Assembly (NCBI GenBank): GCA_003141555.1
Contig: PLMN01000019.1
Coordinates: forward strand, 62,001-126,000
DNA length: 64,000 bases
Source: Candidatus Aminicenantota bacterium
Lineage (GTDB): Bacteria; Acidobacteriota; Aminicenantia; Aminicenantales; UBA4085
Direction: 5' to 3'
The notes below the pieces were generated by a model, which was not told the DNA's origin, searched no databases, and worked only from the letters and a program-made list of their open reading frames with translations. The number at the start of each line of letters is the position of its first letter. Position 1 is the first letter of the stretch. Shown here in pieces: positions 1 to 64,000 of this stretch. The position numbers and the translations under genes are program-made.

Positions 1-383
1 GACAGGAGCAGGACGAGGACGCCCTGGAAGAGGGTCGTCGTCGTCCCGCCCGCGATCCGCCCCAGGACGATCGAGACGCGGCCGACGGGCGCGACCATGA
101 TCTCCTTGAGGAACCCGAACTCCCGGTCCCAGAGGACGGACAAGCCCTGCATCGAGGACGAGAACAGGAGCGTCATCCCCAGGATGCCGGGAACAAGGAA
201 GCTCATGTAGTTCACCCCGGGGGCGACGCCCGGGATGGCCATCTTGTTGAAGCCCAGGCCGAGAAAAGCCAGGAAAAACAGGGGCTGCATGAGGGAGCCG
301 ATGATCCGCGACTTGGCCCGCATGAAACGCTTCATTTCCCGGAGCCAGAGCACGTAGACCGCGTAGCCGCTGATCATGGTCAT
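1..383 (-). CDS. ABC-2 type transporter permease, N-terminal part
   Basis: Membrane subunit of an ABC exporter, cut by the left window edge; about 127 residues are visible. It begins MTMISGYAVYVLWLREMKRF, and a hydrophobic segment with FLAFLGLGF follows, then the ABC-2 permease signature region LVPGILGMTLLFSSSMQGLS and WDREFGFLKEIMVAP. The ATG at 383 overlaps the TGA of the ATPase gene upstream (ATGA), so the two are translationally coupled and probably form one exporter of the DrrA/DrrB type. The next in-frame ATG, two codons in, is an alternative start. Substrate cannot be told. Confidence 0.9.
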   Translation of the reverse strand, partial: MTMISGYAVYVLWLREMKRFMRAKSRIIGSLMQPLFFLAFLGLGFNKMAIPGVAPGVNYMSFLVPGILGMTLLFSSSMQGLSVLWDREFGFLKEIMVAPVGRVSIVLGRIAGGTTTTLFQGVLVLLL

Positions 384-1381
384 CTCCTCCCGTGGCCCAT
401 CATCCGCCCCCGGGCTCGCTCGCCGACGTTCGCCTCCTGCTCGCGGATCGTCCGGCCGGTGAAATGGAGGAACACGTCCTCCAGGCTCGGCTTGCGGAGA
501 TGGACGCAGTCGACCGTGACCCCGTGGTCCTGGGCGAAGTTGATGAGCTCGGGGATCCGGCGCTCGCCTTTCTCCATGGTCAGGCTCAGGACGCCGTCGT
601 GGCGCTGGAACTTCTTGATCCAGTCGAGCGCCTTGAGCGCGGCCTCGAGCGCCGCGGCGGCCCCCTCCTCGCCCGCGATCTCCAGGCTGACCACGTCGCC
701 CCCGAGGACGTCCTTGAGGCGGGACGGGGTATCCAGGGCTACGAACTTGCCGTGGTCCATGATGGCGATCCGACCGCAAAGGTAATCGGCCTCTTCCATG
801 TAGTGGGTGGTGAGGATGATCGTGACCTTCTTCTCCCGGTTCAGCTTCCGGACGTAGTCCCAGATGTGGCGGCGCGTCTGGGCGTCCAGGCCGAGCGTGG
901 GCTCGTCGAGGAAGAGGACCTTGGGGTGCTGGATCAGGCCGCGGGCGATTTCGAGGCGGCGCTTCATCCCGCCCGAGTACTTCTCGACCAGGACTGCAGC
1001 TTTGTCCGTCAGATCAACCAGGGTTAGGACGTCGTCGATGCGGCGGCGCCGCTCCTCGGACTTGATGCCGTACATCATCCCGTGGAAGTCCAGGTTCTCC
1101 CGGCCGGTGAGCTTGCCGTCGAGGGCCGGTTCCTGGAAGACGACGCCGATCGACTTGCGGACGTCGTCGCGCCGGCGGGCCACGTCGAACCCGCCGACCT
1201 CGGCCCGGCCCGAGGTCGGCTTGAGGAGGGTCGAGAGCATGTTGATCGTCGTCGTCTTGCCGGCGCCGTTGGGCCCGAGGAGGCCGAACAGCTCCCCTTC
1301 CTCCACCGAGAACGAGATATGGTCGACGGCCGTTACGTCCTGGAATTGCTTTGTCAGGTCCTCGACTCGAATGGCATCCAT
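380..1381 (-). CDS. ABC transporter ATP-binding protein (DrrA-like)
   Basis: ATPase subunit, 333 residues, of a drug/lipid-type ABC exporter working with the permease that overlaps its stop codon. Walker A GPNGAGKTT is at residues 36-44, the Q-loop in VVFQEP near 84, the ABC signature YSGGMKRRLE at 136-145, Walker B VLFLDEP at 156-162 and the H-loop histidine in TTHYMEEAD at 194. The C-terminal ~100 residues carry the extra domain found in daunorubicin-resistance-type ATPases. An AGGGAG stretch precedes the ATG. The substrate is unknown. Confidence 0.95.
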   Translation of the reverse strand: MDAIRVEDLTKQFQDVTAVDHISFSVEEGELFGLLGPNGAGKTTTINMLSTLLKPTSGRAEVGGFDVARRRDDVRKSIGVVFQEPALDGKLTGRENLDFHGMMYGIKSEERRRRIDDVLTLVDLTDKAAVLVEKYSGGMKRRLEIARGLIQHPKVLFLDEPTLGLDAQTRRHIWDYVRKLNREKKVTIILTTHYMEEADYLCGRIAIMDHGKFVALDTPSRLKDVLGGDVVSLEIAGEEGAAAALEAALKALDWIKKFQRHDGVLSLTMEKGERRIPELINFAQDHGVTVDCVHLRKPSLEDVFLHFTGRTIREQEANVGERARGRMMGHGRR

Positions 1382-1421
1382 GGAAACTCCCTTTCGATAA
1401 ACGGCCTCCTATGATACATCC

Positions 1422-1499
1422 CCGAAATCGGAGACACAATACCAATTTCCCTATTTTCGGGGTCCTCGGAGAATCGGGAAATAGGGATCTTCTCTCCGA
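1422..1499. repeat. REP-like imperfect palindrome A
   Basis: Intergenic palindrome between the ABC operon and the acyltransferase gene. An outer 7-bp stem (TCGGAGA at 1428-1434 with TCTCCGA at 1493-1499) encloses an inner 9-bp stem (1448-1456 with 1479-1487, TCCCTATTT/AAATAGGGA). Its left edge, CCGAAATCGGAGACACAAT, resembles the left arm of the hairpin at 39352-39408 (CCGGAAATCGGTGACGCGAC), so both look like members of one short dispersed repeat family. No transposase is seen nearby. Confidence 0.55.
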
Positions 1500-1505
1500 A
1501 CAAGA

Positions 1506-2609
1506 TCAGAGGCGGATGAAGATCTTCCGCTTGTAGAGGGGAAGAATGATCAGCAGCCAGAGGAGGATCAGGGCCAGCGGATAGAGGAGCGAGCCGAGGG
1601 TGGGGCCGGCGAGCGGCGAGAGGACATGCCGATAGAGATAGCCCATCGGAGTCACGGCCTGGCCGCCGTCGGGAATCGTGATCATCATCAGGATCTTGAC
1701 CATCAGCGTCGAACCGGCGAACACGGCGATGGCGTTCGTCCCGAAGACGAGAAACGGCGTGGCCCATTTCCGGGCCCCCAGGATCTCGATCAGGTAATAA
1801 CAGGCTCCGAAAACGAGGAGGGCCATCCCCGCGGTGAAGATCACGAACGTGCTCGTCCAGAGCTGCTTGTTGATGGGAAAGAACGGGTGGAGGGCCAGCC
1901 CGGCGGCGGTCAGGGCGGCGCCCGCGACGAGCATCCCTTGGAGCTTGCTGACGTTCGTCTGCGCGCCGCGCAGCCAATCCCCGGCCAGGGTGCCGAGGAG
2001 CACCGTGGCGACGGCCGGGAGGGTGCTCAAGATCCCTTCCGGGTCGAAGTCGGGCTTGTAGAGGTGCCCGGCCAGCAGCTTGACGTCGAGGAACCCGCAC
2101 AGGTTGCCCTTGGGATCTAGCCCCCCGGCCCCGATGCCCGGCACGGGGACGAACGTCATGATCGCCCAGAACCCCACGAGGATGACGAGCGAGAGCGCGG
2201 CCCGGGACTTCACCCGGGTGTTGAGGTAAATCAGCGCCCCGATGAGGAAGCAGACGGCGATTCTCTGGAGGACGCCCGGGATCCGCATCGTCGCGAACCG
2301 GAAGCGCGGGAAGAGGTGAAGGAAGAGGCCGAGGGCGAAGATCGCGGTCGACCGCTGAAAGATCTTGGCGTAAAGGCTTCCCGGAGGCCGGCCCTTCTCG
2401 ATGCGCTTCGAGAACGAGAGGGCGATCGAGATGCCGACGATGAACAGGAAGAAGGGGAAAATCAGGTCGGTGGGCGTCCAGCCGTGCCACTCCGCGTGGC
2501 GCAAGGGCGGATAGACGAACGACCAGCTGCCGGGGTTGTTGACCAGGATCATGGCCGCGATCGTCAAGCCGCGGAACGCGTCGACGGAGATCAACCGGTT
2601 GTGGGGCAT
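1506..2609 (-). CDS. NagX/HGSNAT-like membrane acyltransferase (DUF5009 type)
   Basis: Predicted multi-span inner-membrane protein of 367 residues, related to heparan-alpha-glucosaminide N-acetyltransferase and bacterial NagX. It opens with the family hallmark VDAFRGLTIAAMILVNNPGS, followed by HAEWHGWTPTDLIFPFFLF, which contains the conserved His region and the first strongly hydrophobic segments; about ten membrane spans follow. The start was set at MPHNRLISVDAFRG because AAGGAGG lies just upstream; a longer frame would overlap alr. It follows alr by about 10 bp, so it may be the last gene of the dap/alr operon, perhaps acetylating cell-wall-derived amino sugars (inference). Confidence 0.85.
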   Translation of the reverse strand: MPHNRLISVDAFRGLTIAAMILVNNPGSWSFVYPPLRHAEWHGWTPTDLIFPFFLFIVGISIALSFSKRIEKGRPPGSLYAKIFQRSTAIFALGLFLHLFPRFRFATMRIPGVLQRIAVCFLIGALIYLNTRVKSRAALSLVILVGFWAIMTFVPVPGIGAGGLDPKGNLCGFLDVKLLAGHLYKPDFDPEGILSTLPAVATVLLGTLAGDWLRGAQTNVSKLQGMLVAGAALTAAGLALHPFFPINKQLWTSTFVIFTAGMALLVFGACYYLIEILGARKWATPFLVFGTNAIAVFAGSTLMVKILMMITIPDGGQAVTPMGYLYRHVLSPLAGPTLGSLLYPLALILLWLLIILPLYKRKIFIRL

Positions 2610-2619
2610 GGGACCTCCT

Positions 2620-3774
2620 TCAAACAACCAGCCGCGGAATCTCGGGATTGATGCGGGCAACGACTTCATAGGCGATCGTGCCGGCCAAGGCGGCCAGGGC
2701 GGCCGCCGTGATCTGCTCCTTGCCGCTCCGGCCGATGAGCACGGCCTCGTCCTCGAGGCCGACGCCCGGGATGTCGGTCACGTCGGCCGTCAGGAAGTCC
2801 ATGGCCACCCGCCCGATGACCCCGGCCCGCCGTCCCTTGATCAGGACGTGCGAGGCGTTCGACAGGCCGCGGCCGTAGCCGTCGTAGTAGCCGACCGGGA
2901 TGATGGCCAAAGCGGTCCGCCTCGTGGTCCGATACGTGCCGCCGTAGCCGATAAACGCCCCCTTCGGGACGGTCTTGATCTGGGCGATCCGCGCTTTCCA
3001 AGTGAGCACGGGATGGAGCGACGGCGGCCGGCGCTTGCGCAGCCGGCAGGAGAGGAATGTCTCTTTCGACGGCCACAGCCCGTAGAGCCCGATCCCCACC
3101 CGGACGAGATTGAAATAAGTCTCCGGAAAGAGCATCGCGGCCGCCGTGCAGGACATGTGCTTCACCGGGACGGATATCCCCCCGGCCGCGAGCTCCGCGA
3201 CCGCGGTCTTATAGATGTCGAGCTGGCGCCGCGGATATTCGAAGTTCGTCGTGTCCTCGATATTCGCGAAATGGGAGGTCAATCCCTCGACAACCAGGCC
3301 CGGCCGCTTCCGGATCCGGCGGACAAAAGAGAGAAGCTGCCGATCCGTCACGCCCTGGCGGTTCGTCCCCGTCTCGAGCTTGATGTGGAGGCGCGCATCC
3401 TTCCCCGCCCGCCGGACGACCTCCGCGAGGCGGTCGACGGTCTCCGGATTGTAGACCACCAAGCGCAGGTCGGCGGCGATCGCCTCCTCCAGCCCATCGA
3501 GCGGGACATAGCCCAGGACGAGGACCGGGGCCCCGATCCCGAGGCTCCTGAGGCGCAATCCCTCTTCGAGCGAATTGACGCCGAGCCAATCGGCCCCGCC
3601 CTCGAGGGACAGTTGCGAAATCTCGGCGAGGCCGTGGCCATAGGCGTTGGCCTTGACCACGGCCATCAGCTTCCGGCGCGGGCCGATGAGCTCCCGGAAA
3701 AGCCGGATGTTGTGGCGGAGCGCCGACCGGCTGATTTCCACCCAGGAGAGAGCGGTTCGAGGCTTGTGGTTCAT
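2620..3774 (-). CDS. alr: Alanine racemase
   Basis: PLP-dependent racemase interconverting L- and D-alanine for peptidoglycan, 384 residues. The N-terminal barrel starts WVEISRSALRHN and carries the PLP-lysine motif VVKANAYGHG. VGIGLYG and the C-terminal GYGGTYRT (catalytic Tyr region) and IPVGYYDGYGR are all family motifs, and RVAMDFLTADVTD is present near the C-terminus. The ATG at 3774 overlaps the stop codon of the aminotransferase gene (ATGA), which rules out longer in-frame extensions. Placement after the DAP genes groups two precursors of peptidoglycan side chains in one transcript. Confidence 0.95.
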   Translation of the reverse strand: MNHKPRTALSWVEISRSALRHNIRLFRELIGPRRKLMAVVKANAYGHGLAEISQLSLEGGADWLGVNSLEEGLRLRSLGIGAPVLVLGYVPLDGLEEAIAADLRLVVYNPETVDRLAEVVRRAGKDARLHIKLETGTNRQGVTDRQLLSFVRRIRKRPGLVVEGLTSHFANIEDTTNFEYPRRQLDIYKTAVAELAAGGISVPVKHMSCTAAAMLFPETYFNLVRVGIGLYGLWPSKETFLSCRLRKRRPPSLHPVLTWKARIAQIKTVPKGAFIGYGGTYRTTRRTALAIIPVGYYDGYGRGLSNASHVLIKGRRAGVIGRVAMDFLTADVTDIPGVGLEDEAVLIGRSGKEQITAAALAALAGTIAYEVVARINPEIPRLVV

Positions 3775-4928
3775 GCTTGTCGTCCCGCGAGGCGCCGGCC
3801 GATCCGGCGGATTCCTTCTTCGAGCGTTTCGGGCTCCGAAGCGAACGACAGCCTCAGCCAGCCCTCTCCCCCGCTTCCGAAGGCGACGCCCGGAATCGTG
3901 ACGACCTTGTCCTCCGCCAGGAGCTTCAAGGCGATGTCGAGCGATCCCCCGAACCCGGCCCGCTTCGGGGCGACGTCGACGAAGAGATAGAACGCTCCTT
4001 CGGGCAGGACGAAGCCGAGGTCCGAATGGCGGCGCAGGCATGCCGCCGCGAAATCGCGGCGGGCTTTAAGCTCCGCGACGTTCCGCGCCCGGTCGGCATC
4101 CGCCGCTCCCCGCAAGGCTTGGATAGCCGCCCGCTGCGAGATCGCCGGGGCGCAGGTGACGGCGAGCTGATGGAAGCTCGCCAGCGGTCCGACGAGCTCG
4201 GCCGGAACGGCGCACCAGCCGATGCGCCAGCCCGTCAGGCAAAAGCTCTTGGAGAAGCTGTCGATCACGGCGCACCGGTCGCTGAAGCTCGCGATCGAAG
4301 GCGGCGGGGCGCCGAACGCGATCTCCTTGTAGACTTCGTCCGAGATCGCCAGGACCGGCGCGGCCCGCAAGCCGTCGGCCAGCTTTTTCAATTCGGCCTC
4401 CTCGTAGACGGCGCCCGTCGGGTTGTTCGGACTGTTGAGGATCACGGCCTTCGTCCTCTCTCCTATGCCGGCGAGGACATCGTCCGCCTTTAGCCGGAAG
4501 CCGTGTTCGCGCCGGAGGGGGTAGGATTTCGGCTCGCCGCCGGCCATCCTGACGAGGGAGGGGTAGGCCGGGAAGCCGGGATCGGGCACCAGGACTTCGT
4601 CCCCGCGGTCGACGACCACCATCAGCACGGCCAGGAGCGCTTCCTGGGCGCCGACGGTGACGCAGATCCGGTCGGCCGTAACCGGAACACGACTTTTTTC
4701 GGCGATCAAGCCGCGAAGCTCGGCGTATCCCTCGTTGGGCGTGTATCCCAGCTTCCAGCCGTCGAGATTCTCCCGGACGTGGTCGAGGATCGGCCGCGGC
4801 GTGGGGAAACGGAGCTCCCCCAAGCCGAGGTCGATGCAGGACGGGTCGGCGAGGTCGTGCATCCGGCGGATGAGCGTCTTTTCGATGCCCCGCATACGGG
4901 ATCCGGCCAACGCCCTTGACGGGTCCAT
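3771..4928 (-). CDS. Class I/II PLP aminotransferase, probable N-acetyl-DAP pathway
   Basis: Fold-type I aminotransferase of 385 residues. PLP-binding lysine lies in SFSKSFCLTGWRIGW; LNSPNNPTGAVY and ISDEVYKEIAFG are the usual cofactor motifs. The gene sits directly after the M20 deacylase (3-bp gap) and dapH, and before alr (ATGA overlap). From this context the likely reaction is amination of N-acetyl-L-2-amino-6-oxopimelate with glutamate, the PatA/DapX role of the acetylase branch of lysine synthesis. The family assignment is firm; substrate is inferred from neighbours only, and a general aspartate/alanine aminotransferase is possible. Confidence 0.85.
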   Translation of the reverse strand: MDPSRALAGSRMRGIEKTLIRRMHDLADPSCIDLGLGELRFPTPRPILDHVRENLDGWKLGYTPNEGYAELRGLIAEKSRVPVTADRICVTVGAQEALLAVLMVVVDRGDEVLVPDPGFPAYPSLVRMAGGEPKSYPLRREHGFRLKADDVLAGIGERTKAVILNSPNNPTGAVYEEAELKKLADGLRAAPVLAISDEVYKEIAFGAPPPSIASFSDRCAVIDSFSKSFCLTGWRIGWCAVPAELVGPLASFHQLAVTCAPAISQRAAIQALRGAADADRARNVAELKARRDFAAACLRRHSDLGFVLPEGAFYLFVDVAPKRAGFGGSLDIALKLLAEDKVVTIPGVAFGSGGEGWLRLSFASEPETLEEGIRRIGRRLAGRQA

Positions 4929-4931
4929 GCC

Positions 4932-5933
4932 TCAAGCCTCGCGCCCGAGCTCCCGGGCAAGCTTCTGATAAAGGTCGACGGCTTCTCGAAGCTGGCTCTT
5001 GGCGACCTTCTCTCCCGCGGTATGCGCGTCGAGGGCCGAGCCCGGCCCGACGAGAAGCGGCGCCCCGAAGGCCCTCAGGTGGGGGATGTCCGAGCCGAAG
5101 GGCATGACCGCCGATTCGAATCCGGGGACGGTATGGAGCGATTGGGGATCGGATTTGGAGATGACCTCGATCTCCGCCCGCGTGCCCGCCGCGGCCCGGA
5201 CGAGCTCGAGGAGCCCGTCCGGAGACACGCCCGTCCTCAACGACACGACCGCGCGCGCGGAATCGGGAATGACGTTCGGCGCCTCGCCGCCCGAAATCTG
5301 GACGATGCTCATCCGCGTCGGCCCCAGAACCGGATCGCGGCCGAGATCGAGCCGGCGCAGGTCGGCCAGGACGTCGAGCAGCTTTTCGACGGCCGATTCG
5401 CCCAGGTGGGGAAAGGCGGAATGGATGCGCCGGCCCTTCGCCGCGAGGGCGACGGTCAGGATGCCGAGGTGGCCGCTGCCCAGGACATTCCCGGTGGGTT
5501 CCCCGACGACCAGGTATTTCGAGCCGCGGGCCAGCGAGTTCGCCGTCTTCGCCCCCACGCTGTCGGTTTCCTCGCCCACGACGAACAGCAGGCCGACATC
5601 GCGCCGGCCCTCGGCGGCCAGGTTGCCGGCGGCCGTGATCAAGGCCGCCATGACCCCCTTGGCGTCGCACGCGCCGCGGCCATAAATAAAGGAAGCGTCC
5701 TCCGCGGCGTGCGCCTCGCCGGGGACGGTGTCCATGTGGGTGCAGAAGACGACGGAGGGATGAGGATCGAGCGCGGCGAAGAGGTTCCTTCGCGGGGCCG
5801 CCCCAACCGGCTGCTCCAGGACGTCGTAGCCGCGGCCGCGCAGGAGCCGGACGAGAAAATCGGCGAGCGCCCCCTCGCCCCCGGTGACCGACGGGATGTT
5901 CACTAGGGCTTTGGTCAGCTCCAGAACGTCCAT
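4932..5933 (-). CDS. M20 family metallopeptidase, probable DAP deacylase
   Basis: Di-zinc amidohydrolase of the ArgE/DapE (M20) family, 333 residues. All expected ligands are visible: VVFCTHMDTVPG (His and Asp), YGRGACDAKGVMAAL (bridging Asp), VVGEETDSVGA (catalytic Glu-Glu), VGEPT and the final His in DAHTAGEKV. The dimerisation domain lies between the last two groups. In this operon it would remove the acetyl (or succinyl) group from N-acyl-LL-diaminopimelate. It is slightly shorter than typical DapE (about 375 residues). A [LysW]- or acetyl-ornithine-type substrate cannot be excluded from sequence alone. Confidence 0.85.
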   Translation of the reverse strand: MDVLELTKALVNIPSVTGGEGALADFLVRLLRGRGYDVLEQPVGAAPRRNLFAALDPHPSVVFCTHMDTVPGEAHAAEDASFIYGRGACDAKGVMAALITAAGNLAAEGRRDVGLLFVVGEETDSVGAKTANSLARGSKYLVVGEPTGNVLGSGHLGILTVALAAKGRRIHSAFPHLGESAVEKLLDVLADLRRLDLGRDPVLGPTRMSIVQISGGEAPNVIPDSARAVVSLRTGVSPDGLLELVRAAAGTRAEIEVISKSDPQSLHTVPGFESAVMPFGSDIPHLRAFGAPLLVGPGSALDAHTAGEKVAKSQLREAVDLYQKLARELGREA

Positions 5934-5976
5934 CGTCTTGCTCGCTTGTCCGGCCGCCGGGCCGCTCCTCCGTCCG

Positions 5977-6690
5977 CTATCTCTTCCGGCCGCGGAGGTT
6001 GTCCAGGATCCTGATCTTGTCCGGGTCCGCGATGTCCCCGACGGACTTGATGACCTCGGCTGGGACGCCGGCCACGACGACGCCGGGCGGGACGTCGCGG
6101 ATGACGACCGCCCCGGCGGCCACGACGCTCCCCCGTCCGACCGTCACCCCCTCGAGCACCACCGCGTTCGCCCCGACGAGCACGCGATCGCCGATCACGA
6201 CCGGCTTGCGGCTGGGCGGCTCGAGCACGCCGGCGATGACGGCCCCGGCGCCGATATGACAGCGCCGGCCGACCGTGGCCCGCGCCCCGAGCACCGCGTT
6301 CATGTCGATCATCGTCTTGGCCCCGACGATTGCCCCGATGTTGATGACCGCACCCATCATGATGACGCAGTCCTTGCCGATCCTGGCTCCCGCCCGGATG
6401 ATCGCCCCCGGCTCGACGCGGGCGTTCACGCCGCGCAGGTCGAGGAGCGGCAGGGCCGAGTAGCGGGCATCCATCTCGACGAACCGGGCCGTGATCTTTT
6501 TCCCGCGCTTCGCCAGCCAGGGGCGGATGGCTTCATAATCGCCGATGAGGATCCGGAACGATCCTTCGCCGAAGACCTGGAATCCGGCGCCGTCGAAGTC
6601 GCTCGCCCCGAACCGCCCCTGGACGTAGACCTTGGAGGGCGTGACCTTCGAGCTGGAGGCGATGAGCTCCGCGATTTGTTTATAGTCCAT
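5977..6690 (-). CDS. dapH: Tetrahydrodipicolinate N-acetyltransferase
   Basis: Left-handed beta-helix acetyltransferase of 237 residues, forming N-acetyl-L-2-amino-6-oxopimelate from tetrahydrodipicolinate and acetyl-CoA. The N-terminal alpha/beta region (to about residue 85) precedes hexapeptide repeats such as GARIGKDCVIMMGAVINIGA, IGDRVLVGANAVVLEGV and GSVVAAGAVVIRDVPPG, ending PAEVIKSVGDIADPDKI. Start chosen at MDYKQIAELI, overlapping the thrB stop by 11 bp. Together with the dapA-like gene, the aminotransferase and the M20 enzyme it defines the acetylase variant of DAP synthesis. Confidence 0.92.
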   Translation of the reverse strand: MDYKQIAELIASSSKVTPSKVYVQGRFGASDFDGAGFQVFGEGSFRILIGDYEAIRPWLAKRGKKITARFVEMDARYSALPLLDLRGVNARVEPGAIIRAGARIGKDCVIMMGAVINIGAIVGAKTMIDMNAVLGARATVGRRCHIGAGAVIAGVLEPPSRKPVVIGDRVLVGANAVVLEGVTVGRGSVVAAGAVVIRDVPPGVVVAGVPAEVIKSVGDIADPDKIRILDNLRGRKR

Positions 6691-7606
6691 GGATTTCCCG
6701 GACCCCCTGGTTCGAAGATTTCGTGACGATGACGAGGGGCGCCCCGCCCGCATCGGTTTCGAGCGTCGATCGCATGACCGCGGCCACGGCTTCGAGCTTG
6801 TCCGGCGGACAGATGGCGAAGACCGACGAGCCGCCGCCGCTGACGTTGAGGCCCAGGGCCCCGGCCTCGAGGGCGCGCGTCTTGAGCGCGGCGTAGCCCG
6901 CGATGTAGCTCGAGCGAACGGGCTCCGAGATATGGTCGCGGTTGATCGCCTCCCCGATCCTGGCCAGGTCGCCGGCGGCCATGGCGTGGACGACCGCGGC
7001 GCACCAGGCCATCTGCTCCTTGACCCGATCGAGCGGGAGATGATCGGGAATCAGCCCGCGAGAGGTCGTCAGGGATTTCCGCCGGACGCGGACGACGATC
7101 GGAATGTCCGGCGGCTCGAGGCGGTCGATGCGGAGCGGATGCCGGTTCCGGACGATGACAAACCCGCCCAGGTAGCTGGCGCTCACGTTGTCGGCGTGCG
7201 CCGCGCCGCCCGAGGCCGCCTCTCCCTGGCTGGCGATCTCGATCAGGTCGGCCGCGGCAAGCCGCGTCCCGAACAGCCTGTCCAGGCCGAAGGCCGCCGC
7301 CACCGCCGAGGCCGCCGACGATCCCAGGCCCGAGGCGATGGGCATGGCCTTGTGGATTTCGATCTCGGCGCCGCCGGGGACGCCGGTCGTCTTGAAGAAA
7401 TGGAGCGCGGCGAGCCCGGCGGTGTTCCGGTCGGGCTCGGTCGGCAGCGTCTCGAAGCCGTCGACGATCCTGACCGCGACCCCCGCCGCGTCGGTCCGCC
7501 GGATGCGGAAACGGTCGAACGGCGCGGCCAGGGCCAGGGCGAAAACGTCGAAGCCGGGCCCGAAATTGGCGATGGTCGCCGGCGCCCGGAGGAGGATCTC
7601 GTTCAA
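6680..7606 (-). CDS. thrB: Homoserine kinase
   Basis: GHMP-family kinase of 308 residues, phosphorylating homoserine on the way to threonine. It has the N-terminal motif RAPATIANFGPGFDVFALAL, the ATP-binding loop PIASGLGSSAASAVAAA and the C-terminal NVSGGGSSVFAI. The start is TTG at 7606, overlapping the dapA TGA (TTGA), so translation is coupled. Its place inside a lysine/DAP operon links two branches of aspartate-family amino acid synthesis. Confidence 0.93.
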   Translation of the reverse strand: MNEILLRAPATIANFGPGFDVFALALAAPFDRFRIRRTDAAGVAVRIVDGFETLPTEPDRNTAGLAALHFFKTTGVPGGAEIEIHKAMPIASGLGSSAASAVAAAFGLDRLFGTRLAAADLIEIASQGEAASGGAAHADNVSASYLGGFVIVRNRHPLRIDRLEPPDIPIVVRVRRKSLTTSRGLIPDHLPLDRVKEQMAWCAAVVHAMAAGDLARIGEAINRDHISEPVRSSYIAGYAALKTRALEAGALGLNVSGGGSSVFAICPPDKLEAVAAVMRSTLETDAGGAPLVIVTKSSNQGVREIHGL

Positions 7607-8481
7607 ATCAGGCCCCTCTCCCGGAGCAGCCTCTTGAGGATCTCGCGGTTTGGGGCGCTGAGCGGCGTCAGGGGCAGGCGCAGAGGCCCGCCGGGAAGCC
7701 CCATCAGGGCCAGGGCTTCCTTCACGGCCATGGGGTTGGTCTCCATCCGCAGGGCCTCGAACAGCTCGTAATAGGCGTAATGGATCTCGCGGGCCTTGTC
7801 GAACCGCCCGGCCAGGCAGAGCTCCGTGAGCTCGCGCATCACGCCGGGGACGACGTTGGCCGCCACGGCGAACACGCCCTGTCCCCCGAACGACATGAGC
7901 GGATAGGCGGTCGTGTCCTTGCCCGTCAAAACGGCGAACGAGGTTCCCCGGGCGAGATAGAGGATGTTGGCCAGGTGATCCAGCTCTTTCTTGCCGTCCT
8001 TCGTGGCGATGATGTTCCCGTGGCCGATGAGCTTGGCGTAGGTCTTGGGCTCGATGTTCACCCCGGCCCGGTCCGGAACGTTGTGGAGGATGACCGGGAT
8101 CGGAGACTTGTCCGCGACCCTCTGGAAGAACTCGACGAGGCCGGTCTGGTTCGGCTTGACCAGGAACGGGGCGAACACCACGACGTAATCCGAGCCCAGA
8201 TCGGCGTAGAGCCTGGCCCGGGCGATCGTCTGGTCGAGATTGCACGAGCACGTGTCGGGCGCGACCTTGCAGGCGCCTTTCGCCTCCTCGATGCAGATCT
8301 CGACGACCCGCCGGATCTCGGCCTCGTTCAAGGCCGGGCTTTCGCCCGTGACGCCGAGCGGGGCCAGGCCGTGGACGCCGGCTTTCACCTGGTGGCGGAC
8401 AAGGGCCCGGAGTCCCTCTTCGTCCAGGGAGAAGTCCTGGTTGAACGGGGTCATCAAAAGCGAGTAGACGCCGGTGACCAT
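7603..8481 (-). CDS. DapA/DHDPS-family aldolase with altered active site
   Basis: Class I aldolase (dihydrodipicolinate synthase / N-acetylneuraminate lyase family) of 292 residues, the same length as E. coli DapA and alignable without shifts at key positions. Schiff-base Lys161 (IIATKDGK) and Arg138 (NVPDRAG) are kept. The proton-relay triad Thr44, Tyr107 and Tyr133 of E. coli DapA is here Val44 (GVTGES), Leu107 (APFLVKP) and His133 (LHNVPDR). Start MVTGVYSLL at 8481 is preceded by AAAGGAG; a longer frame would run across the promoter. First gene of the dap operon, so DHDPS activity is expected from context, but another pyruvate aldolase is possible. Confidence 0.85.
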   Translation of the reverse strand: MVTGVYSLLMTPFNQDFSLDEEGLRALVRHQVKAGVHGLAPLGVTGESPALNEAEIRRVVEICIEEAKGACKVAPDTCSCNLDQTIARARLYADLGSDYVVVFAPFLVKPNQTGLVEFFQRVADKSPIPVILHNVPDRAGVNIEPKTYAKLIGHGNIIATKDGKKELDHLANILYLARGTSFAVLTGKDTTAYPLMSFGGQGVFAVAANVVPGVMRELTELCLAGRFDKAREIHYAYYELFEALRMETNPMAVKEALALMGLPGGPLRLPLTPLSAPNREILKRLLRERGLI

Positions 8482-8557
8482 CTCTTTGACTCCTTTTAAA
8501 TCGCCTTGCGGGCCTAGGAGGAATTCGTCAGGGACGGATTCCATAGAACGGTCGGAA

Positions 8558-8586
8558 TTTATAGCATAGGGGTTGGGGATTGTCAA
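8558..8586 (-). promoter_or_regulatory. Sigma-70 type promoter of the dap operon
   Basis: On the minus strand TTGACA (8586-8581), a 17-nt spacer and TATAAA (8563-8558) give a near-consensus housekeeping promoter. Transcription would start near 8551, about 70 nt before the dapA-like ATG. The leader is too short for a lysine riboswitch or T-box. Confidence 0.8.
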
Positions 8587-8664
8587 AAACGAGGGCCCGG
8601 GGGGGCTGGGCTGGACTTTTGGCTCGAAAACCCTAAAATGAGGGGGATATCTCCTGGAACACGA

Positions 8665-9855
8665 ATGCGAACATCAAGAATGCGGCGGTGGCTGGGAGTC
8701 GCGGCGGGACTCCTTCTCGCGGTCGCCTGCCAATGGAAGCAGGAATCCCTTCCGAGCCGGGCCGTTGAGCCGCGGACCCCGTCCCCGGGGAAGGCGGCCC
8801 CCCCCGCCGCTTCCCCTCTCTCGGAGAAAGCGAAGCTGCTCAACGAAACCGCCCGATTCCTGGCCGGCTTATCCGTCGACGAAAGCGGGCCCTTCGCCGC
8901 TCTGGCCAGGACGGATGCCTGGACGAGATACGCCAAGACCTCGGGAAGCCAATGGGCCGGATTCAGGGCCGGCGAAGCGAGGATGAGAGCCTGGGCCAAA
9001 AAAGAGCTGGCGGACGTTTTCCGTCCAGCCCTGCCCGTATTCTATCCCTTCGGCGGCCCCGACATCACTTTTGCCGATATCTTCCTCACCGGGGCGAACG
9101 AATATGTTCTCGTCGGTCTCGAGGACATCGGGTCGGTCCCGCGCGTAGAGAATCTGGCCGGCCGGGACCTCGGGGAAGAGCTGGCCCTCTACGTCAAATC
9201 GCTCGACGACCTGATCGGGGTCAGCTTCTTCCGGACGAACGACATGAAGGAGGACCTGGCCAATCCCACGATCGACGGGGTCGTGCCCGTGATCATGCTC
9301 CTGCTGGCCCGCCTGGACAAGGAAATCCTGTCGATCGAATTCGGCGACCTCGCCCCGGACGGAGGGTTCATTCCCGCGCTCGAGGGAACGCCGGGCAAGC
9401 GAAAAGCCGTAACCTTCTTTTTCCGGTCCGCAGGCGAATCCCAGGCCCGGACGCTCCGCTATTTCTCGGCAAACCTCTATGACGGCGAGTTCCTCAAGAA
9501 CGCCCCCCTCCGAGCGTTCCTCGAGCGCGAGATGACGCCCTGCTTCACCTTCATGAAGTCCGCGAGCTACCTGATGCACCACCCGTTTTTCGGGGCGATC
9601 CGTAAGCAGATTCTGGACATGTCCTACGCCATCCTCCAGGACGATTCGGCCATCCCCTTCCGCCGCTTCGACCGGGCGGTCTGGGGCGTCTCGCTCTATG
9701 GACGATACGACGGCCCCATCAAGCTCTTCGCGGATGATTTTGATCAGGAGCTCTACGACGCCTACCGAACCACCCCCGGCATCAAGCCCTTGAATTTCCG
9801 GTTCGGCTACACGCCCCTCTCGGACATCCTGCTCTCCGTCCGAAAGCCGAAGTGA
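8665..9855 (+). CDS. Conserved lipoprotein of unknown function
   Basis: Predicted outer-envelope lipoprotein of about 396 residues. A basic N-terminus and hydrophobic stretch end in the lipobox LAVAC; a proline-rich linker follows. The body contains FYPFGGPDITFADIFL and EYVLVGLEDIGSVP, then a long mixed alpha/beta region ending FRFGYTPLSDILLSVRKPK. I recognise no enzymatic motif. An earlier ATG at 8638 lies inside a possible -10 box (TAAAAT 8634-8639, with TGGACT at 8612-8617), so the ATG at 8665, or 8680, is the better start. The gene is monocistronic, divergent from the dap operon. Confidence 0.8.
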   Translation: MRTSRMRRWLGVAAGLLLAVACQWKQESLPSRAVEPRTPSPGKAAPPAASPLSEKAKLLNETARFLAGLSVDESGPFAALARTDAWTRYAKTSGSQWAGFRAGEARMRAWAKKELADVFRPALPVFYPFGGPDITFADIFLTGANEYVLVGLEDIGSVPRVENLAGRDLGEELALYVKSLDDLIGVSFFRTNDMKEDLANPTIDGVVPVIMLLLARLDKEILSIEFGDLAPDGGFIPALEGTPGKRKAVTFFFRSAGESQARTLRYFSANLYDGEFLKNAPLRAFLEREMTPCFTFMKSASYLMHHPFFGAIRKQILDMSYAILQDDSAIPFRRFDRAVWGVSLYGRYDGPIKLFADDFDQELYDAYRTTPGIKPLNFRFGYTPLSDILLSVRKPK

Positions 9856-9873
9856 GGGCCGCTCCCGGCCCTC
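9854..9873. terminator. Hairpin between convergent genes
   Basis: GAGGGCCG at 9854-9861 pairs perfectly with CGGCCCTC at 9866-9873 around a 4-nt loop. It sits between the convergent lipoprotein and GT2 genes and may stop transcription from both sides, although no long T tract follows. Confidence 0.5.
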
Positions 9874-9875
9874 GT

Positions 9876-10613
9876 TCAGCCTTTCCGAGCCGCTCCCGCC
9901 CGGACGCCCTTCGGCGCTAGCCAACCCGCGAAGCGCAGGAGGGTCAACCCTGCCAGGAACGCGTCCTTGAGGTGGATCTTCTTGCCTTCCTCGTATGTCC
10001 GGCCGTGATAGGAGACGGGCACTTCGTAGACCCTTGCCCCGAGGCGCGCGACCTTGATCGTGATCTCGGGCTCGACGCCGAACCGGCGGGAGCGCAGATC
10101 GAGTTGCGCGGCGATGCCGCGGGTCATGGCCTTGTAACACGTCTCCATATCGGTCAGGTTCAATCCGCTGAAGATGTTGGAGAGGGTGGTCAGCATCTTG
10201 TTGCCGACCGAATGCCAGAAATACAGGACGCGGTGCCCGCTGGCCGTCCCGAGGAAACGGGAGCCGTAAACGACTTCGGCTTCGCCCGCGAGGATGGGCC
10301 GCAGGACGAGACCGAACTCGGAGGGATCATATTCGAGGTCGGCGTCCTGGACGATCAGGATGTCCCCCGTCGCCTCGCGAAAGCCCCGGGCCAGCGCGGC
10401 GCCTTTGCCCATGTTCTTGGGCTGGAGAAGGACGCGCACGCCGTCCCGGCCGTCCATCTCGGCGAGCAGGGCGCGCGTCCCGTCGGTCGATCCGTCGTCG
10501 ACGACGACCAGCTCCCGGTCGAGGTTCGGGAGGTCGACGGCCCGCACCCGGGCCACGATCTCGCGGATCGTCCCCTGCTCGTTGTAGACGGGCATGATGA
10601 CCGAAAGCTTCAT
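9876..10613 (-). CDS. Family 2 glycosyltransferase (polyprenyl-phosphate sugar type)
   Basis: Single-domain GT-A glycosyltransferase of 245 residues, similar to dolichyl-phosphate mannosyltransferase. It begins [15 protein letters not shown], with [13 protein letters not shown] (nucleotide-sugar binding) and [13 protein letters not shown] (metal-binding DxD-like region); [13 protein letters not shown] and the C-terminal [16 protein letters not shown] are typical of the DPM1-like group. No membrane anchor is seen. Probable role: loading a hexose onto a lipid carrier for envelope glycan synthesis. Its partner transferase is not adjacent. Confidence 0.9.
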
Positions 10614-10824
10614 GAAACCGTGATCTCCCTTTCCGCGATCGCCGCCTCGCCGGCCGAGAGGCGGGAATCCTCCCCGCCGCGACGCGCGCCTGCGGAATGA
10701 TAATCTCGGCCGCCGAGCGCTGTCAAGAAAGAGGTCCGCGCCCGACGGCCAGGACCGACATCCATTTCACGAATCTGCTCACTCCTCTCCTCCTCGCCTT
10801 GCTTGCGGCCGGCCGAGACCCTCG

Positions 10825-12456
10825 TCAGCTCTCGGCTTCGATTTTTTCCATCACCAGGGCCCTCATCCTGAGGTCGGTGATCCTGGTCATCCGGTAGATC
10901 GTGGCTCGCTTGCCGTCCTTCGCCCGCATCGGGTTGAAGAATTCCCAGACGATCTGCCCGTCCTTGGTGATCTCGAAGACGCGCCCCTTGTCGGATTCGG
11001 TCACGAGCATATTGCCGTTCGCGAACCGCTGGGCGGCGCCGCCCCAGCTCGTATAGAAAGGTGTCGGGTGGAGCGAGTGATATTCCCAAACGACGGCCCG
11101 AGTCCTCGGATCGAGCTCCAGGATCCGCGAATACTCCCGGCCCGTGCCGTTGTCGAAGATCAGAATATTCCCGTTTTCCAGGAACGTCGGGTCGTGCTGG
11201 CCCTCCAGCTGGCCGGGGCCCCAAGTCCAGCGCATCGTTTCGTGCTCGACATCCACCACCCCGATCAGGTTCAGGGCGCAAGCGGAAATGAGGAGGTCCC
11301 CGCCCCGGCAGACGCCCGGGATATCGCGGTCGGCGATCGAAATCGCATTATCGTGGAAGACGTCGTACGGCGTCAGGCGGTCCATGAGGAAGCGGCCGGA
11401 CGTCTTTCGCTTGACCGCTTTCCAGAGGAAATCCGGCGGATCGATGATCTTGGCGTAGATCGCGGCGATCATGGACGGCGAAATCTCCTTTTTCAAGAGA
11501 TCGAAGACGGAGATTTTCTTCTTGACCGCGCCATCCGCTGAGAGCACGACGATGTAATCGTTGATGATCGGGACGGGGAGGAGATCCAGAGTGACTACTT
11601 CGTCCTCGCTCGCCAGGGTGTAGATGTCCCCATTCCCGGCAACGGCAATCTCGTGATGAGCCCGGAGCGGCCGTTGCCAGAGGAGCTTGGAATTCCAGTC
11701 CAGCCGCATGATCATCGTATCTTCGACGCAGACAAGCAGGTCGCCGTTGTCGCAGAAGGCGACGAAATGCCATTGGGGATTCGTTCCCGCGGGGTGCCAG
11801 GCGTGGAGCTCCCTCCCGTCCATGCCGAGCAGGGCCGCACCGGCCTGATAATAGGAATTGTAGAGGTTCAAGCCCCGCACGGCGGCTCTTTGATAATAAT
11901 TGATAACGCCGTTCTCGTTCTCGTGCCGTTCGTCCTCGACGAATGACTCGTACGGCAGGGAATTCATGGCTTCCATGTCCGCGGAGCGATCGCCGGGCGG
12001 CCGCTCGACGACCGACGTCATGCGGGATTCGAAGAAGAAGGCGAGGAAGACGGCCGCGGCCAGGGCGAATGCGGCCCAGGTGAAAACGACCCGGATGAAA
12101 CGGCCGGTCAAGAGGCTGCGGCCGAAGAGGAGGACGAGGAAAAGGGCTCCGAGGATGACCGCGAGGGCGGCTTTGTCAAGGGCATAGGCGGCGCAAAAAC
12201 CGAGGAGGACGGCCAAGGCATAATAGTCCCTTCGAAGCTCAATGAAAAGGAAGACCACAAAGGCAAGGAGGGCCAACTGGATATAGAAGATCGAGATGAA
12301 AGGATTCGCTAATAATCCGAGCAGATAACCGAGCGCGAGAGCGCCCCCCAGGGCCGACAGGATTTCCCGGAGTTTCCGACGGCGTCGGGCCCGAAGAGAA
12401 CGAGCGCCGGGCGGAGCTTCCGTCGCGCTCAATCGCCCCTTCGGGCTGGAATCCAT
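10825..12456 (-). CDS. Membrane-anchored arylsulfotransferase (ASST)-like protein
   Basis: 543 residues. After a basic N-terminus about four hydrophobic segments (roughly residues 30-155) anchor a large extracytoplasmic domain. That domain looks like the beta-propeller of arylsulfate sulfotransferases: LHAWHPAGTNPQWHFV, LRAHHEIAVAGNGDIYTL, YDVFHDNAISIADRDI, WTWGPGQLEGQHDPTFLENGNI, ILELDPRTRAVVWEYHS and NGNMLVTESDKGRVFEI are blade-type repeats with the conserved His motifs. It might transfer sulfate between phenols or simply bind ligands; only the family is visible. About 200 bp on the 3' side carry nothing I can name. Confidence 0.75.
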   Translation of the reverse strand: MDSSPKGRLSATEAPPGARSLRARRRRKLREILSALGGALALGYLLGLLANPFISIFYIQLALLAFVVFLFIELRRDYYALAVLLGFCAAYALDKAALAVILGALFLVLLFGRSLLTGRFIRVVFTWAAFALAAAVFLAFFFESRMTSVVERPPGDRSADMEAMNSLPYESFVEDERHENENGVINYYQRAAVRGLNLYNSYYQAGAALLGMDGRELHAWHPAGTNPQWHFVAFCDNGDLLVCVEDTMIMRLDWNSKLLWQRPLRAHHEIAVAGNGDIYTLASEDEVVTLDLLPVPIINDYIVVLSADGAVKKKISVFDLLKKEISPSMIAAIYAKIIDPPDFLWKAVKRKTSGRFLMDRLTPYDVFHDNAISIADRDIPGVCRGGDLLISACALNLIGVVDVEHETMRWTWGPGQLEGQHDPTFLENGNILIFDNGTGREYSRILELDPRTRAVVWEYHSLHPTPFYTSWGGAAQRFANGNMLVTESDKGRVFEITKDGQIVWEFFNPMRAKDGKRATIYRMTRITDLRMRALVMEKIEAES

Positions 12457-12658
12457 AATCTCGTCCTCTCCAGAATCGTACGCAAAAATACTTCCGCCCC
12501 TTTAGACGTTTTTGCACGAAAATCCTTTGCTTTTTTGTAAAACTAGTTCTTCAAAACGTTCGAGGATATCGGCGACGCACCCTTAGCCTTTCTTCCTAAA
12601 CCTGTTCGCAGCTATAAGAAAGCGCCTTTATGGAAGCTATCCTTTCGTCGATCCGGCT

Positions 12659-13054
12659 TCAGTCGCCCTTGTGGAAAAAGGGCACAAGGAATGTCCAAAC
12701 GAGGACGGCGAGGGCTGCGATGTTCTGATCCAACGTCCAATGGAAGAAAAAGCCTCCGCTCGCGTAGTTCCAGATGATGAATGACACGAACGATACGGCT
12801 ACGGAAATCCACTGCACTTTCTTGCCGGGTTCCCGGGTTCCGAAAATCCTGGCGATGAGCACGAGGATCAGACAGACGAAGGACCAGGTGCCCGGCCAGG
12901 ACTTAGCCAGCGGGAGTCCGGCCATGTAGATCGCGATGACCTCTGAAGGAATCAGCTTGACGAGCCTGGCGAGATATTCATCACCTGTGGTGACATCCTC
13001 CAAGCCCTCGCGCTTGATCGTGATCGGTTTGCGGATCCGGAACGGACCGTTCAT
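12659..13054 (-). CDS. Small membrane protein of unknown function
   Basis: 131 residues, starting MNGPFRIRKPITIKREGLED. The first ~45 residues are soluble; then about three hydrophobic segments follow (around SWSFVCLILVLIARIF, WISVAVSFVSFIIW and ALAVLVWTFLVPFF). A strong ribosome-binding site, AAGGAGG six bases upstream, fixes the start; the longer ATG six codons earlier would include that site. The promoter at 13136-13164 serves it. I recognise no family. Confidence 0.75.
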   Translation of the reverse strand: MNGPFRIRKPITIKREGLEDVTTGDEYLARLVKLIPSEVIAIYMAGLPLAKSWPGTWSFVCLILVLIARIFGTREPGKKVQWISVAVSFVSFIIWNYASGGFFFHWTLDQNIAALAVLVWTFLVPFFHKGD

Positions 13055-13135
13055 GAAAGGCCTCCTTATCATATTCGCATCAAATGAAGAGCTTTTTCAT
13101 CATCGACCCTTTCTGCTTAATAAGGATATGCTCAT

Positions 13136-13164
13136 GATATAAGTCCCGAACCCATTGATGTCAA
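13136..13164 (-). promoter_or_regulatory. Promoter of the small membrane protein gene
   Basis: Minus-strand TTGACA (13164-13159), 17-nt spacer, TATATC (13141-13136); the leader would be about 75 nt. It lies in the ~500-bp stretch 13073-13575, which otherwise holds only the doubtful small frame at 13276-13491. Confidence 0.65.
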
Positions 13165-13275
13165 ATTTTGGACAAAGATCGCCGCGTTGGGCGAAAAGGC
13201 TGAGAATATAACGACGAAGCGAAACGTCCATAAGCCAGACTTGCGCCCGAAGCCAACCCCTTTGCTTTCAACGAT

Positions 13276-13491
13276 TTATTTCAAGTCGGCGCCGGACCCC
13301 GCCGCCAGCGAAGCCTTCCGCTCCGCCGTCTTGGCCTTGCTGATGACTTCTTCCCTTGATAATTCCGGCCTTGGATCGAAGTCAACAGCGCCAAAGGGAG
13401 GCTCTTTATCAAGTTCGGAGGGTTCTGTCCTCCCTGCGCGCCCTTCGCCGCGATTGACATCGCCCTGCGGCCGCCCATACACTGCCGGCAT
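13276..13491 (-). CDS. Possible small protein, doubtful
   Basis: A 71-residue frame starting MPAVYGRPQGDVN and ending KASLAAGSGADLK. Its second half (FGAVDFDPRPELSREEVISKAKTAERK) has ordinary soluble-protein composition and codon use unlike a shadow frame, but there is no good ribosome-binding site and no family I recognise. It could be the remnant of a longer gene. Confidence 0.3.
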   Translation of the reverse strand: MPAVYGRPQGDVNRGEGRAGRTEPSELDKEPPFGAVDFDPRPELSREEVISKAKTAERKASLAAGSGADLK

Positions 13492-13575
13492 GGATGAGCG
13501 GGGAGATTCGTCGTTCGAACAAGACCCGTATCCTCGAACTGCTCGGTCAATTAGGGATCGGGCGAGGAGGTTGCC

Positions 13576-14634
13576 ATGAAACGCTCGGCTTTGATTGTAG
13601 CGGCCCTGGCCCTGGGCACCCTGACGCTGGCGCCCGCCCTGCGGGGACAGGCCTCGACGAAGGAGATCCCCCGCTGGCTGGCGGAATCCGAAACCTATGG
13701 TTTCAATCCCACTTGGGACGAGATCGACGGGACGGCCTGGAAATTCGTGACCCATGTTCCCCATACGCCCGAATACCTGGGCCTGGCCAGGGCCAAAGGC
13801 GTGAGGGCCTTCCCCTACGTCACGTTCTATCAGCTTCCGCTCTACGACCGCTGGCAGGGCATCCGGCTTTCCGAGCACCCGGACTGGATCCTGATCGACG
13901 CGCGGGGCGCCTGGGCCAAGACCGGCTTCTGGGAATCCGAAGACGCCAAGAACATCTACTGCACCTGCCCCAACACGGCGGGCTACGCGGATGCCGTCCT
14001 GGCCTACGTCGAGACGCTGATGAAGCGGGGCGCGGCCGGCGTTTTCCTGGACAATGTCCACCCCAACAAGGAATGCTTCGGCGAAAAGCTCGGCAAGCAC
14101 AAGCACCTCTTCCCGACGCAGATGGAGGCCTTCGCCGACCTGATGCGGCGCACGCGGGAGGTCATCAAGAAATACGACCCGGACGGAGCTCTCCTCATCA
14201 ACTCCGGAGACGCCGCCTCCCTTCCCGCGGAGTTCTGGAGGGACGCCGACTGCGGCATGAGCGAGAGCTACATCTGCACCTGGGTTTCCTCGACCCGCTG
14301 GGGCGATTGGGCCAAGGGTTGGAATGGGATCGACAAGAAAGTCCCGGCGGGAAAACAGAACTGTTGCCTGAGCTATGTCGGCCACACCTCCAACTCGGTC
14401 AAAGATGACCTCTTTTTCTGTTACGCCTCGGCGCGCCTCATGAATTTCATCTGGAGCGCGGGGAACAAGCCCGAGGTCAAATCCGACAAGTTCACCCGCC
14501 TGCTTTATGCCACGTTCCACATCCGGATGCTGGCCGAATCGCCGGTCCCGGTCAAGGTCGGCGGCGATTTTCTGAACGGCAGGATTTATTTCGGCAACGG
14601 CTCCCATCTCTACAGCTGGGCCGTCACCGAATAA
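13576..14634 (+). CDS. Secreted TIM-barrel glycoside hydrolase-like protein
   Basis: 352 residues with a signal peptide (MKRSALIVAALALGTLTLAP, cleavage near ALRGQA). The body reads like the barrel of putative glycosyl hydrolases of the GHL type: AFPYVTFYQLPLYDRW, HPDWILIDARG, CPNTAGYADAVLAYVETLMKRGAAG, VFLDNVHPNKEC (likely catalytic Asp at a strand end) and DGALLINSGD. The region around DCGMSESYICTW may hold the second acid. A GAGGAGG site precedes the ATG. It is monocistronic. It ends right after a beta-rich GRIYFGNGSHLYSW, so a C-terminal domain present in relatives may be missing. Substrate unknown. Confidence 0.75.
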   Translation: MKRSALIVAALALGTLTLAPALRGQASTKEIPRWLAESETYGFNPTWDEIDGTAWKFVTHVPHTPEYLGLARAKGVRAFPYVTFYQLPLYDRWQGIRLSEHPDWILIDARGAWAKTGFWESEDAKNIYCTCPNTAGYADAVLAYVETLMKRGAAGVFLDNVHPNKECFGEKLGKHKHLFPTQMEAFADLMRRTREVIKKYDPDGALLINSGDAASLPAEFWRDADCGMSESYICTWVSSTRWGDWAKGWNGIDKKVPAGKQNCCLSYVGHTSNSVKDDLFFCYASARLMNFIWSAGNKPEVKSDKFTRLLYATFHIRMLAESPVPVKVGGDFLNGRIYFGNGSHLYSWAVTE

Positions 14635-14667
14635 GAGCGGATCGGAGAGCCGGTAAGGGGTTATTCT

Positions 14668-15399
14668 TCAGAAGCCAAAAGCCAATTGAACGCCGAGAGA
14701 ACGGTACTTTGGCAATATTCCCGCCTGAATCTCTAAAAAGCCTTTAGTCTTTCCCTCGCTTTCGAGAGTTCGTACGTGTCGGGCAGCGGCGGATTCTCCA
14801 ATGATGCCAATTATTAACCCTACCCCCCCGACAATCACCCCAGCGCCCAGCAGCATTGCGGACCCAATAGCCTCCCCCAAGTTGTTGATGGGATTATTCA
14901 ACGTAACTAAATAAGCTATTGCTCCCCCCAAAAGCGCAGCCCCTCCGACTATTGCAACTCCCGTCCAAAGGGATTTCTGAGATTTTGCGGCAGAATATTC
15001 ATTTTGCCAATTCAAGAATCCTGAATCAGGAGGGCCATTAGTATTTATCTTTTTTGGCGCATTTTCTTGAACGAGTTTCGTGTCTTTGCTCTCGATACCG
15101 CCTTCTGTGACATTGAAAAACCCAACGAAAGAAACCTGAACGTATCCGCTTTGAACATTTCCATCCTTATCCGCAGGAAGGCTTATTTTTATCCACTCCT
15201 CGGATATTTTTTCTGCAATTGAAAATTCACCCCCAACCGGTAATGTTACTATCGTAGGGCTTTCGACTTGGGGCAGGGTTTTCAATTCTGCGTCTTTCTT
15301 TATGACCCTTACCTTTTGCTCTGCATATAAAGGAAAGAAAAAAGAAAAACAGATTAGACAAAAAGCCACTACCACTTTAAGAAACGGATTTTTTCTCAT
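14668..15399 (-). CDS. SH3-like domain protein with two membrane segments
   Basis: 243 residues. A signal peptide (FCLICFSFFFPLYA) is followed by a bacterial SH3-like domain (VRVIKKDAELKTLPQVESPTI, LPVGGEFSIAEKISEEWIKI, GYVQVSFVGFF). A linker leads to two glycine-rich hydrophobic segments (about residues 142-165 and 180-200), then a short C-terminal domain. The coding DNA is clearly richer in A+T than all neighbours, including codons such as AAA, ATT and TTT, which suggests acquisition from elsewhere. It lies directly downstream of the 3' end of tRNA-Leu, a common integration site. Function unknown. Confidence 0.75.
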   Translation of the reverse strand: MRKNPFLKVVVAFCLICFSFFFPLYAEQKVRVIKKDAELKTLPQVESPTIVTLPVGGEFSIAEKISEEWIKISLPADKDGNVQSGYVQVSFVGFFNVTEGGIESKDTKLVQENAPKKINTNGPPDSGFLNWQNEYSAAKSQKSLWTGVAIVGGAALLGGAIAYLVTLNNPINNLGEAIGSAMLLGAGVIVGGVGLIIGIIGESAAARHVRTLESEGKTKGFLEIQAGILPKYRSLGVQLAFGF

Positions 15400-15725
15400 A
15401 TCCCCCCCTGTTTCTCATGGCTCCCACTTCACATACATTATCCAAAATCCCGCCGTCGAAGTTGTTAAGAATATGTCAAGAAAATGCAAAGATTAGATGA
15501 AAATCTGTGCCTTCTAGACTTGAACCTAATTCCGAAATGAGAGCCCATCGTCGGCCCTTGGCCCGAACGAGAAATGTGCTCCCAGGTTCGGGTGATTTAG
15601 GGCATAAGTGGCAGCCATAAGAGACTTAAGAGCGCTGAAATTACAGTACAGGGACTTAAAGACTAGAACGGGAATAAGGGAATCGAAGTATGACGAAAAG
15701 CCAGGGAAACGCGGGAAATATGATA
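15400..15725. other. Gene-free, lower-GC stretch beside tRNA-Leu
   Basis: About 325 bases without a convincing gene. The part near 15399 should hold the promoter of the SH3 gene. The remainder, next to the tRNA 3' end, shows no integrase, no copy of the tRNA 3' end and no clear hairpin. A continuous frame running through the tRNA on the minus strand is chance. Confidence 0.5.
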
Positions 15726-15811
15726 TGCCGGAGGAGGGAATCGAACCCACACGGGCCTTTCGGTCCACGGGATTTTGAGTCCCGCGCGTCTGCCAGTTCC
15801 GCCACTCCGGC
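15726..15811 (-). tRNA. tRNA-Leu (CAA anticodon)
   Basis: Minus-strand cloverleaf. Acceptor GCCGGAG pairs with CTCCGGC, the anticodon stem CGGGA/TCCCG encloses CTCAAAA (anticodon CAA), there is a long variable arm (GGACCGAAAGGCC region) as expected for leucine, and a T-loop GTTCGATTCC. The 3' CCA is not encoded. The T stem appears to have one mismatch. Confidence 0.93.
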
Positions 15812-15820
15812 GCCGCCGTA

Positions 15821-15849
15821 GTTATAGACGATTTGGCGCGGTTTTTCAA
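15821..15849 (-). promoter_or_regulatory. Promoter of tRNA-Leu
   Basis: TTGAAA (15849-15844), 17-nt spacer, TATAAC (15826-15821) on the minus strand. Transcription would begin a few bases before the tRNA 5' end at 15811. Confidence 0.7.
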
Positions 15850-15954
15850 CAGGGAGGACATCTGTGAGCTCCCCAAAGCCTGTCCGGGCGAGCTCACCCT
15901 TCTTCCCATCATTTGACCTTTCTACCCGATTTTGATACAAATCCAAGGCCGGCC

Positions 15955-16962
15955 ATGAACGAAGACATCCACCGCTTACTCGAGATCATCGACAAATTTC
16001 ACTACCTCCGGATCGCCGTCTGGGGGGATATCATCCTGGACGAGTACCTGTACGGGGCCACGCGCCGGGTTTCGCGAGAGGCGCCGGTCCTCATCCTGTC
16101 CTACCAGCGCCGGGAGTTCTCCCTCGGAGGCGCGGGCAACGCTCTTCTCAACCTCAAAGCCCTCGGCGTTGAACCCGTCCCGGTGTGCATCGTGGGCAAG
16201 GACGCTTCGGGAAAGGCCGTAGCCAGCATCCTCAAGCGGAACGGCATCGCGGTCGAAGGACTGATCGCGGCTGCGGGCTACCCCACGCCCCTCAAGACGC
16301 GCATCCTGGCCGGCGAGGAGAACACTAAGAAGCAGCAGGTCCTGCGGATCGATACCGAAGGCCGGGTGCCCGAAACGGCCGCCCTCAAGGCGGCCCTCAC
16401 TCGTGCCCTCCGCCGCGCCGCCCGCGACTGCGACGCGCTGATCATCTCCGACTATCATTACCGCACGGTCAAGGACGATGTCTTCTCCGGTGTCCTGCCC
16501 GCGTTCAAGGCCGCCGATCGGCCGGTCAGCCTGGATTCGCGCTTCCGGCTCCTCTCATTTCCCGGCGTCACCATCGCCACGCCCAACGAGCCCGAGGTCG
16601 AGGAGGCGCTGAAGATGCGGATCGACGATGATCCCCGGCGGCTCCGCGACGCGGGCCGCGCCCTCCTCCGCAAGCTCCGCTCGCCCGCCCTCCTCATCAC
16701 CCGCGGCTCGAAGGGCATGGCCCTTTTCCGGAAGAACCGGCCGCCATTCCACTTGCCCATCTTTGGCTCGACGGACATCGTCGACGTCACGGGTGCGGGC
16801 GACACGGTCATCAGCGTCTTCACCGCGGCCCTGGCCTGCGGCGCGGCGGCTGAAGACGCGGCCCGCCTGGCCAACTTCGCGGGCGGGATCGTGGTCATGA
16901 AGAAAGGGACGGGCACGGTCACGCCGCTCGAGCTTAAGCAGGCCGTCATCGCGGGACATTGA
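15955..16962 (+). CDS. rfaE1: D-beta-D-heptose 7-phosphate kinase
   Basis: PfkB/ribokinase-fold kinase of 335 residues, matching domain I of HldE. It phosphorylates heptose 7-phosphate at C1 in ADP-heptose synthesis for the LPS inner core. AVWGDIILDEYLYGATRRVSREAPV is the substrate-binding start, GGAGNALLNLKALG follows, and DVTGAGDTVISVFTAALA is the anion-hole/catalytic-Asp signature near the C-terminus. The ATG at 15955 (MNEDIHRLLEI) fits the family start. The adenylyltransferase domain, fused in E. coli HldE, is encoded by the next gene, overlapping by four bases. Confidence 0.92.
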   Translation: MNEDIHRLLEIIDKFHYLRIAVWGDIILDEYLYGATRRVSREAPVLILSYQRREFSLGGAGNALLNLKALGVEPVPVCIVGKDASGKAVASILKRNGIAVEGLIAAAGYPTPLKTRILAGEENTKKQQVLRIDTEGRVPETAALKAALTRALRRAARDCDALIISDYHYRTVKDDVFSGVLPAFKAADRPVSLDSRFRLLSFPGVTIATPNEPEVEEALKMRIDDDPRRLRDAGRALLRKLRSPALLITRGSKGMALFRKNRPPFHLPIFGSTDIVDVTGAGDTVISVFTAALACGAAAEDAARLANFAGGIVVMKKGTGTVTPLELKQAVIAGH

Positions 16963-17468
16963 AGAAACTCAAGACGCTCCCGGAGCTCCGGACGATCGTG
17001 GCCCGCGCTCGGGGCAAGGGCCGGACGATCGTCCTGGCCAACGGCGGATTCGATCTCGTCCACGCCGGTCACGTCCGCTACCTGCGCGCGGCGAAGGCCT
17101 GCGGCGACATCCTGATCGTGGCCCTCAACAGCGACTCTTCCATCCGGAAGCTCAAGGGCCCGGGCCGCCCCATCCTGCCGGAAGATGAGCGGGCCGGGAT
17201 CCTGGCCGCGTTCGAGTTCGTGGATTATCTGACGATCTTCGCCGAGCCCAACGTGGAAAAGATCCTTCTTGCCCTGAAGCCCGACGTCCACGCCAAGGGA
17301 TCCGACTATACCAAGGCCACCGTTCCCGAGCGGGCGACCGTCCTGTCTTATGGCGGGCGGATCGCCATCGCCGGCGGGCCCAAGATCCGGTCCACATCCG
17401 AGGTGATCCCCCGGATCCTCCGGAAAGCCGCCGCCCGGCGCCCCGGGCGGAGCGCGGCGCGAGCCTAG
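16959..17468 (+). CDS. rfaE2: Heptose 1-phosphate adenylyltransferase
   Basis: Nucleotidyltransferase of 169 residues corresponding to domain II of HldE, forming ADP-heptose precursor from heptose 1-phosphate and ATP. VLANGGFDLVHAGHVRYLRAA holds the HxGH motif, and the C-terminal GPKIRSTSEVIPRIL is the ISTT/RSTS-like signature. The start is TTG at 16959, overlapping the kinase stop (TTGA). The C-terminus has a short Arg/Ala-rich extension. Confidence 0.92.
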   Translation: MKKLKTLPELRTIVARARGKGRTIVLANGGFDLVHAGHVRYLRAAKACGDILIVALNSDSSIRKLKGPGRPILPEDERAGILAAFEFVDYLTIFAEPNVEKILLALKPDVHAKGSDYTKATVPERATVLSYGGRIAIAGGPKIRSTSEVIPRILRKAAARRPGRSAARA

Positions 17469-17471
17469 GCC

Positions 17472-18455
17472 ATGCCGGACTTCCTCATCATCCGCCTCAG
17501 CTCGCTCGGCGACATCATCCACACCATCCCGGCCTTTGCCGCGCTGCGCCGGGCGCAGCCCCAGGCCCGGATCCGGTGGGTGGTCGAGCGGAAGGGCAAG
17601 GAGATCCTGGATTTCGTCCCCGGGCTCGACGAAATCATCGTCCGCGGGGAGCGGGGCTGGCGGAAGCGGCTTCGCGACCGCGACCAGATCGCCCTCGATT
17701 TCCAGGGCTTGCTCAAATCGGCGCTCATCGCCCGCCTGTCGGGAGCGAAGCGCCGGATCGGATTCGACAAGCCCAACCTCAGGGAAAAGATGGCCTCCCG
17801 GTTCTACACCGAACGGCTGAGCCCGGCCGTGCCGGAGACCGAGCACGTCATCGCCAAGAACATCGCCCTTCTCAGGCTTCTCGGAATCACGCCCGATCGG
17901 GGATACGAATTTCCGCTGGTCATCCCCGAAACGCTCACGAATTCCGTCTGCGATAAGCTCAGCCCTTTGAGCTGCATCGGCAGCCGGAATCTCGTCCTCC
18001 TCAACGTCGGAGCCGCCTGGCCCACCAAGCGCTGGTCGGCCCGCAGCTGGATCGATCTTCTAAGGATTCTGGAGCACGACCATATCCATCCTATGCTCCT
18101 CTGGGGAAGCGCCGAAGAGAAGTCCGCGGCCGACGAAATCCGGAAAAGGACCGACGCGGAGATGGCGCCTTTTCTCACGATCCGGGAGATCATGGCCCTG
18201 CTCCGGAAAGCGGCGCTTCTCGTGAGCGGCGACACTTTCGCCCTCCAAGCCGCCTGCGCCTTGGGCGTGCCCGTCGTCGGGCTGTTCGGGCCGACAAACC
18301 CCCGCCGAAACGGTCCGTTCCGCGATCGGGACAGCGTGATCCATCATGAAATCCCGTGCAGCAACTGCTACCGGCATGAATGCGACACTACCAAATGCAT
18401 GGTTCTCGTAACGCCCGAAGAGGTCGCCGACAAAGTGCGCCGGGCCCTCGGATAG
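17472..18455 (+). CDS. LPS heptosyltransferase family (GT9) protein
   Basis: GT-B glycosyltransferase of 327 residues related to WaaC/WaaF. The N-terminal motif FLIIRLSSLGDIIHTIPAFAALRR and the C-terminal sugar-nucleotide site LVSGDTFALQAACALGVPVVGLFGPTNPRRNGPF are characteristic. A cysteine-rich end (CSNCYRHECDTTKC) is seen in several family members. It lies 3 bp after rfaE2, so ADP-heptose is made and used by one operon. Whether it adds the first or second heptose cannot be told; the N-terminus is closer to WaaC. Confidence 0.9.
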   Translation: MPDFLIIRLSSLGDIIHTIPAFAALRRAQPQARIRWVVERKGKEILDFVPGLDEIIVRGERGWRKRLRDRDQIALDFQGLLKSALIARLSGAKRRIGFDKPNLREKMASRFYTERLSPAVPETEHVIAKNIALLRLLGITPDRGYEFPLVIPETLTNSVCDKLSPLSCIGSRNLVLLNVGAAWPTKRWSARSWIDLLRILEHDHIHPMLLWGSAEEKSAADEIRKRTDAEMAPFLTIREIMALLRKAALLVSGDTFALQAACALGVPVVGLFGPTNPRRNGPFRDRDSVIHHEIPCSNCYRHECDTTKCMVLVTPEEVADKVRRALG

Positions 18456-18464
18456 GCGGATGCC

Positions 18465-19019
18465 ATGGACAAGGCCAAGCTCTCTCGGACGCTCTACCGC
18501 TGGCGGGTGCGGGCGGGGCTCGTCTTTCTGCCGGCCCTCATCCTCGTCGCCCGGCCGCGTCCCGCGTCCGTCATCGCCGGAGTTGCCGTCTGCGTCCTCG
18601 GGCTCCTCATCCGGGCCTGGGCGGCGGGACATATCAAAAAGGAAAAGGAGCTGGCCGTTTCAGGCCCGTATCGATATACCCGCAACCCGCTTTACCTGGG
18701 GAATTTTTTCCTGGGGCTGGGCGTCGGGATCGGAACGGATTCTTGGGCGGGCTTGATCATCTTCGCGGTCTATTTCCTGGCGTTCTATCCGCCGGTCATC
18801 CTGGAGGAGAGGGAGCGCATGAAGCGGCTGTTCCCCGCGGCCTACGAGGATTACCGGAAAAAGATCCCGATTTTCTTCCCCACCCTGCGCCCTTACCCGG
18901 CGGCGCCCGGAGCGAAATTCAGCGGCGCACAGTATCGGAAAAACCACGAGCAGCGGGCGCTCGTCGGGTCGGGGATCATCTGGGCGATTTTGATGGCCCG
19001 GATGCTCTTTAAATTCTGA
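18465..19019 (+). CDS. Isoprenylcysteine/phospholipid methyltransferase-like membrane protein
   Basis: 184-residue integral membrane protein of the ICMT/PEMT type. Three or four hydrophobic segments surround the SAM-binding core: GPYRYTRNPLYLGNFFLGLG and, at the end, ILEERERMKRLFPAAYEDYRKKIPIFFP. These two motifs define bacterial proteins that methylate small membrane substrates. It follows the heptosyltransferase by 9 bp. The substrate (lipid, quinol-like or isoprenoid) is unknown. Confidence 0.82.
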   Translation: MDKAKLSRTLYRWRVRAGLVFLPALILVARPRPASVIAGVAVCVLGLLIRAWAAGHIKKEKELAVSGPYRYTRNPLYLGNFFLGLGVGIGTDSWAGLIIFAVYFLAFYPPVILEERERMKRLFPAAYEDYRKKIPIFFPTLRPYPAAPGAKFSGAQYRKNHEQRALVGSGIIWAILMARMLFKF

Positions 19020-19060
19020 CGCCGGCGGATGGGACCGCCGACGGGAGCGAAGGCCACGCC

Positions 19061-19645
19061 ATGCCGACCGAAGAGCGCATCGCCAGGGTCACGGAGGTCC
19101 TCTCCCACCGCCAGCCCGACCTCCGGGTCGTGCTCGAGCGGATCACCAACGCCCACAACGCCAACGCCGTGCTTCGGACGTGCGACGCGGCCGGCGTTCT
19201 CCACGTCGATCTCATCGGCCCCGAGGCCGAGCCGTTCCTTATCAACAAGGCGATCACGACGCGCGCCGACAAGTGGCTCGAGCTCCATGACCACGACTCG
19301 ACGGCGGCCTGCCTCGCCGGGCTCCGGGACCAAGGCTTCCAGGTGGCCGTGACCTGCCTCGCCGAAGGGGCGATCGATCATACGGAGCTGGATTACGCCA
19401 AGCCGACCGCGATCGTGTTCGGCAACGAATCCGACGGCGTCTCGTCCGAGGCGCTGGCTCAAGCCGATGTCAGGATCCGAATCCCGATGTTCGGCATGGC
19501 CCAGAGCCTGAACCTCTCGGTCTCGGCGGGGATCATCCTCTACGAGGCGGTCCGACAGCGGCGGGCCGGGGGCCTCTACGATCGCCCCCGGCTGTCGCCC
19601 GCGGAGCTCGAAGAATATATCAGGAGGTGGCTGGAGCCGGCCTAG
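19061..19645 (+). CDS. trmH: tRNA (guanosine(18)-2'-O)-methyltransferase
   Basis: SPOUT-fold methyltransferase of 194 residues, modifying G18 in the D-loop of tRNAs. Motif 1 is VLERITNAHNANAVLRTCDAAGV, motif 2 is IVFGNESDGVSSEAL and motif 3 is IPMFGMAQSLNLSVSAGIILYE, the knotted SAM-binding site. The length matches bacterial TrmH. Last gene of the heptose cluster; convergent with the HtrA-like gene with only 3 bp between stops. Confidence 0.93.
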   Translation: MPTEERIARVTEVLSHRQPDLRVVLERITNAHNANAVLRTCDAAGVLHVDLIGPEAEPFLINKAITTRADKWLELHDHDSTAACLAGLRDQGFQVAVTCLAEGAIDHTELDYAKPTAIVFGNESDGVSSEALAQADVRIRIPMFGMAQSLNLSVSAGIILYEAVRQRRAGGLYDRPRLSPAELEEYIRRWLEPA

Positions 19646-19648
19646 CGT

Positions 19649-21247
19649 TCAGAATCGGATATAGCTCCGGCCTTGCTTCAGGATCCGGCTGAGGTCCGGC
19701 TGAAAATTATCGCCGAACCGCTTCATTTGCTCATCGAGAACACTCAGGTCACTCCCCGAAGCCCCATAAAGGGCGCCGGGATCGGAGGCCTGTTCCGCGA
19801 CCTCGACCTCCACGGACATCGGCTTCTTGTCGCGGAGAATGTCGAGCTTGATCTTGTCGCCCTTCTTCAGGCCCTGGATCATGTCGCTCAGGTCGGACGA
19901 AACTTCGATCTTTCGGCCGTTGGCCTTGAGGATCACGTCGCCAACCTTGATGCCGGACTTCCTGGCCGGGCTGTCGGCATCGACCTTCGCCACCAGCAAT
20001 CCCAGCCCGTCCTTGAGGCCGAAATATTCGGCCAGCTCCTTGGTCAGGACCTGGAGCGTAACGCCGATGAATTTCCGGCTCTCCCAGGCGAAATTCGGAG
20101 GCGCGGTTTTGGATCGGGGGGGAGTCAAAGGGCGAGGCTGTTGTTGGTTGGGAGGCGCGTTGAAAGGCATATCCGGCGGGGCCTGCCCGCCGCGGTTGAA
20201 GAACTGAGGAAAATTCAGCTCGAGCTCGTGTTGGGCCTGGACCTCGGTGAATTCGCCGAGCTTGACCTTGATGTCCAGGGGCTTGCCGTCCCGATCGATG
20301 CGCATGGTGATGTCCTGGCCGGGTTTCCGGTTGCGGACTTCCGACGAGAGGGCCGCCCCTCCGGGGATGTCCCTCCCGTCGATCTTCAGGATGACATCGC
20401 CGACCTTGAGCCTGGCCAGCTCGGCCGGACTCTTGTCGTCGATCGTGTCGATCACGATCTTGCCCTCGTTCTCGACGACGGTGAGGCCGAGCCAGCCGCG
20501 CTCGACCTTGCCGCTCTTCTTCAGGTCCGCGGCGATGGACGCCACGACATCCATGGGAATGGCCAGGGCCATCCCCGAGGACGGCGCCTCGGCCCGACTG
20601 AACACCGTGCCGGACCCGACGACCAGCTGTTCGCGGAATTCGAAAAAGACGGGCTGGTCCTCGGCGTAGGCGCCGCGCACCAGGCCCACCATCTGGCCGT
20701 TCCCGTTCACGACCGGGCTGCCGCTCGAGCCGGGCACGACCCAGACGTTCAGGCGCATCCGGTCCTCGGCCACGGAGCTGACAATGCCTTGGGTCACGGA
20801 GGGCGTGCTCTCGGGTGAGAGACCGACGACGCCGATCCAGGAGCCGGGCTTGAGGTCGCCCGACTTGCCGACCGCGATCGGGACGAGCCCCTTCTCCTTG
20901 ACCTGGATGAGGGCCAGCTGAGTCTGGGTGTCGATCCCCTTGAACTCGGCTTTGAGGCGCTTGCCGTCGGCCGTGATGACTTCGATCGCCTCGTCGCGGG
21001 GCGAGATCAGGGCCGTGGTGACAATGGACCCGTCCTTGTCGAGGACGACGCCCGTGGCCACCTTGCGGAAGCCGTCGCGCACTTCCACCCGGACGACGGA
21101 CGGGGCCACGGCCTTGGTGATGTCCTCGATTTTCTTATCGTCGATCGGCGGCGAGTCCATCCGTCCGGCGGCCGAGGCCGCGGACGCAAAAGCGAGCACC
21201 GCCAGCCCGGCGACAGCCGCTTGCTGAAATCTGTTGCTTCTCTTCAT
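19649..21247 (-). CDS. HtrA/DegP-like protein with degenerate protease triad and two PDZ domains
   Basis: Secreted 532-residue protein: signal peptide (ending ASAASA), trypsin-like domain (about 40-220), PDZ1 (about 245-335), a Pro/Gln-rich linker and PDZ2 (about 385-475). The fold is that of HtrA, but catalytic His is replaced in SIVTTALISP (Leu80 where TNxHV is expected) and catalytic Asp in DTQTQLALIQV (Gln110 where DLAVL is expected). Only the Ser region VPGSSGSPVVNG (Ser175) remains. It is therefore probably a non-proteolytic sensor or chaperone. It follows an ECF sigma factor and its anti-sigma factor, the position held by MucD/HtrA in sigma-E systems. Confidence 0.88.
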   Translation of the reverse strand: MKRSNRFQQAAVAGLAVLAFASAASAAGRMDSPPIDDKKIEDITKAVAPSVVRVEVRDGFRKVATGVVLDKDGSIVTTALISPRDEAIEVITADGKRLKAEFKGIDTQTQLALIQVKEKGLVPIAVGKSGDLKPGSWIGVVGLSPESTPSVTQGIVSSVAEDRMRLNVWVVPGSSGSPVVNGNGQMVGLVRGAYAEDQPVFFEFREQLVVGSGTVFSRAEAPSSGMALAIPMDVVASIAADLKKSGKVERGWLGLTVVENEGKIVIDTIDDKSPAELARLKVGDVILKIDGRDIPGGAALSSEVRNRKPGQDITMRIDRDGKPLDIKVKLGEFTEVQAQHELELNFPQFFNRGGQAPPDMPFNAPPNQQQPRPLTPPRSKTAPPNFAWESRKFIGVTLQVLTKELAEYFGLKDGLGLLVAKVDADSPARKSGIKVGDVILKANGRKIEVSSDLSDMIQGLKKGDKIKLDILRDKKPMSVEVEVAEQASDPGALYGASGSDLSVLDEQMKRFGDNFQPDLSRILKQGRSYIRF

Positions 21248-21268
21248 GATCGGTTAACCTCCAGGGCG

Positions 21269-21643
21269 TTAATATTTGATGTGTTTATAGGAAGCGTCGG
21301 AAACCTGTTCCAGGATGTAGACGGTCCGGGGCTCGAGAGAGGAGTTCCGGACCTCGTTGCGGTAGCTCATCGTCTCGGTGATCGGGAGCGAATCCCGGAG
21401 CTCGGCGAGGGCGGAAGCGCCGGACGAGGAGGAATCTTCCCTGCCCGGCAGGACCACGTTGAAGGTGAGGAATCCGGCGAAGAGCGCGGCCGCGGCTCCG
21501 GCCAGAGAATAGCGGAGCGTCCGGGTCCTCCGGTCGGCGGCCGCGGCGGCCTTCCGGCGGGCCAACGCGGTCATAACCCGGCCCTCGAAATCGGCCGGGG
21601 CGCCGACCGCGCCGAGATTCCGAAGAAGGTTAGTATCGTCCAT
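21269..21643 (-). CDS. Membrane anti-sigma factor
   Basis: 124 residues starting MDDTNLLRNLGAVGAPADFE. A cytoplasmic N-terminal part with AAADRRTRTLRYSLAG is followed by one membrane span (AGAAAALFAGFLTFNVVL) and a periplasmic tail of about 60 residues. This is the layout of RseA-like anti-sigma factors, though no zinc-binding motif is present. The start overlaps the end of the ECF sigma gene by 14 bp. It should hold the sigma factor at the membrane; release might involve the downstream HtrA-like protein (inference). Confidence 0.75.
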   Translation of the reverse strand: MDDTNLLRNLGAVGAPADFEGRVMTALARRKAAAAADRRTRTLRYSLAGAAAALFAGFLTFNVVLPGREDSSSSGASALAELRDSLPITETMSYRNEVRNSSLEPRTVYILEQVSDASYKHIKY

Positions 21644-22217
21644 CGTAGATCTCCTTGGGCTGAAAGGCCGGATTTTCATGGCTGGCTTTTTCCAGGCTCT
21701 TCCGGAGCATCGCCCGCCCCCGGCTGATGCGGGCCTTGACCGTGCCGATGGGCCGCTTGATGATCACCGCGATCTCCTCCTGCGAATAGCCCTCCACGTC
21801 CTTGAGGATCACGGGGACCCGGTAGCGGGGGCTGAGGCCGTCCAGCGCCTGACGGAGGTTTCCGGCCAGGCCGGAGTCCCGCGAATCGCCGCTCGGGGTC
21901 GAGACCTCGAGCCCGTACTGGACGTCGTCGAGGGGGACGAGCGCGATCCGGCGCCTCTTCTTGAGGTCGGTCTTGGCCAGGTTGGAGGCGATGGCGTAGA
22001 TCCAGGAGGAGAATGGGGCGATGGGCTTGTACTTGTCCGCCTTGAAGAACACCCGGAGGAACGTCTCCTGAGACAAATCGACGGCCTTCTGGTAGTCGCC
22101 CGTGAGCTGAAACAGATAATTCACGATCCGGTCCTTGTAAATACGGACGATCTCGGCAAAGGCCGACTCATCACCAGCCTGGATCAGGCTGACCAGCTTC
22201 TGCTCGTCCATATTCAT
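21630..22217 (-). CDS. ECF sigma factor (RpoE-like)
   Basis: About 195 residues. Region 2 is AFAEIVRIYKDRIVNYLFQLTGDYQKAVDLSQETFLRVFF with PFSSWIYAIASNLAKTDLKKRRR; region 4 is LSPRYRVPVILKDVEGYSQEEIAVIIKRPIGTVKARISRGRAMLRK. The linker is short, as usual for group 4. Start taken at MNMDEQKL (22217); MDEQKL at 22211 is equally possible and neither has a strong ribosome-binding site. First gene of a three-gene sigma/anti-sigma/HtrA-like unit, divergent from the OYE gene. Confidence 0.9.
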   Translation of the reverse strand: MNMDEQKLVSLIQAGDESAFAEIVRIYKDRIVNYLFQLTGDYQKAVDLSQETFLRVFFKADKYKPIAPFSSWIYAIASNLAKTDLKKRRRIALVPLDDVQYGLEVSTPSGDSRDSGLAGNLRQALDGLSPRYRVPVILKDVEGYSQEEIAVIIKRPIGTVKARISRGRAMLRKSLEKASHENPAFQPKEIYDGRY

Positions 22218-22363
22218 TACTTTAAACCAGAATCCGGGGCGGGGCGTTGCATCCCGGCCCCAAAGTAACGCGAAAGCCATCCGGATACAAGGGGAGCCGG
22301 GAATCCCCCGGCAGCCCGGGGAACGAGATTGCGAATGGCCCCAAAAGCGTGGATAATACCGAT

Positions 22364-23473
22364 ATGTCGAAATCGCGAGAGAATTCCATCCTTTTCAGCC
22401 CCATCAGGATCGGATCGATTGAACTCCCCAACCGATTCGTCCGGTCGGCGACCCACGAATTCATGGCCGAGCCGGACGGGACCGCCACCGACCGTCTCCC
22501 CCGGCTGTTCGCGATCCTGGCCGAGGGCGAGGTCGGCTTGATTATCACCGGCCATGCCTACGTCCATCCCCTGGGCAAGGCGAGCCCGGGGCAGACCGGA
22601 ATCTACGACGACCGGCTCGGGGATGCGCTCCGGCCCATCCCGCGCGCCGTCCATGTTTATCCGACGAAGATCTTTCTCCAGATCGCGCATGCCGGCCGCC
22701 AGACCAAACCGAGAATCGCCGGCGGGACTCCCGTCTCCCCTTCTCCCGTCTACGACCCGTCGGTCAAGCTCAAGCCCAGGGAACTGACGGGATCTGAGAT
22801 CCGCGGCCTGATCTCCGACTTCGTCGCCGCCGCCCGGCGGGCCAAGGCGGCGGGCTTCGACGGGATCCAGCTCCACATGGCCCACGGCTACCTGCTGAGC
22901 AGCTTCATCTCGCCCCATGCGAACCGCCGCACGGATGAATGGGGCGGATCCCCGGAGAACCGGGCGCGCATGGCCCTCGAGATCGTGGGCGGCATCAAGG
23001 AAGCCAACGGCCGGGACTTCCCCCTGATCGTCAAGCTGAACTCGGCCGATTTCCTGCCCACGGGACTTCAAGTCGAGGACGCGATCGACGTAGCCCAACG
23101 GCTGGAGGCGGCGGGCGTGGACGGGATCGAGGTCAGCGGGGGCATGGCCGAGTCCGGCCGCGGGTCGGTCTGGACCGGGTTGAGGGCGGAGGAGGACGAA
23201 GGCTACTTCGTCGGGAGCGCCGCCCGGATCAAGGCGGCCGTCAAGGTCCCGGTCTTCGGGCTGGGCGGCAACCGCACGTTCGCCGCGATGGAGAGGTTCG
23301 TGGCCGAAGGGAAGGTCGACCTGATCTCGATGAGCCGGCCGTTCATCCGCGAGCCCTTCCTCGTCAAGAAATTCCGTGAGGAGCTCATCGCCAAGTCGGA
23401 CTGCATCTCCTGTAACAGGTGCTTCAATCCGCGGGGAATCAGCTGCGCCGAGCTGAGGAAGGCGAAGGCCTGA
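22364..23473 (+). CDS. Old-yellow-enzyme-type FMN oxidoreductase
   Basis: 369-residue flavin-binding barrel reducing enones or related substrates with NAD(P)H. It starts ILFSPIRIGSIELPNRFVRSATHEF, with IFLQIAHAGRQTKP, GFDGIQLHMAHGYLLSSFISPHANRRTDEWGG (active-site His pair region) and VKVPVFGLGGNRTF for phosphate binding. Only the barrel is present; the NAD-binding half of dienoyl-CoA reductases is absent. Yet DCISCNRCFNPRGISC near the C-terminus has the cysteine spacing of the iron-sulfur site of the long relatives. The ATG at 22364 has no strong ribosome-binding site. Confidence 0.88.
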   Translation: MSKSRENSILFSPIRIGSIELPNRFVRSATHEFMAEPDGTATDRLPRLFAILAEGEVGLIITGHAYVHPLGKASPGQTGIYDDRLGDALRPIPRAVHVYPTKIFLQIAHAGRQTKPRIAGGTPVSPSPVYDPSVKLKPRELTGSEIRGLISDFVAAARRAKAAGFDGIQLHMAHGYLLSSFISPHANRRTDEWGGSPENRARMALEIVGGIKEANGRDFPLIVKLNSADFLPTGLQVEDAIDVAQRLEAAGVDGIEVSGGMAESGRGSVWTGLRAEEDEGYFVGSAARIKAAVKVPVFGLGGNRTFAAMERFVAEGKVDLISMSRPFIREPFLVKKFREELIAKSDCISCNRCFNPRGISCAELRKAKA

Positions 23474-23512
23474 GGCCGATCGGTCAGCCTTCGGCGCCGT
23501 CGCAAACAAGCA

Positions 23513-24913
23513 TCAGGGCTTCCGCGAGGGGCCGTAATGCGTAGCCTGTCTGTGGGGAGGCGCGGCGGACGGCTTCGCGGACGGCTCCGGGCCAGGGCCT
23601 GATCCGGCGGCGCCGGGCCCGCTTTTCGGGGCGCGGCCGCCGTGCCCGCTCCGGTCGCCGCGACCACTGCGGTCTCCCGAGCTTCCGCGCCCTCCGCGAC
23701 CGCCGCTCCGATCTCCCCGATCGCCCTGGCCGCCTTGATCGTACCGCCCCGGGCGCCCTTCATATTCCAGGCTCCGGTCCGTGGCGAACATGTCCATGGT
23801 GGCCGTCTTTTCCGGGATGCGCTGCCGGAGGAACGTCTCGATGGGATAGAGGTGCTCGCCGAACTTCTCGCAGGCGAAGGAGATCGCTTTCCCTTCCTTA
23901 CCCGCCCGGGCCGTCCGGCCGATCCTGTGGACGTAATTCTCGTAATCCTGGGGGAGGTCGTAGTTGATCACCATCGCCAGGTTGTCGATGTGGAGCCCGC
24001 GCGCGGCGACGTCGGTGGCCACCAGGAACGGGAACTTGCCGTCCATGAATTCCTCCATGATCTTCAGGCGCTTGACCTGAGGGAGGTCGCCGGAGAGATA
24101 GCGGCAGCGGAAGCCGTTCAAGTCGAGCTTCTTGGCCAGCTTGAAGGCCGTGTGGCGCATGTTGACGAAGATCAAGGCATTGGCCGGCTTCTCCTTCTGC
24201 AGGATTCCGAGGAGGAGGTTGGGCTTGATGTGGCTCTTCACCCGGTAGAGCTCCTGGGCAACGGTGTCCACGGTCAGGTTTTCGGGCGTGAGCTCGATGA
24301 ATACGGGGTCGTTCATGTATTCCATGGCGATCCGCTGCGACATGCGGTTGAGCGTCGCGCTGAAGAGCATGCTCTGGCGGACGCGCGGCGGGGTCATCTT
24401 CTGGAGGAGCTTCTTGATGTCCGGCAGGAAGCCCATGTCGAACAGGCGGTCGGCCTCATCGATGACCAAGTAGCCGACCTCCTTGAGCTTGAGCAGTCCC
24501 TTCTCGGCGAGGTCGAGGAGGCGGCCGGGCGTCCCGATGATGATGTCCGTGCCTTGCCGCAGCATCGCCTCCTGGCTCTCGTAGCCCACGCCGCCGTAGA
24601 AGGCGCCGATGTGGAAGCTCGTGTGGCGGTTGAGGAGGCGCGCCTCGCCCTCGATCTGGACGGCCAGCTCGCGGGTGGGCACGATGATCAGGGCGCTCCG
24701 CCATTTCTGGGCTTGGCCGCGGAGCTTGTTCTCGTAAAGCGTGATCAGGAAGGCGGCGGTCTTGCCCGTGCCGGTCTGCGACTGCACGGCCACGTCGCGG
24801 CCCTCGAGCGTCTCGGCCAGGGTGCGGTCCTGGACGTCGGTGGTTTCGGTGTAGCCCCGGTCCGCGATGCTGCGGAGGAGACTGGGATGGAGATCCATGT
24901 CCTTGAATAACAT
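23513..24913 (-). CDS. DEAD-box RNA helicase
   Basis: 466-residue ATP-dependent RNA helicase of the RhlE/RhlB type. The Q-motif region precedes AVQSQTGTGKTAAF (motif I), PTRELAVQ (Ia), TPGRLLDLAEKG (Ib), VIDEADRLFDMGF (II), LFSATLN (III), ARGLHIDNLAMVINYDLPQDYENYVHRIGRTARAGKEG (V-VI). The last ~75 residues are low-complexity, rich in Gly, Arg, Asp and Ser (GGRGGRGSS, GRGDRSGHGGR), an RGG-like tail for RNA binding. A possible promoter at 25025-25053 would give a leader of about 105 nt, common for cold-induced helicases. Confidence 0.95.
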   Translation of the reverse strand: MLFKDMDLHPSLLRSIADRGYTETTDVQDRTLAETLEGRDVAVQSQTGTGKTAAFLITLYENKLRGQAQKWRSALIIVPTRELAVQIEGEARLLNRHTSFHIGAFYGGVGYESQEAMLRQGTDIIIGTPGRLLDLAEKGLLKLKEVGYLVIDEADRLFDMGFLPDIKKLLQKMTPPRVRQSMLFSATLNRMSQRIAMEYMNDPVFIELTPENLTVDTVAQELYRVKSHIKPNLLLGILQKEKPANALIFVNMRHTAFKLAKKLDLNGFRCRYLSGDLPQVKRLKIMEEFMDGKFPFLVATDVAARGLHIDNLAMVINYDLPQDYENYVHRIGRTARAGKEGKAISFACEKFGEHLYPIETFLRQRIPEKTATMDMFATDRSLEYEGRPGRYDQGGQGDRGDRSGGRGGRGSSGDRSGRGDRSGHGGRAPKSGPGAAGSGPGPEPSAKPSAAPPHRQATHYGPSRKP

Positions 24914-25024
24914 ACTAAGTCCTTATCATTGAGATATCCAACATGTGGGGGCTATCGTCTGACGAAGATCGTTCGGGCGGGAAAACGGCTCGTATCGACT
25001 CTTCCTGCCAAATGTTAAGAAAAT

Positions 25025-25053
25025 ATTATAAATGAATTCGCTCCGCGGCGCAA
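25025..25053 (-). promoter_or_regulatory. Possible promoter of the DEAD-box helicase gene
   Basis: Minus-strand TTGCGC (25053-25048), 17-nt spacer and a perfect TATAAT (25030-25025), in an A+T-rich patch between addB and the helicase. Confidence 0.5.
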
Positions 25054-25060
25054 GCGCTCT

Positions 25061-27949
25061 TCACGCCTTCCGGTCGCAGATCGCCGCGTAGAGGCAGCGG
25101 GCGCACGGCTCGCCGGGAGGATCGCAGGGCCGGAACGGCACATCCGGGTCGATGATCTCGGCCAGGAGCCCTCCGATCACGGCTTCCAGCGCCTCCATCT
25201 GGCGCTCGAATTGTTCAGGATTGTCCTCCTCGTAGGCGGAGACCTCGATCCTGGGATCGAGCCGGCTTTTCCCGATCAACGCCAGGCGGCAACGGACCCT
25301 GTCCCGCGGCAGGGCATGGGCGTGCGCCAGGACCAGGTTGTAGAAAGGCAGCTGAAGGCTGTCGATCATCTTGCTCCAGGAGCCGCGGTCGGAGGGGACG
25401 AGCTTCCGGAGCTTGCGGGCCGAGGGCTTGCGCGGCGAGCCGGTCTTGTAATCCAGGACGTACAGGTCTCCGCCGCGCCGCTCGATCCGGTCCGTCCTGG
25501 CCGCGAGCTTGAAAGTCCGGCCGCCGTATTCCCAATCGATCCGGGTCGTCTTCTCGAGGCCGAGAATGGTCAGCTCGCTCCCCTTCTCTTCCAGGGCGCG
25601 GAGGACCGGGAGCTGGTAGTCCGTCAGGAAATCGGCCAGGTGGCGGCGGACCTGGAGGCGCATGAGATACGGGGCGCCGGCGAGGTCGGAGCCGTAGCTT
25701 TGCTCGAAATGGCGGTCTACGACCCGCCGCATCTCCGCCGGATCGAGGTCGGACGCGCGGAGCGGCCGGCCGACGGACCTTTCGAAAAAATCTTCCAGGA
25801 TGCCGTGGACGAAGGTCCCGATGTCCTTTCGCTCCATGTCCTCCTGCACATGCTCCTTCTCCCGGAGGCCCAGGACCTGGGCGAAATAAAATTGGAGGGG
25901 GCAGGCCAGATAGGCGCCGAGGGACGTGGCCGAATAGGAGAACAGGCGCAGGTCTTCGATCACCTCGGGCGTCTTGGGAACGGAAGCGGGCTCGTCCGAC
26001 TGCAGGGCCACCCGATATTGGACCGTCCGGACATAGGCCTCGGCGCGCGGCCGGCGCTCGGCTTTTTGCTTTTCCCAGAGCAGGGCCTCGACGAAGCGGC
26101 TCCGCTCCTTGTCCTTGTTCTCGACGAAATAGACGTGCGCTCGGCCCGCCCCGCGCACCAGCACGTCGAAATAGTAGGCCATCCGCCGCTCATGGTCCTT
26201 GTAGGTCGGCAGCCCCAGCGCCTGGCGGGCCGCGAACGGCAGGAGCGTGTCCGATTTCCGGAAGCCGGGGATCACGCCCTCGTTCATGTCGAGGATATGG
26301 ACCTCGTCGAAGGACAGACCGCGCGTCTCCCAGAATCCCAGCACCTGCAGGCCCCGGAGAGGCGTCCCGAAGAACGGGACGGCGCCGGAGGCCGTCACCT
26401 TGCGGAACAGGCTGAAGTAGCTCGCCTTCTCCTCGAACGCGATCCCGCGCAGCTCGGACCGGGCCAGACCGTCGAGGCGCGCGGCGAAGGCCTCGGCGTA
26501 GGGATGGAAGAAATAGTGCTGCCGGGCCGTGCTCGTCCGGGCGATGAAATCGAGGGCCGCGATCGCCTTCTCGGCGAAATCGCCGACGTTCGCGATCCGG
26601 ACGAAAGGCGCGATCAGGCGGGCGTGGATCGCCCGGAGGTGGCCGCGCAGGCTCTCGAGGGGCGGCGCGTCGTCGACGCCCCGGATGCGCTCCTTGACCT
26701 CCTCCCAGATCCGGACATCGCTCTCGAGCTCCTCGAGCGACCAGACGGACCGCATGCGCCGGCGGGTCAGCTCCTCCTCGATCGCGTGGAACAGGATCCG
26801 GGTGAGATCGGTCCGCCTCTCCGCGCCCGGAAAATAGATGTTCTTGGCGTAGGGATGCAGGACGAACCGGAGGTAATGCGGGGCGTAGACGCGGCCTTCC
26901 TCATCGAGCGAGGCCAGGAGCTCGAGGAGCTTGTCGAAGAAAGTGAAGATGGGCGTGCGGCCGAGCGGATAGCCCATCGAGATGTTGTAGTCGTCCTCGG
27001 GCAGCGTGGAGAGCGTTTGTTGGTAGAGGGGGAACAGGCTTTCGGCCGCCGGCAGGACGACGACCTGCCGCTCGTCGAGCCGCGATGGATCCCTCAGCCG
27101 GGATTCCAAGGCCTTGTTCAGGGCGAAAACCTGGCCATGGGTATCGGGGCTCTTGGTGAATTCCATATCGGGCAGCGGGAACGGGCCTCCCCCCTCCTCC
27201 GGCCCGGGCGGCGAGCCGGCGCCCAGCGCCTCGGCCGCGGCTTCGATCCCCGCCCCGTGGACCAGGATGAGCGACGCGCCCTCCCAGGCCGCAATCGTCC
27301 GGACGATCTCGCGCTCGAGGGCCGACAGGCTGAAGAACCCGGCGACGAGGAACGCGTCAATGTCCGGGAAGAGGTCGTGCCGCAGTCCGGCCCGGACATC
27401 CCGAGTTCGCGTCGCCCGCGTCGAGAATCCCCGGCGGTCCAGCTCCTCCAGGAGCTTCTCGTAGAAAAACGACAGGAACTGGAGGCTGCGGCCCGATTCG
27501 GGAGGCACGCGCTCCGAGGACAGGATGTCCGTCCGGCGCAGGTCCTCGGGCTTGACGCCCGCCAGGACCAGCTCCTCGATGTCTTGGAAGATCTTGTTCC
27601 CGACGGGGAAGAAGCGGTCGGCCGAAAGGAAATGCGCGCCGCCCAGCCGGTCGGACGCTCCGCGATGGATGGCGAAAAGCAGCGCCACGGCGTCCAAGGC
27701 GTCGATCGGCCGGCTCCGCATCCCGAGGCGTTCGGCATGGACACGGTCCACGAATCCTTCGAGCGAGTCGATGCGCGGCGGGAGGAACGCCCCCTTGGCG
27801 AACTCGGCCAGGACCTTGCGCAGGGCGGCCGACGGCCGCTTCTCGGGGAAGATGACCCACGAGCGGCCGTAATCGCGTCCCTCGGGCACGAGGCGGCCGG
27901 CGATCGTCCGGACCAGGTCCGCCCGCGGCGACAGCCAGGCGACGCTCAT
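25061..27949 (-). CDS. addB: AddB-like PD-(D/E)XK nuclease/helicase-fold subunit
   Basis: 962 residues; partner of AddA in double-strand-break end resection. The N-terminal half has the inactivated helicase fold of AddB: no Walker A is present (the start reads WLSPRADLVRTIAGRL). The C-terminal nuclease has GTFVHGILEDFF, then LYVLDYKTGSPRKP (Asp and Lys of the active site). Four cysteines match the AddB iron-sulfur staple: one in YLACPLQFYF and three in EPCARCLYAAICD (C-x2-C-x5-C). The ATG overlaps the addA stop (ATGA). Confidence 0.85.
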   Translation of the reverse strand: MSVAWLSPRADLVRTIAGRLVPEGRDYGRSWVIFPEKRPSAALRKVLAEFAKGAFLPPRIDSLEGFVDRVHAERLGMRSRPIDALDAVALLFAIHRGASDRLGGAHFLSADRFFPVGNKIFQDIEELVLAGVKPEDLRRTDILSSERVPPESGRSLQFLSFFYEKLLEELDRRGFSTRATRTRDVRAGLRHDLFPDIDAFLVAGFFSLSALEREIVRTIAAWEGASLILVHGAGIEAAAEALGAGSPPGPEEGGGPFPLPDMEFTKSPDTHGQVFALNKALESRLRDPSRLDERQVVVLPAAESLFPLYQQTLSTLPEDDYNISMGYPLGRTPIFTFFDKLLELLASLDEEGRVYAPHYLRFVLHPYAKNIYFPGAERRTDLTRILFHAIEEELTRRRMRSVWSLEELESDVRIWEEVKERIRGVDDAPPLESLRGHLRAIHARLIAPFVRIANVGDFAEKAIAALDFIARTSTARQHYFFHPYAEAFAARLDGLARSELRGIAFEEKASYFSLFRKVTASGAVPFFGTPLRGLQVLGFWETRGLSFDEVHILDMNEGVIPGFRKSDTLLPFAARQALGLPTYKDHERRMAYYFDVLVRGAGRAHVYFVENKDKERSRFVEALLWEKQKAERRPRAEAYVRTVQYRVALQSDEPASVPKTPEVIEDLRLFSYSATSLGAYLACPLQFYFAQVLGLREKEHVQEDMERKDIGTFVHGILEDFFERSVGRPLRASDLDPAEMRRVVDRHFEQSYGSDLAGAPYLMRLQVRRHLADFLTDYQLPVLRALEEKGSELTILGLEKTTRIDWEYGGRTFKLAARTDRIERRGGDLYVLDYKTGSPRKPSARKLRKLVPSDRGSWSKMIDSLQLPFYNLVLAHAHALPRDRVRCRLALIGKSRLDPRIEVSAYEEDNPEQFERQMEALEAVIGGLLAEIIDPDVPFRPCDPPGEPCARCLYAAICDRKA

Positions 27950-30900
27950 GCCACAATCTCCCGCCGGCCCTGATCGACATAGGCCAGCAAGGCGCGCACC
28001 GGCAGGCCGGGATAGAGCTCGACCAGGAGAGCCCGATAGACCGCCATCTGCTCCCGATCGGCCTTTTCACGGGCGGCCTTGAGCGCCGGATCGGGATCGC
28101 CGGCGCCCGTCTTGAAGTCGAGGACCGTGACCCTGTCCGCGTCGACGACCACGCGGTCCATGCGGAAGGCCTGGCCCCGGCCGTCGCAGACGCTATGTTC
28201 GCGGAACACGCTCCGGCCGGGCTTTCGAAGGAAAAGCTCGGCCGGCGGAATCCCTTCAAAATAGGAGGCCAGCCCCTGGACGATTCCGCCAACGGCTTCC
28301 CGCTCGGGCTCGGAGAGGCGCAGCCGCTCCGCGGCCGCGGCGAGGTCGCTCTCCCAACCGGCCTCGACGAACTCGAGCTCGGCCAGAAGGGCGTGGACCA
28401 GGTTTCCCCGCCGGATCTGCTCATAGTTCAGGGCCTCGCCCCGTCCTCCCGGAAGCTCCGTGGGCAGGCTGAAGCGTAGCGTCCCGGCGGCCGGAGGCGC
28501 CGCGGGGCGCGGATCGAGGTCTGGGGCGGGAGGTTCGTCCGATGTCGTGAGATCCTCCGCGCCCAGGATGTTGAACGGGAATCGGCTCTTGTCCTTCTTT
28601 TCCTCCTCGTCCTCGTCCGCGTCGCTTCTCCCGCGCATCACCCCGATGACGTGAAGCTCAACGCTCGCCCGGGTCAGGGCGACATAGAGGGCGTTCAGCC
28701 GGTCGACGTTCTGCCGGCGCCGCGTCTCGTCATAGACGCTTTTCAGATCATCATCCGCCGCAATCAGATCCTTGTTGAGCTTCCAGACCTCGACGCGGCC
28801 CTCCTCCTCGTGGAGATAGAACTCGTCGGGCTTGAACGCCTCCTCGTAGAGCAGCAGGATCACGGCCGGGAATTCCAGCCCCTTGGCCTTGTGGATGCTC
28901 ATGATCTTGACGGCCTCGAGGCCGGAGGGGACGTCGATGTTCATGCCGGAATCGCCCGCGGTCTCGTCCTCGGCCACGTCGAGGAATTCGCGGAGATCGT
29001 TGCGACCCTGTCCCTCGAAATCCTTGATCGTCTCGAGGAGCTTGGCTAGGGCAGCTTCCTCCTCGGGGAAGAGGTCGAAAAGGCGAAACGCCCGAAAAGC
29101 CTGGGTCACCAGATCGTACAGGGGCGCGTAGCCCGCGGTCTTGAAAAACGGCTCGAAATACGCCGTCCAGAGCCGGGGAAACGCGCGGCGGAAAGCGACG
29201 TAGAGGGGCGACGTCCTCGATTTGCGGCATTCGAACAGGAAGGCGCGGACGTCCGCCTCCCCCTCATGCGCCCCGTCGGCGGCGAGGTTTCGGGCCAGTG
29301 CTCCGCCGAGCAGGAACTCGGCGAACGACAGATCGTCCGGCGGCGAATCCAGGAAGCGGAGGAAGGCCATCACCTCGGCCGCGATCTTGCGCTTCCGGAC
29401 GTCGAGGCTGCTGAAGGGGATGAAGGGCACCCCCCGCTCATTGAGCCAGGATGCGGCCCTGACCACGAACTCGTTGCGGTAGGTGAGGATGGCGATGTCG
29501 GACCAGGCGAACCCGCGCGCCCGGAGGTCGAGGACGCGGCTCTGGAGGACGGCCTTTTCCAGCGGATGCGCATCGTTGCGGTCCAGGACCTTGTAGGTGA
29601 CATAGCCCTTCTTGCGGTGTTCCGGCCGGACATCCTGGTCCCATTCGTTCAGCCGGTTTTCGGAGGCCACCGACCGGAAATACTCCAGGCTTTCGGCCTT
29701 GTCGGCCCCCCTTTCCCGAGCGCCGGCTTCTTCGTCCCCGCCGCCCGCGGGATTTGCGGCGTCCTCGGCGGCGTCGTCCTTCCCTTTTGCGCTCAGCCTT
29801 TCGAGAAAAATCGACTTGACGTAGTCGAGGACGCGCTCGCGGCTCCGGAAGTTCCGGGAAAGGTCGCGGACCTGGACGCCCTCGACCGACGGGAAGGGAT
29901 TGCCGCCCTCCTCCTCCATGCCTTTCATGATCCGGAAGTCCGCCGCCCGGAAGCCGTAGATGGCCTGCTTGGCATCGCCCACGATGAACAGGCTCCCCGC
30001 CTGGGCCAGGGAGTTTTCGATCAGCGGCACGAGGTCCTTCCACTGGATGAGCGACGTGTCCTGGAACTCGTCGATGAGGTAATGATAGATGCGGTCCCCC
30101 AGCCGGAAATAAATATCGGGGACGACGCCGTCCTCGATATAACGGTACAGCTCGCGGTTGATGTCCTCGATGAACACGATCTCCTGCTGGCGCTTAATGT
30201 CGTCGAGGACTTTGTCGAGCGAGGCATGGGCCAGGAGGTAGGGATGGAAAAAGCTCCGGGCATAAAGCGAGAGATACTTGTTCGTCCAGGTTTCGAGCCT
30301 CGCCCAGGCCCCGAGGACGTCCTCGCGGGGGCCTTCCGGCTCCCCCCTCTTCGTCTTCTTGACCGGGTCGGTCTTGAAGCTCGCGCCCGCCAGATCCGAA
30401 AACCGCCCGGCCTCGATGAGCCGCCTCATTTTCGTCCAGAAGACGCTCTTCGCGTTCCGCTCGAGGCCATGCTGATCGATCGTCTCGGCGATGAAGGCCG
30501 CCGCCTCGGCGATCTTGGCCTGGGCCCGGGATTTCGGCCCGTCGAGGCCGTCGTTCCGCAGGAGGCCGGTCGTCGCGGCGAGACGGGCGTGGAAGGACAG
30601 GAGCTTGGCCTTGATCTCGGGCGCCGGGTCCCAGGGGAAGCTGGCCGCGTCCTTCATGTTGGTCAGGATGTACTCGACGATCCGCGACAGGTTTTCGCCC
30701 TCGGCGGTCCCCGGCGCGGCCCGCCGGAGATAGCGGGCGAAGGCGTACTCGATCAGGCCCGCGTTCTCGAGGACGATCTCGAAATCGGGCGAATGGCCCA
30801 GGTCGAGGGCCGAGGCCTTGAACACGGCGGCCATGAAGCCGTCGATGGTGTCCACCTGGAAGTCCGTGTAATGGGCCAGGATCCGATCGACCGCGGCCCC

Positions 30901-31227
30901 GGCCTCGCCTCGCAGGCGGTCGCGCTCGAGATCGACGATCTCGAGCACGGCCGGCGTCTTCTTGTCGTCGCCGAAATAGCAGGCTTTCAGCCAGTCCAGG
31001 ATTCGGTCCTTCATCTCCCGCGCGGCGTTCTTGGTGAAGGTGATGGCCAGCATGTTGCGGAGGTCGGCGGGAGATTCGGCCCTGATCCTCTCCGAGAGGA
31101 GGAACTGGACGAAGCGGAGCGAGAGGGTATGGGTCTTGCCCGAGCCAGCCGAGGCCTTGAGCAGCACGAATTCGGGAAAAGCGATATCCCGGTCGCGGGT
31201 CAGGGTGAAGGATTTTTTCTTGGGCAT
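27946..31227 (-). CDS. addA: AddA-like UvrD-family helicase-nuclease
   Basis: 1093-residue superfamily 1A helicase with a C-terminal RecB-type nuclease. Motif I is LLKASAGSGKTHTLSLRF, Ia is LAITFTKNAAREMKDRI, motif II is YLIDEFQDTSLIQW, III is VGDAKQAIYGFRAAD, IV is LSRNFRSRERVLDYV, V/VI are MSIHKAKGLEFPAVIL and LNALYVALTRAS. The nuclease active site is VTVLDFKTGAGDPDP near residue 1040. It processes broken DNA ends for RecA loading together with AddB. It begins an operon with addB; upstream lies the covarying hairpin at 31296-31327. Confidence 0.93.
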   Translation of the reverse strand: MPKKKSFTLTRDRDIAFPEFVLLKASAGSGKTHTLSLRFVQFLLSERIRAESPADLRNMLAITFTKNAAREMKDRILDWLKACYFGDDKKTPAVLEIVDLERDRLRGEAGAAVDRILAHYTDFQVDTIDGFMAAVFKASALDLGHSPDFEIVLENAGLIEYAFARYLRRAAPGTAEGENLSRIVEYILTNMKDAASFPWDPAPEIKAKLLSFHARLAATTGLLRNDGLDGPKSRAQAKIAEAAAFIAETIDQHGLERNAKSVFWTKMRRLIEAGRFSDLAGASFKTDPVKKTKRGEPEGPREDVLGAWARLETWTNKYLSLYARSFFHPYLLAHASLDKVLDDIKRQQEIVFIEDINRELYRYIEDGVVPDIYFRLGDRIYHYLIDEFQDTSLIQWKDLVPLIENSLAQAGSLFIVGDAKQAIYGFRAADFRIMKGMEEEGGNPFPSVEGVQVRDLSRNFRSRERVLDYVKSIFLERLSAKGKDDAAEDAANPAGGGDEEAGARERGADKAESLEYFRSVASENRLNEWDQDVRPEHRKKGYVTYKVLDRNDAHPLEKAVLQSRVLDLRARGFAWSDIAILTYRNEFVVRAASWLNERGVPFIPFSSLDVRKRKIAAEVMAFLRFLDSPPDDLSFAEFLLGGALARNLAADGAHEGEADVRAFLFECRKSRTSPLYVAFRRAFPRLWTAYFEPFFKTAGYAPLYDLVTQAFRAFRLFDLFPEEEAALAKLLETIKDFEGQGRNDLREFLDVAEDETAGDSGMNIDVPSGLEAVKIMSIHKAKGLEFPAVILLLYEEAFKPDEFYLHEEEGRVEVWKLNKDLIAADDDLKSVYDETRRRQNVDRLNALYVALTRASVELHVIGVMRGRSDADEDEEEKKDKSRFPFNILGAEDLTTSDEPPAPDLDPRPAAPPAAGTLRFSLPTELPGGRGEALNYEQIRRGNLVHALLAELEFVEAGWESDLAAAAERLRLSEPEREAVGGIVQGLASYFEGIPPAELFLRKPGRSVFREHSVCDGRGQAFRMDRVVVDADRVTVLDFKTGAGDPDPALKAAREKADREQMAVYRALLVELYPGLPVRALLAYVDQGRREIVA

Positions 31228-31295
31228 CGGAAAGGGATCGCTGGGCGTTCCCTGGAAGCATTTATATCAGGGGGTCCCGAGAGAGTCAACGGCCC

Positions 31296-31327
31296 CACTC
31301 GGTCGCGCCTACCACCGCGACCGAGTG
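31296..31327. repeat. Intergenic 12-bp hairpin, copy 1 of a covarying pair
   Basis: CACTCGGTCGCG (31296-31307) and CGCGACCGAGTG (31316-31327) are perfectly complementary around the 8-nt loop CCTACCAC. It lies between divergent addA and the DMT permease gene. The loop and stem ends recur at 40509-40540, while the middle of the stem differs by paired changes. No T tract follows on either strand, so it is not an obvious terminator. Confidence 0.75.
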
Positions 31328-31356
31328 TCCGCTAGCCACGGAACGAGCTTTTCCCC

Positions 31357-31362
31357 TATAAT
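31357..31362 (+). promoter_or_regulatory. Possible -10 box of the DMT/GH28 unit
   Basis: A perfect TATAAT only two bases before the GTG at 31365. If used, transcription would start near 31369 and translation would begin at the in-frame TTG at 31380. No recognisable -35 hexamer is present. Confidence 0.35.
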
Positions 31363-31364
31363 CT

Positions 31365-32492
31365 GTGTCGGATCGCCCGTTGAACAAACGCGCCTATCTT
31401 TATGTCGTCGCCTCGGCCGTGCTGTTCGGCTTGAGCGCCCCTCTGTCCAAGATCCTCGTCCGGGGCATCTCCCCCGTGGCGCTCGCCGGGCTGCTTTACC
31501 TGGGAGCGTTCGTCGGGCTTTCGATCTTCGCGCTCGGCCGCCGCTTTCTCCGGAAGGGAAAAGACGACGGCGCCGCCCCTCTCCGGAAGCGCGACGCCTT
31601 CTGGCTGGCCGGCGCCATCCTCACGGGCGGAATCGCGGGGCCGATCTGCCTCCTCGCCGGCCTTTCGCGAGTCTCGGGCACGACGGCCTCCTTGCTGCTC
31701 AATCTCGAGGGGGTGGCGACCGCGCTCATTGCCGTTCTCATCTTCCGGGAGAACGCCGGGCGCCGGATATGGATCGCCCTCGCCCTCATGACCTCGGCCG
31801 GCGTTTTTCTGAGCTGGAACCCCGGCCGGGGACGGTTCGAGGTCGCGGGCTCCCTCCTTGTCGCCCTGGCGATGGTCTGCTGGGGGCTCGACAACAACTT
31901 CACCCGCAACATCTCCGACAAGGATCCCCTGCTGATCGCCCGGATCAAAGGCCTTGTCGCGGGAACCGTTTCCCTCTCCCTGGCGATCGCGCTGGGGCTC
32001 CGCCCGCCCCTCGACCGATCCCTGCTCTGGGGGCTTCTACTGGGCGCCTTCAGCTACGGGCTGAGCCTGGTGCTCTATATCCACGCCCTGCGCCATCTCG
32101 GCGCCTTCCGGGCCGGCGCGTTCTTCAGCCTGGCCCCGTTCATCGGAGCGCTCGTCTCGCTCGCCATCCTTCCCGATCCGTTTCGCTGGGTCCTCTTGCC
32201 CGGAGCGGCGTTCATGGCCCTCGGCGTCGTCCTCCTTGCGGGGGAAAGGCACGAGCATCGTCACCGGCACGAGCGCCTGGTCCACACCCACGCCCATGTC
32301 CATGGAGACGGCCATCACGCCCACGACCACAGCGGCCCGGCCGCGCCGGCCGAAGCCCACAGCCACGAGCACGTCCACGCGGAGATCGACCACGTCCACG
32401 GGCATTGGCCCGATATTCATCACCGGCACGGACATCCGGGGCCGGAGAACGGCGGCCGGCCCGGCCGCCCCGAAAAGGAGACCGAACCATGA
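31365..32492 (+). CDS. DMT/EamA family permease with histidine-rich tail
   Basis: 375 residues. About ten membrane spans form two EamA repeats (AYLYVVASAVLFGLSAPLSKIL and LVALAMVCWGLDNNFTRNI begin them). After the last span (about residue 290) a soluble tail of some 70 residues carries 23 histidines in His-X-His runs such as RHEHRHRHE, HTHAHVHGDGHHAHDH and HSHEHVH, suggesting Zn, Ni or Co binding. The start is GTG at 31365 or TTG at 31380. Its stop overlaps the start of the GH28 gene (ATGA). Confidence 0.85.
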   Translation: MSDRPLNKRAYLYVVASAVLFGLSAPLSKILVRGISPVALAGLLYLGAFVGLSIFALGRRFLRKGKDDGAAPLRKRDAFWLAGAILTGGIAGPICLLAGLSRVSGTTASLLLNLEGVATALIAVLIFRENAGRRIWIALALMTSAGVFLSWNPGRGRFEVAGSLLVALAMVCWGLDNNFTRNISDKDPLLIARIKGLVAGTVSLSLAIALGLRPPLDRSLLWGLLLGAFSYGLSLVLYIHALRHLGAFRAGAFFSLAPFIGALVSLAILPDPFRWVLLPGAAFMALGVVLLAGERHEHRHRHERLVHTHAHVHGDGHHAHDHSGPAAPAEAHSHEHVHAEIDHVHGHWPDIHHRHGHPGPENGGRPGRPEKETEP

Positions 32493-34138
32493 CTCCGAAA
32501 TTCCACCCTGCGCCGCTCGTTATAGCGGCGATCCTCATCCTCGCCGGGGCCGGCCGCGTCGCTCCCATGACGGCCCCGGCTTCCTCGTCCCCGACGTTCA
32601 ACGTCCGCGAGTTCGGCGCGACCGGCGTCAAAGCCGACGATGCCCGGGCCGCGATCCAAAGGACCATCGATGCCTGCGCCGCGGCCGGCGGAGGCCTGGT
32701 CTATGTCCCGCCGGGCGAGTACTCCACCGGGACGATTCATCTGCGGAGCGGGGTCCGGCTCTACATTGAGGCGGGGGCGACCGTCTTTTCCATCAAAAAG
32801 AAAGAGGCGTTCGACAAGGACGCCCTCTTTTACGGCGAGGACCTGACCGGCGTCACTCTCGAAGGCCGGGGCACGATCGACGGCCAGGCGGGATACGTCC
32901 GCCGCCTCAAGGGGGACCATCACGACGACTTCATCTACCCGAACCAGGTGGAGATGGAGAAGCTCGGCCGGCCGCTCGTCCGGAGCTTTCCGCGGGAAGA
33001 CCAGTTCGGGCACCTCGTCCTCCTTATCCGCTGTAAGGACGTCCGCATCGCCGGCCTGTCCTTCATCGATTCCCCGAGCTGGACGATCCGGCCCTACGGC
33101 TGCGAGCGGCTGACGATCGACGGGGTCCGCATCCGGTCGAGCCTGCAGGACGGGGTCTGGGCCGACGGGATCGATCCCGACGGCTGCAAGGACGTGCGCA
33201 TCGCGAACTCGACGATCGAGACGGGCGACGACGCCCTCGTCTTCTATTCGATGAACTGGTTCGGGCCGGCCCTCCCGTGCGAGAACATCACCGTCACGAA
33301 CTGCCGCCTCTCCTCCGCTTCGAGCGCGATCAAGTTCTGCGACGGCAACATGAACGCCATCCGCAACGTGACGATCGACAACTGCGTCATCACCGACTCC
33401 AACCGGGGGATCGCCTTCATGGACTTCGACGGCGGGGTGGTGGAGAACATCATCCTCTCCAACCTGACGATCGACTGCGTCCGCTACGAGTGGTTCTGGT
33501 GGGGCGACGGCGAGCCCTTCCATTTCAACGTGAAGAAGCGGAGCGAGGTCCACCGGGATTCGAAGAAGGAGGACGACCGGCCGGCCGGCCACATCCGGAA
33601 CGTCAAGATCGCCAACGTCATCGCCCGGGGCCGAGGGTCGAGCGTCTGCAACGGCCATCCGGACGCCTGGCTCGAGGGGATCACGTTCGACAATGTCAAG
33701 CTCGTCCTCGCCCACGACCCGGCCGCAGCCTACGACAAGGCGGTCAACGCCTTGACCTTCAAGCAGGTCCGGAACCTGAAGCTGCGAAACCTCGAAATCG
33801 TGTGGGATAAGCCGGAATACGGCCGCTGGGAGAGCGCCCTCGTGCTCGACGAGATCCAGGGCCTGGAGATCGACGGCTTCCAGGGCCGGCAGGCGCCCTC
33901 CGACCGGGTCGTCGCGGAGGCCGAGGGCAAGGCCGCGATCGTCCTGCGCCAGGTCGAAGGCGCCGTCGTGCGCGGCGGGACGGCGGCGCCCGGGACCGGG
34001 ACGTTCGTCGAGGTCCAGGGACCGAAGAGCCGGGACATCGTCCTCGCCGGGAACGACGTCCGGCGGGCGAAGACGCCCTACCGCCTGAGCATGGGCGCCG
34101 GGCCCGCGTCGGTCAGGGAGATGAACGGCATCCGGTAG
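32489..34138 (+). CDS. Secreted GH28 (polygalacturonase-like) protein
   Basis: 549 residues: signal peptide (VIAAILILAGAGRVAP), then a right-handed parallel beta-helix. FNVREFGATGVKADDARAAI and GGGLVYVPPGEYSTGTIHL are the pectate-lyase-fold start; GRGTIDGQAG, DGIDPDGCKDVRIANSTIETGDDALVF gives the acidic residues of GH28 (WADGID and GDD). The GHG histidine motif of true polygalacturonases is not visible (SSASSAIKF in its place), so substrate may differ from pectin. AAGGAG lies before the ATG, which overlaps the permease stop codon. Confidence 0.87.
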   Translation: MTPKFHPAPLVIAAILILAGAGRVAPMTAPASSSPTFNVREFGATGVKADDARAAIQRTIDACAAAGGGLVYVPPGEYSTGTIHLRSGVRLYIEAGATVFSIKKKEAFDKDALFYGEDLTGVTLEGRGTIDGQAGYVRRLKGDHHDDFIYPNQVEMEKLGRPLVRSFPREDQFGHLVLLIRCKDVRIAGLSFIDSPSWTIRPYGCERLTIDGVRIRSSLQDGVWADGIDPDGCKDVRIANSTIETGDDALVFYSMNWFGPALPCENITVTNCRLSSASSAIKFCDGNMNAIRNVTIDNCVITDSNRGIAFMDFDGGVVENIILSNLTIDCVRYEWFWWGDGEPFHFNVKKRSEVHRDSKKEDDRPAGHIRNVKIANVIARGRGSSVCNGHPDAWLEGITFDNVKLVLAHDPAAAYDKAVNALTFKQVRNLKLRNLEIVWDKPEYGRWESALVLDEIQGLEIDGFQGRQAPSDRVVAEAEGKAAIVLRQVEGAVVRGGTAAPGTGTFVEVQGPKSRDIVLAGNDVRRAKTPYRLSMGAGPASVREMNGIR

Positions 34139-34148
34139 GGATCCGGCC

Positions 34149-34997
34149 TCACCGGGCCCGGTTCTCGGACTTGATGAACGTGCCGTTCCGGTATTCCCGG
34201 AAGGCCAGGTCGAGCTCGGCCTGGGTGTTCATGACGATCGGTCCGCGCCAAGCCAAGGGCTCGCCGATGGGCTTTCCGGCGATGAGCAGGAACCGGACCC
34301 CGTCTTGGCCCGCTGCGACTTCGATCTCGGCCCCCCGGCCGTAGAGGCCCAGGCGGCCCGCCGACAAGGCCCTTTTCCGCCGGTCGAACGTCCCCGCGCC
34401 GTCGACCACATAGACGAAAGCGGTATGATCGTCTTGCACCGAGTGGACGAACGTCGCCCCGTTCGGGACACTGATGTCCAGGTAGAGCGGGTCGGAGACG
34501 ATGTCCCGGACCGGCCCCCGGCAATCCCCATAGCGGCCGGCGACGACCTTGATCGAGGAGCCCCCGGAGCCGCCGGTCACGGGGATATCCGTGGCCTTGA
34601 TGTCCCGGTAGCGGGGGGAGATCATCTTGTCCTTGGCCGGAAGATTGACCCAGAGCTGCAGGCCCCGCAGGTAATCGGGCTGTTTCTGCGGCATTTCCTG
34701 GTGGATGATCCCCCCGCCGGCCGTCATCCATTGGACCTGGCCGTCCGAGATCGAGCCGGAGTTGCCCAGGCTGTCGCCATGCCGGACCTCGCCGTGGAGC
34801 ATGTAGGTCACGGTTTCGATCCCCCGGTGGGGATGCCAGGGAAAGCCGGCCATATATTCCTCGGGATCCGAGGACCCGAAATCGTCCATCATCAGGAACG
34901 GGTCGAAGGTCGGCACATCGCCGTTTCCGAACACGCGGTGCAGGTTCACGCCCGCCCCTTCGAGGGTGGGACGGCCGATATGGACTTCTTGAATCAA
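34149..34997 (-). CDS. Pirin family protein
   Basis: Bicupin of 282 residues. The metal site of pirins is intact: His55 and His57 in WHPHRGIETVTYMLHG, His99 and Glu101 in GGIIHQEMP. The second cupin domain is the divergent C-terminal one (GAEIEVAAGQDGVRFLLIAGKPIGEPLAW). Pirins act as iron-dependent redox sensors or quercetinases; the role here is unknown. The gene stands alone, convergent with GH28, under a good promoter at 35053-35086. Confidence 0.93.
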   Translation of the reverse strand: MIQEVHIGRPTLEGAGVNLHRVFGNGDVPTFDPFLMMDDFGSSDPEEYMAGFPWHPHRGIETVTYMLHGEVRHGDSLGNSGSISDGQVQWMTAGGGIIHQEMPQKQPDYLRGLQLWVNLPAKDKMISPRYRDIKATDIPVTGGSGGSSIKVVAGRYGDCRGPVRDIVSDPLYLDISVPNGATFVHSVQDDHTAFVYVVDGAGTFDRRKRALSAGRLGLYGRGAEIEVAAGQDGVRFLLIAGKPIGEPLAWRGPIVMNTQAELDLAFREYRNGTFIKSENRAR

Positions 34998-35052
34998 TCG
35001 AGGCTCGCTAACGATCGTTCTCCTTGAGGCCCAATAGACCTTATTCCTAGTT

Positions 35053-35086
35053 ATTATATCATATTAGTAGAATATGCGCTTGTCAA
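35053..35086 (-). promoter_or_regulatory. Promoter of the pirin gene
   Basis: Minus-strand TTGACA (35086-35081), 17-nt spacer and TATGAT (35063-35058), with a perfect TATAAT five bases further (35058-35053). The area is a strikingly A+T-rich patch in GC-rich surroundings. Confidence 0.7.
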
Positions 35087-35213
35087 CCGCGGGCACGGGG
35101 GCCTCTCCGGTTGACCCTCCGCCGGGCGTTTGATAATGTGAAGCCGACCGAACGCCCGATCCGCCCGAGGTTTTCCCCCAATAGGGCTGAACATGCGCCC
35201 CGCGGGAACCTAT

Positions 35214-35241
35214 GGAACTTTCCGGCTCTGAAATCCGTCTA
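35214..35241 (+). promoter_or_regulatory. ECF-type autoregulatory promoter
   Basis: GGAACTT (35214-35220), 15-nt spacer, CGTCTA (35236-35241). This matches the known RpoE-class consensus GGAACTT-N15/16-GTCTAA. Transcription would start close to the GTG at 35256, so the ECF sigma factor probably drives its own operon. Confidence 0.7.
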
Positions 35242-35255
35242 TCGGGGTGTAGTGA

Positions 35256-35822
35256 GTGGACTTGGAAACGATCATCCGCGACTGCCTGGACGGCAAGCAG
35301 GGAGCCTGGAATATGCTCGTTGATCTCTATTCGAAAAAGGTCTTCAATATGGCCTACCAGTTCGCGGGGAGCGTCCCCGAGGCCGAAGACCTGACCCAGG
35401 ACATTTTCCTCAAGCTCCACGGCGCGCTGCCCAAATACGATTTCGGGAAGAGCTTCACCGCCTGGTTCCTCACCCTGGCCAAGAACACGCTGATCGACGA
35501 GTACCGCCGGACGAAGTGGGAGAAGCGCCAGAGGGACGAATTCGACGAAAGGCTTCACGCCGCCGCGGACGGCGACGATCCCGAACGGGCGCTCGCCCGG
35601 GAGGAGGCGCGGAAACTCCTCTGGGCGGGCCTGGATGCCCTGCCGCCGGACATGCGGCTGGCCGTCATCCTCAAGGAAATCCAGGGCAAGAAATATGAAG
35701 ACGTGGCGGAGATCCTGGGGTTACCCGTCGGCACGGTCAAGTCCCGCATCAACCGGGGCCGCCTCCAGCTGGCCAAGATCCTCAGGGACCGGCCCGGAAT
35801 TCCGGAAGGAGGTCACCCATGA
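35256..35822 (+). CDS. ECF sigma factor
   Basis: 188 residues. Region 2: AWNMLVDLYSKKVFNMAYQFAGSVPEAEDLTQDIFLKLH and SFTAWFLTLAKNTLIDEYRRTKW; region 4: LPPDMRLAVILKEIQGKKYEDVAEILGLPVGTVKSRINRGRLQLAKIL. It starts with GTG at 35256 (TTG two codons on is possible) and ends over the ATG of its anti-sigma gene (ATGA). Together with the downstream membrane proteins it forms an envelope-stress module. Confidence 0.9.
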   Translation: MDLETIIRDCLDGKQGAWNMLVDLYSKKVFNMAYQFAGSVPEAEDLTQDIFLKLHGALPKYDFGKSFTAWFLTLAKNTLIDEYRRTKWEKRQRDEFDERLHAAADGDDPERALAREEARKLLWAGLDALPPDMRLAVILKEIQGKKYEDVAEILGLPVGTVKSRINRGRLQLAKILRDRPGIPEGGHP

Positions 35823-36325
35823 CGGCCTGTGACAGGATCGAGGGACTCCTGGCAGCCTATGTCGACGCCGACCTCGCCCCGGAGGAGAAGGACCTCGTCG
35901 AGCGCCACCTCGAGGGCTGCCCGTCCTGCGCCGCGCTCGCCGACAGCCTGAGATCCGCCGGCGAAGCCTTCGCCGCGTTCCCCGAGATCGAGCCCTCCCC
36001 CGCCCTGGTGACCAGGCTCCGGGCCGTCCCGGGGCGGCGCCGGTTCCGTTTCAGCCTTGATTTCCTGCTCAAGCCCTCCCTCCAGCCCGTATTCGCGGTC
36101 GCCTCGATCATGGCCGTGGCTTTCTCGCTCTACGCGTCCAGCCCGGATAAGAAACGCATCGAACAGGCCGTCACCCGCCAGCTCCACCGCGGCTACAGCA
36201 CCTTCGAGAAGCTGACCGCCAAGGCCGGGGCCATCACTGACAGCCTCGGCGCGGCCGCCGACAGCCTCTATGCTTCGATCAAGACGCTCAATCCCTTGGG
36301 AAAGACCGATAAATACAGCCAATAA
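35819..36325 (+). CDS. Zinc-finger anti-sigma factor
   Basis: 168 residues. The N-terminal zf-HC2 domain has Cys in MTACDRIEGLL, then His and two Cys in ERHLEGCPSC, the zinc anti-sigma pattern. One membrane span lies near PVFAVASIMAVAFSLYASS, with a periplasmic tail of roughly 65 residues. It should sequester the sigma factor encoded by the overlapping gene. Confidence 0.88.
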   Translation: MTACDRIEGLLAAYVDADLAPEEKDLVERHLEGCPSCAALADSLRSAGEAFAAFPEIEPSPALVTRLRAVPGRRRFRFSLDFLLKPSLQPVFAVASIMAVAFSLYASSPDKKRIEQAVTRQLHRGYSTFEKLTAKAGAITDSLGAAADSLYASIKTLNPLGKTDKYSQ

Positions 36326-36340
36326 TCCAGGAGGACCCTC

Positions 36341-36832
36341 ATGACCGATCGCATCATCATCCAGAAGAAGCCGCCCAAGTCCGGCGCGGCCGCGGGCATC
36401 CTGTCGGGCCTCTTCCCCGGCATCGGACAGATCTACAACGGGCAGTACGGCAAAGGCATCCTCTTCATGGCGATCTTCATCGGCTTGATCACCATGCAGC
36501 CGCACCACGGGCAGCCTTTCCAGGGGCTGCTCCTCGCCGGATTCTACATCTTCCAGGTCATTGAAGCCGTCCAGGCCGCGAGGCAGATCAACGGCCTGGC
36601 CCCCGCGGAGAACGGCGGCGCGGCCGCCCCCCCCCCGACGCCCGCCCCCGAGGCCCCGGCGCGGTCGGGGTCGGTGTTCTGGGGCGCCGCCCTCATGGTC
36701 ATCGGCGCCCTCTTCCTGCTCGCCAATTTCGAGATCATCGACTACGACCGGATCTTCCAGTTCTGGCCGGTCCTCGTGATCGTCATCGGGCTCAAGATGA
36801 TCGCGGACTACTTCTCCAGGAAATCCGCGTGA
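36341..36832 (+). CDS. TM2-like plus LiaF-type membrane protein
   Basis: 163 residues. The N-terminal half has the small-membrane-protein motif AAAGILSGLFPGIGQIYNGQYGKGILFMAIF. A Pro/Ala-rich linker (APPPTPAPEAPA) leads to a C-terminal segment SVFWGAALMVIGALFLLANFEIIDYDRIFQFWPVLVIVIGL, the LiaI/LiaF-like (DUF5668) membrane domain. The same domain makes up the next gene almost alone. A strong AGGAGG precedes the ATG. Confidence 0.82.
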   Translation: MTDRIIIQKKPPKSGAAAGILSGLFPGIGQIYNGQYGKGILFMAIFIGLITMQPHHGQPFQGLLLAGFYIFQVIEAVQAARQINGLAPAENGGAAAPPPTPAPEAPARSGSVFWGAALMVIGALFLLANFEIIDYDRIFQFWPVLVIVIGLKMIADYFSRKSA

Positions 36833-36845
36833 CCAAGGAGGCAGC

Positions 36846-37070
36846 ATGTCAACGCCGCGCAAAAAAGAGCCTTTGATCTGGGGCGCGATCCTGATCGTCA
36901 TCGGCCTCATCTTCTTCCTCGAGAACTTCAATATCGACGTCTGGGATTACGTCTGGAAGCTCTGGCCCGTGATCCTCATCGCCTGGGGCGCCCTCAAGCT
37001 CGCAGCGGGGCTGCGGGAGGCCCGGAACAAGCCCTCCGGGACGGACGCTATTCCCCCGCGGCAGGGCTGA
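36846..37070 (+). CDS. Small LiaF-type (DUF5668) membrane protein
   Basis: 74 residues, two membrane segments: LIWGAILIVIGLIFFLENFNI and WPVILIAWGALKLAAGL. It is a clear paralogue of the C-terminal half of the preceding protein, likely by local duplication. An AAGGAGG site precedes the ATG. Such domains occur in cell-envelope stress sensing operons. Confidence 0.8.
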   Translation: MSTPRKKEPLIWGAILIVIGLIFFLENFNIDVWDYVWKLWPVILIAWGALKLAAGLREARNKPSGTDAIPPRQG

Positions 37071-37072
37071 GC

Positions 37073-38386
37073 ATGAAAGCCCGGGAGATCCTCCTCGCCC
37101 TCGCCCTCATCGCCGTCGGCGTGCTCACGTATTACGCCAAGTCGGGGCGGCTCGAGATCGACGGGGACGGCGCCGGTCTGTTCTGGGGGCCGACCGAAGA
37201 GTTCGTCTTCGAGGAGTCGCAGGAGCTCGCGGGCCCGCCGCCCCAGGATCTCCATGTGATCAACGCCCACGGCGCCGTCGAGATCCGCGGGACCGAGACC
37301 GACAAGATCACGGTCACGTTCCGGAAAAGCATCCGGCGCAGGACCCGGGAGGAGGCGGCGAAGGTGGCCGGCGAGCTGAAGATGGCCGTCAACCGGGAAG
37401 GCGCCCGGCTCATCCTTTCGACCAACCGGGACGATTTCCGGCGGAAGAATTTCGAGACCGCGTTCACGATCGTCGCCCCCGCCGGCCTGGCCGTGCTCAT
37501 CCGGAACTCCTACGGCCCGGTCAAGGCCGGGAAGACGGGGACGACGGACATCATCAACCCCCACGGCTCGGTCCAGGCCCTCGACATCGCCGGCCGCTTG
37601 TCCATCGAGGGGAGCTACGAGGACGTCGACGTCCATGGCCTGCGGGACGGCGGGCGGATCGCCGCGCCCCATGCCCGGATCGTCGCGGTCGGCGTCCAGG
37701 GCGAGCTGTTCGTCGAGGGAAGCTACGGCGAGGTCCTCGTCGAAAATGCCGACCGGAGCGTACACATCGAAGCCCTCCATTCCCCGGTGACCGGCCGGAA
37801 CCTCAAGGGCGAGCTCGAAATCAGGAATTCCTACGAAACCGTGACCCTCTCGGGGGCGGGCCCGACCAAGATCTTCGGGCATCACAGCGATGTCGAGGCG
37901 GACGGCATCGACGGGCCGCTGGAGATCGGGGACGGCAACGCCCGGATCGTGATCGCCGGCCTGAAGGGCGACCTCCGGATCGAGGGCACGAACCTCGCGG
38001 TCCGGGCCGAGCGCGTCCGGGCCAACGACATCTTCATCTCGTCGTCCACCGAGAACGTCGATCTCCTGGGATTCACGGGGAAGGCAACCATCGTCCTGAG
38101 GCACGCCGAAGTGACCTTGGAGCCGGAGTCGTTCACCGGGCCGATCGACGTCCAGGGGGATCATTCCGGCGTAAGGCTGGGCTGGCCGGCCGGGGCCCGG
38201 GCGCCGTTCGAGGCCGAAACGAAATCGGGAGCCATCCGCTGGAACCTGGCCGAGAAGCCTACGGTCGAGGAAAGCGATGGGAGGTCCGTGACCCGGGCCT
38301 TCCCGGGCGCCCCGGGCCCGCTCATCAAGATCCGGACGACCTACGGGGATATCACGATCGACGAAGGCCCGAAAACGATCAAGTAG
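37073..38386 (+). CDS. Exported DUF4097-like beta-helix protein
   Basis: 437 residues. A single N-terminal hydrophobic segment (ILLALALIAVGVLTYYA) exports a repetitive beta-rich domain with recurring patterns such as VINAHGAVEIRGTETDKI, IRNSYGPVKAGKTGTTDI, IEGSYEDVDVHG, VEGSYGEVLVENADRS and IRNSYETVTLSGAG, as in DUF4097/DUF2807 putative adhesin domains. It ends ITIDEGPKTIK. Last gene of the sigma/anti-sigma/LiaF-like unit (2-bp spacing). Probably senses or binds envelope polymers; function unproven. Confidence 0.78.
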   Translation: MKAREILLALALIAVGVLTYYAKSGRLEIDGDGAGLFWGPTEEFVFEESQELAGPPPQDLHVINAHGAVEIRGTETDKITVTFRKSIRRRTREEAAKVAGELKMAVNREGARLILSTNRDDFRRKNFETAFTIVAPAGLAVLIRNSYGPVKAGKTGTTDIINPHGSVQALDIAGRLSIEGSYEDVDVHGLRDGGRIAAPHARIVAVGVQGELFVEGSYGEVLVENADRSVHIEALHSPVTGRNLKGELEIRNSYETVTLSGAGPTKIFGHHSDVEADGIDGPLEIGDGNARIVIAGLKGDLRIEGTNLAVRAERVRANDIFISSSTENVDLLGFTGKATIVLRHAEVTLEPESFTGPIDVQGDHSGVRLGWPAGARAPFEAETKSGAIRWNLAEKPTVEESDGRSVTRAFPGAPGPLIKIRTTYGDITIDEGPKTIK

Positions 38387-38394
38387 GCCGGCCG

Positions 38395-39291
38395 TCAGCC
38401 TTTGTGGGCGAGATGTCCGATGGACTGGCCGAGGCTGCCGTTGATCTTGATGTTGAAGTAGGAGATGAGGTTGGTCACATCCTTCTGGTATTTCGTCACG
38501 TAGCGGACGAAGGCCTTCTCCATCTTGGCCCGAAGAAGCGCCTCGAAATCCCCCACTTCGTCGTGGAGCTCGATCAGAAAATGGTTGATCGTCCGGTACT
38601 GGGCGTTGATGTCGATCAGGTCCTGCGCGGTCAGCTTGGCGAGGTCCAGAACCGGGGGCAGGGGCTCGAGGATCGCCAGGGCTTCGGCGTTCAGCTCGGT
38701 CACCGACTCCCGGATCTCCTTGAAATAAGAAGCGTAGTCGGCCGGCTTCTTGAGCTTCTCGTCCGCCCGTTCGGCGAGCTTGCCGCTCTGGTCCTGGAGT
38801 GAGGCGATGAGCTCGCGCACGCCGAAGTACTTCCGCTTGAAATTGAAGAGGTCGGTGAAATCGCGGCCGATGTAAATCTTGTCCTCGTAGCGGGTCTGAA
38901 TCTCCTGGGGGGAATGGGTGTAATAGTTGATCTCGAACCGGCCGCCGCCCGAATCCTTGTCCCCGACACGGGCGAGGAGGAGGTAGTTGTTCTGCTCGAT
39001 GGAATAGCTGTTGACTTCGAGCAGGGCCGAATAAGCCGCCAGGCTCTGGATGAGCAGGTCCTTGAGGTGGGCCAGCAGGGGCTCCCGGTGGGACACGAGC
39101 TCGTGGATGCGGGCGTCGGAGGCCGGGCTGAGGACGGCGAAAGACGGCGACAGGAGGCAGAGCACGGGGCCCCGCCCCAATTCGAGATAGAGGTTCTTAA
39201 GGGCTTTCTGGTGGAGATCGTCGAGGATCAGCGGCTTGAGGGCCGGGAGATCCTTGGGATCCAGCTTGAGGAGCTCTTCGACTTCGTTCAT
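38395..39291 (-). CDS. Conserved cytoplasmic protein of unknown function
   Basis: 298 residues starting MNEVEELLKLDPKDLPALKP, with AAGGA upstream. No signal peptide or membrane span. The first third is mixed (LYLELGRGPVLCLLSPSFAVLSP), the middle is beta-rich (NNYLLLARVGDKDSGGGRFEINYYTHSP), and from about residue 170 it is mostly helical, charged and coiled-coil-like (LQDQSGKLAERADEKLKK and later ALLRAKMEKAFVRYVTKYQ). I recognise no family. It is monocistronic; the hairpin at 39352-39408 lies upstream. Confidence 0.75.
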   Translation of the reverse strand: MNEVEELLKLDPKDLPALKPLILDDLHQKALKNLYLELGRGPVLCLLSPSFAVLSPASDARIHELVSHREPLLAHLKDLLIQSLAAYSALLEVNSYSIEQNNYLLLARVGDKDSGGGRFEINYYTHSPQEIQTRYEDKIYIGRDFTDLFNFKRKYFGVRELIASLQDQSGKLAERADEKLKKPADYASYFKEIRESVTELNAEALAILEPLPPVLDLAKLTAQDLIDINAQYRTINHFLIELHDEVGDFEALLRAKMEKAFVRYVTKYQKDVTNLISYFNIKINGSLGQSIGHLAHKG

Positions 39292-39351
39292 GGCATATCC
39301 TTCCTGAATCTTAGCACCTGTCCGCGCGGGATTGCAACAGGAAACGACGCC

Positions 39352-39408
39352 CGGAAATCGGTGACGCGACCCAATTCTCTTGATTTGGGATCGTGTCACC
39401 GATTTCCG
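39352..39408. repeat. REP-like long hairpin B
   Basis: The left arm (39352-39374) and right arm (39385-39408) form about 23 base pairs with one G-T wobble (39366/39394) and one bulged A (39390), around a 10-nt loop. The outer arm reads CGGAAATCGGTGAC. It is related to the palindrome at 1422-1499. On the plus strand TATAAAA follows directly. Intergenic, upstream of the unknown gene at 38395-39291. Confidence 0.7.
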
Positions 39409-39457
39409 TATAAAATCCAATCAGCAATAAAAGGACGCCGGGGAAGGCGCCGCTCTC

Positions 39458-40255
39458 TCAGCAGGCGGAACCGCGGAGCGTCCAGGATTCCCGGCCGTAT
39501 TTCGTCCGCTCGATCTCCCGGATCGCGTCTTCGTCCGCGGCCGTGAGGGCCAGGGGATCCGGTTCGACCCTGAAGAATTCGCGGAACCCGGCGACCAGCC
39601 GTTCGACCGCCCAGGCGAAATCCACGGGCCGCCCCAGGGCTTCGGACAGCGACGTCATACGGATCTCGGTCGGGTTCTCCCCCAGGAGCGAGACGGATTT
39701 CAGCAGCCGCTCGTCATGGGCCAGCGGGATCGAGCCGTGCTGGAGAAAACCCTGCCGGGCCCGCTTCTGGGCGCTGCCGACGATCTTTTTCCCGCCGACC
39801 TCGATTTCGTCCTGGGCGGGATGGGAAAAGCAGGGCAGGTTGCCCTTGGCGTAAAACGGGGGCGCCTTCTCGGCCGCGGTCGGCGACAGGCCCATGAGCT
39901 CGAGGCCGCGCATCAAGGCCCGGGAAATCAGCTTGTAGGAGCCGGCGAGCGTCGGGCTGAATGTCGCCGCGTCCGAGGACGCGATCGAGTAGGTGATCTC
40001 GAGGTGATGGAGGACGAGCTTGCCGCCCGTGATCCGGCGGACGACGTCGATGCCGTTCCGGCGGCAGAACTCCAGGTCCGCCGCCCGGGCCGCGTCCTGG
40101 GTAAAGCCGAGCGACGCGGTCGGCCGCGCCCATTGATAAAAGCGGAGATAGGTCAGGGGCCGGTCGGCCAGCGAGCGGAAGAGGAACTCGTCGACGGCCA
40201 TATTCCAGGCGCCCGGAAGAGGCCCGGGTTCAATGAGCAGCCGCCAGGTCGTCAT
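39458..40255 (-). CDS. LipM/LplA-family octanoyl- or lipoyl-transferase
   Basis: 265 residues of the biotin/lipoate A/B ligase fold. RRITGGKLVLHHLEITYS and GGKKIVGSAQKRARQGFLQHGSI (Lys157 region) are the substrate and adenylate site motifs. Cys142 in GNLPCFSHP sits where LipM has its acyl-enzyme cysteine, favouring an octanoyl-ACP:protein transferase; lipoate ligase is the alternative. It would modify E2 or GcvH domains. It begins MTTWRLLIEPG. Confidence 0.85.
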   Translation of the reverse strand: MTTWRLLIEPGPLPGAWNMAVDEFLFRSLADRPLTYLRFYQWARPTASLGFTQDAARAADLEFCRRNGIDVVRRITGGKLVLHHLEITYSIASSDAATFSPTLAGSYKLISRALMRGLELMGLSPTAAEKAPPFYAKGNLPCFSHPAQDEIEVGGKKIVGSAQKRARQGFLQHGSIPLAHDERLLKSVSLLGENPTEIRMTSLSEALGRPVDFAWAVERLVAGFREFFRVEPDPLALTAADEDAIREIERTKYGRESWTLRGSAC

Positions 40256-40304
40256 GATGTCTCCCGGGGCGCGCGCCCCTCCCCCTCCACGGAAGGGAGA
40301 TCAT

Positions 40305-40319
40305 AAAAAAACGGGGAGA
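40305..40319 (-). terminator. T-run and stem arm 3' of tRNA-Gly
   Basis: On the minus strand, TCTCCCCGT is followed by a run of seven T (40311-40305). This arm is complementary to ACGGGGAGA at 40407-40399, just before the tRNA, so the precursor is bracketed by a 9-bp stem ending in a T tract: a possible terminator or processing stem. Confidence 0.5.
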
Positions 40320-40322
40320 TGG

Positions 40323-40394
40323 AGCGGGCAATGGGACTCGAACCCACAACACCGGGCTTGGGAAGCCCGTACTCTACCATTGAGCTATGCCCGC
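40323..40394 (-). tRNA. tRNA-Gly (CCC anticodon)
   Basis: Minus-strand cloverleaf. Acceptor GCGGGCA/TGCCCGC, anticodon stem CGGGC/GCCCG around TTCCCAA (anticodon CCC), and a TTCGAGT T-loop. Discriminator T is followed by CCA in the DNA (down to 40320), so the 3' CCA may be encoded. Confidence 0.95.
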
Positions 40395-40437
40395 CCCTTC
40401 TCCCCGTCGGAAAAACCGGGCGCCGTCGCGTGTCCAG

Positions 40438-40465
40438 ATTCTAGCAGATTCGGATGCATTGTCAA
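40438..40465 (-). promoter_or_regulatory. Promoter of tRNA-Gly
   Basis: Minus-strand TTGACA (40465-40460), 16-nt spacer, TAGAAT (40443-40438). Start would be near 40431, about 37 nt before the tRNA. Confidence 0.7.
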
Positions 40466-40508
40466 CGGCGTTAGGGCCCCAGGCCTTGCCTGGGATCATT
40501 TTAAGCTG

Positions 40509-40540
40509 TACTCATTCACGCCTACGACCGTGAATGAGTG
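40509..40540. repeat. Intergenic 12-bp hairpin, copy 2 of a covarying pair
   Basis: TACTCATTCACG (40509-40520) pairs with CGTGAATGAGTG (40529-40540), 11 Watson-Crick pairs plus one T-G, around loop CCTACGAC. Compared with copy 1 (31296-31327) the stem differs at four positions: three are paired (compensatory) changes and one is a C-G to T-G change. It lies between the stop of the sortilin-like gene and the tRNA-Gly promoter. No T tract. Confidence 0.75.
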
Positions 40541-40595
40541 TGGCGGCGGCGGCAGGGGCCGGGCGATGCGGCATCCGGTCCCCGTCTCTCGTCGA

Positions 40596-43500
40596 TTACT
40601 TGAACATCGGGTCGGGATTCACCGTTATTTTCTTCGTGGCGATATCCTTGCCGTCCACATTGAGCGTGACTTTGTAGACGCCGTTGTCCACGCTCATACC
40701 GCCCCGGCCGCCGCCTCCGCCGCCTCCGCCGAAGCCTCCGCCTGGACCGCCCGAGGGGGCGCCGGCGGCCGGCTGGCGGTTCAAGGTCCAGAAGGCCCTC
40801 TGCAGGCCCTTCTTGGCGCCTGGGGTCATCTCCTGGATCAGGGTCCCTTCCAGGTCCTTGATCGTCAGCTTGACCGATTTCGCATCCGCCTTCAGGTAGT
40901 AGTAGATCGCCGCGCCGACCTGGGGATTGTCCGCCTTGGCCAGCTCGCCCAGAGTCTCCCCCTTCCGCTCGTAGCGGCTCCAGCGGATGACGTCTTTCAT
41001 GTCGAAGAAATAAGCATCCTTCTGGAGGTTCTCGGCCTTGAATTCCTTGATCGGGAAGATGTCGGCGATGTAGATGCCGCGGCCGTAGGTCCCGATGACC
41101 AGCTCGCGCTCTCGCTTCTGGATGTCGATGTCGCGGATGATGACGTTGGGCGCCGCGGTCGAGAACTTTGCCCAGGTCTTGCCCTGATCGATCGTCACCC
41201 AGACGCCGTAGTCGGTGGCCAGGTACAGGACGTTGGCGTTGTCGGGGTCTTCTTTAACCTTATAGATCGGGTTGTTCATCCCCCCGGAGATGTCCTCCCA
41301 GGTCTTGCCCAGGTCGCGGGTGACGAAGAGCCAGGTTTTATCCTCGTTGTGGGTTCGGTAGCCGTTGAAGGCCACGTAGCAGGTCTTCTCATCGAAGGCC
41401 GACGGGCAGACGGACTTGACCCAGCGGTCGTACGGGATGAGCGCGCCCTTGATGTCCTTTTTGGGCTTGCCCGCCGCGTCGTAGAACTGGGCGGTGAGGT
41501 TGACCCAGGTCACGCCGCCGTCGGGAGACATCTGGAGGTTGCCGTCATCCGTGCCGGCCCAGAGGAGGCCGGGCTTCTTAGGCGACTCGGCGAAGGCGTA
41601 AACCGTGGCGTATTGGAGATTCGTCTTCTTGGAGAGGGCGATCCGCTCCTTGTTGGCCTTGGTAAGGTCGGGGCTGATCGTGACGAACGATCCCCGCTCG
41701 CCCCGGCTCAGGGAGCGGTGGACGAACTGGGAGGCGATGTAGACGATGCCCGGGTTGTGGGGCGAGAGGACGATGGGCGCGTTCCACTGATAGCGCTGGG
41801 CGGGCACGCCGGCCGCCGTCTCCTCGGGGGTGTTCCGCTTGGCGAGCGAAATATTCTCGCCCGTCTTGAGGTTCATCCGGCTCGAGGAGCCGAACTGGCT
41901 CTCGTAGTAAACGTACTCCGGGTTCCACCAGTCGCGGACGGCATAGAAGCCGTCGCCGGTCGGCAGGTAGAGCCAATCCGAGGCGAAGACGCCGTACTGG
42001 TTCCGGTTCTGGGAGGGGCCCAGCCAGCAGCCGTTGTCCTGGGTGCCGCCCATAACGTTGTAGGGGACCTCATTGTCCGCCGAGACGTCGTAGAACTGTT
42101 GGGCGCTGATCGTATTTTTCTGGCTCCAGTGCTGGCCGCCGTCCCAGCTCTCGCATACGCCGCCGTCGTTGCCGGTCAGGATGTGCTTGGAGTTGAGAGG
42201 ATCCACCACCACCCCGCGGTGGTCGACGTGGGTTTTCATCGCCCCCGCGTCCCAGCCCGTGGCCTTGAACGTCTTGCCGGAGTCGGTCGAGACCGTGACG
42301 TTCGTGTCGACGCAATACACGCATTGGTCGTTGTTGGGGTCGATCACGATTCGGCCGTAATAGCCGCCCTCGGTCTGGTTGACCTGGGCGCTGCCGCCGG
42401 TCGAGGCGTAGACCGTCATCTTCTTCCACGTCTCGCCCTGGTCGTCCGAACGGTAGACGACACCCGACCGCTTCACCGGCTGCAGGTTGGCCAGGGCATT
42501 GCCGTACAGCATCTCGAGGACGTGCCGGTTGAGGATCTGGGAGCGGCCCTTGGCCTCGGAGGAGTCGGCCTTGGGCGCCTCCTTCTTCGTCAGCTTCTCG
42601 ACCTCGTCGACGGTCGCGAGGAGGTCCTTGTCCTTGGCGTAGGCCTTCTTGGCGGCCGCCTCGAACTTGAGGATGTCCACGCCGGACTTGGTCAGGAAAT
42701 CCTTGTCTCCGACGGCCTCGTTGAGCTTCTTGACCAGGTCGGCCTCGCTCTCGGCCGCAAACGGCACGAACTTCGGCGCCTGCTTGGCCAGGTCGGCATT
42801 GATCTTGAACGTCTTGAACTTGGCGAACGTGAAATCCTCAGCCCAGAGCCCGGCCGCGCCGCCGCCGCCCCCGCCGAAGCCGCCGGCCGCGCGGAAATTA
42901 GCCACGCCGTCGCGCTCGGCCAGCCCAAGATTCACTTCCTCGTCGAGGCGGGCGTAGACGATGGACGGGTTCTTCTCGAGGATGGCCAGGCCGGTCCGGC
43001 CGATCTCCGCCCCGACCGGAAGCCCGGCGGTCAGCTTCTTCCAAGTCTTGCCGCCGTCCGTGGTTTTATACAGGTCGTTTCCCGGCTGGCGGTCGATGTA
43101 GGTCCAGGCCCGGCGGAAGGTCTTGTACGCCGCGGCGATGACGATGTCGGAATTGCGCGGATCGAGGACGAAGTCGCCGACGCCCCGGTCCTTCATCGGG
43201 AAGACATTGGTCCAGGTCTTGCCGCCGTCCGTGCTCTTGCAGAGGCCGCGCTCGCAGTCCATCTCGTTGTCGTAGAGCTTGCCCTCGGCCGCGATGTAGA
43301 CGACGTCCGGGTTCTTGAAGTCGACCGCGACCTTGGGGATGAAGTAGCTCTTCTCCAGGCCGATGTGCGTCCAGGTCTTGCCGCCGTCCGTCGATTTCCA
43401 GACGCCGTTGCCGTGGGAGCTCGAGCGGGCGTGCATCGGCTCGCCCGTCCCCAGGTAGAGGACGCTTTGATTCGAGGGGGCGATGGCCATGTAGCCCATG

Positions 43501-43841
43501 CTCATGTTGCCGTACTTGTCGAAGAGCGGCTCGAAATGGATGCCGCCGTCCTCGGTCTTCCACAGCCCGCCCGTTGCCGTCAGGACGTAGTAAGCCTGGC
43601 TTTGGCCGCGCGGCACGGCGAATTCCGTGATGCGGCCGGAGAAAGTGAACGGGCCGATGAAGCGCCAGGCGAACTGGTTGAAGTCGTCCGCCGTCACCGG
43701 GTTCGGGGCCGCCGCCGGCGCGGCCGGCGCGGCCGGCTTGGCGGGGGGCGGAGCCTGCTGGGCCGAAACCGCCAGCCCCAGTCCGGCGGTCAGGGCGACG
43801 ACGGCCAGGATCGTCCACGGAGATTTGCGTTGAGCGTTCAA
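40596..43841 (-). CDS. Secreted sortilin/VPS10-like BNR-repeat protein
   Basis: 1081 residues. A signal peptide (ILAVVALTAGLGLAVSA) and Pro/Ala-rich linker precede two beta-propellers built from Asp-box repeats, for example GLWKTEDGGIHF, GVWKSTDGGKTWTHI, GLCKSTDGGKTW, DLYKTTDGGKTW, VYRSDDQGETW, VSTDSGKTF and WVTIDQGKTW. A helical insert lies near residues 340-430. The C-terminal ~130 residues form a beta-domain (LKADAKSVKLTIKDLEGTLIQEM) with a Gly-rich stretch. Sialidase-like or ligand-binding functions are both possible. The start is TTG at 43841 with AGGAGGA upstream. It follows galK by 23 bp. Confidence 0.88.
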   Translation of the reverse strand: MNAQRKSPWTILAVVALTAGLGLAVSAQQAPPPAKPAAPAAPAAAPNPVTADDFNQFAWRFIGPFTFSGRITEFAVPRGQSQAYYVLTATGGLWKTEDGGIHFEPLFDKYGNMSMGYMAIAPSNQSVLYLGTGEPMHARSSSHGNGVWKSTDGGKTWTHIGLEKSYFIPKVAVDFKNPDVVYIAAEGKLYDNEMDCERGLCKSTDGGKTWTNVFPMKDRGVGDFVLDPRNSDIVIAAAYKTFRRAWTYIDRQPGNDLYKTTDGGKTWKKLTAGLPVGAEIGRTGLAILEKNPSIVYARLDEEVNLGLAERDGVANFRAAGGFGGGGGGAAGLWAEDFTFAKFKTFKINADLAKQAPKFVPFAAESEADLVKKLNEAVGDKDFLTKSGVDILKFEAAAKKAYAKDKDLLATVDEVEKLTKKEAPKADSSEAKGRSQILNRHVLEMLYGNALANLQPVKRSGVVYRSDDQGETWKKMTVYASTGGSAQVNQTEGGYYGRIVIDPNNDQCVYCVDTNVTVSTDSGKTFKATGWDAGAMKTHVDHRGVVVDPLNSKHILTGNDGGVCESWDGGQHWSQKNTISAQQFYDVSADNEVPYNVMGGTQDNGCWLGPSQNRNQYGVFASDWLYLPTGDGFYAVRDWWNPEYVYYESQFGSSSRMNLKTGENISLAKRNTPEETAAGVPAQRYQWNAPIVLSPHNPGIVYIASQFVHRSLSRGERGSFVTISPDLTKANKERIALSKKTNLQYATVYAFAESPKKPGLLWAGTDDGNLQMSPDGGVTWVNLTAQFYDAAGKPKKDIKGALIPYDRWVKSVCPSAFDEKTCYVAFNGYRTHNEDKTWLFVTRDLGKTWEDISGGMNNPIYKVKEDPDNANVLYLATDYGVWVTIDQGKTWAKFSTAAPNVIIRDIDIQKRERELVIGTYGRGIYIADIFPIKEFKAENLQKDAYFFDMKDVIRWSRYERKGETLGELAKADNPQVGAAIYYYLKADAKSVKLTIKDLEGTLIQEMTPGAKKGLQRAFWTLNRQPAAGAPSGGPGGGFGGGGGGGGRGGMSVDNGVYKVTLNVDGKDIATKKITVNPDPMFK

Positions 43842-43864
43842 GGTGGGTCCTCCTCTTCTCTTCT

Positions 43865-45040
43865 TCAGCTCGGAAGGACTTCAGTGCCCGTTCTCAAGCT
43901 GCTGATATAAAGCTTCGGCTCTCTTCCGAACGCGTCGCGGAACGCCCGCACCACGCTCTCCTCGAGGGCTCCGACCGCTTTCTCTTCAACCAGGTTGATC
44001 GTACAGCCGCCGAACCCGGCGCCCATCATCCGCGCGCCCAGGACGCCGGGCACCGTCCGAGCGGCGTCGACGAGGAGGTCGAGCTCGGCGCAGCTTACCT
44101 GATAGTCGTCGCGCAGGCCGTCGTGCGAGCCATTCATCCGGCGGCCGAAGGCGGCGAAGTCGCCAGCCCGCAGATCGGCGCAGGCCTCCTCGACCCTCCG
44201 GTTTTCCCGGACGACGTAGTCGCAGCGGCGAAAGAGGACGGGCGCGAATTCGGCCCGGTGGGCGGCCAGCATCTCGAGCGTGGCGTCGCGCAGGCTCCGG
44301 ACGCCGGGGTCGTGCTTCGCCAGGATCTTCACCCCGGCTTCGCACTGGCCGCGGCGGACGTTGTATTCGGACGAGGCCAGCTCCCGCTTGACCAGGGTGT
44401 CGCAGAGCACGACCCTCAAGTCGTCCCGCTCGAAGGGGAAATAGCGGTAGTCCAGGCTCCGGCAGTCGAGCCGGATCACGGACTTCGGCCGGCCGAAGAT
44501 GTTGGCGAACATGTCCATGATCCCGCACCGGACGCCGACGAACTCGTTCTCGGCCTTCTGGGCGAGCTTGACGATGGCCATCGGGTCCAACCCCAGGTCG
44601 AACATGACGTTCAGGGCGAAGGCCAAGCCGGCCTCGAGGGCCGCCGACGAGGACATGCCCGACCCGATCGGGATGTCGCCGCCGTAAAGGCAAGCAAAAC
44701 CTCCCAGGCGATGCCCGGCCTTCAGGAGCTGATCGACGACGCCGATCAGGTAGTTGGGCCAGCGCTTGTCGCTCGGCGCCGGGGCGGCGAGGTCGAATTC
44801 GTGGGACTGTTCGAGGTCGGCGGCGTGGAGGGCCACGCGGCCGCCGGGACGCGGCCCGACGGCGAAATAGATAGCCTTATCGACGGCGGCGGGCAGGACG
44901 AAGCCCTCGTTGTAGTCGGTATGCTCTCCGATCAGGTTGACCCGGCCCGGCGACCGGACAAGGAGCGGCTCGGCCCGGAACATCTCCCGGAACGAGGCCG
45001 CGAGGAGCTGCGGGCGGGCGGGGCCGGCGGGATCAATCAA
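43865..45040 (-). CDS. galK: Galactokinase
   Basis: GHMP kinase of 391 residues converting galactose to galactose 1-phosphate. The family signature GRVNLIGEHTDYNEGFVLP (sugar binding), the ATP loop GSGMSSSAALEAGLA, and MMGAGFGGCTINLV at the C-terminus are intact. The TTG at 45040 overlaps the end of the small membrane protein gene (TTGATTGA) and gives the usual length; a longer ATG frame would overlap the whole upstream gene. Operon with a sodium:sugar symporter implies galactose uptake and phosphorylation. Confidence 0.93.
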   Translation of the reverse strand: MIDPAGPARPQLLAASFREMFRAEPLLVRSPGRVNLIGEHTDYNEGFVLPAAVDKAIYFAVGPRPGGRVALHAADLEQSHEFDLAAPAPSDKRWPNYLIGVVDQLLKAGHRLGGFACLYGGDIPIGSGMSSSAALEAGLAFALNVMFDLGLDPMAIVKLAQKAENEFVGVRCGIMDMFANIFGRPKSVIRLDCRSLDYRYFPFERDDLRVVLCDTLVKRELASSEYNVRRGQCEAGVKILAKHDPGVRSLRDATLEMLAAHRAEFAPVLFRRCDYVVRENRRVEEACADLRAGDFAAFGRRMNGSHDGLRDDYQVSCAELDLLVDAARTVPGVLGARMMGAGFGGCTINLVEEKAVGALEESVVRAFRDAFGREPKLYISSLRTGTEVLPS

Positions 45041-45257
45041 CGGTCGAATTCCGGTTCGCGAGGACGAAGATGAGACCGGCGACGACCATGAGGCCGCCCC
45101 ACCAGACGCTCGGATGCAGGCGGGCCAGGACGGTCTTGGATTCGACGCCGGCCAGAAGATCATAGAGGCCCGTCGCCGTGATCACGGCGCCCATGACCAG
45201 GAGGACCAAGCCGACGAAAAACCAGATCGGCTTCATTTTCTTGACGTTGTCGGCCAT
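45033..45257 (-). CDS. Small two-span membrane protein
   Basis: 74 residues starting MADNVKKMKPIWFFVG; GGAGGAAGGG lies about 9 bases upstream, so an earlier ATG, which would translate that site, is unlikely. Two hydrophobic segments (WFFVGLVLLVMGAVITATGLY and WWGGLMVVAGLIFVLA). It sits between symporter and galK; it may assist the transporter, but no family is recognised. Confidence 0.75.
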   Translation of the reverse strand: MADNVKKMKPIWFFVGLVLLVMGAVITATGLYDLLAGVESKTVLARLHPSVWWGGLMVVAGLIFVLANRNSTVD

Positions 45258-45282
45258 GGCGTTCTTCCCTTCCTCCGGCATC

Positions 45283-46947
45283 TTACCAGAAATAGACGTT
45301 CAGCAGGACCAGGACGATGAGGGCCAGGACGGCGAAGAAGGCCGGCTGCTTGAACCAGGGAATATGTTCCCCGACCGTTTTGGGCGTCAGGCCCTTGACC
45401 AGGCCCACGAGCTCGGCTTCGGGCCTTTTCTTCGTGAAGAGGCTGACCACGATGGTCACGGTGAAGCAGATCAGCCAGGCCCACCAGGCCCGCCAGAAGT
45501 TGACGGCCATGTCGCTCGCCGGGCCCTTGGACAGGGTGAGGAGTCCCGCTTGGATCCACTCGAACTTGACGGCCAAGTACAGGGCGAACGACGAGCCCAT
45601 GCCGGAGATCAGGCCCCAGAACGCCCCGTTGGGCGTGATCCACTTAACGAACATCCCCAGGAGCATCGTGGCAAAGAGCGGCGCGTTGACCCAGGAGAAG
45701 ATGGCCTGCATGTAATCCATGATCGTCGGCATGCTCTTGGCCCAGTAAGCCGTCGCGACGCTGAAGACGATTCCCACGATCGTGGCCATCCGGCCCATCC
45801 AGAGGAGGTGCTTGGGCGACGCCTTCTTGTTGATGACCGACTGGTAGATGTCGTAGGTCCAGACGGTGTTGAAGGCGCTGATGTTGCCCGCCTGCCCGGC
45901 CATGAAACCGGCGAGGAGCGCCGTGATGCCCAGGCCGATGAGGCCGCGCGGGAAATAGCGGGCGATGAGCATGGGCAAGGCCGAATCGTAGTTCAGCTTG
46001 CCCCCGTCTCTCATCAGGGCGAAACCCGAGTTCGAGTCCTTGGCCAGGACGAGGGCGATTAGGCCGGCGACGACGACGATGAACGGCACGGCCACCTTGA
46101 AGAACGAGGCGATGATGGGGGTCATCCTGGCCGAGCGCAGGTTCTTGGCCGAGAAGGCGCGCTGGACGACCAGGAAATCCGTGGTCCAATAGCCGAACGA
46201 GAGGACGAAGCCCAGGCCGAGGACGATCCCGCCCCAGGTGACCATCATCCCGTTGGCCGCGGAGCTGCCCGACGTCGACCAGAGCTTGGAGAACGCCTCC
46301 GGGACGCGGTGCATGATCTCGCCCACGCTCCCGATCTCGACGATGCCCAGGACCGAGACGAGGAACAGCCCGAACCAGATGAGAAAGAACTGGATGATCT
46401 CGGTGAAGATGGCCGACATCAGGCCGCTCAGGGTGACATAGGCGGCCACGGTGATCGCCGAGGCCCACATGCTGACGTCCCAGTTCCAGCCGAGGAAGGT
46501 GTGGAGGACGAGGGCCATGGCGTAGAGATTGATCCCGGAGACCAGCAGGGTCATGATCGCGAAGGAGATGCCATTGAGGACGCGGGTCTTCTCGTCGAAG
46601 CGGAGCTTGAGGTAGCCCGGGACGGACTTGATCCGGCTGCTGTAATAAAACGGCATCATATAGATGCCCAGGAAGAGCATGGCCGGGATGGCCCCGATCC
46701 AGTAGAAGTGGGCGATGTACATCCCGTATTTGTAGGTGTTGCCGGTCATCCCCAGGAGCTCGAGGGCGCCCATGTTGGCCGAAAGGAAGGCCAGGGCCGC
46801 CACCCAGGCGCTGTTCCGGCGGCCGGCGAGGAAGAAGTCCTCCTCGCTCTTCGTGTAGCGCTTCAGGTAGAAGCCCATGCCGATGATGAACGCGAAGTAA
46901 AAGAGGATGATGAACCAATCGACGGCGTGGAGGCCGATCGCCTGCAT
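45283..46947 (-). CDS. Sodium:solute symporter (SSS family), probable sugar uptake
   Basis: 554 residues with about 14 membrane spans. It starts in the membrane (VDWFIILFYFAFIIGMGFYLKR) and has the SSS motifs FFLAGRRNSAWVAALAFLSANMGALELLG, GYLKLRFDEKTRVLNGI and GLIGLGITALLAGFMAGQAGNISAFNTVWTYDIYQ. Closest in feel to bacterial Na+/galactose (vSGLT-like) transporters; adjacency to galK supports galactose. A promoter is at 46978-47006 and GGAAGGAG precedes the ATG. Confidence 0.92.
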   Translation of the reverse strand: MQAIGLHAVDWFIILFYFAFIIGMGFYLKRYTKSEEDFFLAGRRNSAWVAALAFLSANMGALELLGMTGNTYKYGMYIAHFYWIGAIPAMLFLGIYMMPFYYSSRIKSVPGYLKLRFDEKTRVLNGISFAIMTLLVSGINLYAMALVLHTFLGWNWDVSMWASAITVAAYVTLSGLMSAIFTEIIQFFLIWFGLFLVSVLGIVEIGSVGEIMHRVPEAFSKLWSTSGSSAANGMMVTWGGIVLGLGFVLSFGYWTTDFLVVQRAFSAKNLRSARMTPIIASFFKVAVPFIVVVAGLIALVLAKDSNSGFALMRDGGKLNYDSALPMLIARYFPRGLIGLGITALLAGFMAGQAGNISAFNTVWTYDIYQSVINKKASPKHLLWMGRMATIVGIVFSVATAYWAKSMPTIMDYMQAIFSWVNAPLFATMLLGMFVKWITPNGAFWGLISGMGSSFALYLAVKFEWIQAGLLTLSKGPASDMAVNFWRAWWAWLICFTVTIVVSLFTKKRPEAELVGLVKGLTPKTVGEHIPWFKQPAFFAVLALIVLVLLNVYFW

Positions 46948-46977
46948 GTGCGCTCCTTCCCGGAAAGGATAGGGGGA

Positions 46978-47006
46978 GAAATATCACAGCCCCGGCGGGA
47001 AGTCAA
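46978..47006 (-). promoter_or_regulatory. Promoter of the symporter-galK unit
   Basis: Minus-strand TTGACT (47006-47001), 17-nt spacer, TATTTC (46983-46978). It is back to back with the bactofilin promoter. Confidence 0.65.
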
Positions 47007-47056
47007 TTTTGGCCGCGAGGAGGGTCTGGCCGGGATGACGGACGCCCGCGGCCGAG

Positions 47057-47086
47057 TTGACTTCTCCCGTTCCCCCCCCATATAAT
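47057..47086 (+). promoter_or_regulatory. Promoter of the bactofilin gene
   Basis: TTGACT (47057-47062), 18-nt spacer with a C-run, and a perfect TATAAT (47081-47086). Start near 47093, about 30 nt before the ATG. Confidence 0.7.
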
Positions 47087-47123
47087 CGGGGCCGAAATCC
47101 AGCGGGAGAGTGAGGTCCGCCCC

Positions 47124-47504
47124 ATGGCCAAAGCTGAAGAAATCGCCAAGTCTGCCGACCCCAATTCGACGCGCGCCGAGAACGCCTCCGTCCTGGGATC
47201 GTCCCTCGTCCTCAAGGGCGAGATCTCAGGCGACGAGGACCTCGTCATCCGCGGGACGTTCCACGGGTCCATCCGGATCGGGAACCGCGGCCTGTTCATC
47301 GAGCGCGGAGCCCGCGTCGAGGCCGACGTCGAAGCGGATCACGTCTCGATCGCCGGCGCCTTGACGGGGGACATCACGGCCGCTGGCTGGGTCTCCCTGT
47401 CGAGCGAGGCCAGGATGAAGGGCGACATTACGGCCGCCAAGATCCAGATCCGGGACGGCGCCCAGTTCCGGGGCGGCATTAAAATGGCGAAGGGCGGCGC
47501 CTGA
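47124..47504 (+). CDS. Bactofilin
   Basis: 126-residue polymerising cytoskeletal protein. A disordered N-terminal ~20 residues precede the bactofilin beta-helix: SVLGSSLVLKGEISGDEDLVIRGTFHGSI, then repeats VEADVEADHVSIAGALTGDI, GWVSLSSEARMKGDITAAKI and IRDGAQFRGGIKM. The hallmark repeat of six- to seven-residue beta-strands and glycine turns is clear. Probably organises envelope or cell shape. Confidence 0.92.
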   Translation: MAKAEEIAKSADPNSTRAENASVLGSSLVLKGEISGDEDLVIRGTFHGSIRIGNRGLFIERGARVEADVEADHVSIAGALTGDITAAGWVSLSSEARMKGDITAAKIQIRDGAQFRGGIKMAKGGA

Positions 47505-47545
47505 GCCGCCCCCGCCCCATCGTCGGTTTCGTTCTCCGGGCGGGA

Positions 47546-48274
47546 TCAGCGAATGTCGATCGCGCCCCGGGTCCGTTCCCTCCGAGCCTTGTCCATGTCG
47601 TCCCATTTCTTCATGCACCGGTCGTCCTGGCCCCGGACGAGCGAGCATTCGAGGTAATCGGAAATATAGACGACGCAGCCGCGGATGGCCTTGCCGGCCG
47701 GCGTCTTCTCGAATCCGCCGCCGTGGAGCGAGACGCCCGCGACCGAAAGCGACCCGCCCATCCCGGAGCCGGAGGCTTCGCCCTCGATCGTCCGCGTGTC
47801 TACGATTTCGCCCGTCTCGGTGTCGACCACCTTGACGTCGACGGCGATATAGGTCTTGTTCTGCTTCCCGCCCAGGCTCAGGCCGCCGATGCTGATGCCG
47901 CCGTGCTCGCCGCTGGTGTTTTCTTCAAAGGACGAGACCGTCCCCGCGACCAGGTACTTCGCCCCCTTGACCTTGCCCAGCCGAGCCTTGGTCGCCGGAT
48001 CGAGGCGGCCCGAGGAGCCCAGGTCCTGCTCGCCGAGCACCGCGTCGATCTCTTTCCTCTCGAGGACTTGGAAGGCTCTCGTGCTGACCAGCTCCGAGGT
48101 CAGCATGTCGGAGAGCTCCGATCCCACGGAGGCGCTCCACCAGCCCGCGCTCGTCTGGTTCGTAAATCTCAGGACGCCGATCCGGGGCTTTTCGGCTACG
48201 CTTGAGCGGCCGACGCCGGCCAGGACAAAAGCCAGGATCAGCACCACGCCAACGCCTACGATTGCTTTTTTCAA
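47546..48274 (-). CDS. CsgG/LpoB-like exported protein
   Basis: 242 residues. It starts with TTG at 48274 (AGGAGG just upstream), giving a signal peptide KKAIVGVGVVLILAFVLAG. The body has the CsgG/TolB-N-like fold: RIGVLRFTNQTSAGWW, GSELSDMLTSELVSTRAFQVLER, IDAVLGEQDLGSSGRLDPATKARLGKVKGAKYLVAGTVSSF, and VDVKVVDTETGEIVDTRTIEG. A glycine-rich segment and a Cys-containing tail follow. It may take part in outer-membrane secretion or activate a peptidoglycan synthase; no lipobox is seen. Confidence 0.82.
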   Translation of the reverse strand: MKKAIVGVGVVLILAFVLAGVGRSSVAEKPRIGVLRFTNQTSAGWWSASVGSELSDMLTSELVSTRAFQVLERKEIDAVLGEQDLGSSGRLDPATKARLGKVKGAKYLVAGTVSSFEENTSGEHGGISIGGLSLGGKQNKTYIAVDVKVVDTETGEIVDTRTIEGEASGSGMGGSLSVAGVSLHGGGFEKTPAGKAIRGCVVYISDYLECSLVRGQDDRCMKKWDDMDKARRERTRGAIDIR

Positions 48275-48397
48275 GGGTCCTCCTATCTCTGTCATCACAA
48301 TGAAAAAAGTGTAATCTTTTTCGGCCCAAAAATCAATTCCGCTCTCCGCCGGCGCCACCGTCTCGAGCCCGCCGCTCGAACCCTGCCCGAAAAAGGC

Positions 48398-48411
48398 TAT
48401 AATAGGAGGCC
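48398..48411 (+). promoter_or_regulatory. Possible -10 box overlapping the uvrB ribosome-binding site
   Basis: TATAAT (48398-48403) runs into AGGAGG (48404-48409) just before the ATG at 48412. If it is a true -10 box, the uvrB transcript would be leaderless or nearly so. No -35 hexamer is evident, so it may be chance. Confidence 0.3.
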
Positions 48412-50409
<1,998 letters not shown>

Positions 50410-50423
50410 CCGAGCGGACCGCC

Positions 50424-52031
50424 ATGGACCTCCGCAAAAAAGCCGCCGGCTTCCCGAAGAAGGCGGGCATCTATTTCTTCAAGAGTGCCGACGGCGGCGT
50501 GGTCTACATCGGCAAGGCGCGCTCCCTGCGCGACCGAGTCGGGTCGTATTTCCAGCCGTCGGACGATCCGAAGGTGCGCAACATCCTGGCCGAGACGGCC
50601 GACATCGACTACATCCTGACCGAGTCCGAGCGCGAGGCCGCGTTCCTGGAAAACAACTTCGTCCAGCAGTATCAGCCCAAGTTCAACCTCCGGCTCAAGG
50701 ACGACAAGAGCTTCCCCTACGTCAAGCTGACGGTCAAGGAGCCGTTCCCGCGCGTGGGATTCAGCCGCAAGGTCGAGTCCGACGGGGCGAAGTACTACGG
50801 GCCGTTCAGCCCGGCGCGCGAGGCACGCAGGACCATCGGGCTCGTGGGAAAGTACTTCCAGGTGCGCAATTGCGACGAAGCCGTCCCCGGCAAGCGCAAG
50901 CGCCCCTGCCTCGAGTACGATCTCAAACAGTGTTCCGCGCCGTGCGTGGGATTCGTGTCGGAGGAGGATTACCGCCGGAGCGTGGACGAAGCCCGCCTCT
51001 TCCTCGAGGGAAAGAGCGAGCGCTTGCTCAAAGCGCTTAAGGAAAGAATGGACAAGGCCGCAGAGCGCGAGGACTTCGAGGAGGCGGCCCGCCTGCGCGA
51101 CATCGCCCGCACGCTCGAAACGCTCCAGGTCAAGCCGGCCCTGATCTCGGTCCGCCTGGAGAATCAGGACATCATCGGCCTGGCGCAGAGCGGGCGCGCC
51201 CGGGCGGTCTACGTCTTCCTCATGCGCAAAGGCAAGGTCCGCGAATCGCGAGAATTCGAGTTCGAGGACGATCCTGCGCGGGCCGACGGCGACGTCCTGG
51301 CCGACTTCCTGGCGGCGTTCTACCGCGACCGGGAGATCCCGCCCAAGATTCTACTGCCGGCCGCCCCGGCCGGAGCGAAGGAGATCGCACGCGAGCTGGC
51401 GGAGAAGGCCGGCAAGAAGGTCGAAATCCTCGTCCCGGCGCGGGGGAAGAGCCGCGACCTCGTCAGGCTCGCCGTCAAGAACGCCGAGATTCTCCTGCGC
51501 AAGAAAAACGAAGGCGCGGCGCCCCTCGAAGAGATCCGCAAGGAGCTGGGCCTCGCCAAGCCGCCGGATCGGATCGAGGGCTTCGACATCTCGAACACGG
51601 GCGGGACGGAATCCGTGGCCTCGATGGTCTCGTTCCTGGGCGGCCACCCCGACAAAAGCGAATACCGCAAGTTCAAGATCAAGACCGTGGCCGGGCCGAA
51701 CGACGTGGCCAGTCTGGAGGAGGTCCTGCGGCGGCGCTACACGCGCCTCCTCGCCGAGAAGCGGCCGCTTCCCGACCTGGTCTTCGTAGACGGCGGGCTC
51801 CCGCAGCTCGGGACCGCGGAGCGCACGCTTGAAGAGTTGGGCTTGGAGCGCCTGCCCCTCGCTTCGCTAGCCAAGCAGGAAGAGATCATTTACACTCCCG
51901 CGCGCCGGGACGGCATCCGCCTGGAGCGGACTTCGCCCGGGCTCATGCTCCTCCAGCATGTCCGGGACGAGGCCCATCGTTTCGCGATCGCGTTCCACCG
52001 GAAGCGCCGGGCAAAGCGCGCGTTCGCATAA
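50424..52031 (+). CDS. uvrC: Excinuclease ABC subunit C lacking the C-terminal HhH domain
   Basis: 535 residues. The GIY-YIG domain (AGIYFFKSADGGVVYIGKARSLRDRV) makes the 3' incision; a Cys-rich region (CLEYDLKQCSAPCVG) and a UVR motif (MDKAAEREDFEEAARLRDIARTLE) follow. The RNase H-like 5'-incision domain keeps FDISNTGGTESVASMV, DLVFVDGGLPQL and DEAHRFAIAFHR. The protein ends five residues after HRKRRA, where other UvrCs continue with about 60-70 residues of tandem helix-hairpin-helix. The next gene begins 16 bp later, so there is no room for it and no frameshift is seen. Confidence 0.93.
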   Translation: MDLRKKAAGFPKKAGIYFFKSADGGVVYIGKARSLRDRVGSYFQPSDDPKVRNILAETADIDYILTESEREAAFLENNFVQQYQPKFNLRLKDDKSFPYVKLTVKEPFPRVGFSRKVESDGAKYYGPFSPAREARRTIGLVGKYFQVRNCDEAVPGKRKRPCLEYDLKQCSAPCVGFVSEEDYRRSVDEARLFLEGKSERLLKALKERMDKAAEREDFEEAARLRDIARTLETLQVKPALISVRLENQDIIGLAQSGRARAVYVFLMRKGKVRESREFEFEDDPARADGDVLADFLAAFYRDREIPPKILLPAAPAGAKEIARELAEKAGKKVEILVPARGKSRDLVRLAVKNAEILLRKKNEGAAPLEEIRKELGLAKPPDRIEGFDISNTGGTESVASMVSFLGGHPDKSEYRKFKIKTVAGPNDVASLEEVLRRRYTRLLAEKRPLPDLVFVDGGLPQLGTAERTLEELGLERLPLASLAKQEEIIYTPARRDGIRLERTSPGLMLLQHVRDEAHRFAIAFHRKRRAKRAFA

Positions 52032-52047
52032 CGGCCAGGAGCTGACC

Positions 52048-52398
52048 ATGATCATCGGCATCGGCATCGACCTCATCGAAGTCGCCCGCGTCCGGAAGGC
52101 GATCGAGCGCAATCCCCGCTTCGTCGACCGCGTCTTCACAGAAAAGGAGATCGCTTACAGCGAGGGCAAGAAATCGCGGTTCGAACACCTGGCCGCCCGC
52201 TTCGCTGTGAAAGAGGCCTTCTTCAAGGCGATCGGCCAGCGGATCGCCTGGGCCGACGTCGAGACGACCAATCTCCCGTCCGGCCAGCCGCAGGTCGCCC
52301 TGCTCGCCGAGAACACATACAGCTTCACCCGGAGCCACGTCACGATCTCCCACACGGCCGAATACGCCACGGCGATGGTGGTCCTGGAGAAGGATTAG
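52048..52398 (+). CDS. acpS: Holo-[acyl-carrier-protein] synthase
   Basis: 116-residue phosphopantetheinyl transferase that activates ACP. IIGIGIDLIEVARV carries the Mg-binding Asp; FTEKEIAYSE, HLAARFAVKEAFFKAIG (Glu and Lys of the active site) and VTISHTAEYATAMVVLE complete the family motifs. Start at 52048 with CAGGAG upstream; a longer frame overlapping uvrC is not needed. Its stop overlaps that of the convergent VWA gene by a few bases. Confidence 0.95.
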   Translation: MIIGIGIDLIEVARVRKAIERNPRFVDRVFTEKEIAYSEGKKSRFEHLAARFAVKEAFFKAIGQRIAWADVETTNLPSGQPQVALLAENTYSFTRSHVTISHTAEYATAMVVLEKD

Positions 52399-54383
52399 GG
52401 CTGCCTGATCGAGATCGGAACCTGGGCGTAAACGACAGCCTTCTTTCCCGCTTCCTCGGCTCGGATATAGAGGATATACTTCCCGGCGGCGATGCCTTCC
52501 ACGGCCAGCTCGGCCAATTGGAGCTCGATGTTTCCCTTGCGGGCTTTGCTCAGGAGCCCTAATGGAATCGACAAGTTCGTTCCGCTCGTCGTATCGATCA
52601 AGCTCGCCGAGATCGAAATATCTCCCGGCGCGGCGCCGGCAAGGGAGAACGGCAAAAGAACGTAGATCGCCTTGGCCCCCAGGGCCAATTCCCCCGTCAG
52701 CGGAGAAAATTTGGCCCGGTCGTAAACGTAGAAGTCCATCCAGGGCGCCGTGTTCTTCTTCGTCTGGTCATCGAGATACGCGAAATTGGATCCCGCGGCG
52801 AGCAAGAGCGGCGAGAGCAGGGTGAGCGCGCTAGCCGATCCCCCCGCGCCCGGCTTCGCCGGGACGACGGCGCGCGCGTAGGCCAGCGCGGCGTCGCCGG
52901 TGTCGAGATCGCGGACGATGATCCGACACCGATAGGTCCCGGGCCCGAGCGCGGCGTCCGAGGAATAGAACAGGTCCATCCCTCGGAACTTCGACAGGTC
53001 GGGCTTGATCTGCCGACGCTCGACGGCGTTGTCCTGCTCGTCGAAAATCAGGGAGACGACCTCGACTTTTTTCGTCAGGAATTTCTCGACGACGTCCGTT
53101 GGGATCTTGGACAACATGAGGACATGGGCCTCCCCTTTCTGCTCGAAGGCGAGGACGCGCATCGCGAACATGAGCGGAAGCGGCGGTTCGGTCTTTTCGG
53201 TCATGGCCAAGTCAAACAGGTGAAGGTCCTTCTCGAGATCGGAATAATCGCGGAAGGGCTTGGGATTGTAGTATCCGGGCTGCGACTGGAGATGATAGTC
53301 GCCCGACGTCAGCTCGACCTTGATCTTGTGGTATTTCCCGTCCCACGTCTCTTTGACGGGAAAGCCCAGGACATAGTAGTTGCGCGTCAGTTCCTGGATC
53401 TCCCGGGCGATGTCGGGAAAGTGGACGATGGCACCGATCTCCTTGAAAGCTTTGCCGCCGGTCTTCTCAGCGACGAAAGCGAGGAGAGCCTCGCCCTTCG
53501 TTCCCCCAGGATTGAAGGGATCCGGGGTCTCCGTATTGATCGCATAGAATGGCGCATTGGACGCCGCGAATTCCCGGCTCATTTCTTCCAGGCGGTCGCG
53601 ATAAGCGCGGTTATTGATCGGTCCGCCTTGCGAGAAATAGAGGATGTTCTTATATCCGGGAATATAGCGAAGCGCTTTGGCCAGAGCCATCATCCTATCC
53701 GTATTCAGTCCGCCGCCGCGACTGACCACGGCGATAGTCATGGTCCCGGTACCCTGACCGGACACGGCGATCGTCGGGGTGGACGCGTCTCCCGTCCCCC
53801 CGCTTTTCCTGCCTGGAACCTCTCGAATTCTTTGAATCGCTTCCCGCACCTTGGCATGGTCCGTCGTCAGGTAGCAATGGAGGACGATCCCCCGCATGAA
53901 CGAAGACGAAAAGACGCCAATCTCATCCGAGGGAAGCGTTTGCGTGTCCAGGAATTGGATCGCGGCCGCCCGAGATTTGGCGATCCCTTCTAAATCGTTG
54001 GCGTCAAGATCGATGAGGACGAAAAACTTCCGGCCCAGCCGCGGCGCGCCGGGTTCGGTCGGGACAAGCGCTTCTTTCGCCGGCGTCTCCGCGCCGACCG
54101 TACCCGTTTCCGGCGACATGTGCTTCTCGAATTCCGTGATCGCCTGGAGCACGCCGTTGTCATAAACGCGAAAAGCGGACTGGTCGAGGTGCGTGACGGG
54201 CTTCCCGCTCTTGTCCGTCACGTAGACCTGGATGAGCTTCAACGTGACCGAGACTTCGTGCTCGAGAGGCTTTTGGAGGCGGACGGCTTGCCCATCGGTC
54301 GATTGCGGGAGGCAAATGCCCGCGAGGGACAAGAAGCCGATGCCGAAAAACGTTATCGCCGCCATAGGATTCTTAGCTCTCAT
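52395..54383 (-). CDS. VWA-domain protein of the Acidobacterial type
   Basis: 662 residues, exported (signal peptide around AAITFFGIGFLSLAGICLPQ). VTLKLIQVYVTDKSGKPVTHLDQSAFRVYDNGVLQAITEFEK is the hallmark of the VWFA-related Acidobacterial domain family. The VWA fold follows (KFFVLIDLDANDLEG as a degenerate MIDAS start, YKNILYFSQGGPIN, FAASNAPFYAINTETPDPF). The C-terminal ~250 residues are beta-rich domains (TYRCRIIVRDLDTGDAALAYARAVV). The ATG overlaps the stop of the upstream secreted-protein gene (ATGA), suggesting a secreted pair. Role unknown. Confidence 0.88.
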   Translation of the reverse strand: MRAKNPMAAITFFGIGFLSLAGICLPQSTDGQAVRLQKPLEHEVSVTLKLIQVYVTDKSGKPVTHLDQSAFRVYDNGVLQAITEFEKHMSPETGTVGAETPAKEALVPTEPGAPRLGRKFFVLIDLDANDLEGIAKSRAAAIQFLDTQTLPSDEIGVFSSSFMRGIVLHCYLTTDHAKVREAIQRIREVPGRKSGGTGDASTPTIAVSGQGTGTMTIAVVSRGGGLNTDRMMALAKALRYIPGYKNILYFSQGGPINNRAYRDRLEEMSREFAASNAPFYAINTETPDPFNPGGTKGEALLAFVAEKTGGKAFKEIGAIVHFPDIAREIQELTRNYYVLGFPVKETWDGKYHKIKVELTSGDYHLQSQPGYYNPKPFRDYSDLEKDLHLFDLAMTEKTEPPLPLMFAMRVLAFEQKGEAHVLMLSKIPTDVVEKFLTKKVEVVSLIFDEQDNAVERRQIKPDLSKFRGMDLFYSSDAALGPGTYRCRIIVRDLDTGDAALAYARAVVPAKPGAGGSASALTLLSPLLLAAGSNFAYLDDQTKKNTAPWMDFYVYDRAKFSPLTGELALGAKAIYVLLPFSLAGAAPGDISISASLIDTTSGTNLSIPLGLLSKARKGNIELQLAELAVEGIAAGKYILYIRAEEAGKKAVVYAQVPISIRQP

Positions 54384-55273
54384 TTGATTTCAACCTCGAC
54401 GGTGAAGAATTTGAAGTCCTTATATTCCGCGTCGACTTTGGTTCTAATAAAAGCGCGGCCTTTTTCATCGACATAAGTCTCTTCGATGCGAAGAGCGCTC
54501 GGGAATCGCATGCCATTTTTTTCGATATTCAACTCGGTCCCCATGGTCAGCCTCGGGGTACGCAAGAACTTCTTTCCCCGTTCCTCGAACAGCTCCCAGT
54601 TGCCGATATGCGTTTCCCTCCACTCGATCCTGAGAATATCGGCCGACGAGGGATCGAGCCACGCCTTGCCATAAGAACATCTGGCATTGTCCGCGTGCGC
54701 TTTTTGCTTTGCCTCGATGACGACGAACTGGACCTTATTGATATTCTCGGTCCCGATTATCGTAAAGTCATAAGCCGGCTGATTCCGTTCGGCGAATATG
54801 GAAATGGGAGCGAGCAAGGCATTGCCGAAGACGAAGCTCGCGGTCTTCAGTTCGGCGTTCGGCACGTGCTTTTTCTCTCCGTCCTCTTCGAGAAGGATCC
54901 TCGATTCGCGGATTTTTCCTCCCTGCCGAATGCACTGATAATCGTGGACAAAGGATGCTTTGATCTTCCTGATCTGTCCGGCCAATGAATGGACTCGCGT
55001 CCGATCCAAGGCTATATCAGACGGCTTGAGAACGTCGAGGAGTGGATCGATCGTTTCCTTGATCTCTTCGAGACAAGTAAAATCGAAAATAACGCTCTCG
55101 AGCTTGCGGCTGTATTCCGCCGTCGCTTTTAATATAACGCTTAAATCGGGCTTGACGGAGGCATTCCCCTGGCCCGCCGAGACCGACGTAGTGCCCGCGA
55201 TATGCGAAGAGAGCGTTATCCCCGCGAGTAACAAAGCCGATCCGATACCAAACAATCTTTTTTGAAGGCCCAT
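54380..55273 (-). CDS. Exported protein of unknown function paired with the VWA protein
   Basis: 297 residues with a signal peptide (LFGIGSALLLAGITLSSHIAG). The N-terminal part is helical (LSVILKATAEYSRKLESVIFDFTCLEEIKE); the rest is a beta-rich domain with RESRILLEEDGEKKHVP, YDFTIIGTENINKVQFVVIEAKQK, GKAWLDPSSADILRIEWRET and RFPSALRIEETYVDEKGRAFIRTKV, reminiscent of LolA/outer-membrane-lipoprotein-sorting folds. No catalytic motif seen. Translationally coupled to the VWA gene. Confidence 0.78.
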   Translation of the reverse strand: MGLQKRLFGIGSALLLAGITLSSHIAGTTSVSAGQGNASVKPDLSVILKATAEYSRKLESVIFDFTCLEEIKETIDPLLDVLKPSDIALDRTRVHSLAGQIRKIKASFVHDYQCIRQGGKIRESRILLEEDGEKKHVPNAELKTASFVFGNALLAPISIFAERNQPAYDFTIIGTENINKVQFVVIEAKQKAHADNARCSYGKAWLDPSSADILRIEWRETHIGNWELFEERGKKFLRTPRLTMGTELNIEKNGMRFPSALRIEETYVDEKGRAFIRTKVDAEYKDFKFFTVEVEIK

Positions 55274-55376
55274 CCCCTCTCCTGACGATTAATCCCTTTC
55301 GCAAAAAGCACAAGCACGAGCGGTCTCTCTACGCGTTGCTCTCTTCATTTCAGGCGCTTGGCCGAAAAAACCAGGC

Positions 55377-56378
55377 TCATCTCCTGACCTCCTCGCCGGT
55401 CGGATTCTTGCCTTCGATCCGCCGCTCCGTCAGCTCCCGGAACGTCGTGACCGCCAAGCTCGGCCAGATCCAATCGCCTTCGCCTTTCGGAGGGACCGGG
55501 ACACAAAAAGCCGCCTTCACGTCTTCCAGCGACTTCTTTTCGTTGAACATGGCCAGGACCTTCGCTTGCATCTCCTCGAGCGAGCGGAGAATCGCTTTGA
55601 TTTCCTCCCGCCCCACGGGATCCGCGTGGCCGGGGATGAACGTCCGGATCTCGGGTTTCACGGCAAGGAGCATGCTCAGCGCGGTCACGAGCCCGAATGA
55701 ATATCCGCCCTTGTAGCTTTGGACGAACGGCTCGTGATGGACGAAGACGAGATCGCCGATAAAGGCCACGCCCCGCGCGGGGAATAAAACGGCGACGTCG
55801 CCGCCTGTATGGGCCGGGCCGCAGGCGATGAGCTCGATGTCCTCCGCGCCGAATCGGATGGTCATTCGACCGTCAAACGCGATCGCCGGATGGTATTCCG
55901 GCATGGCCCTCGCCGTCGCCTCCGACGAATAGAGGCCCGATGGCGCGTTCATCTCCAGGAGCGTCCACATCCCGTTCGCCAGCTCCTGCCGGCACTTGGC
56001 GCTGCAGATGATCTCCGCCGCCTCGGGGTAAGCTTCATATCCGTTGAAGCAGTCTGAATCGCTATGGGTGAAAATGACCTTGGTAATAGGCTTCGGCGTC
56101 ACCCTCCGAATCTCCCGGACGACCTTCTTCGAGGCGCTGTAGGTCGCCTTGGAATCGATCACCAGCACGCCCTCGTCCCCTACTAGAAAGCCCACGTTGA
56201 CGCCCCATTCGCCCTTGGCCAGATAGAGGCCGGCGCCGAGATTCGCGATTTCCAGAGCGGGGGGCTCGTTTTTCGCGAAATAATTGAAGACCTGTTGCGC
56301 CTCCGCGGCCGCCCGGCCGAGGGAGACGAGAGCGGCCGCGCCCAAGGCCGCGAGCGCGATCCAGGCTTTCCTACGCAT
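55377..56378 (-). CDS. Exported MBL-fold hydrolase-like protein with altered metal site
   Basis: 333 residues: signal peptide, then a metallo-beta-lactamase fold (GVNVGFLVGDEGVLVIDSKATYSASK). The metal motif HxHxDH appears as THSDSDCFNGY (His105, Asp107, Asp109, Cys110), so two histidines are replaced by Asp and Cys. The later ligands GPAHTGGDVAVLFP and FIPGHADPVG are kept. Metal loading or chemistry may thus differ from lactonase/glyoxalase relatives. It lies downstream of the TonB-C gene in the third sigma-factor cluster (about 20 bp gap). Confidence 0.83.
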   Translation of the reverse strand: MRRKAWIALAALGAAALVSLGRAAAEAQQVFNYFAKNEPPALEIANLGAGLYLAKGEWGVNVGFLVGDEGVLVIDSKATYSASKKVVREIRRVTPKPITKVIFTHSDSDCFNGYEAYPEAAEIICSAKCRQELANGMWTLLEMNAPSGLYSSEATARAMPEYHPAIAFDGRMTIRFGAEDIELIACGPAHTGGDVAVLFPARGVAFIGDLVFVHHEPFVQSYKGGYSFGLVTALSMLLAVKPEIRTFIPGHADPVGREEIKAILRSLEEMQAKVLAMFNEKKSLEDVKAAFCVPVPPKGEGDWIWPSLAVTTFRELTERRIEGKNPTGEEVRR

Positions 56379-56399
56379 GGGCCTTCGAGGAACGCATCG

Positions 56400-57461
56400 T
56401 CATTTCCGCGGGGGATCGTCCCGGCCCGCGCCGGATTTGCCTCTTTTCCCGTCCGGGCCTCCGCCGGCCCCCCCCGAGTCGGGCAGCTTGTAATCGACGG
56501 TCATGAAGAACGACGAGGACGCCGGCCCTCCCTTGTCGATGATCGGATCGAAAGCCCATTGGCGAAGAGCCTCGAGCGCGGAACGGTCCAAGTCGGGATG
56601 CGCCTTCTGCCAGACGCGGACGGATTTCACTTTTCCCGATTCATCCGTCTGCACGAAGAGAGTGACCAAGCCCTCGATCCCCTTCTGCTGGCAGCTTTCG
56701 GGATAGAGGGGCTTGACCTGCACCCGGGGCTTGGGAGGAACGTAGGCGTCGGCCATCAGCGAAGGCGCTTCGTCGGGAGCGACCCTGACCGCCGCGCCGC
56801 GGCCCGCGTCGTCCGTCTGCTTCTTCACCTGGATCGAGAGGAAGAACGCGTGGCCGTTGACCGGAAAGCCGAAGACGACTGAATCGTCCAGCCGGGTGGC
56901 GATCTCGGTATTCAGGATCTTCTCGCCGGCGCCCCAGGCGGCTTCTATTTTCTCGGAATCGGTCAGGGAGACGATCCGGCGTTGGCCATCCCAAGTTTCG
57001 CGATACTGCGACAGATGTTGGAGCCCTAAGTGCCGCCAGACTTCGAGCCGCAGCGAAATCTTCGTCCCTTCGCGCTTTTGAGGATAGTAGGAAATCTCGT
57101 AGAGCATGCCGTCGAGGACGATCGCCTCGTTCAGGACTTCCTTCTTCCCGTCCCAAACGATACGGCCGGAGGTTAGGTAATCCACCTGATTCAGGCGGTA
57201 GACGCCCGAAAGCTCGACCTTTATGGCCGAAACATACGTCAGGTTCGCCTCCGCGGCGTAAGACGCCCGGGGAGCGGGAAGAAACACGGGATCGGAGAAG
57301 GAAGTGACGATCACGGCGGGCATCGACGGGCCCGGGGCCTCGGACATCAGCGCCCGGAAAAATCGCGATTCGATCACCAGATCCTCCCCGGCCATGGCCA
57401 GGGACGCGGAGAAGATCAGGAAGGCCGCGCCGGCGAAAAGATTTATTTGATAACGTTTCAT
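56400..57461 (-). CDS. Exported protein with TonB C-terminal domain
   Basis: 353 residues. A signal peptide (LFAGAAFLIFSASLAMA) precedes a ~210-residue beta-rich region (VELSGVYRLNQVDYLTSGRIVWDGKKEVLNEAI). The last ~100 residues form a TonB-C domain: KPLYPESCQQKGIEGLVTLFVQTDESGKVKSVRVWQ and DRSALEALRQWAFDP. There is no N-terminal anchor plus Pro-rich spacer of true TonB, so it probably does not energise transporters. It follows an anti-sigma gene by 1 bp. Confidence 0.82.
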   Translation of the reverse strand: MKRYQINLFAGAAFLIFSASLAMAGEDLVIESRFFRALMSEAPGPSMPAVIVTSFSDPVFLPAPRASYAAEANLTYVSAIKVELSGVYRLNQVDYLTSGRIVWDGKKEVLNEAIVLDGMLYEISYYPQKREGTKISLRLEVWRHLGLQHLSQYRETWDGQRRIVSLTDSEKIEAAWGAGEKILNTEIATRLDDSVVFGFPVNGHAFFLSIQVKKQTDDAGRGAAVRVAPDEAPSLMADAYVPPKPRVQVKPLYPESCQQKGIEGLVTLFVQTDESGKVKSVRVWQKAHPDLDRSALEALRQWAFDPIIDKGGPASSSFFMTVDYKLPDSGGAGGGPDGKRGKSGAGRDDPPRK

Positions 57462-57462
57462 C

Positions 57463-58023
57463 TCAGCCCCCTATATCCTTTGACGGCACGATCCAGATGA
57501 ACGAAGCCTTCGGCGTTTGATATATGAACGGCTTGGCCGGCTTTCCATTCAGCTCGACGGAGATCACATGGACCCGGGGGGCCGTCTCGATGCGGGCGTC
57601 TCTCGCCGTCGGCCCGATACCGGAAGCTCCGCCGCTGGGCGACCTGAGGAGAAAATAGCCGCCCAGGCCGAGAATGATGAAGGCGGCTGCCGCGGCCGCT
57701 CCCCAAGCGAACCGGCGGAACCACGCCCGGCGGGCAGCGGCGCTGCGGCCCGGTCCGGCCGGGATCGCCGGAGAAAAATCCGTCGGTCCCGGCGCACGAT
57801 AGTGGGCTGCTTCCGCTGCCGATGAGGAGATTCCCCCCAGATAGCGGAGCATCCGGAGTGAAGTCGACTTTTGTATGAACTCGGCCAGCCGTGCCTCGTC
57901 CCGCAAGAAATGCCGGCATTTCGCGCAGCCGTCCAAATGCTCGCGAACCCGATCGTCGTCGGCCGGCGACCGTCCGTCATCAAGGAGATCATAAATCCGC
58001 GATCGACAACGCTTACAGTTCAT
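57463..58023 (-). CDS. Zinc-finger anti-sigma factor
   Basis: 186 residues. zf-HC2 domain: MNCKRCRSRIYDLLDDG and REHLDGCAKCRHFL hold the Cys/His set. After a linker, one membrane span (FAWGAAAAAAFIILGLGGYFLL) leads to a ~60-residue periplasmic domain (VHVISVELNGKPAKPFIYQT). It overlaps the preceding ECF sigma gene by 11 bp and should inhibit that sigma factor. Confidence 0.88.
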   Translation of the reverse strand: MNCKRCRSRIYDLLDDGRSPADDDRVREHLDGCAKCRHFLRDEARLAEFIQKSTSLRMLRYLGGISSSAAEAAHYRAPGPTDFSPAIPAGPGRSAAARRAWFRRFAWGAAAAAAFIILGLGGYFLLRSPSGGASGIGPTARDARIETAPRVHVISVELNGKPAKPFIYQTPKASFIWIVPSKDIGG

Positions 58024-58594
58024 GAGATTTCTCCTTGTCCCGAAGTCCGCCGCCGCCGGACTCCTGGAGAAGACGGCGCTTCAATTTCAGGGTGGCGTGG
58101 AACAGGCGCGATTTCACCGTTCCGGGCGACACGCCCAGCACTTCGCCGATTTCGCGGATGGTGAATCCCTCCCCGTATCGGAGATGGATGATCTCCCGCT
58201 GCTTGGGAGGAAGCGCCCCGACCGCGGTTTCGATGCCCGGATCCGCCGAGCGCTCGCCGTCCGGGAACGCGGGGGGATCATCGCGCGGAACCCCAAGGGA
58301 GCCCTTCCGAACTAATGCCGACCAACGCCAATCCCTGCGTCGTTGATTGAGGTAAATATTCCTGAGGATGCGATAGAGCCAGCCATACACCTGTGACTCG
58401 CCGCGAAAGCTCGAGATGCCGCGGATGGCTTGAAAAAGCGTTTCTTGGACCAAGTCCTGCGCTTCGTATTCGTTCCGGCAGAGGAAGAATGCCCCTTTTA
58501 AGAGCCGATCGCCATAAAGTTCCGCCATTCGAGCCAGGGCGGCCGGATCCCTCTCGCGGAGCAGACGCCGGAATGCCTTGTCGTCGTCGAGCAT
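58013..58594 (-). CDS. ECF sigma factor
   Basis: 193 residues. Region 2: LARMAELYGDRLLKGAFFLCRNEYEAQDLVQETLFQAIRGIS and VYGWLYRILRNIYLNQRRRDW; region 4: LPPKQREIIHLRYGEGFTIREIGEVLGVSPGTVKSRLFHATLKLKRRL. It leads the anti-sigma/TonB-C/MBL cluster. A GAGGGGAC stretch lies before the ATG. The possible ECF promoter is at 58612-58638. Confidence 0.9.
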   Translation of the reverse strand: MLDDDKAFRRLLRERDPAALARMAELYGDRLLKGAFFLCRNEYEAQDLVQETLFQAIRGISSFRGESQVYGWLYRILRNIYLNQRRRDWRWSALVRKGSLGVPRDDPPAFPDGERSADPGIETAVGALPPKQREIIHLRYGEGFTIREIGEVLGVSPGTVKSRLFHATLKLKRRLLQESGGGGLRDKEKSHEL

Positions 58595-58611
58595 GTCCCC
58601 TCATCTACTAA

Positions 58612-58638
58612 GTAACACAGGGGCTCGAAAGGGTTCAA
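58612..58638 (-). promoter_or_regulatory. Possible ECF-type promoter of the third sigma operon
   Basis: Minus-strand TTGAACC (58638-58632), 14-nt spacer and TGTTAC (58617-58612), about 20 bases before the ATG. The GAACC core is like -35 elements of ECF promoters; the spacing is a little short. Confidence 0.4.
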
Positions 58639-58753
58639 TTCCGAGCATCATCTTTCCATGAGAATCTGAGAGCTCGCCCCGCGTCATTTCGAGGAGGCAA
58701 GAAGGATTTTCAGTCCATTGACGTTATTAGCCGGGTGTATTACAATGTGTGAC

Positions 58754-58975
58754 ATGAAAACAGCGACTTTGACCATCCGGTTGGACGAAGACACGGAGCG
58801 GCTCCTGGCCCAATCGAGCCGGCGGTCCGGCAAGAATCGGAGCGAGATCGCGCGCGAAGCCATCCGGCGGCAGCTGAGAATCGAGCGCTTCCGGGAGCTT
58901 CGCGCCGAGAGCATCCCTTATGCCGAAGCCGCCGGTTTCTTCACCGACGAGGACGTCTTTCGCGAAGTTTCGTGA
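58754..58975 (+). CDS. Ribbon-helix-helix antitoxin
   Basis: 73 residues. MKTATLTIRLDEDTERLLAQ and RRSGKNRSEIAREAIRRQLRIERFREL make an RHH DNA-binding domain like CopG/ParD; the rest (AESIPYAEAAGFFTDEDVF) is the toxin-binding tail. Start at 58754 after an in-frame earlier ATG at 58718 that lacks coding character. It overlaps the PIN toxin gene (GTGA). Confidence 0.88.
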   Translation: MKTATLTIRLDEDTERLLAQSSRRSGKNRSEIAREAIRRQLRIERFRELRAESIPYAEAAGFFTDEDVFREVS

Positions 58976-59415
58976 AGATCTTCCTCGACACGAATGTCCT
59001 GGCCTCGGCCATAGGCACGCGAGGCCTGTGTCGCGAAATCGTCGAAAGCGTCCTCGAGGCGCATGAGCTCATCGTCCCCCCAACTTTGTTGTCGGAGCTG
59101 GAACGAACCCTCGACAAGAAATTCGGATTTCCCCAAGAGCTCATAGCGAAATGGCGGGATCTTCTCTTGTCGGAATCGACCCAGGCCTACGTCTTGGAAA
59201 GGCTTCAATTGCCGCTTAAAGACCGAAGTGATATCGTCCTCCTCTCCGACGCGGCGGCTGGAAAAGCCGCGATATTCATCACGGGAGATCGCGAGTTATT
59301 GAGTGCCGGGAAGCTCGAGACCATGGAAATCATTTCCCCCCGAACATATTGGGAGCGATTCAATCCCAGGCGCGTCGCTGCCGTCCGGCCGGCGCCATCC
59401 AAGAAGGACCGATGA
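58972..59415 (+). CDS. PIN-domain toxin (ribonuclease)
   Basis: 147 residues. KIFLDTNVLASA has Asp6, LLSELERTL has Glu42, and DRSDIVLLSDAAAGKAAIFITGDREL carries the later acidic residues of the Mg-binding site. GTG start at 58972 overlapping the antitoxin stop. With the RHH partner it forms a VapBC-like type II module; the protein would cleave RNA when free. Confidence 0.9.
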   Translation: MKIFLDTNVLASAIGTRGLCREIVESVLEAHELIVPPTLLSELERTLDKKFGFPQELIAKWRDLLLSESTQAYVLERLQLPLKDRSDIVLLSDAAAGKAAIFITGDRELLSAGKLETMEIISPRTYWERFNPRRVAAVRPAPSKKDR

Positions 59416-59520
59416 TCCCGATCCTTGCCCACTTCAATAAAAACTAACCTTTTCTCGCTGAGCAGTGTATAGTTTATAAAGGGTCAATGCTGGCCCAAGA
59501 AAACACGGAGGAGACAGGGA

Positions 59521-61029
59521 ATGAAAAAAGCGCTGGTCGCCCTCGCGGTTCTCGTCCTCGCCGCTATGGCTTCTGCCCAGACCTGGTTCAAGGGCACCCT
59601 CGACCAGGCGATCGCCAAGGCCCGCACCGAAAAGAAGCTGGTCCTTCTCGATTTCTACTCGAGTGGCTGAGGGGCCTGTAGACTGCTGGGTCAGCAGTTT
59701 TACACCGCCCCCAAGTTCCAGGACTTCCTGAACAAAAACTTTGTCCTCTGGCGCGCCGACAACGAGGAAGCCGTCGGCGTCGCCACGTTCTCGAAATTCA
59801 AAATCAGCGCCACCCCGACCGTCATGTTCCTCGACGGCGACGGCGCCGAAGTCGACTGGATCGTCGGCTATGGCCCTCCTCCCGAAGAATTTCAGGAGAA
59901 ATTGGCCAAGATCGTAGCCGGCGGCGAGACGTTCAAGGACCTGAGCGTCGCCTACGCCAAGAATCCCAAGGATGCGGCGACGGTCTTCAAGCTGGCCCTC
60001 AAGTGGGCCTATCGTTATGACTACTCCAAGGCGATTCCCCTCTACAAGGAGGTCATCACCCTCGACCCCGACGGCAAGGCCGGCACCTACACGAACGAAT
60101 ACACCAAGGTGACGGTCCCCTACACGGAATACGCTGCTCTCCAGGTCGCGGCCCAGGGAATTTCGGCTAATCCGCCCTCGGCCAAGCCGATCCGCGACTT
60201 CCTGGCCAAGCATCCGAAGAGCCCGCTCGTGAGGGACGCCTACGCGCGGTTGGCGGGCTATTACGGCCGGACCGCTCCCAAGGAGGAAGCCGGGCCGTTC
60301 TTCGAGGAATATGCGGCCAAGTTCCCCGACGACCCGACAATCCTCGACCAGTGGCTCGCTCGCATCATCAAGGACAAGGGGCCTTACGAAAAAGGCGTCG
60401 AGCTGGCCGAGAAGATCCAGAAGGCGCGCCGCGGCCTCACGCTCCCCGATCCTAACCAGAACGTGGCCGAGCTATATCTGCTCAAGGGCGACAAGGACAA
60501 GGCCGACGACGCGTTCGGCAAAAGCTACATGGAAAACCAGCTGTTCACCCTGGCCTACAACCTGATCGGCTACGCCGACTACTGGATCGGCAAGGACGCC
60601 AACAAGGAAAGCGCGCAGGCCATGGCCGAGAAAGCGCTGGCTATGGAGCCGGACAACGCCTACATCATGCAGCAGGTGGCCGGCGTCTACATCAAGCTGA
60701 AACTGGATGACAAGGCGCTGGCCCTCTTCGGGCCCGCTTACGCCAAGAAGAACGACAAGGACGCGAACGCCTTGTCGAGCTACGCCTCATTCTGGAGCGG
60801 CCAGGGCAAGAACCTCGACGGCGCGCTGGCCGCGGCCAAGAAGGCGATCGAGCTCAAGCCGGCCCAATACTACAACTGGGTGACGCTGAGCGGCGTCCAG
60901 GAGAAGCTGAAGAACAACGCCGAAGCCGTCAAGGCCCTGGAAAAAGCGATCGATCTCGCGCCCGAGACGATCAAGGATTACTACAAGAAGAACCTGGAGA
61001 AGCTGAAAGGCGACACGGCCAAGAAATAG
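59521..61029 (+). CDS. Probable selenoprotein: thioredoxin-fold domain with U-x-x-C plus helical repeats
   Basis: Reading through an in-frame TGA (codon 50, 59668-59670) gives a 502-residue exported protein. After a signal peptide (MKKALVALAVLVLAAMASAQ) comes a thioredoxin-like domain: LDQAIAKARTEKKLVLLDFY, then S-S-G-U50-G-A-C53-R, and the cis-Pro loop at residue 99 (ISATPTVMFLDGDG). The TGA is exactly where the first Cys of CxxC would be. The frame stays open for 452 codons after it, with the same codon style. From about residue 125 on, TPR-like helical repeats follow (KALAMEPDNAYIMQQVAGVYIKL, KAIELKPAQYYNWVTLSGVQEKL). GGAGGAG precedes the ATG. A nonsense mutation is the alternative. Confidence 0.8.
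59668..59711 (+). promoter_or_regulatory. SECIS-like hairpin for selenocysteine insertion
   Basis: Immediately after TGA, GGGGC (59671-59675) pairs with GCCCC (59707-59711); TGTAGA (59677-59682) pairs with TTTACA (59699-59704) with one G-T; CTGCT (59683-59687) pairs with AGCAG (59693-59697). That is 16 bp with a C/CC internal loop and a bulged T (59698), around apical loop GGGTC (59688-59692). The E. coli fdhF SECIS also has GGUC at the apex, and the 17 nt between TGA and the loop fits the known spacing. Confidence 0.75.
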
Positions 61030-61075
61030 CCGCGGAGAAGAATGGGCGCGGCGGGAAAGGGCCGCGGCCTGCCCC

Positions 61076-63007
61076 TCAGAGCAGGAGCCGGACGGCGACG
61101 CTCAGGATGATCGCGACCGTTACGCTCAGCGCGGCCGAGAGAAAAGCGATCTTCTTCCCGACCTCGCGCCACAGGACGGCGAACGTCGAGAGGCACGGGA
61201 TGAAGAGGCTGACGAACACGGTGAAGACCACGATCTGATTCGCCGTGACGACGGTCATCAGCTGCTGGTAGCCCACGCCCAGGGCCTGAAGCATCATCAG
61301 CAGCGATAGCTCCTTCCGTAGGAACCCGAAGATCAGGGTCACGCCCAGCTCCCGGGGCAGCCCGAGAACGCCCGAGACGAGCGGCGAGAGGGCGGCGTTG
61401 ATCACGGCGTCGCCGTGAAGGGCCTGGACCAAGCCCAAGAGGATGCTCCCGCCGATGAGCAGCGGCCAGGCGAACAGGGCGAACGATTTCAGCTGGAACC
61501 AGATCTTCAAGCCGATGCTCTTGAGCGACGGCATCTTGAGCGTCGGGATCTCGAGGATGAGGCCGGGCGAGGCCTCCTTGAGGAACAGGCTGAGGATGCG
61601 CCCCAGAACCGCGACCAAGGCGATGTTGGCCGCGTAGAAGCCCAGAGCCCACCAAGGACCGAGGAAAAACGCGACCAGGGCCAGGATGATCGTCGTCCGG
61701 GCCGAGCACGGGATGAACGGGATCAGGAGCGAGGTCAGGATCCGATCCCGCCGCGATTCGAGGATGCGCGTTGCGGCGATGGCCGGGACGTTGCAGCCGA
61801 ACCCGAGGATGAAAGGCGAGACCGATTTGCCGTGGAGGCCGATCCGGTGCATGAACGCGTCCAGCAGGAACCCGGCGCGCGCCAGGTAGCCGACATCGTC
61901 GAACAGGGCCATGAGGAAGAGCAGCGGGATGAAATAGGGCAGCACGATCGCCACGCCGCCGCCGATGCCCGAGGCCAAGCCGTCGGCGACGTGGAAGACG
62001 AGGCCACTTCCGAACTCGGCCGCGAGCCAGGCTTTGAGGCCGGCGAACGGCTTGAGGAGCGCGCTTTCGACGGGCCCGCCGATCTTGAAGATCGCGAAGA
62101 AAAAGCCCAGCAGGACCGCGATCAGGACGGGATAGCCCCAGATCGGGTGCATGAGCACGTCGTCCAGGCGCTCGCCCCAGCTGCGCCTCGTCCGTCCCCG
62201 GACCAAGCTTGCCTGCTCGGAAAGCTTGAGAGAGAGATGATGGCGCTCGGCGGCGACGGCTTCGTAGGCGGGCATGCCCCGCCGCAAGGCGAGCTCATCC
62301 CGTATCCCGTCGAGCGTCGCTTTCAGGCCGGGGTCGATCTCCTCCAGGAATTCGCTGCAGAAGAGATGGCCGGATTCGATCATCTGGATCGCCGTGAATC
62401 GCGGATTGGCGATGCACGGGAAATCGGCGGGCAGGCTCGCGACGAGCTTGTCCACGACCGATTCGACTTCGGCCGACCAGCGCGGCAGCGGCCCGCGGCA
62501 GGGCGACTCGAGGCAGCGGAACGCGGCTTCGAGCAGCTCCTTGACGCCCCGGCCATGGGCGGCCACGGTCGGGATCACCGGCACGCCCAGCAGCTCCGCC
62601 AGGCGGCCGGCGTCGATCGTGATCCCCTTCTTCTCGGCGAGGTCGGTCATGTTCAGGGCCACGACCATCGGCCGCTCCATCTCCAGCAACTCGAGCGTCA
62701 GCTCGAGGCTCCGGCTGAGGATCGAGGCGTCGACCACGTTGACCATGACATCGGGCTTCTCCTGGAACAGATGCCGGAGGGCGACCTTTTCTGCCGGATC
62801 GGCGGGATGAAGCGAATACGTCCCCGGGAGGTCGACCACGTTGAGCAGCCGGCCGTCGATGTTGACCAGGCTGTGGGTATGCTTGACCGAGGTCCCGGGG
62901 AAATTCGAAGTCTGGGCCTTGTACCCTGCGACGGCGTTGAAGAGCGTGCTCTTGCCGCAGTTCGGCTGGCCTATGAAGATCAGGAGCGGCGCCTCAGGGG
63001 CGCTCAT
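61076..63007 (-). CDS. feoB: Ferrous iron transport protein B
   Basis: 643-residue Fe(II) transporter. Cytoplasmic G domain: IGQPNCGKSTLFN (G1), VKHTHSLVNIDG and VVDLPGTYSL (G2/G3), ALNMTD (G4). Helical GDI-like spacer, then about eight membrane spans with two Gate regions, where the key Cys lie in LGFGCNVPAIAATRI and IPFIPCSARTTII. Start overlaps feoA by 14 bp. Inner membrane; imports Fe2+ under anoxic or reducing conditions. Confidence 0.95.
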   Translation of the reverse strand: MSAPEAPLLIFIGQPNCGKSTLFNAVAGYKAQTSNFPGTSVKHTHSLVNIDGRLLNVVDLPGTYSLHPADPAEKVALRHLFQEKPDVMVNVVDASILSRSLELTLELLEMERPMVVALNMTDLAEKKGITIDAGRLAELLGVPVIPTVAAHGRGVKELLEAAFRCLESPCRGPLPRWSAEVESVVDKLVASLPADFPCIANPRFTAIQMIESGHLFCSEFLEEIDPGLKATLDGIRDELALRRGMPAYEAVAAERHHLSLKLSEQASLVRGRTRRSWGERLDDVLMHPIWGYPVLIAVLLGFFFAIFKIGGPVESALLKPFAGLKAWLAAEFGSGLVFHVADGLASGIGGGVAIVLPYFIPLLFLMALFDDVGYLARAGFLLDAFMHRIGLHGKSVSPFILGFGCNVPAIAATRILESRRDRILTSLLIPFIPCSARTTIILALVAFFLGPWWALGFYAANIALVAVLGRILSLFLKEASPGLILEIPTLKMPSLKSIGLKIWFQLKSFALFAWPLLIGGSILLGLVQALHGDAVINAALSPLVSGVLGLPRELGVTLIFGFLRKELSLLMMLQALGVGYQQLMTVVTANQIVVFTVFVSLFIPCLSTFAVLWREVGKKIAFLSAALSVTVAIILSVAVRLLL

Positions 63008-63239
63008 CCGCGGCCTCGACCACGATTTTCTGGGCGATCCCCCGGCCCACGGCGGCGGTCACGCCCGTCCGGAGGTTTCGGATCAGGACCGGCCCCCGGA
63101 GGATCCCCAGGGCCTGGAGCTCGATGTCGTCGCCGACGTTGAAGCCGAGGGCGAACAGGCGGCGCCGGACGCCTTCGCCGCCGGCGATGTCCACGATCCG
63201 AAGCGTCGCGCCTTTCGGGGATTGAACCAGGTTCGTCAT
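62994..63239 (-). CDS. feoA: Ferrous iron transport protein A
   Basis: 81-residue SH3-like partner of FeoB. GATLRIVDIAGGEGVRRRLFALGFNVGDDIELQAL and GPVLIRNLRTGVTAAVGRGIAQKIVVE are typical. The start was set at MTNLVQSPKG (63239) because the earlier ATG (63329) lies within the -10 box and would translate the Fur box. The upstream ribosome-binding site is weak. Confidence 0.88.
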   Translation of the reverse strand: MTNLVQSPKGATLRIVDIAGGEGVRRRLFALGFNVGDDIELQALGILRGPVLIRNLRTGVTAAVGRGIAQKIVVEAADERP

Positions 63240-63303
63240 CTCGTCATCTTTCGGCCGGCGGGTCGCGCGGGCGCTCCTATCCACTTGTTGATCCGGAATC
63301 GGT

Positions 63304-63324
63304 AATTGAGAATCATTCTCAATT
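63304..63324. promoter_or_regulatory. Fur box upstream of feoAB
   Basis: AATTGAGAAT-C-ATTCTCAATT is a perfect 21-nt palindrome matching the Fur consensus core. It lies immediately downstream of the -10 element, so Fe-Fur would block feoAB transcription. Confidence 0.85.
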
Positions 63325-63327
63325 GCC

Positions 63328-63356
63328 ATGATACGACATCGCGAAAGGAAAATCAA
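63328..63356 (-). promoter_or_regulatory. Promoter of feoAB
   Basis: Minus-strand TTGATT (63356-63351), 17-nt spacer, TATCAT (63333-63328), directly followed by the Fur box. Confidence 0.65.
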
Positions 63357-63521
63357 GCGTCAAATGTCATGACGAGACCCATGGGAGAACCCGTCGCGTT
63401 GTCACAACGTTATGAATCGATAAGTCCAGCGGGTGGCGCCGACCGGGGCGACGGACGCGCTTCGCCCCTTTTGCCGCTTCCCGCCGATTTATGGTAGGAT
63501 GTCGCCATCCAAGGAGGCCCC

Positions 63522-64000
63522 ATGAAACATCTCAAACTCAAGCTTCTCATAGTCCTCATCTCCCTGACGTTCATCGTCCCGGCCTGGGCCGACGAGGGCT
63601 TGTGGCTCTTCAACATGCCGCCCGCGTCCGCTCTCAAGGCCAGGTACGGCTTCGCGATCACGCCCGAATGGATACAGCACCTTCGGCTCGCCTCCGTCCG
63701 GTTCGGCGGCGCCTCGGGCTCGTTCGTCTCCCCCGACGGCCTGGTCCTGACGAACCATCACGTCGGCCAGGGCGCTCTCCAAAACCTGAGCACCAAGGAC
63801 CGCGACCTGATGAAGACCGGTTTCTATGCCCGGACCCGAGCCGAGGAGCTCAAGGCCCCGGGCATGGAGCTCATGGTCCTGCAGGACATCGAGGACGTGA
63901 CGGCCAGAGTTTCCGGGGCCGAGACGGCCGACATGACGCCCGCCCAGGCCGCCGCCGCCCGCGACAAGGCGATCGCCGCCCTCGAAAAGGAGAGCACGGA
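63522..64000 (+). CDS. S46 family dipeptidyl-peptidase, N-terminal part
   Basis: Cut by the right window edge; 159 residues are visible. Signal peptide (LLIVLISLTFIVPAWA), then the S46 (DPP7/DPP11) start: DEGLWLFNMPP, RLASVRFGGASGSFVSPDGLVLTNHHVGQGALQ (catalytic His80 in TNHHV) and TGFYARTRAEELKAPGMELMVLQDIEDVT. Periplasmic exopeptidase releasing dipeptides. AAGGAGG precedes the ATG. Asp and Ser of the triad lie outside the window. Confidence 0.93.
   Translation, partial: MKHLKLKLLIVLISLTFIVPAWADEGLWLFNMPPASALKARYGFAITPEWIQHLRLASVRFGGASGSFVSPDGLVLTNHHVGQGALQNLSTKDRDLMKTGFYARTRAEELKAPGMELMVLQDIEDVTARVSGAETADMTPAQAAAARDKAIAALEKEST

Follow-up and report, generated by a model that had tools for sequence, protein, structure and literature searches.

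The locus analysed here raises two questions: whether a TGA lying inside an otherwise open reading frame is read as selenocysteine (Sec), and what the protein so produced would do. The window, by which we mean the whole stretch of 64,000 nucleotides that was analysed, lies on contig 7 of a 3.79 Mb genome that is 97% complete.

The gene, its in-frame TGA and its relatives

The complete gene occupies positions 59521 to 61029 of the forward strand, is preceded on that strand by a Shine-Dalgarno-like GGAGGAG (59507-59513, 7 nt before the ATG at 59521, read from the sequence) and would encode 502 amino acids with Sec at residue 50. Its frame is interrupted by a single TGA (59668-59670, forward strand) at codon 50, in the context DFYSSG-U-GAC-RLL, where thioredoxins have the first cysteine of their CxxC motif; it thus forms the first position of a U-x-x-C motif with C53 as the putative resolving cysteine. 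Re-reading the sequence bore out what a preliminary description had claimed of this region, namely the TGA at codon 50 within S-S-G-U-G-A-C-R, the 452 further open codons beyond it and a standard gene caller that starts at the ATG of codon 102 and loses the redox motif: the caller returns only a 401-aa ORF from 59824. As gene callers drop the redox site in this way, such genes would be annotated as TPR proteins only. The length of the open frame was dropped as evidence for Sec, since 22 TGAs of this GC-rich window are preceded by at least 45 open codons and followed by at least 300, and frame openness is therefore weak evidence when taken alone; the codon-50 TGA is the only one of these 22 with a cysteine three codons on (UxxC).

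The gene stands alone between two groups of ORFs identified by eye: upstream (58718-59415) a toxin-antitoxin-like pair made up of a small RHH-like ORF and, after it, a PIN-like one, and downstream on the minus strand (61076-63356) genes of FeoB-like and FeoA-like type for the transport of ferrous iron. A search of the 64-kb window with Rfam gave two ordinary tRNAs and nothing else.

The source genome contains four paralogues with one TGA each, namely the window gene and three further copies in tandem on contig 31 (214611-219347; L008:5612-10375), which are 50-57% identical and share its TGA position. From the same order, 39 distinct homologous genes were extracted, every one of them with the TGA followed by x-x-C, the full-length identity of the window protein to these all-TGA homologues being 40-61%, and the homologues covering the site, from 22 genomes, have exactly one TGA each; U50 and C53 are invariant among 30 homologues. 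Two genomes (G004 and G005) hold five copies each. Among the copies are longer Sec variants (L066, L067 and L068; 722-732 aa), which keep the UGA and the hairpin and have additional helical repeats. Across the phylum, 396 genomes yielded no further homologue at E <= 1e-30, nor any Cys member at that level; a scan of named genomes gave at least one match, in a Candidatus Aminicenantes MAG (JAFNEO010000008.1), and a plasmid collection gave only distant Cys homologues.

Three more distant proteins have cysteine at the active site: a 523-aa protein of G047, a genome of the same order without selB, with WCGPC at position 50 and a thioredoxin domain followed by TPRs, and proteins of similar layout from Prevotella sp. 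oral taxon 299 (442 aa, WCVPC) and Leptospira interrogans (357 aa, WCSYC). In a phylogenetic tree the Sec genes stand apart from two Cys sequences, which cannot be placed firmly owing to the length of their branches. Every relative examined thus has either TGA or Cys at position 50, and as the close relatives have the one and the distant relatives the other, the position is to be read as Sec or Cys; alternation of these two residues at the same position is typical of the classic selenoprotein families. The objection that re-sequencing might turn the TGA into TGC, TGT or TGG can be set aside, because the TGA recurs in 39 genes across many genomes. The presence of TGA in every close relative in the order argues for a real selenoprotein family.

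The SECIS-type hairpin and the selenocysteine machinery

A SECIS-type hairpin with an 8-bp stem and a GGU loop (59681-59699, forward strand) starts 10 nt after the UGA, its loop beginning 18 nt after it. Across 24 sequences, 97.9% of the cells of this stem are paired and four of the eight pairs show compensatory changes (GC/CG at the loop-closing pair, CG/UA, AU/CG and AU/UA), a signal that was lost when the partners were slid; RNAalifold, unprompted, found the same helix. The loop is of 3 nt and reads GGU in most of the 24 sequences. Folded singly, the window sequence forms a composite stem of -26.8 kcal/mol (z -2.2). The preliminary description had proposed a 16-bp hairpin with a GGUC-containing loop after the TGA; the hairpin, its conservation and its GGU loop stand, but only the inner 8 bp are kept among homologues, the outer part being specific to the window sequence, and the 16-bp SECIS stem was rejected. 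Synonymous diversity, measured in a six-column window along 250 codon columns of 30 genes, is lowest at codons 49-58, which span the UGA and the hairpin. A bulged U of the kind present in the SECIS of E. coli fdhF is not conserved in the stem described here. The conserved hairpin agrees with bacterial SECIS elements in lying just after the UGA and in having a G in a small apical loop (PMC1088965).

All four components sought for Sec insertion are present in the source genome: selA (536 bits), selD (361 bits) and selB (349 bits, over the cut-off) are contiguous in this order, and together with a tRNA-Sec with anticodon TCA (the UCA tRNA), located on contig 31, they fall inside about 8 kb. We then considered 59 genomes, comprising the source genome and its relatives. 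Homologues of the family occur in 22 of them, all of the same order, and selB over the cut-off in 19, every one of which has the family, while selB is absent from all 37 genomes that lack it. Either selA or selB is present in 21 of the 22 family-positive genomes, two of these (G033 and G041) having selA without selB over the cut-off; the exception, G006 (86% complete, 370 contigs), has the gene with neither selA nor selB detected, which may be due to genome incompleteness. In five genomes of one taxonomic family of the order (G016, G034, G044, G046 and G050), SelB, in long open frames, is matched only over positions 1-345 of the model, which suggests that the C-terminal (SECIS-binding) part is divergent there.

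On sequence evidence we regard it as nearly certain that the gene encodes a selenoprotein with Sec at UGA-50, given the sel machinery, the unbroken conservation of the TGA, the covarying stem, the synonymous constraint, the co-occurrence and the Sec/Cys pairs. That TGA-50 is a true stop, the ORF from the codon-102 ATG being either what is left of a pseudogene or a TPR protein in its own right, agrees with the output of the standard caller and is nonetheless extremely improbable, because the protein is conserved across codons 51-101 and because of the same TGA, hairpin, machinery and co-occurrence evidence. Less probable still, to the point of being negligible, is another reading of UGA, by near-cognate read-through or as tryptophan: any recoding would in principle yield the same open frame, but relatives have Cys at position 50, tRNA-Sec and SelB are present, the UGA always falls at one site, and selA, selB and selD match their families without internal stops.

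Domain architecture, gene neighbourhoods and probable function

The first 19 residues (59521-59577, forward strand) have the sequence features of a signal peptide, with MKK, a hydrophobic core and A-S-A before Q20; K2, K3, A17, A19 and Q20 are each at least 90% conserved, and pLDDT is below 50 at residues 1-3 and 9-19 of the AlphaFold model. The protein would thus be exported. Residues 20-135 (59578-59925, forward strand) form a DsbD-gamma-like thioredoxin domain, matched by Pfam at residues 23-128 as Thioredoxin_7 (PF13899, 7.4e-15, 55.3 bits) and Thioredoxin_2 (PF13098, 2.8e-13, 50.5 bits; cut-off 27), and include a T-P-T motif, invariant in 30 homologues, in the thioredoxin cis-proline loop (residues 98-100; 59812-59820, forward strand). 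Residues 138-500 (59932-61020, forward strand), where several TPR families exceed their Pfam cut-offs, are nearly all helical with pLDDT mostly above 90. In the AlphaFold model (mean pLDDT 91.8) the thioredoxin domain is followed by a TPR superhelix, and Pfam and the model together support the earlier view of an exported thioredoxin domain fused to helical repeats. The top Foldseek matches are TPR superhelices, for example OGT, and the thioredoxin part matches DsbH, several thioredoxins and the C-terminal domain of DsbD, the last with Z 14.1, rmsd 2.3, 110 aligned residues and 28% identity.

In two relatives the gene lies among sel genes and genes for DsbD_N-domain proteins. In G030 (L061:3622-12695) the order is selA, selD, the selenoprotein gene, a further gene, a DsbD_N-domain protein gene and selB; the further gene encodes an exported protein of 676 aa that matches nothing in Pfam. 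In G042, the gene directly upstream of selA (L063:3047-3610) encodes a stand-alone protein with a DsbD_N domain and a CxxxxC pair, and the selenoprotein gene is found just past selB on the other strand; this CxxxxC protein may be the selenoprotein's redox partner. The source genome has no DsbD_N gene in its own sel cluster, and encodes elsewhere a complete DsbD whose gamma domain has a CxxC motif. Directly before its paralogue array lies an HtrA-like trypsin/PDZ gene (L008:4415-5467), as also in a congener, and in other genera OsmC and pyridine-nucleotide-disulfide oxidoreductase genes flank the arrays. These neighbours point to a role in the envelope and in thiol redox chemistry.

The thioredoxin domain, its likeness to DsbD gamma, the signal peptide and the neighbouring genes lead us to propose an exported UxxC oxidoreductase, and from these features we judge that the protein is very probably an exported thiol oxidoreductase. 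SelB carrying Sec-tRNA-Sec(UCA) would be recruited by the hairpin after UGA-50 and Sec inserted, the signal peptide would direct the protein across the inner membrane, and the DsbD-gamma-like domain would act beyond it as a thiol-disulfide (selenol/selenenylsulfide) oxidoreductase. Sec50 would attack a substrate disulfide or other oxidised sulfur and Cys53 would resolve the mixed bond, while the TPR superhelix would most likely bind substrates or partner proteins and a DsbD-type membrane pathway would be the probable source of electrons. Taken as a whole, this account of an exported UxxC selenoprotein with SelB- and hairpin-dependent Sec insertion, partner-binding TPRs and a probable DsbD supply has, in our judgement, a high likelihood. 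The narrower proposal of a reductase fed through DsbD, which rests on the fold similarity to DsbD gamma and on the gene neighbourhoods of the two relatives, falls somewhat short of being probable, and the protein may be an oxidase or an isomerase instead of a reductase. Against the DsbD link stand the isolated position of the gene in the window and the lack of a DsbD_N gene in the source genome's own sel cluster.

Another possibility is a Sec-dependent periplasmic chaperedoxin analogous to CnoX/YbbN, in which the TPRs hold unfolding proteins and UxxC protects or reduces their thiols, together with an HtrA-type protease. The thioredoxin-TPR layout seen with Pfam and AlphaFold, the HtrA-like gene before the array and the OsmC genes near other arrays would suit such a role, but CnoX is cytosolic and GroEL-linked, as against a putative signal peptide here in which AxA-Q is conserved, no CnoX-type NCBIfam model matches the protein, and DsbD gamma gives a good alignment with the thioredoxin part; we hold this function to be unlikely. 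Sec is often used in peroxide and oxidised-sulfur chemistry, and the OsmC and pyridine-nucleotide-disulfide oxidoreductase genes beside the arrays could likewise indicate a Sec-dependent scavenger of peroxide or oxidised sulfur, with peroxidase-like use of the selenol, in place of a disulfide reductase; UxxC with a T-P-T loop is, however, a disulfide-exchange active site and no peroxiredoxin or GPX family is matched in Pfam, which makes such a scavenger quite improbable.

The proposed exported oxidoreductase also bears on what retains a Sec system in this lineage, for which the usual answer is FdhA-like proteins. FdhA-like proteins of the 59 genomes have no in-frame stops, which rules out FdhA as an additional selenoprotein there. 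From its near-exceptionless co-occurrence with sel genes and the clusters shared with them in some genomes, we tentatively suggest, with rather more doubt than confidence, that this exported family (order-wide, always with Sec, multi-copy with up to five per genome and with a link to a periplasmic electron carrier of the DsbD_N type) could be the main or only reason why this Aminicenantia order retains its Sec machinery. The near-perfect co-occurrence with selA and selB makes the question of what retains this costly system testable.

Comparison with known selenoproteins and thioredoxin-TPR proteins

With DsbD, the protein shares the fold and the active-site position of the gamma domain (28-29% identity over about 110 residues, Z 13.8-14.1), but it has no DsbD_N or transmembrane domains, has Sec for the first Cys and is fused to TPRs; the DsbD model NF001419 gives 36.8 bits against a cut-off of 330, and the protein is not a DsbD, only one domain being gamma-like. 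None of the NCBIfam models reaches its cut-off. Two of them describe proteins that share the Thioredoxin_7/DsbD-like domain and have Sec forms: the Trx7/PDZ (seleno)protein NF041199 (20.9 bits against 300) has a CxxU motif and a PDZ layout, and TsoB, NF045694 (40.3 against 805), a UxxxxU motif and a rhodanese/DsbD-like layout, as opposed to the UxxC and TPRs found here. CnoX/YbbN, which also combines a thioredoxin fold with TPRs, is much shorter; it is not among the structure matches listed, which is uninformative as single domains fill that list.

The 2026 inventory counts 119 prokaryotic selenoprotein families, including thioredoxin-fold UxxC entries of PF13098, PF00085 and others (PMC13188914). 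Its Table 1 has no thioredoxin-TPR selenoprotein, and no match to TPR, Acidobacteri or Aminicenan was obtained in its text (PMC13188914). Its thiol:disulfide interchange selenoprotein (PF13098) and selenoprotein thioredoxin (PF00085) are likewise thioredoxin-fold UxxC proteins, but going by the descriptions in the table, they are listed by their thioredoxin domain and without TPR (PMC13188914). A literature search for selenoproteins of Aminicenantes found none in the collection searched, and a broader query gave only unrelated selenium papers. The family adds to the prokaryotic selenoproteome an entry from a little-studied uncultured lineage, and would be a case of Sec at work in an exported thioredoxin that is joined to a long scaffold for binding partners.

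The closest parallels are the exported Cys-type proteins annotated as "thioredoxin family protein", such as those of G047, Prevotella sp. oral taxon 299 and Leptospira interrogans, which likewise have an N-terminal signal or membrane segment, Thioredoxin_7 or Thioredoxin_2 and helical repeats, and whose CxxC aligns with UxxC; they differ in having Cys at position 50 and no TGA, in their identity of 22-25% over the aligned part and in their number of repeats. As these distant relatives share the layout, the idea of a family without any Cys relatives was dropped. The preliminary description had considered the architecture unfamiliar among selenoproteins, which holds for the Sec form as compared with the 2026 inventory, while the layout itself is known with Cys, so that only the Sec version is new. 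By sequence comparison, this Sec form of the exported thioredoxin-TPR layout, not found in the published inventory, is a new, lineage-restricted and multi-copy variant of an arrangement otherwise known with cysteine.
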